Notes: a model not told the origin generated them from the sequence alone. A stretch of DNA of 43,234 bases from an uncultured Chlorobiaceae bacterium (GCA_903866255.1 CAIPMW010000025.1:1-43234); one strand, 5' to 3'; positions 1 through 43,234 are shown, counted from the stretch's first letter. Numbers and translations are program-made.

Positions 1-101
1 AAGAAATAATTGTTGAAAAGAGGCATAGGGCGGCTTTTGGTCGTTGCGCAGTAGATGAGATCCATACGCCAAAGCAGCACGATCATGATGAGAGCGGGCA
101 T
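1..101 (-). other. Possible 5' end of a truncated minus-strand ORF
   Basis: A minus-strand frame opens at an ATG at 99-101 and stays open to the window edge, about 33 codons, beginning MPALIMIVLLWRMDL. There is no convincing Shine-Dalgarno sequence and the piece is too short to identify. It follows the rubredoxin-glutamate synthase gene in the same direction, so it could be the next gene of that transcript, or chance. Confidence 0.2.
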
Positions 102-129
102 CTATGCTTGTCGGGGTGACGACGTTTGA

Positions 130-1539
130 TTAAACGTGCTCAATAGGGGTGTGATTGGAAATTTCGGAATTGGTGGTACATAAATCAGCCAGCGAGAGGT
201 GGTGAACATTATCATTGCCGGTAAGGCGCGCAAAGTCGCGAAGCTCTTCGGTGACGGCTTTGAAAAAGTTTGCGACGCGGAGAGCGGATATATCGACATC
301 AAGACGGGCTCGAAGGGCCGGATCCTGTGTGGCGATGCCGACGGGGCATTTGCCGGTATTGCAGATACGGTACTGCTGGCAACCTGCCGCCATCATGGCC
401 GCAGTCCCGACAGCGATGGCATCGGCCCCCATTGCCAGCGCCTTGGCAAAGTCTGAAGAGAGGCGCAGCCCGCCGGTAATGATGAGAGAGACGGTATCGG
501 CCCCTCTCAAGTCAAGTATTTTTCTTGCTCGTGCCAGAGCGAAAATGGTTGGCACTGACGTAGCGTTTTTGACAACCTTGGGAGAGGCACCGGTTCCACC
601 TGCCCGACCGTCGAGAGTGATGAAATCCACGCCCGCAGAGAGTGCGATATCGATATCTTCTTCAATATGGCCAGCCGCAAGCTTGATGCCAATCGGTTTT
701 CCGCCGCTTCTTTGTCGTAAATCATCGACCGTGGCTTTCAGATCCTCTTTTGAGCGGATATCGGGGAAGTGCGACGGGCTGATGATATCCTCCCCCTCTC
801 GGCATCCCCGGATTGCAGCGATTTCACGGGTGACCTTGTTTCCCGGAAGATGCCCGCCCATTCCCGGTTTTGCAGACTGTCCGATTTTGATTTCCACAGC
901 ATCGACCAGCTTCAGGTTCTCGTCGGTAACACTGTATTTGTTGGGAACATATTCAAAAATATAACGGTAGGAGGCCGCAAGTGATTCTGGCAGAATTCCA
1001 CCTTCACCCGAGCACATCGCTGTTTTAGCTTGCGCGCTTCCTTTGGCAAGAGCAAGCTTTGCTTCTCTCGACAGCGCGCCGAAGGAGATATGGGAGACAA
1101 AAATCGGGGTTTCGAGTATGAGGGGCAAGGCGGCAGCGCGGCCAATCAGCGATTGTGTGACAACCGGTTCGCTCTTGTTGAGCGGTATTTTTGCAAGCTG
1201 GGCACCTTTAATGAGAATATCATCCCAGGAAAAGGTCGGAATGCGGCTCCGCATCGGTTCGATAATCGACTTTCCGGTTATGGCAAGGCGGTGAATATCG
1301 GCCATGTTGACCTCAATATCGTCTGAAGGCCGTCGCCATTCTGTGAGGTACTCTTTTTCCGCATCTGTTTGAGCGCCAATTGAGGCAGCGGCTGGTGGCC
1401 TGGACGCTACAAGGGTGAAACTCTCTTTACCTGAGCCGCAGAGAGGGCATCTCCACTCCTTCGGAAGAGCCTCCCAGACGACGGATTCATTATGTTCATC
1501 GTAAAGATACAAGCAGATCCCACATTGCCATGTTGCCAT
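130..1539 (-). CDS. Rubredoxin-fused FMN-binding glutamate synthase domain protein
   Basis: 469 aa. Residues 1-40 form a rubredoxin-like domain with C6-x2-C9 and C31-x2-C34 as iron ligands. Residues of about 80-440 match the FMN-binding synthase domain of glutamate synthase, a TIM barrel with GGTGASPK and ITGGLRLSSDFAKAL near the flavin/product site. The cysteine set C387-x5-C393-x4-C398 has the spacing of the glutamate synthase [3Fe-4S] cluster. Neither a glutaminase domain nor an NADPH-binding partner subunit is present or encoded next to it. The family is related to archaeal-type short glutamate synthases. The inference is that rubredoxin supplies electrons to the Fe-S/FMN centre; the substrate need not be 2-oxoglutarate. 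The ATG start places the rubredoxin fold at the N-terminus, as expected. Confidence 0.85.
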   Translation of the reverse strand: MATWQCGICLYLYDEHNESVVWEALPKEWRCPLCGSGKESFTLVASRPPAAASIGAQTDAEKEYLTEWRRPSDDIEVNMADIHRLAITGKSIIEPMRSRIPTFSWDDILIKGAQLAKIPLNKSEPVVTQSLIGRAAALPLILETPIFVSHISFGALSREAKLALAKGSAQAKTAMCSGEGGILPESLAASYRYIFEYVPNKYSVTDENLKLVDAVEIKIGQSAKPGMGGHLPGNKVTREIAAIRGCREGEDIISPSHFPDIRSKEDLKATVDDLRQRSGGKPIGIKLAAGHIEEDIDIALSAGVDFITLDGRAGGTGASPKVVKNATSVPTIFALARARKILDLRGADTVSLIITGGLRLSSDFAKALAMGADAIAVGTAAMMAAGCQQYRICNTGKCPVGIATQDPALRARLDVDISALRVANFFKAVTEELRDFARLTGNDNVHHLSLADLCTTNSEISNHTPIEHV

Positions 1540-2033
1540 AAGAAGGTGTCGATGAGATGATTACTGCATAAGTCGATTGATCGTCATAATAGAAATTTTT
1601 CCGGATTGAGAGCAGGAGACGAGCCCTCTTTTTTTCCGGCATATCAGCGCTGTCTGCCCACAAAAGAGAAACGGAAAAGTCAACGGAACATCTGCAGGCA
1701 GGCGACAAAGAATGTCAGACCGGTTCAATTGGTAAGGCAATCGTTGGCGGATGCGATAGAACTGGTATGATGGCCTATTTTGCAGATAGTTTTTGGTATA
1801 TTTCGCCGTAAAGCTTCAGTACTTGTTGGTTTTGTGGTACGTTACAAAAGGTGAATTTCTGTTACACGTTTTAATTTTATACTTTAACCAGTGATATGGG
1901 AGCTTTTTTTATACCAAATCGCTCAGTTAAGGATTAGATGTTTCTGCTTCGCATGTTGCTGCACATCTTTGAGCCATCGGTAAAGTTATAATGATTTTCA
2001 CTCAGTAAAAACGTCATCAAATTAATCCAAAAC
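1540..2033. other. Divergent intergenic region without a recognisable gene
   Basis: 494 bp between two divergent genes, so it should contain promoters for both. I see no RNA gene and no ORF with protein-like composition. The only structure is TTTGGTATA (1792-1800) and its reverse complement TATACCAAA (1910-1918), about 110 bp apart. Confidence 0.5.
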
Positions 2034-2675
2034 ATGGACGCATTCTGGCTTTCCCTTGTCATGATTTTCCTCGCTGAACTTGGAGACAAGACACAGCTTG
2101 TTGCCTTGACACTTGCTACCTGTTACAGCAGCAGTGTGGTTCTATGGGGAATTTTCTGGGCGACACTTGCAATTCATGTTTTTTCTGCTGGTATTGGCTG
2201 GTTTATCGGCGACAAGCTACCGACAGACTGGATAAAATTTGTTGCAGGTATAGCGTTTATTGCCTTTGGTTTCTGGACACTTCGCGGAGACACACTTGAT
2301 GAGGACGAAAAAAGCTGCAAAACGGGCGTTCACCCCTTTTGGCTGGTCTTTTCTACCTTTTTCATGGCCGAGCTTGGAGACAAAACCATGCTTTCCACCA
2401 TTACCCTTGCGTCAACCCATCCGTTTTTACCTGTCTGGCTGGGCTCAACCATCGGAATGGTTATTTCTGATGGTCTTGCAATTGTTGCAGGTAAAATACT
2501 CGGTGCAAGGCTGCCCGAAAACATTATTAAAATCGGTGCAGCCGTGATCTTTTTCCTTTTCGGAATGTTCAGTATGTACGAAGGTGGCTTGCATTTTGCG
2601 CTTTACCTGTGGGGAATTGCGGCTGTGTTTATTGCTCTAACGGGTTATATCTTTCTCCGTAAACCGAAATCTTGA
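2034..2675 (+). CDS. TMEM165/GDT1 family cation transporter (UPF0016)
   Basis: 213 aa integral membrane protein with about six to seven hydrophobic helices arranged as two homologous halves. Each half carries the family signature E-L-G-D-K-T (AELGDKTQL near residue 15, AELGDKTML near residue 117), whose acidic residues line the ion path. Known members (yeast Gdt1, human TMEM165, Vibrio MneA) move Mn2+ or Ca2+ across membranes, usually in exchange for protons; in bacteria Mn2+ export is the usual role. I infer Mn2+ efflux or homeostasis, without direct evidence for the ion. The 3' end overlaps the convergent lgt gene by 39 bp. Confidence 0.88.
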
Positions 2676-3512
2676 TCTCACTGATGGTCTGGTGGCAAAA
2701 AAGACTCCTGTACCAGCGATCATCATCACAAAACAAAGTACCTGCCCCATGGAAAAGTTCAGCAACACGAAGCCGAGCTGGACATCAGGCTCGCGAAAAA
2801 ATTCGATAAAAAAGCGGACGAATCCATAACCAAAAAGATAGATGGCTGAAAGAAATCCGGGAGAGACGTTTTTTTTGCGAATCAGCCAGAGGATAACAAA
2901 AAGCACAATGCCTTCAAAAAAAGCTTCATAGAGTTGCGACGGGTGTCGGAGTTCGCTGGAGGGAGCAAGCGGAAAATACATGCCGATTGACGATTCAGTT
3001 ACTCGCCCGTAGAGTTCACCGTTGATAAAATTCCCGATACGACCAAACATATAACCAAGGGGAATGGATGGAATAAAGAGATCAAATGTTTCAAAAAAAC
3101 CTTTTTTCCTTGACCTTGTAAAGGCAAGAAGAGCCACAATAACTCCAATAACTCCGCCATGATAAGACATGCCGGAAATGCCGGAAAAATGGCATCCTCC
3201 TGGAGATGAACTCCAGGGAGTAATACTTCCGAGCGGGTCAGAGATGAGAGAGTTTGTGCCATAAAAGAGGATATAACCAAGACGTCCACCAAGAACCACG
3301 CCCACCATAGCCCAAGTCAGGGCATCTCCAATAAAGTCAGGGTCAAAAGAAAGTCTCTCTTTGTCGATGCGATAGCGGGTAAGGAGATAAACGACAGCGA
3401 AGGCCACGATATACATCAGTCCATACCAGCGGATGGCAAATGAGCCGAGAGAAAAGATCACCGGATTTGTATGCGATGGGAGATGCTGCCACCAGAACAA
3501 AAAAGAGGTCAT
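2637..3512 (-). CDS. lgt: Phosphatidylglycerol--prolipoprotein diacylglyceryl transferase (Lgt)
   Basis: 291 aa multi-pass inner-membrane enzyme. It transfers diacylglycerol from phosphatidylglycerol to the lipobox cysteine of prolipoproteins, the first step of lipoprotein maturation. The Lgt signature [14 protein letters not shown] lies at residues 157-170, and SYHGG with His118 corresponds to the essential HGG motif of the family. Length is normal (about 260-300 aa). At least seven hydrophobic helices are evident. The gene is divergent from aclB, with 105 bp between the two start codons, and overlaps the preceding cation-transporter gene tail to tail. A lipoprotein substrate is encoded at 20671. 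Confidence 0.95.
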
Positions 3513-3521
3513 GAAAAAGTT

Positions 3522-3527
3522 TATAAT
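3522..3527 (+). promoter_or_regulatory. Candidate -10 element upstream of aclB
   Basis: A perfect TATAAT lies 91 bp upstream of the chosen aclB start. No good TTGACA-type -35 sits at the expected distance, so this is only a suggestion. It would give a leader of about 80 nt. Confidence 0.25.
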
Positions 3528-3617
3528 ATAATTGTAAGAAATGAAAATTTAGTTAACTTAAAATCTTGCACTTTTCGCTCGATAGATACTACCCATAAAC
3601 ATCCAAATACCGAAAGT

Positions 3618-4814
3618 ATGGCTAAGATACTTGAAGGGCCAGCCATGAAGTTATTCAACAAATGGGGCATTCCCGTGCCAAATTATGTTGTTATCATGGA
3701 TCCCGACCGCCTTGCGCAACTTGGGGAAGCTAATAAATGGTTGAGAGAATCAAAACTCGTCGTTAAAGCGCATGAAGCGATCGGCGGGCGATACAAGCTT
3801 GGACTTGTCAAGCTTGGACTTAACCTTGAGGGAGCTGTTGACGCGGCAAAAGAGATGATTGGACGCGAGATAGGCACATCTGTGGTCCATCAGGTTATTG
3901 TTGCTGAAATGCTCGACCATGACGAGGAGTACTATCTCTCCATTGCTGGCAATCGCGATGGCTGTGAACTGCTTTTCTCAAACAAGGGTGGAGTGGATAT
4001 TGAGGATAACTGGGATACCGTCAAGCGGATCTTTATTCCCCTTGATGAGACGCCAAGTATTGAACAAATTACTGAAGCAGCTCTGGAAGCTGGCTTTATC
4101 GGAGAAGTCGCCGAGCGCGTTGCAAAAATTGCATCACGCCTTATTCTCTGTTTCGACAACGAGGATGCACAATCAATCGAAATCAACCCGCTTGTCATAC
4201 GCAAGAGTGACATGCGATTTGCTGCGCTTGATGCGGTCATGAATGTTGATTGGGATGCCCGTTTCCGTCATCCCGACTGGGATTTCAAGCCGGTTTCAGA
4301 AATCGGTCGTTCCTATACCGAGGCCGAGCAGCAGATTATGGATATTGATGCCCGCATCAAGGGATCGGTAAAACTGGTTGAGGTTCCTGGTGGAAATATT
4401 GCTCTGTTGACTGCAGGAGGCGGCGCTTCGGTCTTTTATTCTGATGCTGTGGTAGCCAGGGGTGGTTCTATTGCCAATTACGCAGAGTATTCTGGTGATC
4501 CGCCGGACTGGGCGGTTGAAGCACTGACTGAGACCATCTGCAGACTGCCAAATATCAAGCACATTATTGTCGGGGGTGCTATCGCCAATTTCACTGATGT
4601 CAAGGCAACCTTCAGCGGAATTATCAATGGATTCCGTGAGAGTAAATCAAAAGGGTATCTTGAAAACGTAAAGATCTGGGTGAGGCGAGGTGGACCGAAT
4701 GAAAATCAGGGACTTGCAGCAATGAAGCTGTTGCAGGAAGAGGGTTTTGATATCCACGTTTATGATCGCAGTATGCCTATGACAGACATTGTTGATCTGG
4801 CCTTGAATGCGTAG
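3618..4814 (+). CDS. aclB: ATP-citrate lyase subunit beta (AclB)
   Basis: 398 aa from the ATG giving MAKILEGPAMKLFNKWGIP, which matches the start and length of Chlorobium AclB. The open frame extends 49 codons further upstream, but that stretch runs into lgt and is not protein-like. AclB resembles the succinyl-CoA synthetase beta subunit: an ATP-grasp domain fills the first 240 residues and a CoA-ligase-type domain follows, with TAGGGASV in its loop. With AclA it cleaves citrate, using ATP and CoA, to acetyl-CoA and oxaloacetate. This is the key reaction of the reductive TCA cycle used by green sulfur bacteria for CO2 fixation. aclA follows after 62 bp on the same strand, so they form an operon. 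Confidence 0.96.
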   Translation: MAKILEGPAMKLFNKWGIPVPNYVVIMDPDRLAQLGEANKWLRESKLVVKAHEAIGGRYKLGLVKLGLNLEGAVDAAKEMIGREIGTSVVHQVIVAEMLDHDEEYYLSIAGNRDGCELLFSNKGGVDIEDNWDTVKRIFIPLDETPSIEQITEAALEAGFIGEVAERVAKIASRLILCFDNEDAQSIEINPLVIRKSDMRFAALDAVMNVDWDARFRHPDWDFKPVSEIGRSYTEAEQQIMDIDARIKGSVKLVEVPGGNIALLTAGGGASVFYSDAVVARGGSIANYAEYSGDPPDWAVEALTETICRLPNIKHIIVGGAIANFTDVKATFSGIINGFRESKSKGYLENVKIWVRRGGPNENQGLAAMKLLQEEGFDIHVYDRSMPMTDIVDLALNA

Positions 4815-4876
4815 GTCAGGCAATGTCGCAGGAACGCCCAAAGAGAAACTTATAAATTATTAAACCGTAAAGAATC

Positions 4877-6709
4877 GTGAGTATTTTAGCAAACAGGGAT
4901 ACACGAGCGGTCATCATTGGCGGTGTTGCTGGAGTGAATGCTGCAAGGCGGATGGCCCAGTTTGACTTTCTGGTCAATCGGCCTCTCACTGTACGGGCTT
5001 TTGTCTATCCTCCGGAAGAGGGTCAGCAAAAGGAGATATACCGTGGTGGTGAACTAAACAATGTTACCGTCTATTCTTCGCTTGGAAAAGTGCTTGAAGA
5101 GAATCCTGAAATTAATACTGTTCTTATCTATATCGGGGCTTCAAGAGCATACCAGTCGGCCAAAGAGGCTCTGGACGCAAAAGGGATAAAGCTGGTCACC
5201 ATGATTACCGAGGGTGTTCCCGAGAAAGATGCCAAACGTCTCAGAAAGCATGCGCTTGAAACGGGCAAAATTTTCAATGGTCCATCCTCAATTGGTATCA
5301 TGTCAGCAGGGGAGTGCCGTCTTGGAGTTATTGGGGGTGAATACAAAAATCTGAAACTGTGCAACCTTTACCGTCCAGGTTCATTTGGTGTCATCACCAA
5401 ATCGGGTGGACTGTCGAACGAAGCCATGTGGCTTTGTGCCCAGAATGGTGATGGAATCACTTCGGCTGTAGCTATCGGTGGCGATGCCTATCCAGGTACC
5501 GACTTTGTCACCTATCTCAATATGTTTGAAAACGATCCCGACACCAAGGCGGTGGTTATTGTTGGTGAAGTAGGCGGTACACTTGAGGAAGAGGCTGCAG
5601 AATGGCTCAGCAAGGAGATACGCCGTATCAGGGTAATCGCCTCAATCGGCGGAACCTGCCAGGATGTGCTGCCACAGGGTATGAAATTTGGTCATGCTGG
5701 CGCAAAAGAGGGCAAAAAAGGGCTCGGCTCAGCCCGGTCTAAAATAAATGCTCTTCGTGCAGCAGGAGCTGTTGTTCCCGACACTTTTGGTGGATTGAGC
5801 AAGGCAATCAAACAGGTTTACCAGGAGCTGCTCAAGAGTGGTGCCATAAAGCCGGAAGCCGAACTTGATGAAAAACTGCTGCCTGCATTGCCTCCGAGTG
5901 TTCAGGAAGTTATGAAACAGGGCGATGTGATTGTTGAGCCTCTGATTCGTACCACTATTTCCGATGATCGTGGCGAGGAGCCTCGTTATGTCGGCTATTC
6001 AGCATCTGAACTCTGTGAAAAAGGGTATGGTATTGAGGATGTCATTGGTCTTCTCTGGAACAAAAAACTTCCATCAAAAGAGGAATCAGAGATTATCAAG
6101 CGCATTATCATGATTTCAGCCGATCACGGCCCTGCGGTATCTGGAGCCTTTGGCGCTATTATCGCAGCCTGTGCTGGGATTGATCTGCCACAAGCCGTCT
6201 CAGCGGGTATGACCATGATTGGCCCAAGATTTGGTGGCGCTGTTACCAATGCCGGCAAATACTTCAAATATGGTGTCAAGGAGTATCCAAACGATATCCC
6301 TGGATTTTTGAACTGGATGAAGCAGAATGTAGGTCCTGTACCAGGTATTGGCCACAGGGTCAAAAGCCTGAAAAACCCTGATAAACGGGTAAAATACCTG
6401 GTTGAGTATGTCAAGGGGCAGACGACACTGCACACTCCATGCCTTGATTATGCGCTTGAGGTTGAAAAGATCACCACCTCCAAAAAGGATAACCTTATCC
6501 TCAATGTTGATGGTACCATTGGCTGTATTCTTGTTGATCTTGACTTTCCGGAATACTCATTGAACGGCTTCTTCGTTCTGGCTCGTACTATTGGAATGAT
6601 TGGTCACTGGATTGATCAGAACAACCAGAATTCGCGTCTGATCAGGCTCTACGATTATCTGATCAACTATGCGGTGAAAGAAGAGCGCACAGTGCCTGAT
6701 AAGAGATAA
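4877..6709 (+). CDS. aclA: ATP-citrate lyase subunit alpha (AclA)
   Basis: 610 aa, starting at GTG (MSILANRDTRAVIIGG). The first 320 residues resemble the succinyl-CoA synthetase alpha subunit, with the CoA-binding fold and the phospho-histidine motif KFGHAGAKEG; the histidine is residue 273. The C-terminal 260 residues are a citrate-synthase-like domain, including SADHGPAVSGAFGAI and PGIGHRVKS, which perform the citryl-CoA cleavage. Together with AclB it makes acetyl-CoA and oxaloacetate from citrate. Length agrees with Chlorobium AclA. No better ATG is available near the GTG. A strong terminator follows 45 bp after the stop codon. Confidence 0.96.
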   Translation: MSILANRDTRAVIIGGVAGVNAARRMAQFDFLVNRPLTVRAFVYPPEEGQQKEIYRGGELNNVTVYSSLGKVLEENPEINTVLIYIGASRAYQSAKEALDAKGIKLVTMITEGVPEKDAKRLRKHALETGKIFNGPSSIGIMSAGECRLGVIGGEYKNLKLCNLYRPGSFGVITKSGGLSNEAMWLCAQNGDGITSAVAIGGDAYPGTDFVTYLNMFENDPDTKAVVIVGEVGGTLEEEAAEWLSKEIRRIRVIASIGGTCQDVLPQGMKFGHAGAKEGKKGLGSARSKINALRAAGAVVPDTFGGLSKAIKQVYQELLKSGAIKPEAELDEKLLPALPPSVQEVMKQGDVIVEPLIRTTISDDRGEEPRYVGYSASELCEKGYGIEDVIGLLWNKKLPSKEESEIIKRIIMISADHGPAVSGAFGAIIAACAGIDLPQAVSAGMTMIGPRFGGAVTNAGKYFKYGVKEYPNDIPGFLNWMKQNVGPVPGIGHRVKSLKNPDKRVKYLVEYVKGQTTLHTPCLDYALEVEKITTSKKDNLILNVDGTIGCILVDLDFPEYSLNGFFVLARTIGMIGHWIDQNNQNSRLIRLYDYLINYAVKEERTVPDKR

Positions 6710-6753
6710 TTCCAGTAACATCGGATAGAAGCAACAGCTTCAAAAAAGAGGAG

Positions 6754-6788
6754 AAAGGCGGGAGTATATATTCCCGCCTTTTTTTTTA
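6754..6788 (+). terminator. Rho-independent terminator of aclBA
   Basis: A 10-bp perfect stem (AAAGGCGGGA / TCCCGCCTTT) with an 8-nt AT loop is followed by an uninterrupted T-run. It ends the aclBA transcript. Confidence 0.92.
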
Positions 6789-6958
6789 TTCAAAATTATC
6801 AGGTTATTTCATTTAATGTTTGATAACTATCATTATTTCAGTTAAACTGCATACAGAAATCAGTCAATGGTTGACTGGTCGCTGTTCAAGTAATTTGTGC
6901 CTTGGTTACTTGCCGGTATCTCTATCTATCAACGCACATGTACACTGAGAACTCAATA

Positions 6959-7246
6959 ATGAATATTTACATCGGTAATCTGGCTTACACTGTTTCTGAG
7001 GATGATCTGCGCGACTCTTTTTCCGAGTTTGGAGAGGTAGCTAACGCAAGCATTATTAACGACAAATTTTCAGGTCGTTCAAAAGGCTTTGGATTTGTTG
7101 AAATGCCCAAGGAGAGCGAAGCTCGTGAGGCTATCGAATCACTGAATGGCAAGGATTTAAATGGCCGCACAGTTACTGTGAACGAAGCAAAGCCTCGTGA
7201 GCAGAGACCACGCGAAGAGAGAGCACCAAGAAGGGACCGCTACTGA
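6959..7246 (+). CDS. RRM-type RNA-binding protein
   Basis: 95 aa from the ATG giving MNIYIGNLAYTV. One RNA-recognition motif occupies residues 1-78, with RNP2 (IYIGNL, residues 3-8) and RNP1 (KGFGFVEM), followed by a basic/acidic low-complexity tail rich in Arg, Glu and Pro. This architecture is that of the small bacterial Rbp proteins (cyanobacterial cold-responsive RNA-binding proteins and relatives), which bind single-stranded RNA and affect mRNA stability or localisation. The upstream 19 codons of the open frame are not RRM sequence, so the internal ATG is preferred. Flanked by terminators on both sides, so it is probably monocistronic. Confidence 0.9.
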   Translation: MNIYIGNLAYTVSEDDLRDSFSEFGEVANASIINDKFSGRSKGFGFVEMPKESEAREAIESLNGKDLNGRTVTVNEAKPREQRPREERAPRRDRY

Positions 7247-7271
7247 CCCTCTTTTACTTCTTATGATTATC

Positions 7272-7307
7272 AAACCTGACAGTATCAAAATTCTGTCAGG
7301 TTTTTTT
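7272..7307 (+). terminator. Rho-independent terminator of the RRM gene
   Basis: An 11-bp perfect stem (AAACCTGACAG / CTGTCAGGTTT) with a 10-nt loop ends in a seven-T run, 26 bp after the RRM stop codon. Confidence 0.92.
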
Positions 7308-7356
7308 ATAACAGCTTACTTTACATAATATATATTATACAACAATATGGGCTCAG

Positions 7357-7389
7357 AGAAAAAGTCGCCTTTGGTTGGCGACTTTTTCT
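7357..7389. terminator. Bidirectional terminator between the RRM gene and ppa
   Basis: A 13-bp stem (AGAAAAAGTCGCC / GGCGACTTTTTCT) with a 7-nt loop. The A/T-rich stem ends give a U-run on both strands, so it can end the minus-strand ppa transcript and back up the RRM terminator. Confidence 0.8.
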
Positions 7390-7505
7390 GTTCGGTGTAC
7401 CTGTAAGTTACTGTGTACATTCGACACGGTGACACATGTTCTTTCTTTCCATGAACAAGTTCAAGGTTCGTGTGCGGTAACCGTTAGGCTACGGAAGGCT
7501 TGCAA

Positions 7506-8039
7506 TCAAGAAAAGACCGTGTTGTAGTTTTCAATGGCATGCATAATACTTTCTTGAGCAACTTCAGAACCCTGAAACTCCTCAACAAGAACAGTTTTCT
7601 GCTCAAGTGTTTTGTACTCTTCAAAAAAGTGTTTCAACTCAGAAACAAAGTATGGAGGCAACTGGTCAATATTCTGAATATTGCCCATGCTGACATCATC
7701 TTCAGCAACAGCAATGATCTTGTCATCACCTTCACCATGGTCAATCATGCGCATGACCCCAATGACCCGGGCTCTTACCATACATAACGGGACAATGTCA
7801 CTCTGGGAAATAACAAGAATGTCAAGTGGATCATGGTCATCACCAAGAGTTTTTGGAATAAACCCGTAATTAGCCGGATAAAAAACAGCGGAATAGAGCA
7901 CCCGGTCGAGCTTCAGCATTCCGGTTTTCTTGTCAAGTTCATACTTGGTCCTGCTCCCTTTCGAGATTTCGATAATAGCGTTGACGATATGCGGCTGATT
8001 TTCTCCTATCTCAACGTCGTGCCAAGGGTTAAAATTCAT
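7506..8039 (-). CDS. ppa: Inorganic pyrophosphatase, family I
   Basis: 177 aa cytoplasmic soluble enzyme that hydrolyses pyrophosphate to phosphate, pulling biosynthetic reactions such as nucleic acid polymerisation and aminoacylation. The family I signature D-x-D-P-x-D is present as D68-H-D70-P-L-D73. Other conserved elements are the NYGFIP segment and the [16 protein letters not shown] substrate-binding region. Length is normal for bacterial family I enzymes (about 175 aa). It appears to be a single-gene transcript ended by the bidirectional terminator at 7357-7389. Confidence 0.96.
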
Positions 8040-8130
8040 AGTGTATACAGCTTGTAATCAGGTTAAATAAAGCCGTGGCATAATAGTGATTTTTTTAAAA
8101 TCCGGCAATCAATAAACAGTTATAGCTTTT

Positions 8131-9471
8131 TTACTTTTCGTTGTTATTTTCGGGTTTCGAAAAATAATCTCTGGTCTCAGCGGCAACAACAGGGCTGAGA
8201 ACAATCAGTGAGACCAGATTTGGTAGTGCCATCAGGCCGTTGGCAATATCGGCAAAACTCCATACAGCCTGGAGGGACAGAACGGAGCCGATCATGACAG
8301 CAGCTACCCATGCCCAGCGATATGGCATGACAAGCTTTTTCCCAAAAAGGTATTCCACAGCTTTTTCTCCGTAATAGGACCAGCCAAGAATGGTCGAAAA
8401 AACAAAGGTCAGGAGCCCAAAGGTCAAGACTGTGTTGCCGATATAAGGTACCGAATCAAAAGCAGCGCTGGTAAGCTCAGCTCCTTTTAGTCCACTTTGC
8501 CACAGCCCGGAGTTGACGACGACAATTCCAGTAGCAAGACAGACAACGACAGTATCCCAAAAGGTGCCGGTTGAGGAGATAAGCGCCTGTTTCACCGGAT
8601 GCCTGGTTTGTGCAGCAGCGGCGACAATTGGTGCGCTTCCAAGGCCGGACTCGTTGGAAAAGAGGCCACGGGCAATGCCAAAACGCATCGCCTCCTTAAC
8701 ACCAGCACCGGCAAATCCTCCAAGAGCTGCTTGCCCATTAAATGCTGATGAAATGATAAGCTGTATAGTATCGAAAAGAGTGTCGTGCTTTAACACCAGC
8801 AGCACAACACAGCCAGCCACATAAAAAAAAGCCATGAATGGCACAAGATATTCACATACTGTTGCAATGGAGGTAATCCCGCCGATAATTACAATCGTGG
8901 TAAACATGGTTAATATTACTCCGGTGATCCATGGAGAGATATGGAAGTTGTTCTCTACCATAACCGCAATAGAATTTGCCTGAACCATATTACCTATACC
9001 AAATGCTGCAACGGAGGTGAAAAACGCAAAAAGAACAGCAAGCCATTTCATATTCATGGCTTTTTCCAGCACATACATCGGACCGCCAGAAACAGTACCA
9101 TCTTCTCCTATCGTACGGTATTTCACAGAAAGCACCGCCTCTGCATATTTGGTGGCAATACCGAAAACTCCGGTTAACCACATCCAGAGGACTGCTCCTG
9201 GTCCACCAGCGGCCACGGCAGTTGCAACACCAACAATATTGCCGGTACCTATTGTTGCGGCAAGGGCAGTAACAAGCGCTCCAAATTCGCTAATCTCCCC
9301 TTCTCCCTCCTTTGTTCTGGTGAAAGACATTTTTATTGCCTTGAAGGTGTATTTCTGAATAAAGCCAAGCCTGAAGGTTAAAAAAAGGTGTGTGCCAAAA
9401 AGAAGCACCAGCAGTGGAACTCCCCATACATAGCCGCTGATCTGATCCAGTACTCTTTCAAGCGTACCCAT
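8131..9471 (-). CDS. AGCS family sodium:alanine/glycine symporter
   Basis: 446 aa polytopic membrane protein of the alanine or glycine:cation symporter family (AlsT/DagA type), importing small neutral amino acids with Na+. Evidence includes ATIGTGNIVGVATAVAAGGPG near residue 75, SGGPMYVLEKAM, and the highly conserved RGLFSNESGLGSAP near residue 270. About ten to eleven hydrophobic helices are visible and the length is typical. A good Shine-Dalgarno sequence, GGAGG, lies 5 nt before the ATG. The exact substrate cannot be told from sequence. Confidence 0.93.
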   Translation of the reverse strand: MGTLERVLDQISGYVWGVPLLVLLFGTHLFLTFRLGFIQKYTFKAIKMSFTRTKEGEGEISEFGALVTALAATIGTGNIVGVATAVAAGGPGAVLWMWLTGVFGIATKYAEAVLSVKYRTIGEDGTVSGGPMYVLEKAMNMKWLAVLFAFFTSVAAFGIGNMVQANSIAVMVENNFHISPWITGVILTMFTTIVIIGGITSIATVCEYLVPFMAFFYVAGCVVLLVLKHDTLFDTIQLIISSAFNGQAALGGFAGAGVKEAMRFGIARGLFSNESGLGSAPIVAAAAQTRHPVKQALISSTGTFWDTVVVCLATGIVVVNSGLWQSGLKGAELTSAAFDSVPYIGNTVLTFGLLTFVFSTILGWSYYGEKAVEYLFGKKLVMPYRWAWVAAVMIGSVLSLQAVWSFADIANGLMALPNLVSLIVLSPVVAAETRDYFSKPENNNEK

Positions 9472-9680
9472 AACTGCCTCCAGGAGTTATATGAATGATG
9501 ATGCCAACAAGTTCAGGGAAAATAGGCTAAACAAATGATAAAGACGAACATGAAAAAATGCGATCAGAGAGAGATTCTGTTTATTCGCATGGTTCTTTGT
9601 ATCTTTGCCAGTAAGACGAACGGTATGCTCCTCAATATCGTTGGTGTGTGAGTAGAAAAAACACAAAAATTATTCTCACA

Positions 9681-9702
9681 TATAAGGAATCGTATAAGGA
9701 AT
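9681..9702 (+). repeat. Direct repeat TATAAGGAAT x2 upstream of prfC
   Basis: TATAAGGAAT occurs at 9681-9690 and again at 9693-9702, a 12-bp period close to one helical turn, in the 287-bp divergent region between the AGCS symporter and prfC. It could be a regulator site or an accidental duplication. Nothing else recognisable lies in this intergenic region. Confidence 0.5.
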
Positions 9703-9758
9703 TTTTTCCAACAATGGGCAACAGTCCTGCACTGAAAGCAGAGATTCGATAAATAATA

Positions 9759-11336
9759 ATGGACTTAATAAAAGAGACCGCAAGACGCAAAACATTTGCC
9801 ATCATCAGCCACCCCGATGCTGGCAAAACCACTCTGACCGAAAAATTTCTCCTTTTCGGCGGTGCCATTCAGACGGCTGGTGCTGTGAAAAGCAACAAAA
9901 TCCGCAAAACAGCGACCAGTGACTTCATGGAGATCGAAAAGCAGCGCGGAATTTCCGTTGCCACATCGGTCATGGGTTTTGAGTATGCGGGAAAACGGGT
10001 CAATATTCTCGACACCCCTGGGCACAAAGATTTTGCCGAAGATACCTACCGGACATTGACTGCTGTTGACAGCGTCATTCTTGTAGTCGACAGCGTCAAA
10101 GGGGTAGAGGAACAGACCGAAAAGTTGATGGAGGTGTGCCGGATGCGCCAGACTCCGGTCATCATCTTCATCAACAAGATGGATCGTGAAGGGCGCAACC
10201 CTTTTGAACTCCTTGACGAACTTGAACACAAGCTCCAAATCAGTGTCAGGCCGCTGACCTGGCCAATCAGTCAGGGACAGACCTTCAAGGGTGTCTACAA
10301 CCTTTACAACAAAGAGCTCAACCTGTTTGAAGCCAATACCACCCGCATCAGCGAAAGCAATATTCGTGTCAATGACCTGAACGATCCTGAACTTGATAAA
10401 TGGATTCCGGAAAGTTTCGGCAAAAAACTCCGGGAAGACGTTGCTCTGATTGAAGGGGTCTACGAGCCATTTCACGAAGAGACCTACCGCGCCGGGCTGC
10501 TCGCCCCGGTCTTTTTCGGCAGCGCTATCAACAACTTCGGAGTAAGGGAACTGCTTGAGACATTCCTGGCCGTCGCACCAAGCCCCGATGAGCGAGAAAC
10601 AACCGAGCGCATCGTCAAAGCCTCTGAAGAGCCAATGAGCGGATTTGTCTTTAAAATCCACGCCAATCTTGATCCAAACCACCGCGATCGCACGGCATTT
10701 TTCAGGATTTGCTCAGGCAGTTTTGAGCGCAACAAGTTCTACTACCACACCAGGCTGAAGAAAAAAATACGCTTTTCAAGCCCAACCCAGTTCATGGCCA
10801 ACGAAAAAAGTGTCGTTGATGAGTCCTGGCCCGGCGATGTCATCGGCCTTTACGACAACGGCTCCCTGAAAATCGGGGACTCGCTTACCGAAGGTGAAGA
10901 GCTGCATTTCCGTGGCATTCCGAGCTTTTCGCCTGAAATTTTCAAGGCGCTCGAAAACCGCGACCCGATGAAGGCCAAACAGCTCGACAAGGGGGTGCGC
11001 CAGCTCACTGAAGAGGGTGTTGCCCAGCTCTTTATCCAGCACGGTGCCCGAAAAATTATCGGCACGGTTGGAGAGTTGCAGTTCGATGTCATCAAATTCC
11101 GTCTGGAACACGAGTATGGCGCCCAGTGCGACTTCACTCCCCTGCGCTTCAAAAAAGCATTCTGGATTACCGGCAACAACAAGGAGATGCTTGAAGAGTT
11201 TCTTCGCCGCAAATGGAATGCCATTGCACACGACAAAGAGGATCGTCCCGTCTTTTTTGCAGAAAGTGACTGGATGCTGAAAATTGCAAGGGATGACTAC
11301 CCGGAGCTTGAGTTTCATACCACTTCGGAGTTTTAA
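9759..11336 (+). CDS. prfC: Peptide chain release factor 3 (RF3)
   Basis: 525 aa translational GTPase that recycles RF1/RF2 from the ribosome after termination. G1 is HPDAGKTT (residues 18-25), switch II/G3 is DTPGH (D85), and G4 is NKMD (N139). The following domains contain the RF3-type [13 protein letters not shown] switch I segment and a C-terminal region ending in a W-M-L-K-I-A-R motif. Length is normal for RF3 (about 525-530), clearly shorter than EF-G. It appears monocistronic; no hairpin terminator was seen before the metal cluster that starts 100 bp downstream. Confidence 0.96.
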
Positions 11337-11435
11337 GGGTATAGCTGAACTTTAGCCAGAAAATATCAGTTACAAGAACAGGTTATGGTTTAGTAAAAAC
11401 GACTGGCATTAACAGCTTATTGTTGAACGTTGACT

Positions 11436-12749
11436 ATGAAGAGAGTTTATTTGCTGGCCGTCGTGATACCCTTTCTGCTGTTGCCACATTGCGAAATGTC
11501 GGCAGAGATACGAGTGCAGCCGGAAAATCTTGAGAGCCTCGTTGCTGCGGCAGTTGCCAACAATCCCGAAGTGAAGGCCTCTCATTCCCGCTGGAAGATG
11601 TTTGCCAGCAAGGCAAGGCAGGCCTCAGCGCTGGAGGATCCGATGGTTATGTTCAAGCTCCAGAACATGCTGGCTCGGCAACCCGGAGTCTTTAACAAGG
11701 ATCCCCAGTCCGCCAGGGTGGTCGGCATATCCCAACAACTCCCATTTTTTGGAAAGCGAGTGCTTCGAAAGGATGTTGCCCGGCATGAAGCTGACTCCTG
11801 GCAGTGGGCTCTGGAGGAGCGCAAGCTTGAGTTAACGCGTATGGTAAAAGAGAGTTACTATAGGCTTTGGGCTACTGAGAAGGAGTTGCTCATTGTCGAC
11901 AAAAACCTGAAACTCCTCACTGATCTCCTGACAATTGCCGAGTTGAAATACTCGATCGGTCAGGGAGTTCAACAGGATATCTTTAAGGCTGGCCTTGAGA
12001 AATCCAAAATGGTCGATATGCAGATTACCCTGCAGCAGCAACGCAAAAGCCTCGAAGCAAATCTCAATTACCTGCTCTGTCGTCCAGGGAATACGCCAGT
12101 CGGCCCTGTCGCAGATTTCGCACTGCCGGTTGTCTCGCTCTCTTCTGAACAACTCAACGCAATAGCCATTGAGCAGCGTCCACAGGTAAAAAGTCTGGCA
12201 AGTCTGATCCATAAAGGCGATGCATCGTACCGCCTTGTGCAAAAAGAGCGCTATCCTGATTTCAACCTCTCCCTTGAGTATATGTTTCGTCAACCTGTCT
12301 CTACTGATATGGTAACCGATCCTGGCGATAACATGGTGAGCCTGGGTGTCACTTTCAATCTCCCTGTTCAGCAAAAAAAACGCCAGGAGATGCAGGCAGA
12401 ATCATCCTTTGAGAGATCAATGGCAATTGATGAGCTGAATGCACTTAAAAACAATATATCCTATTCCATAAACGAAGGGCTGACTCAACTGGAACGGCGG
12501 CGTAAACTGGTTGATCTTTACAAAGAGGGCACTCTTCCCCAGGCAGAACAATCTCTCGAATCTGCACTGATCAGCTATCGGGTCAACAAGGTTGATTTTT
12601 TGACGCTGCTTGATAGCAGGATGAGCCTTTTCAACTATGAACGAGAACTCTACGAATCACAGGCTGAGTATATGATGACGCTTGCGCAACTCGAAGCGGC
12701 AATTGGAACCGATCCTGTAGCAGCACCCGGCCACATTCAACAGCACTAA
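11436..12749 (+). CDS. TolC/CusC-type outer-membrane efflux protein
   Basis: 437 aa from the ATG giving MKRVYLLAV; the TTG two codons upstream is less likely. A signal peptide covers the first 20-25 residues (hydrophobic VYLLAVVIPFLLLP). The rest is alpha-helical with coiled-coil-rich repeats typical of OEP (TolC) proteins, for example NNPEVKASHSRW at the start of the first repeat and KVDFLTLLDSR in the second. It should be the trimeric outer-membrane channel of the tripartite pump whose adaptor and RND subunits are encoded immediately downstream (24-bp gap to the adaptor start). Metal specificity comes from the partner genes rather than from this protein. Confidence 0.9.
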   Translation: MKRVYLLAVVIPFLLLPHCEMSAEIRVQPENLESLVAAAVANNPEVKASHSRWKMFASKARQASALEDPMVMFKLQNMLARQPGVFNKDPQSARVVGISQQLPFFGKRVLRKDVARHEADSWQWALEERKLELTRMVKESYYRLWATEKELLIVDKNLKLLTDLLTIAELKYSIGQGVQQDIFKAGLEKSKMVDMQITLQQQRKSLEANLNYLLCRPGNTPVGPVADFALPVVSLSSEQLNAIAIEQRPQVKSLASLIHKGDASYRLVQKERYPDFNLSLEYMFRQPVSTDMVTDPGDNMVSLGVTFNLPVQQKKRQEMQAESSFERSMAIDELNALKNNISYSINEGLTQLERRRKLVDLYKEGTLPQAEQSLESALISYRVNKVDFLTLLDSRMSLFNYERELYESQAEYMMTLAQLEAAIGTDPVAAPGHIQQH

Positions 12750-12773
12750 TATTTGCGATTTCAAGGTATCATC

Positions 12774-14075
12774 ATGGCTCTGAACAAAAAAATATCAATA
12801 TCCCTGCTGCTTGTTATGCTTGCTGTTGCGGCGGGCGGAAGCTGGTTTCTCTGGCATCAGCAGCAACCGGGAAAGGCAACCACCGAAAAGACGATTCAGC
12901 ACAAGCAACTCTACACCTGCTCCATGCACCCCTTCATTATCAGGGAGAAGCCAGGCCTCTGCCCGATCTGTGGTATGGAGCTGATCAAGAAAATTGATAG
13001 TCCAGCGACTGGAAGTGCTCTGCCAGTTGAGGAGCAGCCAGGGATGACGGGTCACATCTCTCTCTCACCGAACCAACGTGTCATGGCCAATGTTGCTACT
13101 GTACCAGCAACAATTGGCACTCTTAACAGGGAGATCAATGCTGTTGGTATTGTGCAGTACGACCAGTCACGACAATCGAAGGTCACCGCCTGGGTTGCCG
13201 GGCGTATCGACAAGCTCTATGTCAACAGTGCTGGAGCCATGGTGCATAAAGAGATGGCTGTAGCTGAAATATATTCCCCTGACCTTGTTGCAACACAACA
13301 GGAGTATCTGCTGGCGATCAAAAGTCGCAATCAGCTAAAAAATTCATCACTGCATGCCATTGCACAAAATGGAGAGGGTTTGGTTGAGTCAGCAAAACAG
13401 CGTCTGTTACTTTCCGGAGTTAAAGAGAAGCAGATAGCCGAGCTGGAAACATCAGGCAAACCTGACATACGGCTGCCCGTCTACTCTCACTTCTCTGGAG
13501 TCGTCATTGAAAAAATGGTGCAGCAGGGGCAGTATGTTAACATGGGTGAGGTACTCTTCACGCTTGCTGATCTTTCAACAGTCTGGGTAGAGGTAGAGGT
13601 TTACGAAAATGAGTTTTCATCGATGCGCCTCGGTCAGCAAGTCTCCATCAGCTCTCACTCTTTTCCGGGCTGGACATTCACTGGTCGATTGGCGTTCATC
13701 TACCCATTTCTTGACCCAAAGACAAGAACCGTCAAGGCACGTGTCGAATTGGCTAATCCTGGCCTGAAGCTGAAGCCGGACATGTTTGTCAATGCCGTTA
13801 TCAGAGTGCCACTTGAATCGACCATTGTGGTTCCGGTGACCGCTGTGATAGACACGGGCAAACGGCAGGTGGTCTGGATAGAAAGCTCCCCCGGGATGTT
13901 TGAAAGTCGCGATGTTCAGGTTGGAGAGAGGAGCACCGACAGTGTCCAGATCTTGTCGGGACTCAAGTCGGGTGACAAGGTGGCGGTCTCGGGAGCCTAT
14001 CTTATTGATTCTGAATCACAGTTGAAAGGGAGTAGCAGTGAACACGACACTATGCCAGGCATGAAAACGAACTGA
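12774..14075 (+). CDS. CusB-type periplasmic adaptor with heavy-metal-binding domain
   Basis: 433 aa from ATG (MALNKKISISLLL); an upstream in-frame TTG would add seven residues. An N-terminal membrane anchor/signal (residues 7-27) precedes a heavy-metal-binding domain with C49, M51, H52, C63, C66 and M68 (YTCSMHP ... CPICGMEL). The remainder is a membrane-fusion protein: barrel-sandwich/lipoyl halves around an alpha-helical hairpin, then beta-barrel (SGVVIEKMVQQGQYV; VWVEVEVYENE). It bridges the TolC-type channel and the RND pump, and in Cus systems it also hands Cu(I)/Ag(I) to the pump. The extra metal domain suggests capture of periplasmic metal. Confidence 0.92.
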   Translation: MALNKKISISLLLVMLAVAAGGSWFLWHQQQPGKATTEKTIQHKQLYTCSMHPFIIREKPGLCPICGMELIKKIDSPATGSALPVEEQPGMTGHISLSPNQRVMANVATVPATIGTLNREINAVGIVQYDQSRQSKVTAWVAGRIDKLYVNSAGAMVHKEMAVAEIYSPDLVATQQEYLLAIKSRNQLKNSSLHAIAQNGEGLVESAKQRLLLSGVKEKQIAELETSGKPDIRLPVYSHFSGVVIEKMVQQGQYVNMGEVLFTLADLSTVWVEVEVYENEFSSMRLGQQVSISSHSFPGWTFTGRLAFIYPFLDPKTRTVKARVELANPGLKLKPDMFVNAVIRVPLESTIVVPVTAVIDTGKRQVVWIESSPGMFESRDVQVGERSTDSVQILSGLKSGDKVAVSGAYLIDSESQLKGSSSEHDTMPGMKTN

Positions 14076-14119
14076 CCAGAAGATCAGATACCAAAGGATT
14101 TCCGACAAGCACTGCTGCC

Positions 14120-17100
14120 ATGATAGAAAAGATTATTGAATACTCTACCCGTAACCGGATCATCATCCTGATGGTTTTCGGTCTGGTCATCACCTGGGGA
14201 ATCTGGTCAATCTACAAGACTCCGGTAGATGCCATCCCCGACCTCTCCGATAACCAGGTGATTGTCTTTACAGACTATCCGGGCAGATCGCCCCAGGTGG
14301 TTGAAGATCAGGTGACCTATCCGCTTGCGGTCAACTTGCAGGGGCTGCCCCAGGTTCGTGCCGTGCGTGCATCGAGCGCTTTCGGCTTCTCCATGATATA
14401 TGTTATTTTTGAGGACAAGGCAGACATCTACTGGGCGCGAACCCGTGTGCTTGAGCGGTTGAACTATGCAGCCTCCCTGCTTCCACAGGGGGTGGTTCCT
14501 ACGCTTGGCCCGGATGGCACGGGTGTCGGCCATGTTTTCTGGTATACCATTGAGGGCAAGGGATATGACCTTGAGCAACTCAGAACCCTGCAGGACTGGT
14601 TTGTACGCTACCAGCTCAACACGGTTCCCGGTGTTGCAGAGGTGGCCTCTATTGGCGGCTTTGTTCGGGAATATCAGATTGATCTTGATCCAAACAAGCT
14701 CTTTGCCTACAACATCAAGGTTGGAAAGGTGATGGAGGCGGTCAGGGCCTCCAACAAGGATGTGGGGGGCAAGCTGATTGAACAGGCTGACGCAGAATAC
14801 CTGATCCGTGGCAGTGGCTATGTGAAGTCCAAAGAGGATCTTGAGAACATCGTGGTTGGTGCAGACATGCGCGGTACTCCGGTGTATGTCAGGAACCTTG
14901 GCACGGTCCAGATTGGAGGCGCTATTCGCCGCGGACTGCTTGAGATCAACGGTGAAGGTGAAACGGTTGGTGGCATTGTGGTGATGCGATATGGTGAAAA
15001 TGCAAAGGAGGTGATCGACCGCGTCAAACTTAAAATCACGGAGCTGGAGAAGGGGCTGCCCCCAGGTGTATCGATAAAGGTCTCCTACGATCGCTCTGAC
15101 CTCATCATGCGTGCAATCGAGACGCTCAAGAAAAACCTGCTTGAGGAGTCAATTGTTGTCTCTCTGGTGATTCTTCTCTTTCTGCTTCACTTCCGAAGCG
15201 CTTTGGTAATTGTGCTGACGCTGCCCGTCGCCGTCCTGATTGCCTTTATCACCATGAAGCTGATGGGTGTCACCTCCAACATCATGTCGCTTGGCGGTAT
15301 TGCCATTGCCATTGGCGTGCTGGTGGATGCCGGGGTGATTATGGTGGAGAACTGCTATCGCCATCTTTCAGAGATCCCTCCAGAAGAGCGGGATGCCAAA
15401 AGGCTGGAGATTGTCATCAGTTCAGCAAAGCAGGTTGGTCGGGCAATCTTCTTCTCTCTGGCCATCATCGTCCTCTCCTTTGTGCCGGTCTTCATGTTGG
15501 AGGGTCAGGAGGGGAAACTCTTCCATCCGTTGGCCTTCACCAAAACCTTCTCCATGATGGGGTCAGCCATGATTGCTATCACGCTGGTGCCGGCGCTGAT
15601 GTACTACTTCATGCGGGGCAAAATGCGACCGGAGAGCGCCAATCCCGTTTCGACCTTTTTTATCAAGCTCTATTCACCGGTGATCCGGTGGGTGCTGGTC
15701 TGGAAAAAAACCACCATTGCCCTTAATCTTGTGGCGCTTGGCATTGCTGTGCCGATGTTCCTGAATCTTGGTTCGGAGTTCATGCCACCTCTCGACGAAG
15801 GGTCGCTGCTCTACATGCCGGTGACGCTGCCCAATGTCTCCATAACCGAGGCCAAACGCATCATCCAGATACAGGACAAGATCATCAAGAGCGTGCCGGA
15901 GGTTGAGCAGGTGCTTGGCAAGGTTGGACGGGCAGAGACCTCCACTGACCCGGCACCGGTCTCCATGTTTGAAAGTATCATCATTCTGAAACCCAAAGAG
16001 CAGTGGAGAGCCGGAGTCAAGAAAGCTGATATTGTGGCCGAGCTGGACTCCAAACTGCAACAGATCGGCGTGCGTAACGGGTGGACACAGCCCATCATCA
16101 ACCGGATCAACATGCTCTCCACCGGTGTACGCACCGACCTTGGAGTTAAAATTTTCGGCAATGACCTCAATGTGCTCAAAGAACTGGCACTTCAGGCGGA
16201 GAGCATTCTCAAACCGATCAATGGTGCCGCCGATGTGGTGGCCGAGCGAGTTACCGGCGGCAACTACCTCGACATCACCATCGACCGACAGGCGGCGGCC
16301 CGATACGGAGTGAGCGTGAACGACATTCAGGATGTGATTGAGACTGCCCTGGGTGGCGAGATGCTCTCCACTGCCGTTGAAGGGCGCAACCGCTTTCCGA
16401 TCCGCCTCCGATACCTTCGCGATTATCGCGACAACATCCCGGCAATCGGGCGTATTCTGGTCGGTGGTATGGAGGGCTCACAGGTGCCCCTCTCTCTGGT
16501 CACAACCATAAAGATCACCACCGGAGCACCGGAGATCAACAGCGAAGGTGGCCTGTTACGATCGCTGGTCTACCTCAACGTCCGTGGCCGCGACATGGGA
16601 GGTTTTGTCACGGAGGCAAAACAGGTACTGGAACAAAAACTCAAATTACCAACTGGTTATTATGTTGCCTGGTCAGGCCAATGGGAGAACCAGATTCGTG
16701 CCAAAGAGCGTCTCCAGGTGCTGATACCGCTCGGCATGGTGATTATCTTCATTCTTCTCTACTTCACCTTCAAGTCAGTGCTGGAGGCATCAATGGTGAT
16801 GCTCTCGGTGCCATTCGCCCTGGTTGGAGGGGTCTATCTGGTTTCAGCTCTCCAGTACAACCTCTCGGTTGCCGTCTGGGTCGGCTTTATAGCACTCTAT
16901 GGGATCGCTGTTGAGACCGGCGTGGTGATGGTCATCTACCTGCACGAAGCGCTCGATAAAAAATTGCTCCACGGCCCCTGCAGTGAGCAGGATATTTACG
17001 ATGCCTCCTTTGAGGGAGCCGTGCTTCGTCTGCGCCCAAAGCTGATGACTGTGGCGGTTGCGCTGCTGGGGCTGATTCCTATTATGTGGTCGAGCGGCAC

Positions 17101-17257
17101 CGGAGCGGATGTGATGAAACCCATCGCCGCCCCCATGATTGGTGGAATGATTTCATCAGCAATTCATGTGCTTATCATGACGCCAGTGATCTTTGTGATG
17201 ATGAAAAAACGTGATCTTAAAAAAGGGAGGCTCCGCCATTCAGGAATGAAACACTGA
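14120..17257 (+). CDS. cusA: CusA-type heavy-metal RND efflux pump
   Basis: 1045 aa HME-RND inner-membrane pump with the usual twelve helices and two large periplasmic loops (NRIIILMVFGLVI start; GVLVDAGVIMVENCYR in the proton-relay helix). The three methionines that bind Cu(I)/Ag(I) in E. coli CusA (M573, M623, M672) have counterparts with the same spacing: M566 (SLLYM), M616 (PAPVSM) and M665 (NRINM), differences of 50 and 49 residues. This supports monovalent copper/silver export rather than the divalent Co/Zn/Cd export of CzcA. It uses proton influx and works with the two preceding gene products. The cupredoxin gene follows 112 bp later. Confidence 0.94.
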   Translation: MIEKIIEYSTRNRIIILMVFGLVITWGIWSIYKTPVDAIPDLSDNQVIVFTDYPGRSPQVVEDQVTYPLAVNLQGLPQVRAVRASSAFGFSMIYVIFEDKADIYWARTRVLERLNYAASLLPQGVVPTLGPDGTGVGHVFWYTIEGKGYDLEQLRTLQDWFVRYQLNTVPGVAEVASIGGFVREYQIDLDPNKLFAYNIKVGKVMEAVRASNKDVGGKLIEQADAEYLIRGSGYVKSKEDLENIVVGADMRGTPVYVRNLGTVQIGGAIRRGLLEINGEGETVGGIVVMRYGENAKEVIDRVKLKITELEKGLPPGVSIKVSYDRSDLIMRAIETLKKNLLEESIVVSLVILLFLLHFRSALVIVLTLPVAVLIAFITMKLMGVTSNIMSLGGIAIAIGVLVDAGVIMVENCYRHLSEIPPEERDAKRLEIVISSAKQVGRAIFFSLAIIVLSFVPVFMLEGQEGKLFHPLAFTKTFSMMGSAMIAITLVPALMYYFMRGKMRPESANPVSTFFIKLYSPVIRWVLVWKKTTIALNLVALGIAVPMFLNLGSEFMPPLDEGSLLYMPVTLPNVSITEAKRIIQIQDKIIKSVPEVEQVLGKVGRAETSTDPAPVSMFESIIILKPKEQWRAGVKKADIVAELDSKLQQIGVRNGWTQPIINRINMLSTGVRTDLGVKIFGNDLNVLKELALQAESILKPINGAADVVAERVTGGNYLDITIDRQAAARYGVSVNDIQDVIETALGGEMLSTAVEGRNRFPIRLRYLRDYRDNIPAIGRILVGGMEGSQVPLSLVTTIKITTGAPEINSEGGLLRSLVYLNVRGRDMGGFVTEAKQVLEQKLKLPTGYYVAWSGQWENQIRAKERLQVLIPLGMVIIFILLYFTFKSVLEASMVMLSVPFALVGGVYLVSALQYNLSVAVWVGFIALYGIAVETGVVMVIYLHEALDKKLLHGPCSEQDIYDASFEGAVLRLRPKLMTVAVALLGLIPIMWSSGTGADVMKPIAAPMIGGMISSAIHVLIMTPVIFVMMKKRDLKKGRLRHSGMKH

Positions 17258-17369
17258 GTGCGATTCCTCCCTGTAGCCCCGAACGGTAACAGCAAAAAGA
17301 GTGTTGCAATTCAGGTACCACCATCAAAAAATGATCGACATACAGAACCGGAATAATCAAAGGAACCCA

Positions 17370-17723
17370 ATGAAGAAGAATAGAATACCACTACTCACGA
17401 TAGCACTCATCGCTCTTGCCGCACCAGCCTCCTCTTTCGCCATTGCAGGAACGGGGAGCCTTTCGGCAGGCTATACAACAGCGCATGATATTTCCCCAAA
17501 TACCTTTACCGTAAAAACGGGTGAAAAGGTGCGACTTGAGATCAACCCCACCGACACCGCCTCCGGCTGTATGAGTGATATCATGATTCCCGGTTTATGG
17601 GAAAAGCCCCAACCGCTGATTAAAGGTAAAAAGGTTGTCATGGAGTTCACGCCACAAAAACCCGGCGCCTACAAAATAACCTGCGCCATGGGTGTGCAGC
17701 GTGGAGTCATTAACGTGCGATAA
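17370..17723 (+). CDS. Periplasmic cupredoxin-domain protein
   Basis: 117 aa from the ATG giving MKKNRIPLL, preceded by AAAGGA. A signal peptide covers residues 1-24 (cleavage near SFA-IA). The mature part is a cupredoxin-like beta-sandwich: NTFTVKTGEKV, GCMSDIMIPG with C67/M68, EFTPQKPGAYKITCAMG with C105/M107, and ending RGVINVR. The Cys/Met positions resemble the cupredoxin domains often linked to copper ATPases, where a Cys-Met set binds Cu. It lies between cusA and copA (9 bp to copA), so it probably buffers or shuttles periplasmic copper between the two exporters. No experimental homologue is named here. Confidence 0.85.
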   Translation: MKKNRIPLLTIALIALAAPASSFAIAGTGSLSAGYTTAHDISPNTFTVKTGEKVRLEINPTDTASGCMSDIMIPGLWEKPQPLIKGKKVVMEFTPQKPGAYKITCAMGVQRGVINVR

Positions 17724-17732
17724 GCTTTTTCC

Positions 17733-19997
17733 ATGAGCAGTGAGACCTACAGCGTCAAGGGAATGCACTGTGCAAGCTGTGCCTCCATCATCCAGAAAAA
17801 GCTCTCCAAAATTGAGGGCATTAAAGAGGTCAATGTCAATCTGGCGACGGAGACAGCGAAGCTTCAGTTTGAAGGCAATGGCTTGCCTCCCGAAGCGCTG
17901 AATGAGATTATCAATAAATATGGCTACTCCCTTGAGCTTGAAGAGCCTCCTGCGGCATTCTCGGCTGCCGTTTCCGATTCCACAAAGAAGAGAGAGGAGA
18001 AAGAGAGTGAGCTGCACAACCAACTCCGAAAAGTACAGTTAGCGCTCCCTGTTGCACTGGTAGTTTTTCTCCTCATGATGTGGGATATCGGCTCCATGTT
18101 TTTGCATGCCATCCCGCATCTGCCCATCTCCATGGAGCTTTTGAACATCCTCTTTATGCTACTCTCAACATGGATGGTCTTTCATACCGGCAAGCCATTC
18201 CTGCATGGCATTGTCATGTTTGTCAGAAGTGGAGCGGCAAGTATGGATACCCTGATCGGCATTGGCACGGTGACAGCATACCTCTATAGCGCGATTATCA
18301 CGCTTATTCCCGCAGTGAAATCGTTTCTGCACGCCCCTGATTCCACCTACTTTGACGTTACCATTGTTGTTATCGGCTTCGTCCTGCTGGGAAAATATCT
18401 GGAAGCCCGCTCAAAGATGAAGACTGGTGAGGCTATCGAAAAGCTGATCAATTTGCAGGCGAAATCCGCGTTGGTACTGAGAGGTGGAATAGAGATTGAT
18501 ATACCTGTTGAGCAGGTGAGAAGGGGTGAGATCGTTATCGTCAAGCCCGGCGAAAAACTCCCTGTTGACGGCATCATCAATGAAGGATATTCCACTCTTG
18601 ACGAATCCATGGTGACCGGAGAGTCGGTACCTGTGGATAAAAAGAGTGGCGATTCGGTTGTGGGCGGTACCATCAACAAGCAGGGATCGTTCACCTTTAC
18701 TGCTTCACATGTTGGTGCCGACACTCTCCTTGCCCGCATCATCAGGATGGTCGAAGATGCCCAGGGGTCAAAAGCTCCGATTCAGAACATTGCCGACAAG
18801 ATTGCTGGCGTATTTGTGCCTGTCGTTCTTGTGCTTGCTGCGTTAACCTTCATTATCTGGCTTACCGTTGGTTCATCACTGCTTGGCTTCTCTGTCGCTC
18901 TCTCATACGGTATCATGGGTATGGTTGGCATTCTCGTTATCGCCTGTCCCTGTGCGCTTGGGCTTGCCACACCAACCGCGATTATTGTTGGAATTGGCAA
19001 GGGGGCCGAATACGGTATTCTTATTAGAAATGCAGAGAGCCTCGAAAAGCTCAGCTCAATTGATACCGTCGTCTTCGACAAAACGGGCACCATTACCACA
19101 GGAAACCCGCAGGTGAGCGATACCATTTCTCTGGACAAGGAGAGAAGCATCACCTCCCTGCTGCAGATGGCTGCAACCATTGAAAACCGTTCGGAACACC
19201 CGTTGGCACAGGCAATTGTAGAAGCTGCCAAAAATCAGCAGCTCCCTCTTGGCGTGATCACCGATTTCAGGGCTCTCGAAGGGATAGGCGTTTCAGCAAG
19301 AATTGGCAACACACCCGTCATGATTCGCAAACCGCTTGAGAGTGAAAAAACAATGCCTGAGCTTAAAAAACTTCAGGAAGAGGGTAAAACGGTAGTTCTG
19401 ATTGAGGAGGATGGTACATGCAGAGGGCTGATTGCCCTGAGCGACACTGTGAAGGAGCAAGCCCGTGAGGCCGTTGCCGCACTTCACCGCAAAGGGCTCA
19501 AGGTTATCATGCTCACCGGTGACAACCTTCTGGCGGCAAACTATATGGCCAGGCAGGTCGGCATTGACGAGGTGATGGCAGAAGTGCTGCCGCAGGAAAA
19601 GGCAGAAAAAATAAAGGAGTTACAGAGAGAGGGCAGAAAAGTTGTGATGGCTGGAGATGGCATCAACGATGCTCCGGCTCTTGCCCAGGCTGATGTGGGT
19701 ATCGCGATGGCCACCGGAACAGACGTTGCCATAGAATCAGCTGGAATTACTCTGCTCAAGGGCGACATCAACAAGGTGGCGCAGGCCATAACACTCTCTC
19801 GCGCCACCATGCGGGTTATCCACCAGAACCTCTTCTGGGCCTTTATCTACAACATCATTGGCATTCCCCTTGCCGCCGGTGCCCTCTTTCCACTCTGGGG
19901 CATCTTCCTGAATCCTGTCTTTTCAGGGCTTGCGATGGCCGGGAGCAGCGTTTCGGTGGTCAGCAATTCGTTACGCTTAAAAGGGAGAAGGCTGTAA
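17733..19997 (+). CDS. copA: Copper-translocating P1B-type ATPase (CopA)
   Basis: 754 aa inner-membrane ATPase exporting Cu(I) from cytoplasm to periplasm. It has one N-terminal HMA domain (GMHCASC, C13 and C16), two leading helices, the TGES actuator motif (MVTGESVPV), the transport-site C405-P-C407 in helix 6 (IACPCALGLATP), the phosphorylated D449 (DKTGT), HP in the nucleotide domain (SEHPLAQA) and GDGINDAP (D642). Length fits single-HMA CopA proteins. The gene begins 9 bp after the cupredoxin gene and closes the metal cluster: CopA delivers cytosolic copper to the periplasm, from which the Cus-type pump can expel it. Confidence 0.96.
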   Translation: MSSETYSVKGMHCASCASIIQKKLSKIEGIKEVNVNLATETAKLQFEGNGLPPEALNEIINKYGYSLELEEPPAAFSAAVSDSTKKREEKESELHNQLRKVQLALPVALVVFLLMMWDIGSMFLHAIPHLPISMELLNILFMLLSTWMVFHTGKPFLHGIVMFVRSGAASMDTLIGIGTVTAYLYSAIITLIPAVKSFLHAPDSTYFDVTIVVIGFVLLGKYLEARSKMKTGEAIEKLINLQAKSALVLRGGIEIDIPVEQVRRGEIVIVKPGEKLPVDGIINEGYSTLDESMVTGESVPVDKKSGDSVVGGTINKQGSFTFTASHVGADTLLARIIRMVEDAQGSKAPIQNIADKIAGVFVPVVLVLAALTFIIWLTVGSSLLGFSVALSYGIMGMVGILVIACPCALGLATPTAIIVGIGKGAEYGILIRNAESLEKLSSIDTVVFDKTGTITTGNPQVSDTISLDKERSITSLLQMAATIENRSEHPLAQAIVEAAKNQQLPLGVITDFRALEGIGVSARIGNTPVMIRKPLESEKTMPELKKLQEEGKTVVLIEEDGTCRGLIALSDTVKEQAREAVAALHRKGLKVIMLTGDNLLAANYMARQVGIDEVMAEVLPQEKAEKIKELQREGRKVVMAGDGINDAPALAQADVGIAMATGTDVAIESAGITLLKGDINKVAQAITLSRATMRVIHQNLFWAFIYNIIGIPLAAGALFPLWGIFLNPVFSGLAMAGSSVSVVSNSLRLKGRRL

Positions 19998-20115
19998 ATG
20001 AAGCTCCCCCTTAGGAAGCAGTGGGGGCAGATTAACACAATTCGAATGACCCTTGAAAAAAAGTATATTCAGTAAATGAGAAATCCCTGAAAATATCCAA
20101 TCAAAGGAGAAAATT

Positions 20116-20586
20116 ATGTCATTTACCGTTTCAATTAATGTTGAGCGTGCATTCGAAACTGCCGTTCCATCTTCAAAGGTCTTCGGATTGCTCTCCGATG
20201 TCCCAAAATCAGCCTCCTGCTTTCCGGATGTGGAGCGTCTCGAGGATCTTGGAGGTAATGCCTTCAGATGGACGATGGAGAAAATCGCAATCGGTGACCA
20301 GACTCTTCAGCAGACAATATATGCTTGCCGTTACCACTCTGATCCTGCGATCAACAGTGTCGTCTGGACTCCCATCGAGGGAGAGGGCAACGCACTGGTG
20401 GATGGTACATGGAGAATAGCCGGTAGTGACAAGGGCTCTTTCGTCACGCTGAAAACAGCGGGCAAGCTTCTTGTTGATCTGCCGGGGTTTCTCCAGTTTC
20501 TGCTTTCTCCAATGATTGTCTTTGCCTTTACACAGAAGATTGACCGGTATATTGCCAATATCAAAGAGGCGCTCAGTCAGCTCTGA
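20116..20586 (+). CDS. SRPBCC-fold (polyketide cyclase/START-like) protein
   Basis: 156 aa soluble protein with an AAAGGAG Shine-Dalgarno sequence before the ATG. The pattern of an N-terminal strand (FETAVPSSKVFGLLSDVP), a central antiparallel sheet, and a long C-terminal helix (FTQKIDRYIANIKEALSQL) is that of the SRPBCC superfamily, which binds hydrophobic ligands in a deep cavity. No catalytic signature is visible, so ligand and role are unknown. It follows copA by 118 bp and precedes the lipoprotein gene by 84 bp, and may be separately transcribed. Two other SRPBCC-type proteins at 39618-40964 in this window are larger and not close paralogues. Confidence 0.75.
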   Translation: MSFTVSINVERAFETAVPSSKVFGLLSDVPKSASCFPDVERLEDLGGNAFRWTMEKIAIGDQTLQQTIYACRYHSDPAINSVVWTPIEGEGNALVDGTWRIAGSDKGSFVTLKTAGKLLVDLPGFLQFLLSPMIVFAFTQKIDRYIANIKEALSQL

Positions 20587-20590
20587 GTGA

Positions 20591-20625
20591 ACCTGTTTCA
20601 TAGCCGAGTCAGTACCTGTTTCATA
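20591..20625. repeat. Direct repeat ACCTGTTTCATA, 23-bp period
   Basis: ACCTGTTTCATA occurs at 20591-20602 and exactly again at 20614-20625. The pair lies in the 84-bp gap before the lipoprotein gene and could be a double regulator site about two helical turns apart. Confidence 0.55.
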
Positions 20626-20670
20626 CCGACTTTAGCTCCGGCTTTTTAATGTTTTAACCAGTCATAAGTC

Positions 20671-21645
20671 ATGAACTGCTTTTTCTCTTTGTTTGTTTTG
20701 CTTTCACTTTTCTGTTTTGCAGGTTGTGCTTCGGTAGCGCCAAGCCAAACCCCTGCGCCAAAGCATCAGATTGAAACCGGTTCTCTGTTATCTCCCAAGC
20801 CTGAACTTGTACCAGCCCCTGTTCCCGCTCTTGTTACTCCTGAGCCAGTAGCTCCAGCTTCCCCTCCACCGCCGTCAGTTGGCACATCTGCAGGATTTGG
20901 CGAAAGCATCGGCAGTGGTGGCGGCGGTATGGGACATGGCAGCGGTCTTGGTTACGGAAGTGGCAGTGGCAATGGTCGAGCCAGTGTCCCACCCAAGAAA
21001 GCCAGCGCAAGCTTTCCTGCCACCGGTCTGGATGATACACAGAAGAGAATGCCTGACTTTCCATGGCCTCCTCCAAAAGCTTCGGCGCTTGAAGTGATTC
21101 CTGACGCATTCTTGCGTCGACCAGGAATTGGTATCCCTCTGTTTCGTGATGTTGATGCTCTTCTCCGTTCAGCTCTCGACAACTGTGGCTATTCTGAATC
21201 ATCATATTATGCCATTCCTGGTGGCTTTGCCATTGCTACTCGCATTGAACAGATGAACAAAAATGGCACACCAAAACCAGGGGAGAACAGATGGTCTTTG
21301 AAAAACGCACCGATAAACCCATTTTCCGATTTCTCTGCATATGTGAGCGCTCTTTTTAAGGGAAATCCCCGCTACTATCGGGTCATTGTTTTCGTTATCA
21401 CTCCCATCGGATTCAGCCAGGGAGCGACAGAGCCAGGCAAAGCCGAGGTGGAGGGCTGGTTCACTGGCGGGTTCAACATCCTGCCTGCTGACGTTGGCAG
21501 AAGAGCATACACCGATGATTGCCGCTGCACGGCACTCATCTACGAATTTAAAAAGAAACAGGTGAGTCCCGGCTCCCTGACCGGGAGAACCCATCTCATG
21601 CGTTCAGGAATCTGGAACAATCTTCAACCTAAAACTGATCAATAA
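20671..21645 (+). CDS. Predicted lipoprotein of unknown function, Pro/Gly-rich linker
   Basis: 324 aa. Residues 1-19 form a lipoprotein signal ending in the lipobox FAGC with C19 as the acylation site. Residues 20-75 are rich in Pro and Ala (PVPALVTPEP-like), residues 75-105 in Gly and Ser, together a disordered spacer from the membrane. From about residue 130 a folded domain of about 190 residues follows (SSYYAIPGGFAIATRIEQM, YYRVIVFVITPIGFSQ), with three late cysteines, two of them in DDCRCTAL. I do not recognise the family. The stop codon overlaps the next start (TAATG), implying translational coupling with the four-helix membrane protein and a joint function at the envelope. Confidence 0.7.
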   Translation: MNCFFSLFVLLSLFCFAGCASVAPSQTPAPKHQIETGSLLSPKPELVPAPVPALVTPEPVAPASPPPPSVGTSAGFGESIGSGGGGMGHGSGLGYGSGSGNGRASVPPKKASASFPATGLDDTQKRMPDFPWPPPKASALEVIPDAFLRRPGIGIPLFRDVDALLRSALDNCGYSESSYYAIPGGFAIATRIEQMNKNGTPKPGENRWSLKNAPINPFSDFSAYVSALFKGNPRYYRVIVFVITPIGFSQGATEPGKAEVEGWFTGGFNILPADVGRRAYTDDCRCTALIYEFKKKQVSPGSLTGRTHLMRSGIWNNLQPKTDQ

Positions 21646-22112
21646 TGAAACAGCAACTCGCAGTACAAGAGTGTAAAAAGAGATTGCTCGTTGTCTGGAT
21701 GGCTGGCGCTGGCATACTTTCCCTGATTTTAATCGCCCAATCAATGCAGGAAGAGGGACCCTATCTTGATCAAGTGAGCGACGTATGGGCATGGTTCTTG
21801 CCAAACGTCATACCCACCCTATCGCTGATGGTTGGTGTTGTTGTTAAGGACTCGAGTGCAACCACAACCGACAAAAAACTGATTGACACCTTCCTGTTTC
21901 AACTCAGCTTTTGGCTTTCAATCACCTATTTTATGGTGCTGATGGCCAGCATCTCATTGCAGCCTTATTTCAGTCCAAACATAGCGCCTCTCGATTTTCT
22001 AAAGCAATCAAACCTCTGGCTTGGCCCCATGCAGGGGATTGTAACTCTTGCCTTTGGCGTTTTCTTTGGCAAGGCAGAACAGTCGGGAACAACGGTCGCG
22101 GAAAAAAAATGA
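21645..22112 (+). CDS. Small four-helix membrane protein of unknown function
   Basis: 155 aa, with four predicted membrane helices (WMAGAGILSLILIAQ; FLPNVIPTLSLMVGVVV; FWLSITYFMVLMASISL; GIVTLAFGVFFG) and a short charged C-terminal tail. The ATG shares its A with the stop codon of the lipoprotein gene upstream, so the two are almost certainly made together. I do not recognise the family. The partnership of an exported lipoprotein with a small multi-helix membrane protein suggests a membrane complex. Converges with bciA after 35 bp. Confidence 0.7.
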   Translation: MKQQLAVQECKKRLLVVWMAGAGILSLILIAQSMQEEGPYLDQVSDVWAWFLPNVIPTLSLMVGVVVKDSSATTTDKKLIDTFLFQLSFWLSITYFMVLMASISLQPYFSPNIAPLDFLKQSNLWLGPMQGIVTLAFGVFFGKAEQSGTTVAEKK

Positions 22113-22147
22113 GCGAAAAGCATATCAAGCCATGCACACTGTATGCC

Positions 22148-23167
22148 TCAGAACATTGAGTGTTCCCCAAGTTCCTGCCCGGCAAGTCCCTCTTTCAGTA
22201 CCCGCTTGTAAAAGTCCCGCAAGGTATCGTTTCCGAAAGAGGGTGTCATATCGGCATCATACTTTCCGGTCTGCGGGTTAAGCACCAGCATCGATTCAGA
22301 ACAGTAGTACTTGCCGATACGCGCAAATTCAGCCTTGTCCGCCAGCTTTGGAAAAAAATTCGCAAAAAGACTTACAACAGGAATAATGAGGTCGAACATC
22401 TGGATAGGCATTTTCTTGAACTTCGGCGCACGGCCAAGCAGTTCAAAGATCATCTCTCCCTGTTCAATGGGGGTGATCGGTTTACCAGGCCCGCCGATGG
22501 GGAGAATTTTATTCTGCATGGCAGAATCTTCAATGCAGTTGACCATATAGCGTGCCAGATCGGCCTCACTGATCGGCTTACAGGCCGTAAGCCTGCCATC
22601 TCCAAACATCACATAAGGCTTTCCCTTTTTCACTGACTCTAACTGGCCTGCAATAGATTTAAAAAAGGCTGTTGGCCGAACAATCGACCATGTCAACCCC
22701 GTCTCTTTTAACTCCTTCTCAAATTTCAGTTTCGCTCTCTGGAATTCCAATAGCGGCTTCTGAACACAAATAGCGGAGAGCAGAACAAAATGCGTTGCTC
22801 CGGCGGCCATGCCCGCATCGAGCGCATTGCGTGTAGCCTGATAGTCGATATTCCATGAATCCTTGATTCCCCCATTCCGTGAGGTGAGGCAGGAGAACAC
22901 CACATCGAAATGCTCTCCTTTGATACCCTCCTTCATCAACGAATCCATGCTGCTTACATCTCCGAAACGCACCTCGGAACCCTTAAGTTGGGCACGTATT
23001 TCCTCAGCCGTCGTTGTCGAGCCAATACCCGAACGTTCACGAACAAAACTGATCACATCATATTTTCTGGCGACCAGTTCACGGACAACAAATTTGCCGA
23101 TATATCCGGTAGCACCAACAACAAAAACACGTTTTTTCACTGAAGAGAGAGTTACAGTTAAATACAC
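22148..23167 (-). CDS. bciA: Divinyl (proto)chlorophyllide 8-vinyl reductase, BciA type
   Basis: 339 aa NAD(P)H-dependent reductase of the atypical SDR/NmrA group. The dinucleotide-binding GATGYIGKFV lies near the N-terminus, with YIGKFVVRELVARKYDV and later SIVRPTAFFKS typical of the plant/Chlorobium 8-vinyl reductase family. It reduces the C8 vinyl group to ethyl during chlorophyll a and bacteriochlorophyll synthesis. The start is GTG at 23165-23167, supported by an upstream GGAAGAGG at 4-5 nt spacing; an overlapping ATG one base off is followed at once by a stop. Another in-frame GTG nine codons later is possible. The chlorosome gene nearby fits a role in photosynthetic pigment supply. Confidence 0.9.
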   Translation of the reverse strand: MYLTVTLSSVKKRVFVVGATGYIGKFVVRELVARKYDVISFVRERSGIGSTTTAEEIRAQLKGSEVRFGDVSSMDSLMKEGIKGEHFDVVFSCLTSRNGGIKDSWNIDYQATRNALDAGMAAGATHFVLLSAICVQKPLLEFQRAKLKFEKELKETGLTWSIVRPTAFFKSIAGQLESVKKGKPYVMFGDGRLTACKPISEADLARYMVNCIEDSAMQNKILPIGGPGKPITPIEQGEMIFELLGRAPKFKKMPIQMFDLIIPVVSLFANFFPKLADKAEFARIGKYYCSESMLVLNPQTGKYDADMTPSFGNDTLRDFYKRVLKEGLAGQELGEHSMF

Positions 23168-23530
23168 ATACCTCTTCCCTCTTTTTCATGAAGGAGAGTT
23201 GCGCAAAAGCAAAATAGAACAGCAGAAAATACGGGATATTGTCGCCGTTTTCAAAAATGAGCATCAGATAAAACCAGGAATATCAATTGTCTCTGTTCAG
23301 GATCTTTTCAGTGGAAGAGTGGATAGTGGCATTCACTCTGAAAAGTCAATGTTCGACAATATGTGCTTTGTTTGAAAATTGAGGCTGCATTCCTTCAATC
23401 AATTATTATATTTAATGCGATGAGTGTATGTTTGAAAGATAAACGACTTTTAAACAGGCACCGCGAGGGAAGAATTACTACTGATTGTTGCAAGCATAAC
23501 TTCATTTATCACATAAACACACATCCGGCT
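23168..23530. other. Intergenic region between bciA and the chlorosome gene
   Basis: About 360 bp upstream of both bciA (minus) and the csm gene (plus). Its only coding candidate is the short plus-strand frame listed at 23199-23375. The 155 bp before the csm start show no clear Shine-Dalgarno sequence. Confidence 0.5.
23199..23375 (+). CDS. Possible small protein or gene remnant (TTG start)
   Basis: A 58-codon frame beginning at TTG reads LRKSKIEQQKIRDIVAVFK and continues with mixed, soluble-protein-like composition to a TGA at 23373-23375. GGAGAG lies right before the TTG, too close for an ideal ribosome site. It is divergent from bciA, with 31 bp between the starts. It may be a real small gene, the 3' remnant of a lost gene, or chance; I do not recognise it. 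Confidence 0.3.
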   Translation: MRKSKIEQQKIRDIVAVFKNEHQIKPGISIVSVQDLFSGRVDSGIHSEKSMFDNMCFV

Positions 23531-23758
23531 ATGGCAAACGAAAACAACGGCGTATTCACCGACCTCTTGATTGCGGTCGCCAATCCGATCCAGAATGTTG
23601 CTGATACCTTGGGGGACGGTGTCAATTCAGCCACTTTGATCGTCCAGTCCTGCATCAACCTCTGCACAACAATTGTCACCAACTTGGCAAACACGGCCAT
23701 CCAGCTCATTCAGGGTATTGCTACTGCGGTCACCTCAGCCATCACTCCGAAAAACTAA
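23531..23758 (+). CDS. Chlorosome envelope protein, CsmB/CsmF-like
   Basis: 75 aa from the ATG giving MANENNGVFTDLLIAV. The protein is small, poor in charged residues, rich in Ala, Thr, Val, Asn, and ends in SAITPKN. Length, the start MANE, the amphipathic repeats (NLANTAIQLIQGIATAVTSA) and the end resemble the CsmB/CsmF proteins of the Chlorobium chlorosome envelope, which coat the antenna bag holding bacteriochlorophyll aggregates. CsmB and CsmF are close paralogues and I cannot say which this is. The open frame extends upstream to 23363, but that part is not protein-like. A strong hairpin follows the stop. Confidence 0.82.
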   Translation: MANENNGVFTDLLIAVANPIQNVADTLGDGVNSATLIVQSCINLCTTIVTNLANTAIQLIQGIATAVTSAITPKN

Positions 23759-23781
23759 CGGGCTGATCGCGTTGACAAAAG

Positions 23782-23807
23782 CACCCTGCACGGAAAGGTG
23801 CAGGGTG
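23782..23807 (+). terminator. GC-rich hairpin after the chlorosome gene
   Basis: A 10-bp perfect stem (CACCCTGCAC / GTGCAGGGTG) with a 6-nt GGAAAG loop, 24 bp after the csm stop. No T-run follows, so it may act as a 3' stabilising structure of an abundant mRNA rather than an intrinsic terminator. Confidence 0.6.
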
Positions 23808-23875
23808 TGCAATAAAGCGAGGTTGTTCGTCATTAGTTGGAGCGGGTGTGGCCGCGTTTGCTTTGCTCAATGACG

Positions 23876-24571
23876 TTATACGACAGCTCCAAAAAGCCGG
23901 CCGACCCCGGCAGTCAGGCCCATAGCAAGAGTTCCCCAGAAGGCAACACGCATTGCACCTTTGAGCAGAGATGCTCCGCCAGCATACGCGGCTGTGCCGC
24001 CAAGAACAACTAACGTAACAAGTGCTGTAGCAGAGGTGATTTCGACCACCAGAGCCGAAGGTGCCAGCAACGCCGCTACGACAGGAATAATCGCACCCGC
24101 AACAAAAGAGATAGCAGAGGAAAACGCTGCCTGGATTGGGCGAGCCCGCAACGTCTCTGTAATGCCAAGTTCGTCACGGGCATGTGCTCCAAGTGCATCT
24201 TTCGACATCAGGCTTGCCGCTACCTGGTGTGCCAATGGTGGTTCAAGACCACGGCTGACATAAATTGCAGTCAACTCCTCCAGTTCATGTTCTGGATCCT
24301 CTTCTAATTCACGTTTTTCACGTGCGATATCTGCCTCTTCAGTGTCGGCCTGCGATTGAACCGATACATACTCCCCAGCCGCCATAGACATAGCTCCAGC
24401 GACAAGGCCAGCCACACCTGTCAACAGAATACTGCCATGGGAAGCTCCGGCCGCAGCTACGCCAATGACAAGGCTTGCTATAGAGATGGTTCCGTCATTC
24501 GCACCAAGCACCGCAGCGCGAAGCCAGCCAATTCGATCTGCTCTATGAGACTCTCTGTGAATAAGTGACAT
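23876..24571 (-). CDS. VIT1/CCC1 family Fe2+/Mn2+ transporter
   Basis: 231 aa from the second ATG (MSLIHRESHRADRIGWLR). AAGGA is 7 nt from this start but only 1 nt from an ATG two codons upstream, so the second is preferred. The family hallmarks are LGANDGTISIASLVIGVAAAGAS in helix 1, AGAMSMAAGEYVSVQSQ in helix 2, a cytoplasmic Glu-rich helical region (EKRELEEDPEHELEE) that binds metal in VIT1 proteins, and three C-terminal helices. Such proteins move Fe2+ or Mn2+ out of the cytosol. The start lies next to an IS insertion region but the gene looks intact. Confidence 0.93.
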   Translation of the reverse strand: MSLIHRESHRADRIGWLRAAVLGANDGTISIASLVIGVAAAGASHGSILLTGVAGLVAGAMSMAAGEYVSVQSQADTEEADIAREKRELEEDPEHELEELTAIYVSRGLEPPLAHQVAASLMSKDALGAHARDELGITETLRARPIQAAFSSAISFVAGAIIPVVAALLAPSALVVEITSATALVTLVVLGGTAAYAGGASLLKGAMRVAFWGTLAMGLTAGVGRLFGAVV

Positions 24572-24643
24572 CAACATATCCTTTTTAAAACAACGATTTA
24601 ATCTTCATCACAGGGCAAATATACAGAGTTTTAGACTTAAATT

Positions 24644-24840
24644 ATGGACAAACTCCCGGCAATTTTAGCCACAATCAAACATGCGCTGCACGTAAGGATT
24701 GACAAAAGCCCTGTGCCAGTAACAGAAGAGTTCAGGAATAAGGAATTCATATACTTGCACCGATACACAGATTCGGGCTCTTCATCCAGTCTGGTATTTC
24801 AGATCAAACTGATGGTGACGTTTTACCAAAGCACGATTTA
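24644..24840 (+). other. Possible coding remnant cut by the IS
   Basis: A plus-strand frame from ATG (MDKLPAILATIKHALHVRID) runs 66 codons in soluble-protein-like sequence and then enters the left end of the IS630 element, where it stops. No ribosome site is evident and I do not recognise it. If real, it is a gene truncated by the insertion; the DNA on the other side of the IS does not continue it. Confidence 0.25.
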
Positions 24841-24853
24841 TTCAATTTCTAAA
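24841..24853 (+). repeat. Left terminal inverted repeat of the IS630 element
   Basis: TTCAATTTCTAAA, the exact reverse complement of 25931-25943. Including the flanking TA and one more T, the match is 16 bp (24838-24853 against 25931-25946). Confidence 0.9.
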
Positions 24854-24892
24854 ACAAAAGCGTTATAATATACACTAAAAGGAGGTGGGTAT

Positions 24893-25387
24893 ATGGCACG
24901 ACCAGCAAGCGGTAAGGACGTTTTGGAAAAGGCAAAGGAAGCATTGGCAAATGCTCGGACTGTAGAAGAGCTGCGCCAGGCACAAGCGGTGATCTTGCCA
25001 CTGGAATACGTTTTTTCTATTGACCAAGTCGCCGCTGTCATGGGCATTTCAAAGGGTTGGGCCTGTCAATTGAGAAGGCGTTTTATAAATGCCGGTGGCC
25101 TGCCAGCAGAAACAAAACCAAAGCGAGGTGGACGTCATCGGGAAAATATGAGCAAAGAGGAAGAGGTTGCCTTTCTTGCTCCTTTTTTCGATAAAGCGAT
25201 ATTGATTGCCAGCGAGATCAAGAGTGCGCTGGACGAACGAATGGGCCGTAAAACGGCACTTGCTTCGACCTATAATCTTCTGTACAGGCATAACTGGCGG
25301 AAGCTTGTGCCGGACAAAAGACATACAATAACCGATGTCGAAGCGCAGTTGGACTGGAAAAACTCCGGGAACTCCTTTCCCCGATAA
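24893..25387 (+). CDS. IS630-family transposase, N-terminal part (ORF A)
   Basis: 164 aa, ATG preceded by a strong AAGGAGGTG site. It holds the helix-turn-helix DNA-binding region (FSIDQVAAVMGISKGWACQLRRRF) and the second winged-helix-like part (RKTALASTYNLLYRHNW) of an IS630 transposase. After DWK at the 3' end the frame leaves the family: the in-family continuation (KLRELLSPINAEWPGKKPLS) is in the -1 frame, joined at a run of five A residues at about 25357-25361. Either ribosomes slip -1 there or one A has been lost. Confidence 0.85.
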   Translation: MARPASGKDVLEKAKEALANARTVEELRQAQAVILPLEYVFSIDQVAAVMGISKGWACQLRRRFINAGGLPAETKPKRGGRHRENMSKEEEVAFLAPFFDKAILIASEIKSALDERMGRKTALASTYNLLYRHNWRKLVPDKRHTITDVEAQLDWKNSGNSFPR

Positions 25388-25390
25388 ACG

Positions 25391-25418
25391 CTGAGTGGCC
25401 TGGCAAAAAGCCACTCAG
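25391..25418 (+). other. Hairpin at the transposase ORF A/ORF B junction
   Basis: CTGAGTGGC at 25391-25399 and GCCACTCAG at 25410-25418 form a perfect 9-bp stem with a 10-nt loop. It starts about 30 nt after the A-run where the frame changes, farther than the 5-9 nt usual for a frameshift stimulator. Confidence 0.55.
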
Positions 25419-25419
25419 T

Positions 25420-25935
25420 GTGATGTTTCAGGATGAAGCACGTTTTGGCCGTATTTCCGAGCCGCGACGCTGTTGGTATCCCCGACCGGTTCGCCCGCTG
25501 ACTATGGCTATGGTAACACAGGAGTATACCTATGCGTATGCTGCCGTGTCTGTGGCAGATGGGGCGCTCGCCACGTTGATCCTGCCGACTGTCAATACCG
25601 GATGCATGCAGATATTTCTCGATGAAATATCATCCCGGCACCCTGATGACTGGATAGTGATGATCATGAATGGGGCTGGTTGGCACAAGTCGTCCACGTT
25701 AAAAACCCCAGAAAATATGCGCCTGATTTCATTGCCACCTTATTTGCCGGAACTCAATCCAGTCGAGCACTTGTGGGATGAACTTCGCGAAAAAGCTTTC
25801 GGAAATAGAGTTTTCAACAGCTTGGATGCTCTTGAAGACCACTTGGAAGCTTCATTAAGGATAATGGAACATGATACACCAAGAGTCCATTCCATCGTCG
25901 CATGGCCTTGGATTATGAATTCATTATTGATTTAG
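25420..25935 (+). CDS. IS630-family transposase, DDE catalytic part (ORF B), substituted active site
   Basis: 171 aa from GTG-ATG, but the in-frame coding sequence begins upstream at the frame change in ORF A. The DDE fold is clear: first Asp in [10 protein letters not shown], final Glu in [20 protein letters not shown]. The middle position, normally Asp in M-D-x-A-x-x-H, reads [11 protein letters not shown], that is Asn. Loss of this metal ligand should abolish strand transfer. The stop codon lies within the right terminal repeat. Confidence 0.88.
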
Positions 25936-25943
25936 AAATTGAA
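25931..25943 (-). repeat. Right terminal inverted repeat of the IS630 element
   Basis: TTTAGAAATTGAA, the exact reverse complement of the left end; followed by TA (25944-25945), the target-site duplication. Confidence 0.9.
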
Positions 25944-25945
25944 TA

Positions 25946-26115
25946 AGACGGCCGAGCATCTGCCAGAACTCCTTGCGTGATACGGCATCGATGCCGGTTG
26001 TCGGTTCATCAAGAAATAGCACTTCGGGCCGGTGCACCAGAGCGCAGGAGAGGGCGAGCTTCTGCTTCATCCCTCCCGATAGTTTGCCTGCCCGTCTTGT
26101 TTTGAAGCGGAGGTT
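25946..26115 (-). pseudogene. Truncated ABC-transporter ATPase remnant
   Basis: The minus strand reads, in one frame, [19 protein letters not shown], then [21 protein letters not shown] and [14 protein letters not shown]. These are the ABC signature (LSGGMKQ) and Walker B (LFLDEP) of an ABC-2 type drug/multidrug exporter ATPase. The fragment is about 55 residues, missing Walker A on one side and cut by the IS on the other. The DNA beyond the left end of the IS does not continue it, so material has been lost around the insertion. Confidence 0.85.
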
Positions 26116-26432
26116 CCAGAAAAAATCAAGCAGGAAATATTCGTAACCAATTATTGAGAAATTAGTTATAGGATTAGCGCGAACTTAATTATTGTGACTA
26201 CTTTGGGATTTTTTTGACGAAATAATAGCATGGTTTGTGACGCAGGCCAAGACTTAGATCAAATCCAGACTCAAGTGTAGGCAATTAATTTATGATACAC
26301 AAATTCTTTAGTGACTACGTTTTTTTTGCTATTTTCTTCTTAAAAAATTTATTTATATAGCTTTATCGTTTTTTTGCTCTGGAACTTCGGTTGAAAAAGA
26401 AAGCCATCTCACCGTGCTTGCTCATGGAACGA
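26116..26432. other. AT-rich gene-free stretch between the ABC remnant and tRNA-Cys
   Basis: About 320 bp, AT-rich with several T-runs, without an ORF of protein-like composition. It probably represents decayed DNA of the mobile-element region. Confidence 0.5.
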
Positions 26433-26460
26433 ACAAAACCTGCTCAGCGCAGGCTTTGTT
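26433..26460 (-). terminator. Probable terminator of the tRNA-Cys transcript
   Basis: On the minus strand, AACAAAGCCTGC pairs with GCAGGTTTTGTT around a short loop (one mismatch), just 8-9 nt beyond the tRNA 3' end, with a T-rich 3' arm. Confidence 0.6.
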
Positions 26461-26468
26461 ATCAGGTA

Positions 26469-26542
26469 TGGAGGCGAAGAGCGGACTCGAACCGCTGTAC
26501 AAGGTTTTGCAGACCTCTGCCTGACCACTCGGCCACTTCGCC
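26469..26542 (-). tRNA. tRNA-Cys (GCA)
   Basis: 74 nt on the minus strand. The 7-bp acceptor stem is GGCGAAG/CTTCGCC, the D-arm contains GCCGAGTGGTCAGGC, the anticodon loop is CTGCAAA (anticodon GCA), the T-arm is AGCGG-TTCGAGT-CCGCT, the discriminator is U73 as expected for tRNA-Cys, and CCA is encoded. It lies 350 bp from the ABC-ATPase remnant, a plausible integration hot spot. Confidence 0.95.
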
Positions 26543-26717
26543 ATTTCTGGAGTGCCAAGGTACAATAAAAACTCTTTCTTTACAAATAGTCAAGGCTCAT
26601 TTATCCACCTCATGAAAGAGAGTATTGTCCTTGAACTCCCGATAACACTGGGCAAACAACTCTATAAAAAAGTCATCTACCCGGATTACTAATCAACAAC
26701 TTATCAAGGAGTATCCA

Positions 26718-27875
26718 TTACCCTATCTTTTGCGAGCCTGTAATAATCGCATTGACAAGCTTCTCAATCGTCGCATCATCCAACAGCACCGGAATATTGA
26801 GGCAGATACTGCTGCGCAGCATGATGCCGGTTTTTGGCCAGAGTGCTTCAAGATCGGCATCACGATAGCGATCGTATTCACCAAGAAGATGACCCCAGAC
26901 ACCAGCAAAATGCCAGTCGAGCGCTTCGGGAAGGATCTTGGTGCCAAAACCATGCTCGGTCAGGTGCGCTTCAAACTGCAACGCAGCATCACGATCCCGC
27001 ATCCTGAAAATAAGGGTATCACCCTGGGCTCCAGCCTCATCACTGAATGGCCGGAGAATAATGTTGTCAAGATGGCGGATTGCATCCTTGATTCTTTTTT
27101 TATTCTCTCTTGATTTCGACAGAATCGTCTCAATCTTGGCAAGCTGGGCAAGCCCTATTGCTGCTGTCACTTCGCTTAAACGCATGTTCAACCCCTTGGC
27201 TCTTCTTGGATCTTTGCCTCTTGGCAGACCAGGAATGTGCATGTGCCCATGATCGGAGAACTCGGCTGCACGGTCATAAATTTCCTTGTCGTTGGTGATA
27301 ATGATACCACCTTCACCGGTATGGAGTGTCTTGCCTGCGTCAAAGGAGAAAGAGGCGACACTACCAAACGTGCCGAGCTTCTGCCCTTTGTAGGTGGCTC
27401 CGAGTGCCTGGGCGGCATCCTCAATCAGTATCAGACCATGCTTTTTACATATCGCAGCAAGCTCAGCCATTTTCGGTGGAGCCCACATTGGAATAACCAC
27501 CACCGCTTTTGTGGCCGGTGTAATGGCCTTCTCTACCTCCAGAGGATCAAGATGGTATGTTTCATCCAGCTCGACCGGAACCGGGACTGCCCCCAACGCG
27601 CTGATAGCCTCTATCGGCGCTATGAATGTCCAGGCCGTGGTAATAACCTCGTCGCCCGGCCCAATCCCTGCACCTGCAAGAGCACAGTGAATTGCCGCAG
27701 TACCAGAGGAAACTGCATGAGCATACTTGACACCCATCCATGCCGCAAATTTTTCTTCAAACTCTCTTGCTTTGTAGTTGCCACCGCCATAACGGTACAA
27801 GTTGACCTTTTCACGGCTGAAAAGCTCCTGAATTTCAGCCAGCTCTTCCCGCCCAATGAGTTCCGCTCCCGCCAT
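26718..27875 (-). CDS. DegT/DnrJ/EryC1/StrS aminotransferase, KdnA-like
   Basis: 385 aa PLP-dependent sugar aminotransferase. PLP-binding K182 lies in SFSFDAGKTLHTGEGG, D153 in LIEDAAQALG, and the SSGTAA motif at 56-61 binds phosphate. SDHGH after the lysine and the GKT-x-TGEGG context recall KdnA, which converts the 8-oxo form of Kdo to 8-amino-Kdo in Shewanella. The gene sits 18 bp behind an Fe-type alcohol dehydrogenase that would make the ketone or aldehyde substrate, as KdnB does. AGGA lies upstream of the ATG. It is the last gene of a five-gene minus-strand operon. The sugar is inferred; other keto-sugars are possible. Confidence 0.87.
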   Translation of the reverse strand: MAGAELIGREELAEIQELFSREKVNLYRYGGGNYKAREFEEKFAAWMGVKYAHAVSSGTAAIHCALAGAGIGPGDEVITTAWTFIAPIEAISALGAVPVPVELDETYHLDPLEVEKAITPATKAVVVIPMWAPPKMAELAAICKKHGLILIEDAAQALGATYKGQKLGTFGSVASFSFDAGKTLHTGEGGIIITNDKEIYDRAAEFSDHGHMHIPGLPRGKDPRRAKGLNMRLSEVTAAIGLAQLAKIETILSKSRENKKRIKDAIRHLDNIILRPFSDEAGAQGDTLIFRMRDRDAALQFEAHLTEHGFGTKILPEALDWHFAGVWGHLLGEYDRYRDADLEALWPKTGIMLRSSICLNIPVLLDDATIEKLVNAIITGSQKIG

Positions 27876-27893
27876 AATATCTGTCCTGTTCGT

Positions 27894-29024
27894 TTAGGTT
27901 AATTGAAATACAACTTCAAGTGCCGACTCCTCGGTAAACTCAACGGGGTTTCCGGAAAATGAGCCCTTCAGTGCTTCCGAAGCATTATGAGCAAATTCAG
28001 CAGCATTCCCTTTCCCATAACCATAGGTGACAAGGTTTGGAATCTGCAATTGCTGATACAGTTCATCCATCTGTTCAAGCAACTCTTCGGTAGCCTCTTT
28101 TGGTGACGGAGTCGAGTGCAATGGGTTGAGGATAGCATATTTTTCGTAGCCATGAAGATGGTTGTAGCGCATCACCTCTTTCAGGAAAATAGCGCCTGCA
28201 AGACCATGTGGAACACGGTGCTTGACACCAAGGTAGTAGGCAAAACCGTTGGTGGGGCCATCACCGGAGTTCATGAGAGCCGCTGTGCCACAAACACTGC
28301 CAATGGCAAGGTCAAGTCGCGATTCAGCCCGGTCGAGCTGATTCTGCTGCAGGGCAGAAAAGGTGCGCTGGAACCCTTCAACTGAAAAAATCCTGCTCAA
28401 TGCCGTATGCTTGATGGATCCAAAACTGTCTACACAGTGTACAAGGCTGTCCATCGCTGAGGCAATCACACTCTCAATCGGAGCTGTCATGGAGAGCTGT
28501 GGGTCAATAACCGCTTTTTTGGGGAAATTCTTGCGGCTGTTGATCCCAAGCTTGCGTCCCTCGGCCTCATCAATAAACACAGCATTATAGCTGACCTCAG
28601 CACCACTTCCCAGCAACGTCGGCACCGTGACAAGCGGCAGCGGGTCGTTCACACCTGCAGGAAAACCCTTAAGTGACAAGGCAGGAACATTGTTGGACAT
28701 GAGAAGGGCAACCCCCTTGCCGAGGTCGAGCGTACTGCCTCCGCCAATGGCTACAATCGCATCCGGCTTATTGCCTCTGAAAAATTCAGCAACATTTTCG
28801 AGATGGGCGTACGTTGGCTCCCCGGCAAATTCGTTGCAATAGAGCACCGCATTGGTATATACTGAGGTGAGGCTCTTCAGCACGTCCTGAAAATAGTGGC
28901 TTCCTGCAACATTGGCATCATAAATAATACCTGGCTTCTGCACCGACATCAGGGCCAGATGCTCGTTCAGCTTCAGTGCTTCGTTAACCCCGATAACAAG
29001 ATCGGTGGACAAAAAGAAATTCAT
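27894..29024 (-). CDS. Iron-containing alcohol dehydrogenase, KdnB-like
   Basis: 376 aa group III (Fe-ADH) dehydrogenase. GGGSTLDLGKGVAL near residue 95 binds NAD(P); metal ligands of the family are visible in AMDSLVHCVDS and KHRVPHGLAGA. The region VPTLLGSGAEVSYNAVF corresponds to the conserved T-x-x-G-[ST]-[GA]-S/A-E loop. Next to a KdnA-like aminotransferase and a CMP-sugar synthetase, the likely job is oxidation of a sugar-acid hydroxyl before transamination, as KdnB does at C8 of Kdo. It lies 24 bp after the CMP-transferase gene and 18 bp before the aminotransferase gene. Substrate and metal are not proven by sequence. Confidence 0.86.
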   Translation of the reverse strand: MNFFLSTDLVIGVNEALKLNEHLALMSVQKPGIIYDANVAGSHYFQDVLKSLTSVYTNAVLYCNEFAGEPTYAHLENVAEFFRGNKPDAIVAIGGGSTLDLGKGVALLMSNNVPALSLKGFPAGVNDPLPLVTVPTLLGSGAEVSYNAVFIDEAEGRKLGINSRKNFPKKAVIDPQLSMTAPIESVIASAMDSLVHCVDSFGSIKHTALSRIFSVEGFQRTFSALQQNQLDRAESRLDLAIGSVCGTAALMNSGDGPTNGFAYYLGVKHRVPHGLAGAIFLKEVMRYNHLHGYEKYAILNPLHSTPSPKEATEELLEQMDELYQQLQIPNLVTYGYGKGNAAEFAHNASEALKGSFSGNPVEFTEESALEVVFQLT

Positions 29025-29048
29025 AAAAGAGGTAATCTAAAGGTTCTG

Positions 29049-29750
29049 TTAATCTTCATCCTGCTCTATCAGGTTTTTTTTAAAAAGATAGTACTCAATT
29101 AAATCTATTTCTTCGACAGTATCAATCTCCCAGGTTTGCCAAAATTCCATTTCATAGATGGAGAGCTTTTCTCCAATCCTGTTGTCGAAAGTGGCAAGAG
29201 TTTCAGGCGTAAAAATATAGATTGAGCCGTTCTCGATGAACTGGGTTGGTCGATCCTGACGCATTCCCCGATTGCGATAATCAAAGTTGACACTTGTCCA
29301 CTTTCCTTCTCGCGACTCCCACAAAGTAAGGTCGTCGGCTTTCGTCACCGAGATCAGCGAATCTGCCCCTTCACGACGAAAAACCTCCATCGCCGCATCA
29401 ATGTCACCAGGTTTCCGTAACGGTGAGGTTGCCTGCAAGAAGACAACCGTGCTGACAGCCATCTCGTACTCCAGTTCGATAACTTCAAGCGCATGGCTAA
29501 TGGCTGATTCCGAGCTTGCCTTGTCCCCGGAAAATTTCGCTGGACGTTCGATCACCTCAGCTCCGTACTCCTTGGCAATACCAGAAATAATAAAGCTGTC
29601 TGTCGAAACAAACACCTTGTCGATAGAAGTCGAAGCAAGAGCCTGCTGAATCGTCCAGGCAAGCAAGGGTTTTCCGGCTACGGAATAAATGTTCTTCTTT
29701 TTTAGCCCCTTTGAGCCGCCTCTGGCAGGAATAATCGCTACAGTGGACAT
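29049..29750 (-). CDS. CMP-sugar synthetase, NeuA type (acylneuraminate cytidylyltransferase family)
   Basis: 233 aa nucleotidyltransferase. The start [16 protein letters not shown] is the CTP-binding signature of NeuA-type CMP-nonulosonate synthetases; [12 protein letters not shown] and [12 protein letters not shown] match later family motifs. It should activate a 2-keto-3-deoxy sugar acid as its CMP derivative. KdsB, used for CMP-Kdo and CMP-8-amino-Kdo in known organisms, is a different branch, so this operon departs from the Shewanella layout. No NeuB/KdsA-type synthase is in the window; the sugar acid must come from elsewhere. It lies 24 bp before the dehydrogenase gene and 21 bp after the GT-B-like gene. 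Confidence 0.88.
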
Positions 29751-29771
29751 GATAATCGTATTCGTTTTGGT

Positions 29772-30728
29772 TTAACCATCAATCACCTGGCGACAGACAT
29801 CCGCAATCATTCTGGCTGCAGAATTATTCTGGAGTGGTGTCAGAGATGTTAATACGTCAGGATGGAGGCCACAATGTACCTCCTTGTTGAGAGCAGAACC
29901 TACAAAAATTGTCGAAGAAAACTGTGCAATCAACATGCGGGAGTTGGCAATCATCTCCTCTGTTTTCCCTTCACTAAAGACCAGACTGTCAGGGGCATAT
30001 CTCCGGATCTCCTCAATAGCTCGCTCTGCATTTTCGTTGGGATGGAGCTTGAACATCAGTTGATGATTCTCCGCCATAGCCAGGTACTTTTCAATATTTT
30101 TCCTCCGATTTTCGTAGATAAAGGTTTCACGATTATCAGAGGTACAGACAAGCACATAATCACGATATTTGAAATTGTTCAAAAGGTACTGTGTGCAGTT
30201 GTCAAAATTTGGAATACTGGTCACCTCAATCTTGGCAGCATTGACACCTTTTCGAATAAAGAGATCGCGATACCCTTCGCTTGCGACACAAAATTTTTGA
30301 TATGCATCCGATAAGCCGGTTGTTGCTGTACCGGCAATCCAGCGGGGCATCCATGAAACATTCCGGGCAAGATGGTAAAGAATGGTTTCTGGCTCAGTCA
30401 TTCCCTCCTGCACAAGCACCATTTTTTTCGTTCGAAAATGTTTTGGTACAATAAGATCTGTACAGGTCACGACAAGATCATAATCATGCGCAAGACCTCC
30501 GATATCGAGTTTCAGGTGATGTCCACGAAGATAATCAAGAGCACGATCAGAACGCTGTTTACCCATAATCGTAAACTCAAGCAGACCCAGATCACTGGCT
30601 GTGCCAAGCAGACCATCACTGAAAAACGGTGAAAAATACTGCTCATACTCGGTCAACCACCCGGCAATCTGATGCATCTGGGTAGTTTGATTCATTGACC
30701 CGCAGATAAACAAAACATTTTTCTTCAT
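29772..30728 (-). CDS. GT-B-fold glycosyltransferase-like protein, function unknown
   Basis: 318 aa soluble protein, beginning MKKNVLFICGSMNQTTQ. The C-terminal half resembles GT-B/CDP-glycerophosphotransferase or UDP-GlcNAc 2-epimerase-like proteins: MFKLHPNENAERAIEEI, then LVFSEGKTEEMIANSRML and IAQFSSTIFVGSALNKEV. In that fold, such segments bind a nucleotide-linked donor. I cannot assign donor or acceptor. Its ATG overlaps the stop of the upstream flippase-like gene (ATGA), so they are translationally coupled. It may transfer the CMP-sugar made by the next genes, but no Kdo/sialyltransferase signature is evident. Confidence 0.65.
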   Translation of the reverse strand: MKKNVLFICGSMNQTTQMHQIAGWLTEYEQYFSPFFSDGLLGTASDLGLLEFTIMGKQRSDRALDYLRGHHLKLDIGGLAHDYDLVVTCTDLIVPKHFRTKKMVLVQEGMTEPETILYHLARNVSWMPRWIAGTATTGLSDAYQKFCVASEGYRDLFIRKGVNAAKIEVTSIPNFDNCTQYLLNNFKYRDYVLVCTSDNRETFIYENRRKNIEKYLAMAENHQLMFKLHPNENAERAIEEIRRYAPDSLVFSEGKTEEMIANSRMLIAQFSSTIFVGSALNKEVHCGLHPDVLTSLTPLQNNSAARMIADVCRQVIDG

Positions 30729-31789
30729 GATTCTACCCGGTTTACAGCTTCGGCGTCATGAAGATGGACTCCCGAAAAAAACATCACTCCATAACCGGTT
30801 GTATACCAGAACACCTCTTTTAATCGCCTTAAGAGCACAAATGCGCCGCCGTAGGCAAGAACATCAGGGAAGCCAAGCGCCTGAAAAAATGCAAGATAAC
30901 CAAGATCCTGCACACCTAGTCCTGACGGGATGAAAAAAAAGAGCGTACGAAGCATGGTAAGAGCAATATCAATGGAGAGCACATCCAGAAAAGTGATATT
31001 GACACCAAGAAGCCTTAATATCGTATAACTCTCAATCGCAAGCGTTGACCAGGCAAACAGATAGAGAACCAATACAGGAAACAGCCGGCTGATGTATGTA
31101 CCTCTGTAACTCTTCAATTCTTCATCGGTATCAAAAAAACCCGACTCTTTTAGTAGAAGCCATTCTTTGACTTTGTTGAAAGGAACAAGCATCAGGAGCC
31201 TGTGTACATTCCGGGCCGCTTGTCCATTAAGAAGCAAGACAAGAAGAAAGAGAAACAACAAAAATACCACAAGGCCCATTGCAATAAGAATATATCCAAG
31301 TCCTTCAAATCCAAGCATTTTGGGAGATACCGACTGCAGAAGTGAAAAACCGGCAATAGAACCAATAATGGTATAAATTCCCTGGGCTAAACCAAGCATA
31401 AGCTTGCGAACAGCAACACTTGCCACTCCTGAAGGGATTGCAATCCCCATAAACCGGTTACAAAGATATGGACGCAGAGGCTCTCCAACGGCAACACCTG
31501 CGGGGAGCGTCATGGAAACAGTTTCAGCGATAACCTGTATCTTCAGAAGCTCGAAAAAGGGTATTGCCTTTATGCTCCGGGGAAAAACCTTTAGCCAGGC
31601 AAAAGCCTCGAGCAAATGAAGCGCAAGAAAGGGTAAAATAATCAGGATTGAGGAAAAGCCAATCGACGAGATCAGCACTGCAGAGCGCTTCAGGTCGAGT
31701 TGACTGAAAAGCCAGACAATCAGAATGATGCCAAGAGCAAGGCCAATATAACCAGTCCAGGGAAAACTGGATTTTTTAGTCACAGGCAT
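30725..31789 (-). CDS. Flippase-like membrane protein (UPF0104/LPG synthase TM family)
   Basis: 354 aa with about eight membrane helices. It resembles the lysylphosphatidylglycerol synthetase transmembrane/flippase-like (UPF0104) family: LPAGVAVGEPLRPYLCNRF with Gly-Glu-Pro, VASVAVRKLMLGLAQG, and FFIPSGLGVQDLGYLAFFQALG. The soluble LPG-synthase catalytic domain is absent. Members in cell-wall gene clusters are thought to move lipid-linked intermediates, although this is rarely proven. It is the first gene of the minus-strand operon and overlaps the GT-B-like gene by 4 bp. Confidence 0.83.
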   Translation of the reverse strand: MPVTKKSSFPWTGYIGLALGIILIVWLFSQLDLKRSAVLISSIGFSSILIILPFLALHLLEAFAWLKVFPRSIKAIPFFELLKIQVIAETVSMTLPAGVAVGEPLRPYLCNRFMGIAIPSGVASVAVRKLMLGLAQGIYTIIGSIAGFSLLQSVSPKMLGFEGLGYILIAMGLVVFLLFLFLLVLLLNGQAARNVHRLLMLVPFNKVKEWLLLKESGFFDTDEELKSYRGTYISRLFPVLVLYLFAWSTLAIESYTILRLLGVNITFLDVLSIDIALTMLRTLFFFIPSGLGVQDLGYLAFFQALGFPDVLAYGGAFVLLRRLKEVFWYTTGYGVMFFSGVHLHDAEAVNRVES

Positions 31790-32257
31790 GAAAAATCAAT
31801 AAAAAAAGCTGAGAAAATACTCCGAAAAAACATTGGAGGCTCGGCTGAACAATTGCATTACTCCTTAATCAACAGAAGGATGGGCGGTATGTTTCGCAAT
31901 AGGTCAATCAAGATTCCATAATGCCCCGCAAGATAGCTCATAATTCCCTGATAATAAAAAGGAGGGCTAAACTGTTTGAAATTTGTTATAACCGGTCAGG
32001 ATGCCGCCGTTGTGTCGTCAGCGCACATCACCCGGCATCTGCCAGGTGGTTACAAGTTCAACGGTATCATCAATTCTCTGGATATCACCACCCAATAATA
32101 CTACTTCTATTTCTTGAAGAAAAAATCTGAAATTCCGTTTTATACCATTATGTTGGTATATTCCTTAAACTCTGGCTCTGCGTCTGGTGGAGTGATTTAT
32201 GTGGAGTAATACCCGTTTCGTCCAAAAAGCAGTATTTATTACACACTAACATCTTTT
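31790..32257. other. Divergent intergenic region with a palindrome and possible coding remnant
   Basis: 468 bp upstream of both the sugar operon and the acyl-CoA synthetase. It contains the palindrome at 32141-32160. In addition, the minus strand from about 32150 to 32015 reads a protein-like stretch (VVLLGGDIQRIDDTVEL, then VTTWQMPGDVR and a stop) with no start codon, possibly a gene remnant. The plus-strand frames in this region look like chance. Confidence 0.4.
32141..32160. promoter_or_regulatory. Palindrome TATACCA-N6-TGGTATA, candidate operator
   Basis: A perfect 7-bp inverted repeat with a 6-bp spacer lies 98 bp upstream of the acyl-CoA synthetase start. The size and symmetry suit a dimeric regulator such as a TetR- or FadR-like protein. 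Which regulator, if any, is unknown. Confidence 0.4.
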
Positions 32258-34093
32258 ATGATGGGACTTATCAATCCTGACTTTCAGACACTGCCGGAAC
32301 TTTTTGCCTCAGTTTTTGCCCATTACAGGGATGAGCCTGCAAAATTTCCATTTGCACGAAAAATCAATGGGGTCTATAACCCAATATCATATCGTGAGTT
32401 CGAGAAGGATGTCACTACCTTCGCGGCATTTCTCAAACACAATGGCATCACCTCCAAAGACAGAGTGGCCATTCTTTCGGAAAACAGACCCGGATGGTAC
32501 CTCTCAGATATGGCTATCATGAACATCGGCGCAATCAATGTCCCACTCTACCCTTCTCTCCCGCCCAATCAGATTGAATACATTCTCAAAAACTGTGGTG
32601 CAAAAGCTGTTGTGGTTTCAAACATGCTCCAGCTTGGGAAAATTCTTTCGATACAAAAAAACCTTTCAGAGTTAACTCTGGTGGTTATCATGAACCGCCT
32701 TGAAGAGGTCATTGAAAATGTTTTTGACCTGAACGAGGTGAAAAGAGAGGGTGAAGCAATTCTTGCCAGAGAGCCATTCATTCTGGATGGCACAATTGTC
32801 AACCCTGACGATGTTGCAACCATTATTTACACATCCGGAACAACCGGACTTCCCAAAGGAGTGATGCTCACCCATCGGAATATCTGTGAAAATGTCAAAT
32901 CATGTTCATCAGTTATCTGTCTTGATGATTCAGATCGCGGCCTCTCCTTTCTTCCCCTCTCCCATGCTTATGAACGAACTGGTGGCTATTATCTGCTGTT
33001 TGCCTGCGGAGCAAGTATATACCTTGCCGAAAGCGTTGAAACCATATCGCTTAACATGACAGAAGCTCAGCCAACGATCATGTTTACAGTGCCAAGGCTT
33101 TTTGATCGTATCAAATCAGGAATTCTGAAACAGATTTCAACTCAGAGTGCCTTAAAACAAAAAATATTTTATGGGGCTCTGAAAACAGGCGAAAAGTATC
33201 ACAATGAACTCAATACGCAAGGACACGTGTCGCCACTGCTCGCCATCCAGCATACACTGGCAAAACAACTTGTCTACAACAAGATAAAGAACAAGTTTGG
33301 AGGACACCTGCGCTATTTTGTTTCTGGTGGGGCTGCTCTGCCTCAAAAAATCGGGGAATTTTTTCAGGCACTTGATATCCGTATCCTTGAGGGGTTTGGT
33401 TTGACCGAAACAGCGCCAGTCACTCATGTTAACCGCCCTGAAAAAATCAAATATGGTACTGTTGGCAGAGCTGTTGACAACGTCGAAGTCATGATTGCGC
33501 CTGATGGTGAAATACTGCTCAAAGGGCCGAATATCATGAAGGGGTATTGGAATGATGAGGCAGCTACCCGCGAGGTTATCAAAGATGGCTGGTTTCACTC
33601 AGGAGATATTGGAGAGATCGATCGGGATGGCTATCTGACCATAACTGACCGTAAAAAACATATCATCGTCACAACCGGTGGAAAAAATATTGCTCCCGGA
33701 CCCATCGAGAACATGATCTCTGAAAGCGCCTTCGTCGATCAGGTCATTGTTGTCGGTGAAAAGCGTCCATTTCTGATTGCGCTTATTGTCCCTGACTTCA
33801 CAGCGCTTCAGGAATTTGCTGCTGCTGAAAAAATAACATTCTCTACAATCAAGGAGTTGATTGAGCATAAAGAGGTCATGCAGATTTATGAAAAGCTGTT
33901 ACGAAATATCTCAAAACATCTCGCTACCCACGAAAAGATACGCAAGTTTCTGTTGGTAGACACCGCATTTACCATTGATAACGCTCAAATGACACCAACA
34001 TTCAAACTCAAACGAAAAATCATTTATGCAAAGTATGCTACCGAGATTGACAAGATGTATAAAACCTTCAACACGGTCTATAATACAGAGTAA
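32258..34093 (+). CDS. Long-chain fatty acid--CoA ligase (AMP-binding)
   Basis: 611 aa; a second ATG directly follows the first. The adenylation signature [19 protein letters not shown] (about residue 190) forms the P-loop; [16 protein letters not shown] and [13 protein letters not shown] are A5 and A7 motifs; the C-terminal domain has [19 protein letters not shown]. The length and the long insertion before the A5 motif fit the FAA1/long-chain acyl-CoA synthetase group. It activates fatty acids for membrane lipid recycling; green sulfur bacteria do not live on fatty acids. Divergent from the sugar operon and convergent with mutY. Confidence 0.92.
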
Positions 34094-34131
34094 TAAACTA
34101 CCAAAAGGGTGACGACAGGCTTGAACCGGGC

Positions 34132-34962
34132 TTATCCCCCTTTTATTTTCCAGCCGCTATGGGTGGGGTGCCTGGTATCTGCGTGATGTTCAAGTAACCC
34201 CTCCTGAACAAGTTCACCAAGAATCTCATCAAGACTCCAGGGACAGTCACCATATTTTTCCTCGAGTTCCTCAAGAAACATTACCTCAGCATGAATAAGC
34301 TCTTTGACAAGTCGTCCCCTGTACCACCGTTTTGAACCAGAAAATTTGGACTGCTTTGTCAACGGACGAATTCCTGTCTTTTTACTTGTCAGATGCAGTG
34401 CGCCATAATCCATAAGAGCATTATGCCACTCACGACTTTGGCCACAAGGAAGAACTGTATCGGCAATCTGTTGCAACCTGGCCACAGAAATATCTTCAGG
34501 AAGGCAGAATTCATGGATTATAATTCGTCGGATATTGGTATCGACCGCCGCAAAATCAGCATTGTCAGCAAACACCGGAATAGAGCGAGAAGTATACTCC
34601 CCTATGCCAGGAAGTTTCTTGAGGAGTTCGGGCTCTGATGGCACAATTCCTCCATAGCTCTCTGTAATAATTGAGGCACACCGATGCAGACGAACGGCTC
34701 TGGAATTATAGCCCAGACCACTCCAGAGGGCGAGAACCTCTTTTAAGGGAGCCGATGCAAGATGAATAATATCAGGGAAAATTTTCAGCCAGGCATCGAA
34801 CCTTGAAACAACCCTTTCCGCCTGTGTCTGCTGAAGCATGATCTCACTGACCATGACGGCATAGCGGTCAGCAGTCTCCCGCCAGGGAAACCCCCTTCGG
34901 TTCTGCCGATAAAAATCAAAAATCTTCTTCCTGAAAAGCTCAATATCGTTGGGAAGCTCCAT
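34132..34962 (-). CDS. mutY: MutY-like adenine DNA glycosylase lacking the Fe-S cluster
   Basis: 276 aa from the internal ATG (MELPNDIELFRKK), which places FPWR at the usual distance; a longer frame begins at 35025. HhH-GPD fold: catalytic E40 in SEIMLQQTQAER, helix-hairpin-helix LKKLPGIGEYTSRSI with Y123 where bifunctional glycosylases have Lys, and D141 in VDTNIRR. It removes A opposite 8-oxoG. Unusually, the C-x6-C-x2-C-x5-C cluster expected after MDYGA is absent: that region reads LHLTSKKTGIRPL without cysteine. The MutT-like C-terminal domain is also missing; the tail looks winged-helix-like. A cluster-free MutY clade is known. It follows rplS by 63 bp. Confidence 0.8.
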   Translation of the reverse strand: MELPNDIELFRKKIFDFYRQNRRGFPWRETADRYAVMVSEIMLQQTQAERVVSRFDAWLKIFPDIIHLASAPLKEVLALWSGLGYNSRAVRLHRCASIITESYGGIVPSEPELLKKLPGIGEYTSRSIPVFADNADFAAVDTNIRRIIIHEFCLPEDISVARLQQIADTVLPCGQSREWHNALMDYGALHLTSKKTGIRPLTKQSKFSGSKRWYRGRLVKELIHAEVMFLEELEEKYGDCPWSLDEILGELVQEGLLEHHADTRHPTHSGWKIKGG

Positions 34963-35025
34963 AATGCTGGAAGGTAGAGGGCAGACCCCGGCAGCGCTGA
35001 GGCATGTCGGGGCTACCAATAACAA

Positions 35026-35388
35026 TCAGACCTTCTCTGCAATCTTGCGTTCCTTGACTTTCAATGCCGCCTTGCCGGTACGTTTGCGCAGGTAGAATAG
35101 TTTTGCTCTTCTTGCCTTGCCGTGCTTGACAACGGTGACACTTTCGATATTGGGTGAATTGACAGGAATGATCCTTTCAACACCTACACCGTGAGAAATT
35201 TTGCGCACTGTGATGGTCTTGTTCCCTCCAGCTCCCCTGTCGCTGATAACAACACCCTCAAAAGCCTGAAGCCTCTCTTTCTCACCCTCAATAACCTTCA
35301 ACTGTATCTTGATGGTATCGCCTGGCCTGATTTCCGGAAAATCGGTAACCGCCTGAGTGGCTTCAACTAACTTGATTATCTGATCCAT
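35026..35388 (-). CDS. rplS: 50S ribosomal protein L19
   Basis: 120 aa with the L19 pattern [18 protein letters not shown] and the C-terminal [16 protein letters not shown]. It sits at the 30S-50S interface near the intersubunit bridge. It is the last of the ffh-rpsP-rimM-trmD-rplS gene order found in many bacteria, 13 bp after trmD. Confidence 0.97.
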
Positions 35389-35401
35389 GACAACAACTTA
35401 T

Positions 35402-36121
35402 TTACGTTATTTTTTTCTTAAATTCATCCTGTTCAACTCGATCAATCATATCCGGCCTGCGCTCTCCTGTTCGCATGAGAGCATTTTCATGGCGCCACTG
35501 TTCAATCTTTGCATGATGACCTGTCAACAGTACATCCGGAACTTTCATCCCCCTGAACTCTGCAGGCCGAGTATAATAGACTGAGTCAAGGAGTTCTGTC
35601 TGAAAAGAGTCAGTCAAAGCCGACTCACTGTCGCCAAGAACACCAGGTATCACCCTTACCAGCGCATCCATAAGGAGCAGCGCGGGTATCTCTCCTCCTG
35701 AAACAACAAAATTTCCAATCGAGATCTCCATGGTAACCAAGCTTTGCCTTATCCGTTCATCGACAGCCTTATAATGGCCACAAAGAATAATAAGGTTAAG
35801 CATCCCTGAAAGCCGGTTCGCCATTGACTGCTCAAACATCACTCCATCGGGAGACAGAAAAATCACTTCATCGTACTCTCTCTCAGACCTTAATCGTTCA
35901 ACACAGGCAAAGACCGGCTCCGGCCTGAGAACCATCCCTGCACCACCACCGTAAGGTGAATCATCAACCTGTTTGTACTTTCCAAGCCCATAATCATGCA
36001 GATTATGAACATGAATCTCAGCATGCTGTTTCCTGCGAGCAATACCAAGCAATCCATTGTCAAGCGGCGAATCAAAAAAACCGGGAATGACAGAAATAAG
36101 ATCAATTCTTACTGCATCCAT
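35402..36121 (-). CDS. trmD: tRNA (guanine-N1)-methyltransferase TrmD
   Basis: 239 aa from the ATG giving [20 protein letters not shown]; a frame six codons longer is less likely. It makes m1G37 in tRNAs, preventing +1 frameshifts, with SAM bound in a trefoil knot. Visible motifs: [31 protein letters not shown], and the knot region [21 protein letters not shown]. The tail ends with [15 protein letters not shown], typical of the family. Preceded by rimM (39 bp) and followed by rplS (13 bp). Confidence 0.97.
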
Positions 36122-36160
36122 GACTTCAAGAGGCCTCAACAGACCTTACAGCAAAACCAT

Positions 36161-36676
36161 TCACAGAAACTCATCATATCTTGGAACTACCATAAAGCGT
36201 TCTACAAGATTGAACTCTTCAACAAACTCCTCTATTGCAGGCATGAGAACTTTTTTCCCCCCAACCTGAACCTCATACACCTCATGGGCAGGCATTCTGA
36301 TAACATTGGTCACCGTCCCAACGCATTGACGATCACGGTCAAGAACCTTCATTCCAATTATTTCATGAAGATAAGCCCTGTTCTCTGGCTGAGGCATAAG
36401 CTGGTGGACCTCAACGAACAAGCTCCAGCCAACGAGCAGCTCAGCGTTCTCAACACAGTCCACTCCCTCAAACATCAACCACGCAAATCCCATGGCAAGG
36501 GCGGCCTTTTTCACCTTTAACCGTTCGAGATCTTCGACTGACCTTCCCGCAAAATACTCTCGTCGGGAAAGAAAACTTTCTGGAAAGTCAGTAATAATCT
36601 CAACCTTTACCTCACCCAGCAATCCTCTTGGCTTGAGAATGACCCCTGTCTGATAAAGCTCCACCCTGTCCCTCAC
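36161..36676 (-). CDS. rimM: 16S rRNA maturation factor RimM
   Basis: 171 aa. RimM binds 30S protein S19 and assists 30S head maturation. The N-terminal beta-barrel is marked by GVILKPRGLLGEVKVE and the C-terminal PRC-barrel by IIGMKVLDRDRQCVGTV and VLMPAIEEFVEEFNL. Lies 13 bp behind rpsP in the same operon. Confidence 0.94.
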   Translation of the reverse strand: MRDRVELYQTGVILKPRGLLGEVKVEIITDFPESFLSRREYFAGRSVEDLERLKVKKAALAMGFAWLMFEGVDCVENAELLVGWSLFVEVHQLMPQPENRAYLHEIIGMKVLDRDRQCVGTVTNVIRMPAHEVYEVQVGGKKVLMPAIEEFVEEFNLVERFMVVPRYDEFL

Positions 36677-36689
36677 TCAGAAAAAGTGA

Positions 36690-37100
36690 TTATGCCTCTC
36701 CGCCTGCAGCAGCCTTCGCTTCAGCCTCTTTTTTAGCATTGCGGCGACGCGACTTCACAAGCAACCCTTTCTGGCGTCGAGCAATCTGACGCTCCTGCCA
36801 CTTTTCCATCTCAACCGAAATCTCAGCTTCACTACGCCCCATACTCTTGAGCCTGAGTTCATAAAGCAATCCTGTAGTGCGAATAAGGCTGTTCACTGTT
36901 GCTGTCGGCTGTGCACCTGTCTGTATCCAATAAGCGATACGATCTTTTTTAATAGTGACAGCGTGTGGTTTGGCGGTAGGCTGATAATGGCCAACAACTT
37001 CCAGAAATTTGCCATCCCTCGGCGAGCGTGCATCGGCCACGACAATCTGGTATACCGGCAATTTTTTTCTTCCTGCTCTCTTCAGTCTGATCTTTACCAA
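36690..37100 (-). CDS. rpsP: 30S ribosomal protein S16
   Basis: 136 aa, starting [20 protein letters not shown], the canonical S16 N-terminus. It is longer than E. coli S16 (82 aa) because of a Lys/Ala-rich C-terminal tail beginning near residue 85, a feature shared by Chlorobi and Bacteroidota. S16 binds 16S rRNA early in 30S assembly. Confidence 0.97.
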
Positions 37101-37151
37101 GGCTAAAATATTTTATGAGTTAATGTTTACTGGTAACAACCGAAATATAAT

Positions 37152-38501
37152 CTAACGTTTTAAAAACTTTTCAAGTGCAAGATTCTGCGAAGTAATTTTT
37201 CTGCCGGACTGCGACAGCTTTGAAACCGAGCGCATCATCTTTTTCATCTCCCCAAACTGTTTGAGCAGAAGATTAACCTCCTGCACTTTTGTGCCACTAC
37301 CTCTGGCAATGCGCTGACGACGACTTCCATTAATAATGTCCGGATTTTTTTTCTCCTGCTTTGTCATGGAATTGATCATCGCCTCAATAGGCTTGAAATC
37401 AAGATTTTCAAGCTCCTGCTTTGGAACCATCTTGTTCAGACCAGGCACCATCTCAATCAGCCCCTGAATTGAACCCATTTTTTTAAGCTGCTGCAACTGG
37501 TCGAAAAAGTCATTAAGATCAAACTCATTCTTCATCAACTTTTTCTGCATCTCGACAGCTTTTTCAAGATCGAGATTTTCCTGTGCTTTTTCAACAAAAC
37601 TGACAATATCGCCCATACCAAGAATTCTCTGGGCCATACGATCAGGATAAAAGATATCAAGATCATCAACCTTCTCACCGATACTGATAAATTTTATCGG
37701 CTTTTCAACAACCTGACGGATGGAGAGCGCAGCGCCACCCCTTGAGTCACCATCAAGCTTGGTCAGCACAACACCATCAAAATCAAGCTGATCATTGAAC
37801 GCTTTAGCGGTATTAACCGCCTCCTGGCCCATCATTGAGTCAACAACAAAAAGAAGCTCATCGGGCTTAAGAGCATTTTTCAGCGCTTCAGCCTCAGCCA
37901 TCATCTTCTGATCAATCTGCAGACGTCCAGCGGTATCAACAATAACAACATCTTTTGCCCCCGACCGGGCAGCCTCCAGCCCCTGAAGTGCCGCCTTCAT
38001 GGCATCCTGTTCTTCAATGGCAAAGACAGGCACATCCACCTGGGCCCCGAGTGCTTTGAGCTGATCAATTGCCGCCGGGCGATAGACATCAGCCGCAACA
38101 AGCATCGGGTTCTTCCCGTTCTTCTTGAGACGCAGGGCAAGTTTTGCGCAGAATGTTGTCTTTCCGGAACCTTGCAAACCGGCAACCATGATAATCGCAG
38201 GAAGTTTCTTCGGAGAAAGGTTTAATGGCTTCTGCTCTCCACCCATCAGATCGGTCAGCTCGTCATAAACGATTTTCACAATCATCTGCGCAGGCGAGAC
38301 GCTTTTGATAACCTGCTCACCGAGAGACTTATCTCTTATATCTTCAATTAATTTCTTTGCTACCTTATAGTTAACGTCAGCACCAAGCAGAGCCCGCTTG
38401 ATATCGCGCATGGCAAGACCAATATTGATCTCATTGATGGTGGCCTGACCGGCCAGCTTTTTAAAGGTGGCCTCTAATTTATCACTTAAACTATCGAACA
38501 T
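37152..38501 (-). CDS. ffh: Signal recognition particle protein Ffh (SRP54)
   Basis: 449 aa cytosolic GTPase that binds signal peptides of membrane proteins and 4.5S RNA. The N domain (residues 1-90) precedes the G domain with G1 GLQGSGKTT (108-116), [10 protein letters not shown], and [14 protein letters not shown]; the M domain is Met-rich ([19 protein letters not shown]) with the RNA-binding [17 protein letters not shown]. Length is typical (about 450). It heads the ffh-rpsP-rimM-trmD-rplS operon. No SRP RNA gene was found in the window. Confidence 0.97.
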
Positions 38502-38662
38502 TGGTTTCCGCTTTTTTCATATAAAGCTTAAAAATGCTTAGCTTTAATTATAACAAAAAATAGCAGAAAATAAAAAGATACAATCATATCTTCATTGCTG
38601 ACCGAGGTTTTTACTGCTTTTTATATGAATAGGCACTGAACACATAACCAAACAGGCAAATT

Positions 38663-39646
38663 ATGGGAGCCAGCTTGATAGAAACCATTCTTCACTCTTT
38701 TCGCAGCAAGCGAATTGCTGTTATCGGCGACATTATGCTCGACAACTATATTTTCGGCCATGTTTCGCGTATTTCTCCCGAATATCCGGTTCCTGTTGTT
38801 GATGTCACCCACGAGGATCACAGGCTGGGAGGAGCAGCAAATGTTGCGCTAAACACTCTCGCACTCGGCGCAAAAACTATCTTAATCGGCATTACGGGTA
38901 CTGACCACAACAGGGATATACTCCTCGAGCTTTTCCGCAGTCGAGGCCTTCCAACCGAAGGGCTGATCTGCGATCCATCGAGACCAACTACCTCCAAAAC
39001 CAGAATCCTGTCGCAAAACCATCATATAACAAGGATTGACGTTGAAAGCAGAGTGGAGATCAATGATGCCATTGAGCATGAAATTCTCAACTCTTTTGAG
39101 GCTGTTGTCAACTCAATTGATGCGTTGATTCTCGAAGACTACAATAAGGGCCTTCTCAGCCCATCACTCATCAACAATATTATTGCTTCGGCAAAAGTCC
39201 ATAATATACCAGTACTTGTTGACCCGAAACATCAGAATTTTTTTGCCTATAAAGGGTGCGCCCTCTTTAAGCCGAATCTTTCAGAGATGGCAGCATCACT
39301 CGGCATTCTGCTGTACAATAACGACCAGGAGGTTGAAGAGGCCTGTCTCCTGCTTCAGCAAAAAATTCAGGCTGACACCATTATTGTCACACGAAGCGAC
39401 AAGGGTATGACGCTTTACAACGGTTCATTTACCCATATTGCAGCAACCTCTCTGGAAGTTGCTGATGTCTCCGGAGCTGGTGACACCGTCATTGGGCTTC
39501 TTGCGCTCGGACTGGCTTCGGGACTCGACATTGTGATGAATGCAACAGTTGCCAACCTTGCCGCAGCAACCGTCTGTCAGGAGGTTGGCGCTGTTCCTGT
39601 CAAATCCGAAAAACTCATCAAGGCATTTCAGGATCATCTTCAATAA
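38663..39646 (+). CDS. rfaE1: D-glycero-beta-D-manno-heptose-7-phosphate kinase
   Basis: 327 aa PfkB-family kinase, equivalent to the N-terminal half of E. coli HldE. It phosphorylates D-glycero-D-manno-heptose-7-phosphate at C1 on the way to ADP-heptose for the LPS core. Motifs: DIMLDNYIFGHVSRISPEYPVP, RLGGAANVALN, and DVSGAGDTVIGLLA with the catalytic Asp in GAGD. The adenylyltransferase half is not fused and is not in the window. It is divergent from ffh and its 3' end overlaps the convergent START-domain gene by 29 bp. Confidence 0.93.
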   Translation: MGASLIETILHSFRSKRIAVIGDIMLDNYIFGHVSRISPEYPVPVVDVTHEDHRLGGAANVALNTLALGAKTILIGITGTDHNRDILLELFRSRGLPTEGLICDPSRPTTSKTRILSQNHHITRIDVESRVEINDAIEHEILNSFEAVVNSIDALILEDYNKGLLSPSLINNIIASAKVHNIPVLVDPKHQNFFAYKGCALFKPNLSEMAASLGILLYNNDQEVEEACLLLQQKIQADTIIVTRSDKGMTLYNGSFTHIAATSLEVADVSGAGDTVIGLLALGLASGLDIVMNATVANLAAATVCQEVGAVPVKSEKLIKAFQDHLQ

Positions 39647-40256
39647 TCGAGAGATGCTGCTCCAGCTCTTTTGGCCACGGCGGGTTATATGAAGTGTCAT
39701 TTAAAAGAGTTCTCAGGTTGTTCAGTGAGTAGAATGGCACCTCAAACAACCCGGCATTACTGACAGGAGCAGGCACATCCTTGCCTGGGTCAAGATGCAT
39801 TACAAACGTGACATGCACCACATTGTGGCCATTCGGGGTAAAGACCCACATTCCTGTTGCATGTTGAACCCTGTGATACTTCGGATTAACCAGCAGATAA
39901 TCTGGCTCCTCCTTCATGGTCAGCGCAATAGCATTGTCCCCCGCTGACACCAGCCGGGAGCGCATGATCACCTCTCGCTGTTGCAGTGGCCATGGAGTAT
40001 CAATGACCTGGCGCATAACATACTCAGCATCATCGTTTTGTTCCAGCACCTCCATTTCAGTAAGATGATGAACCCAGCGAGTGAAATTTGCCATGTCGTG
40101 AAAAAGACTGATCAGCCTTTTCAAAGAGACCTGCAACTCAAGTTCTCCCTTAAAGCCATAAATATCTGAGCCGCTTACCCTGGAAGAAAAAATCTTTATG
40201 CCTTTATGTTCAACACGAAATTCCCAGTTCCCATTCAGGATTGATGCTACATCCAT
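39618..40256 (-). CDS. START-domain (SRPBCC) protein, copy 2 of a tandem pair
   Basis: 212 aa soluble protein with START-like lipid-binding fold: VKRLISLFHDMANFTRWVHH-type early helix, DTPWPLQQREVIMRSRL, and a C-terminal helix beginning at PFYSLNNLRTLL. It shares the T-x-W ... PWP-x-x-x-RE-[VI]-I ... [SN]LR layout with the neighbouring gene upstream, so the two arose by duplication. The ligand is unknown; START domains bind lipids or other hydrophobic molecules. Overlaps rfaE1 at the 3' end. Confidence 0.82.
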   Translation of the reverse strand: MDVASILNGNWEFRVEHKGIKIFSSRVSGSDIYGFKGELELQVSLKRLISLFHDMANFTRWVHHLTEMEVLEQNDDAEYVMRQVIDTPWPLQQREVIMRSRLVSAGDNAIALTMKEEPDYLLVNPKYHRVQHATGMWVFTPNGHNVVHVTFVMHLDPGKDVPAPVSNAGLFEVPFYSLNNLRTLLNDTSYNPPWPKELEQHLSIIEDDPEMP

Positions 40257-40307
40257 ACTCTCTTTTGTTATGAAATTATTTGGCCGACCTCCAGAACATC
40301 AACAACA

Positions 40308-40964
40308 TTAAACCGTTACAAACTTTTCATAATGCTGTATCACATCATTGGCTGATTGTTTAAACGGAGCATCAACCGGAGTTTTGTATTTCTCCCTCTT
40401 GACCATTTCGCGCAAATTGACCAGCGTATGGTAGGGTGTATCGATAACGGCAATGTTGGCAAGCCAGGCGGGAATCTCTCCGCCTGGTTCGATATGAAGA
40501 CGGAAAATAACCCTGCACTGCTTCTCTGAAAGCGGGATAATATTCCATGCACCCTCAAGCTCAGGCACACGGACGTACTTGTCGTTTTTTGGAAGGAAGT
40601 TCGCCACACATTCAAGCTTGATAAAAATCTCGGATGTTTCAGGATCCATGTACCCTTGCGAGCGTGTGATGATTTCACGATCAGAAACTGGCCAGGGGGC
40701 GCTGACAAGCTGATAGACAATTCGTCCTTCATTTTCTGACAACTCCTGCAGAACGCGCATCTCCCTGGTTTTCCAGACCCACTCAGTTGCAATATCAACA
40801 TCATAAAGAAGGCTCATAACGGCATGTTGAGGTGCATCAATGGTGGCGACCGCAACAAACGAGAGAAAATCGGAACTTGGAACAGGACAGGTAAATATTT
40901 TCAACCAGTCATTACTGAGGCGCAACGAACAGGTAGCGTCTTGAATCTTTTTGAATAACGACAT
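40308..40964 (-). CDS. START-domain (SRPBCC) protein, copy 1 of a tandem pair
   Basis: 218 aa. Core motifs parallel those of the next gene: [35 protein letters not shown], and [17 protein letters not shown]. No signal peptide is obvious. As with its partner, ligand and role are unknown. The two genes are 51 bp apart on one strand, and the S41 protease gene lies 33 bp upstream, so all three may be cotranscribed. Confidence 0.82.
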
Positions 40965-40997
40965 GATAAACCAGGATAATGGTTAATAAAAATGGAA

Positions 40998-42650
40998 TCA
41001 AGGCTGACCGACCGGCACCGTTATCGCTATTTTGACCACCGGGTCGCCATTCATGACAACGAATCTTATCTGGCCTTCTGGGCCAAAAAGCTGATGGGCA
41101 ATCTTCGATTTTACCATACGCACAATATATTTCCTCTCCCGGATAAAACCAGCCCTGTCAAAGAGAATTTTTCTTGCCTTGCATGTTTTGATGAGCAAAG
41201 CTTCAAAACCGCTCTCTTCACTATAGTCAGCACTGAAACGCGCCAGTGAACTCCGGTAGCTCTGGGCTGAGCTGCGGGGATCATCAACAAGAGAGCGTGC
41301 CATATCATCAAGAGCGCCTGACTGGTATAGCTCCTGATAAAAAGCAGCGTGTGGTTTTCCTGTCACCCAATAGTCAGGAATAATACCACCGGCATCCCTC
41401 AGTGCGGCCAGTTCGCTCTCTCCCTTCTCGTTGCCTTTGAGCGATCTCAGCAAAAGAGGAAGGGATGATGTCTTATAGACAGAGAGATCGCTGTTATTCA
41501 GATAGAGCAAACTATCCGGGTTTGCAAAGAGCTTCCAGGGAAGAATCGTTGTCATTGCCTCCTGATAATAGTGTTCACGCCCTGCAACCCCCTTCCGATA
41601 AACTCGCTGGATCTGCCTGCCCGAAGGCGTGTAATAACGGGAGACGGTCAATCGAATTGCTGAGCCATCAGCAAACGGAAGTTGACGCTGCACCAGCCCT
41701 TTGCCGAAGGAGAGTTCACCGACAACAACCGCCCTCTTGTTGTCCTGCAGTGCTCCGGCAAGAATTTCGGATGCCGAGGCACTCCCTTTATCAACAAGCA
41801 CAATGACTTCACCTTTCTCATAACCATCCCCGGACTTTGCAACATAACGCCCATTCTCCTCACCACCTCTGCGACTTTTTGTATAAACGATCATCTGCCC
41901 CCTGGTCAGGAACTCATCGGCCACCTCGACCGCCTGCTCAAGAAAGCCCCCGGGATTTCCACGCAGATCAATGATGAGCCGAGCCATACCCTCTTTCTTC
42001 AGGAGAGCAAGCGCCCGACGAAACTCATTAGCCGTCGTAGCAATGAAGCGGCTCAATCGGATATAGCCGGTGCGATTATCAAGCATAAAGGCAGCATCAA
42101 TGCTTGATGTCGATATTTTCCCCCTCGTCACCACAAAATCCAGAAGCTTGCCACTCAGAGGTCTGAAAACCTTCAGCCTGACTTTTGTTCCCTGCTTCCC
42201 CCTCAGCTTTCTGAGCACCTCCTGCCGGGTTATCCCGACCGCTGAAACGGAATCAATCGCAATGATACGGTCGCCGGGAGAAATCCCCACCGCTGCGCTC
42301 GGTCCGCCCGAAAGGGGAGTAACAACCAGAAGGGTATCGTTGACAACATCAAACTCAATTCCTATACCATCAAAATTACCATCGAACTCCGCCTGCGAGT
42401 AAGAGACCTTCTCCGGTTCGAGGTATATCGTATGAGGATCGAGATACTCAGCCATTCCCTGGATACCAGCTCCCAGAAGACTGTCGCCATTAACCTCATC
42501 AACGTAAAGATCTTTCATCAAGCTGTAGGCTTCAAAAATTTTCTTCTGATCATCAAATCCGCTATCCCTGCCACCATTAAGCCTGGTGCCGAGGAAAAAA
42601 CCGAAAACAAGCACAACAACCATCATGACAATAGTCAGTATTCGGGGCAT
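40998..42650 (-). CDS. S41 family C-terminal processing peptidase with PDZ domain
   Basis: 550 aa, longer than the usual 400-450. An N-terminal hydrophobic anchor (ILTIVMMVVVLVFGFFLG) puts the body in the periplasm. The PDZ domain (about residues 95-180; GISPGDRIIAIDSVSAVG) selects C-termini. The protease domain has LIIDLRGNPGGFLEQAVEVA and the Ser/Lys dyad in DKGSASASEILAGALQD and GELSFGKGLVQ. After about residue 350 an extra C-terminal region of 200 residues follows, without a motif I recognise. Relatives (CtpA/Prc) trim envelope proteins. No Shine-Dalgarno sequence is evident at the chosen ATG; a second Met lies eight residues later. Confidence 0.92.
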   Translation of the reverse strand: MPRILTIVMMVVVLVFGFFLGTRLNGGRDSGFDDQKKIFEAYSLMKDLYVDEVNGDSLLGAGIQGMAEYLDPHTIYLEPEKVSYSQAEFDGNFDGIGIEFDVVNDTLLVVTPLSGGPSAAVGISPGDRIIAIDSVSAVGITRQEVLRKLRGKQGTKVRLKVFRPLSGKLLDFVVTRGKISTSSIDAAFMLDNRTGYIRLSRFIATTANEFRRALALLKKEGMARLIIDLRGNPGGFLEQAVEVADEFLTRGQMIVYTKSRRGGEENGRYVAKSGDGYEKGEVIVLVDKGSASASEILAGALQDNKRAVVVGELSFGKGLVQRQLPFADGSAIRLTVSRYYTPSGRQIQRVYRKGVAGREHYYQEAMTTILPWKLFANPDSLLYLNNSDLSVYKTSSLPLLLRSLKGNEKGESELAALRDAGGIIPDYWVTGKPHAAFYQELYQSGALDDMARSLVDDPRSSAQSYRSSLARFSADYSEESGFEALLIKTCKARKILFDRAGFIRERKYIVRMVKSKIAHQLFGPEGQIRFVVMNGDPVVKIAITVPVGQP

Positions 42651-43234
42651 AGGAGGTGGGTTAATTTATCAGGATGAGAACACAGGTGATCGGTACGCCG
42701 AAACTCATTTTACCTCTCTGAAATCGAAATCACAAAAAAACATTGTGCAATCAGCAACCTGCCCGTTTCCCAATCATCCAAAGCATGTAATCAATAAGCA
42801 TATAGTACCGGATAATAAGAGATAGTAATCATGAAACTTATATAGATAAAAAAGAAATAAAACAGAACACAAAAAGCAATTTAATGATATATAATATAAT
42901 ATTTTACCAAATATAATCCGTCTATTAATCCTACACTATCTAATAGTTATAAAGCATATAATAATCGAAGATATTGCCAATACATAAGCCATTTAATTAT
43001 AGAATAATAAATATTATAGAACTAGCTAATAATGTTCACAACATATTACTCAATAATAAATTAATCACTTATGTAATAAGTTTATTAAACCTGATTATCT
43101 GTAATAATACGTTATTATAAATATTTTAATTTAAAAATCTAACCTATTAATTATGATAATTAATAATGAACATATTGTCAAATAATTTTATCATAAAACA
43201 TCTAAACATATTATCAAATAAAAACATCTAATAT
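42651..43234. other. Gene-free region becoming extremely AT-rich
   Basis: After the protease start there is no protein-like ORF. From about 42830 to the window edge G+C falls to roughly 13-20% per 60 bp (counted by eye on two lines), against about half in neighbouring genes. The sequence is full of short TAAT/ATTA words and no DnaA-box run or RNA gene is seen. The last 66 bases hold a tandem repeat. Confidence 0.7.
43169..43230. repeat. Imperfect tandem repeat at the window end
   Basis: Unit 1 (43169-43204, 36 bp) begins AACATATTGTCAAATAA and ends AAAACATCTA. Unit 2 (43205-43230, 26 bp) begins AACATATTATCAAATAA and ends AAAACATCTA, directly abutting unit 1 and lacking about 10 internal bases. 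A more diverged AACATATTACTCAATAA occurs near 43038. The array may continue beyond the window. Confidence 0.6.

Follow-up and report, generated by a model that had tools for sequence, protein, structure and literature searches.

On the minus strand of the window, the 43,234-nucleotide stretch of DNA from a 2.8-Mb Chlorobiaceae genome that was analysed here, ORF calling identified five consecutive genes, all with ATG starts, between positions 31789 and 26718. The first gene (30725..31789) encodes a 354-aa multi-spanning membrane protein related to AglD/HpnL (LPG_synthase_TM, PF03706, 91 bits), a putative flippase or lipid exporter. It overlaps by 4 bp (30725-30728) with the gene for a 318-aa protein (29772..30728), termed ORF318 below. 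The next three genes follow after gaps of 21, 24 and 18 bp, respectively, and encode a 233-aa NeuA/PseF-type cytidylyltransferase (CMP-sugar-acid synthetase; 29049..29750; PF02348, CTP_transf_3, 89 bits), a 376-aa Fe-type alcohol dehydrogenase (27894..29024; PF00465, Fe-ADH, 126 bits) and a 385-aa DegT-family aminotransferase (26718..27875; DegT_DnrJ_EryC1, 267 bits). The five-gene operon described in an earlier note on this DNA, with its 4-bp overlap and gaps of 18-24 bp, is thereby confirmed. Divergently from it, a long-chain acyl-CoA synthetase-like gene is located on the plus strand (32258..34093; Pfam AMP-binding, 281 bits). Most Chlorobiaceae loci have this gene beside the operon, and several outgroup genomes have it close to the ORF318 pair, but a functional tie to the operon is only suggestive. 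A promoter and terminator scan of the locus gave a modest excess over shuffled sequences and no usable signal.

The earlier note had proposed conservation across Chlorobiaceae as a check on its reading. Among 77 named Chlorobiaceae loci from GTDB, the operon proved to be complete, with order and strand kept, in 66; the remaining 11 come from sequences that are short or broken off at a contig end. Median identities of the operon proteins to those of the window ranged from 67 to 90% in the named loci, and the conservation of gene order is far beyond chance. Searched genome by genome, the aminotransferase gene was detected in 80 of 86 Chlorobiaceae genomes (79-98% identity), the cytidylyltransferase gene in 83 (63-97% identity) and ORF318 likewise in 83. 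In most genomes with the cytidylyltransferase gene and no match for the aminotransferase, the former is located near a contig start. No orthologue of either enzyme was found in the 12 non-Chlorobiaceae genomes of the class, ten of which do contain ORF318 (52-58% identity), bringing this protein to 93 of 98 genomes across the whole class. Within the Chlorobiaceae the operon ranks as a core locus; as a set, its genes are absent from the rest of the class. Since it is family-wide, a strain-specific O-antigen locus is ruled out. Named relatives that carry the locus include Chlorobium ferrooxidans, C. phaeovibrioides, Pelodictyon luteolum and Chlorobaculum species.

The best PDB match of the aminotransferase was KdnA of Shewanella (5k8b, 275 bits; runner-up 158 bits). 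In a phylogenetic tree it was placed inside the KdnA superclade (support 100/99), apart from ArnB, WecE and LegC, where it formed a subclade (98/94), sister within the superclade, together with a protein from a nonulosonate gene cluster, L171, of one other Bacteroidota genome; this and the other enzyme trees comprised 15 to 19 rows, some with long branches, and settle the major groupings but not the exact position within them. The motifs SFD..KT, DHGH and WH....W.H are common to the aminotransferase and the KdnA superclade. Tree and motifs rule out a UDP-sugar aminotransferase, and the comparison with KdnA suggested in the earlier note came out in favor of its proposal. We therefore regard the protein as a putative terminal-aldehyde aminotransferase of a sugar acid. 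Shewanella KdnA reportedly takes an eight-carbon aldehyde as its substrate and acts after ulosonate formation. The superclade placement and the shared motifs would also suit the main rival to the reading that we develop below, in which free Kdo is the substrate of the dehydrogenase and the aminotransferase, as it is in Shewanella, the NeuA-type enzyme replaces KdsB, and the resulting 8-amino-Kdo is incorporated into LPS.

The Fe-type dehydrogenase matched KdnB (5k8c) with 66 bits and the 1,3-propanediol dehydrogenase 4fr2 with 103 bits, compared to 449 bits against 5k8c for a true KdnB homologue of another Bacteroidota genome. In the tree it paired with the dehydrogenase of L171 (98/96) on the side of FucO and YiaY, while KdnB formed a separate clade (100/100). 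Both results rule out that the enzyme is an orthologue of KdnB (cd08184), the protein through which the FeADH3 subfamily has been characterised (PMC5125639). The dehydrogenase groups with FucO/YiaY-type enzymes and not with KdnB, which is one half of what that note had named in advance as evidence against its proposal. A role as terminal-alcohol oxidase of a sugar acid remains our putative assignment. A contig scan with the dehydrogenase protein gave matches in Chlorobiaceae/Chlorobiales records only. In the L171 cluster, the nearest relatives of the aminotransferase and the dehydrogenase are encoded together with NeuA, NeuB, NeuC, NeuD and LegC genes. This cluster supports a NeuB product over Kdo as the likely substrate, although it comes from one genome and its proteins are distant (~41% and ~32% identity).

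The best PDB match of the cytidylyltransferase was the CMP-NeuAc synthetase 6ifd (116 bits), with KdsB at 30 bits or less, and its scores against KdsB models were far under cut-off. In the tree it grouped with a NeuA protein of a nonulosonate cluster, separate from KdsB, from the cytidylyltransferases of Kdo8N pathways and from CTP267, a KdsB-branch cytidylyltransferase of ~267 aa that is considered below. This bears out the earlier assignment to the NeuA branch and excludes a KdsB-family enzyme. Taken together, an aminated, CMP-activated keto-deoxy sugar acid, as suggested previously, is supported by the KdnA superclade and the NeuA branch; the membership in the KdnB and KdsB families is contradicted by trees and bit scores. 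Formation of 8-amino-Kdo is at odds with a dehydrogenase that falls outside the KdnB clade and a cytidylyltransferase that belongs to neither the KdsB nor the Kdo8N branch, even though classical KdnA/KdsB/KdnB sets do occur elsewhere in Bacteroidota.

ORF318 did not match any Pfam family. An AlphaFold2 model based on 16 orthologues (pLDDT 83.8, pTM 0.82; low confidence in parts of residues 111-133) was compared to the PDB by Foldseek and matched GT-B folds, with UDP-GlcNAc 2-epimerases scoring best and further matches to TagF, the CMP-bound capsule enzyme 8a0c and the polysialyltransferase 5wcn. The predicted structure therefore supports the label of a GT-B-like protein. The ortholog alignment revealed the invariant motifs VQEG, KLHPNE and FSST, which we take to resemble the HP and acidic-Gly motifs of bacterial CMP-sialic-acid transferases. 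Based on alignment and model, ORF318 is a putative CMP-ulosonate transferase. The gene for the membrane protein, which reached 89 bits and thus stayed under cut-off with the NCBIfam HpnL model, adjoins ORF318 throughout the order as well as in some Bacteroidota outside it. CTP_transf_3 proteins and GT-B proteins like TagF also use CMP or CDP donors, and for the dehydrogenase, small-alcohol dehydrogenases are better matches than KdnB. The operon could accordingly be thought to make a CMP or CDP head group other than an ulosonate, for example a CMP-activated phosphonate or amino alcohol, with the dehydrogenase/aminotransferase pair acting on a small aldehyde. We consider this very improbable in view of the KdnA-superclade motifs of the aminotransferase, the association of ORF318 with NeuB described below, and neighboring genes among which nothing is phosphonate-specific.

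In a sample of 394 Bacteroidota genomes, 137 contained a member of the ORF318 family. In those loci outside the Chlorobiaceae that were inspected, ORF318 is usually followed by CTP267, and often by further genes encoding a split transketolase (TktN/TktC), a class III aminotransferase, an SDR protein, a KdsC-like HAD phosphatase, NeuB and a fatty-acid-hydroxylase-like protein. This ORF318-headed operon is uncharacterised. In the outgroup families of the order, the flippase-like gene is located beside ORF318, most with CTP267, and two outgroup genomes have the transketolase halves and the aminotransferase there as well. An orthologue of the class III aminotransferase was found in 8 of the 12 outgroup genomes of the class (72-75% identity) and in none of the 86 Chlorobiaceae genomes (best matches 31-38% identity). 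The distribution of the KdnA-like and NeuA-like genes is the reverse of this, as expected of a module swap. Judged from gene content, the Chlorobiaceae seem to have kept a conserved transfer module and coupled it to a new CMP-sugar module. This change probably happened once, and the genome counts are therefore not independent evidence. The Chlorobiaceae share with the wider operon the same GT-B protein, orthologous NeuB and HAD proteins and, in several of its genomes, the flippase-like partner. They differ in having the dehydrogenase, the KdnA-like and the NeuA-like enzyme instead of CTP267, which belongs to another cytidylyltransferase branch, and in lacking the class III aminotransferase orthologue. 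The tie of ORF318 to NeuB operons, and not to Kdo genes, is a further argument against 8-amino-Kdo.

In the Chlorobiaceae, NeuB and the KdsC-like HAD protein are encoded outside the operon; in the genome of the window, their genes are adjacent to each other on another contig. NeuB (299 aa; PF03102, 257 bits) is core, being present in 93 of 98 genomes of the class, and is ~70-77% identical to NeuB of the ORF318 operons in other Bacteroidota. A KdsC-like HAD gene lies beside it in six of the ten loci with a called NeuB ORF. The protein is without a C-terminal SAF (antifreeze-like) domain and ends before the domain that is present in L171 NeuB. In characterised NeuB proteins, the SAF domain helps to bind the N-acyl group. 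Given its absence, a product with eight carbons is possible. The same genome also contains genes for Kdo synthesis, namely KdsA with an adjacent KdsC-like HAD gene and a KdsB that scores above its cut-off. The HAD protein beside KdsA has a Pro at the expected position of the nucleophilic Asp; the one beside NeuB keeps the Asp. Since the KdsA-linked protein is without the nucleophile, its NeuB-linked counterpart may also take part in Kdo synthesis.

Because a core, orthologous NeuB is present and a dedicated KdsA and KdsB exist for Kdo, free Kdo, which the earlier note had named as a possible starting material, is a less likely substrate than a NeuB product. The cell does synthesize Kdo, as 8-amino-Kdo formation requires, but the genome retains an ordinary KdsB, and we rate this main rival as possible yet unlikely. 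The order of the reactions could also be different. In ordinary nonulosonate pathways, amino groups are placed before NeuB, and by this general precedent the dehydrogenase and the aminotransferase might modify an aldose, free or phosphorylated, prior to condensation, with NeuB then taking the amino sugar; a similar early role is conceivable for the outgroup operon's class III aminotransferase and its SDR protein. However, the closest relationship of the aminotransferase is to KdnA, which acts on the finished ulosonate, and NeuB is without the SAF domain, so that we regard amination before condensation as quite improbable.

We therefore propose, with a probability of about 50%, that the Chlorobiaceae possess a core pathway by which a terminally aminated 3-deoxy-2-ulosonic acid is made and attached to a lipid or an envelope glycan. 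In this proposal we infer the substrates, the reaction directions and the acceptor. The NeuB-type synthase would condense PEP with an aldose phosphate, and the KdsC-like phosphatase would release the free ulosonic acid, probably with nine carbons. Its terminal CH2OH group would be oxidized to the aldehyde by the Fe-type dehydrogenase, and the KdnA-like aminotransferase would convert the aldehyde to an amine; if the product has nine carbons, a 9-amino-9-deoxy nonulosonate is expected. The NeuA-like enzyme would then use CTP to form the CMP derivative of the amino-ulosonate, from which ORF318 may transfer the sugar to the acceptor, and the AglD/HpnL-like protein may carry the product across the membrane.

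The linked genes point to a lipid at least as much as to LPS. Three features suggest a lipid acceptor: the hydroxylase gene that accompanies the wider operon (18 loci), the acyl-CoA synthetase neighbor and the AglD/HpnL-like protein. The fatty-acid hydroxylase family uses oxygen, and its absence from the loci of the strictly anaerobic Chlorobiaceae would therefore be unsurprising. The core gene set of the class includes a true serine palmitoyltransferase (SPT; best PDB matches 8guh/3a2b, 374 bits; next 260 bits). In the Chlorobiaceae loci examined and in one outgroup locus, a divergent epimerase-like gene conserved there adjoins it; neither SPT nor this epimerase was found among the genes near ORF318. 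By hand count in the phylum sample, and confounded by ancestry, SPT matches at E < 1e-140 outside the class occurred in ~37 of 44 ORF318-positive and ~57 of 252 ORF318-negative genomes, and six ORF318-positive genomes were without SPT among the matches listed (E up to 1e-75). A lipid of Chlorobium limicola reportedly contains a neuraminic-acid-like component. An aminoglycosphingolipid of this species has been described (Jensen et al. 1991, as cited in PMC11762602). A search of the open literature returned no paper on nonulosonic acids in Chlorobi, nor on neuraminic acid in connection with chlorosomes. Tentatively, the operon might make the head group of this aminoglycosphingolipid, with ORF318 moving the CMP-amino-ulosonate to SPT-derived ceramide; the product would be a ganglioside-like lipid made by a pathway unlike the animal one. 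We doubt that this holds, but the ceramide reading is a plausible lead.

The closest characterised counterpart is the KdnB/KdnA/KdsB system of Shewanella, which makes CMP-8-amino-Kdo (Gattis et al. 2013; 5k8b, 5k8c) and whose product Kdo8N has been called a hallmark of this genus (PMC6357163). Both systems combine oxidation, transamination and CMP activation in neighboring genes and share a KdnA-superclade aminotransferase. In contrast to Shewanella, the Chlorobiaceae use a dehydrogenase that is not KdnB and a cytidylyltransferase of the NeuA and not the KdsB branch, and they add linked transferase and flippase-like genes, a separate KdsB and a core NeuB. By sequence comparison, the operon appears to work like the Kdo8N pathway (oxidise, aminate, activate) but is not a member of it. 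With nonulosonic (sialic-like) acid clusters it shares the NeuA-type cytidylyltransferase and a core NeuB, and one such cluster (L171) holds the nearest relatives of its dehydrogenase and aminotransferase. Unlike these clusters, the operon is without NeuC/NeuD and LegB/LegC, NeuB is without SAF, and NeuB and HAD are unlinked to it.

If the proposed pathway is correct, a terminally aminated, CMP-activated ulosonic acid would be made by a new combination of enzymes, and KdnA-type chemistry would occur outside Kdo8N. It would also give a name to a probable transferase family without known function that spans much of Bacteroidota, and allow the origin of a lipid reported more than 30 years ago to be tested directly by genetics. 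The near-universal presence of the operon in green sulfur bacteria indicates that the pathway is likely to be important for their envelope.

In the genome from which the window derives, the KdsC-like protein encoded next to KdsA (contig G000:C30; locus L261:1462-2079, minus strand) lacks the nucleophilic aspartate of HAD enzymes, its position being occupied by proline (FPVDG). The protein may therefore be inactive. Besides the core NeuB set, another ulosonate-type cluster is located elsewhere in the genome (G000:C4, L149), encoding a NeuB with a C-terminal domain, a LegC-like DegT protein, a hexapeptide acyltransferase, an HpaI-type aldolase, and a KdsB-like cytidylyltransferase, the second such enzyme in this genome. 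Immediately beyond the 3' end of the five-gene operon lies a split IS630-like transposase (window 24893-25935, plus strand; HTH_23 and DDE_3 parts).

In other Bacteroidota, an uncharacterized operon seen among loci L057-L126 encodes a GT-B protein, the KdsB-branch cytidylyltransferase CTP267, a split transketolase, a class III aminotransferase, an SDR, a HAD protein, NeuB, and a fatty-acid hydroxylase. At least five Bacteroidota genomes (L172, L174-L177) encode a classical KdnA together with a KdnB-type dehydrogenase, and a KdsB-type cytidylyltransferase accompanies most of these pairs. This suggests that 8-amino-Kdo occurs beyond Shewanella, in these Bacteroidota.
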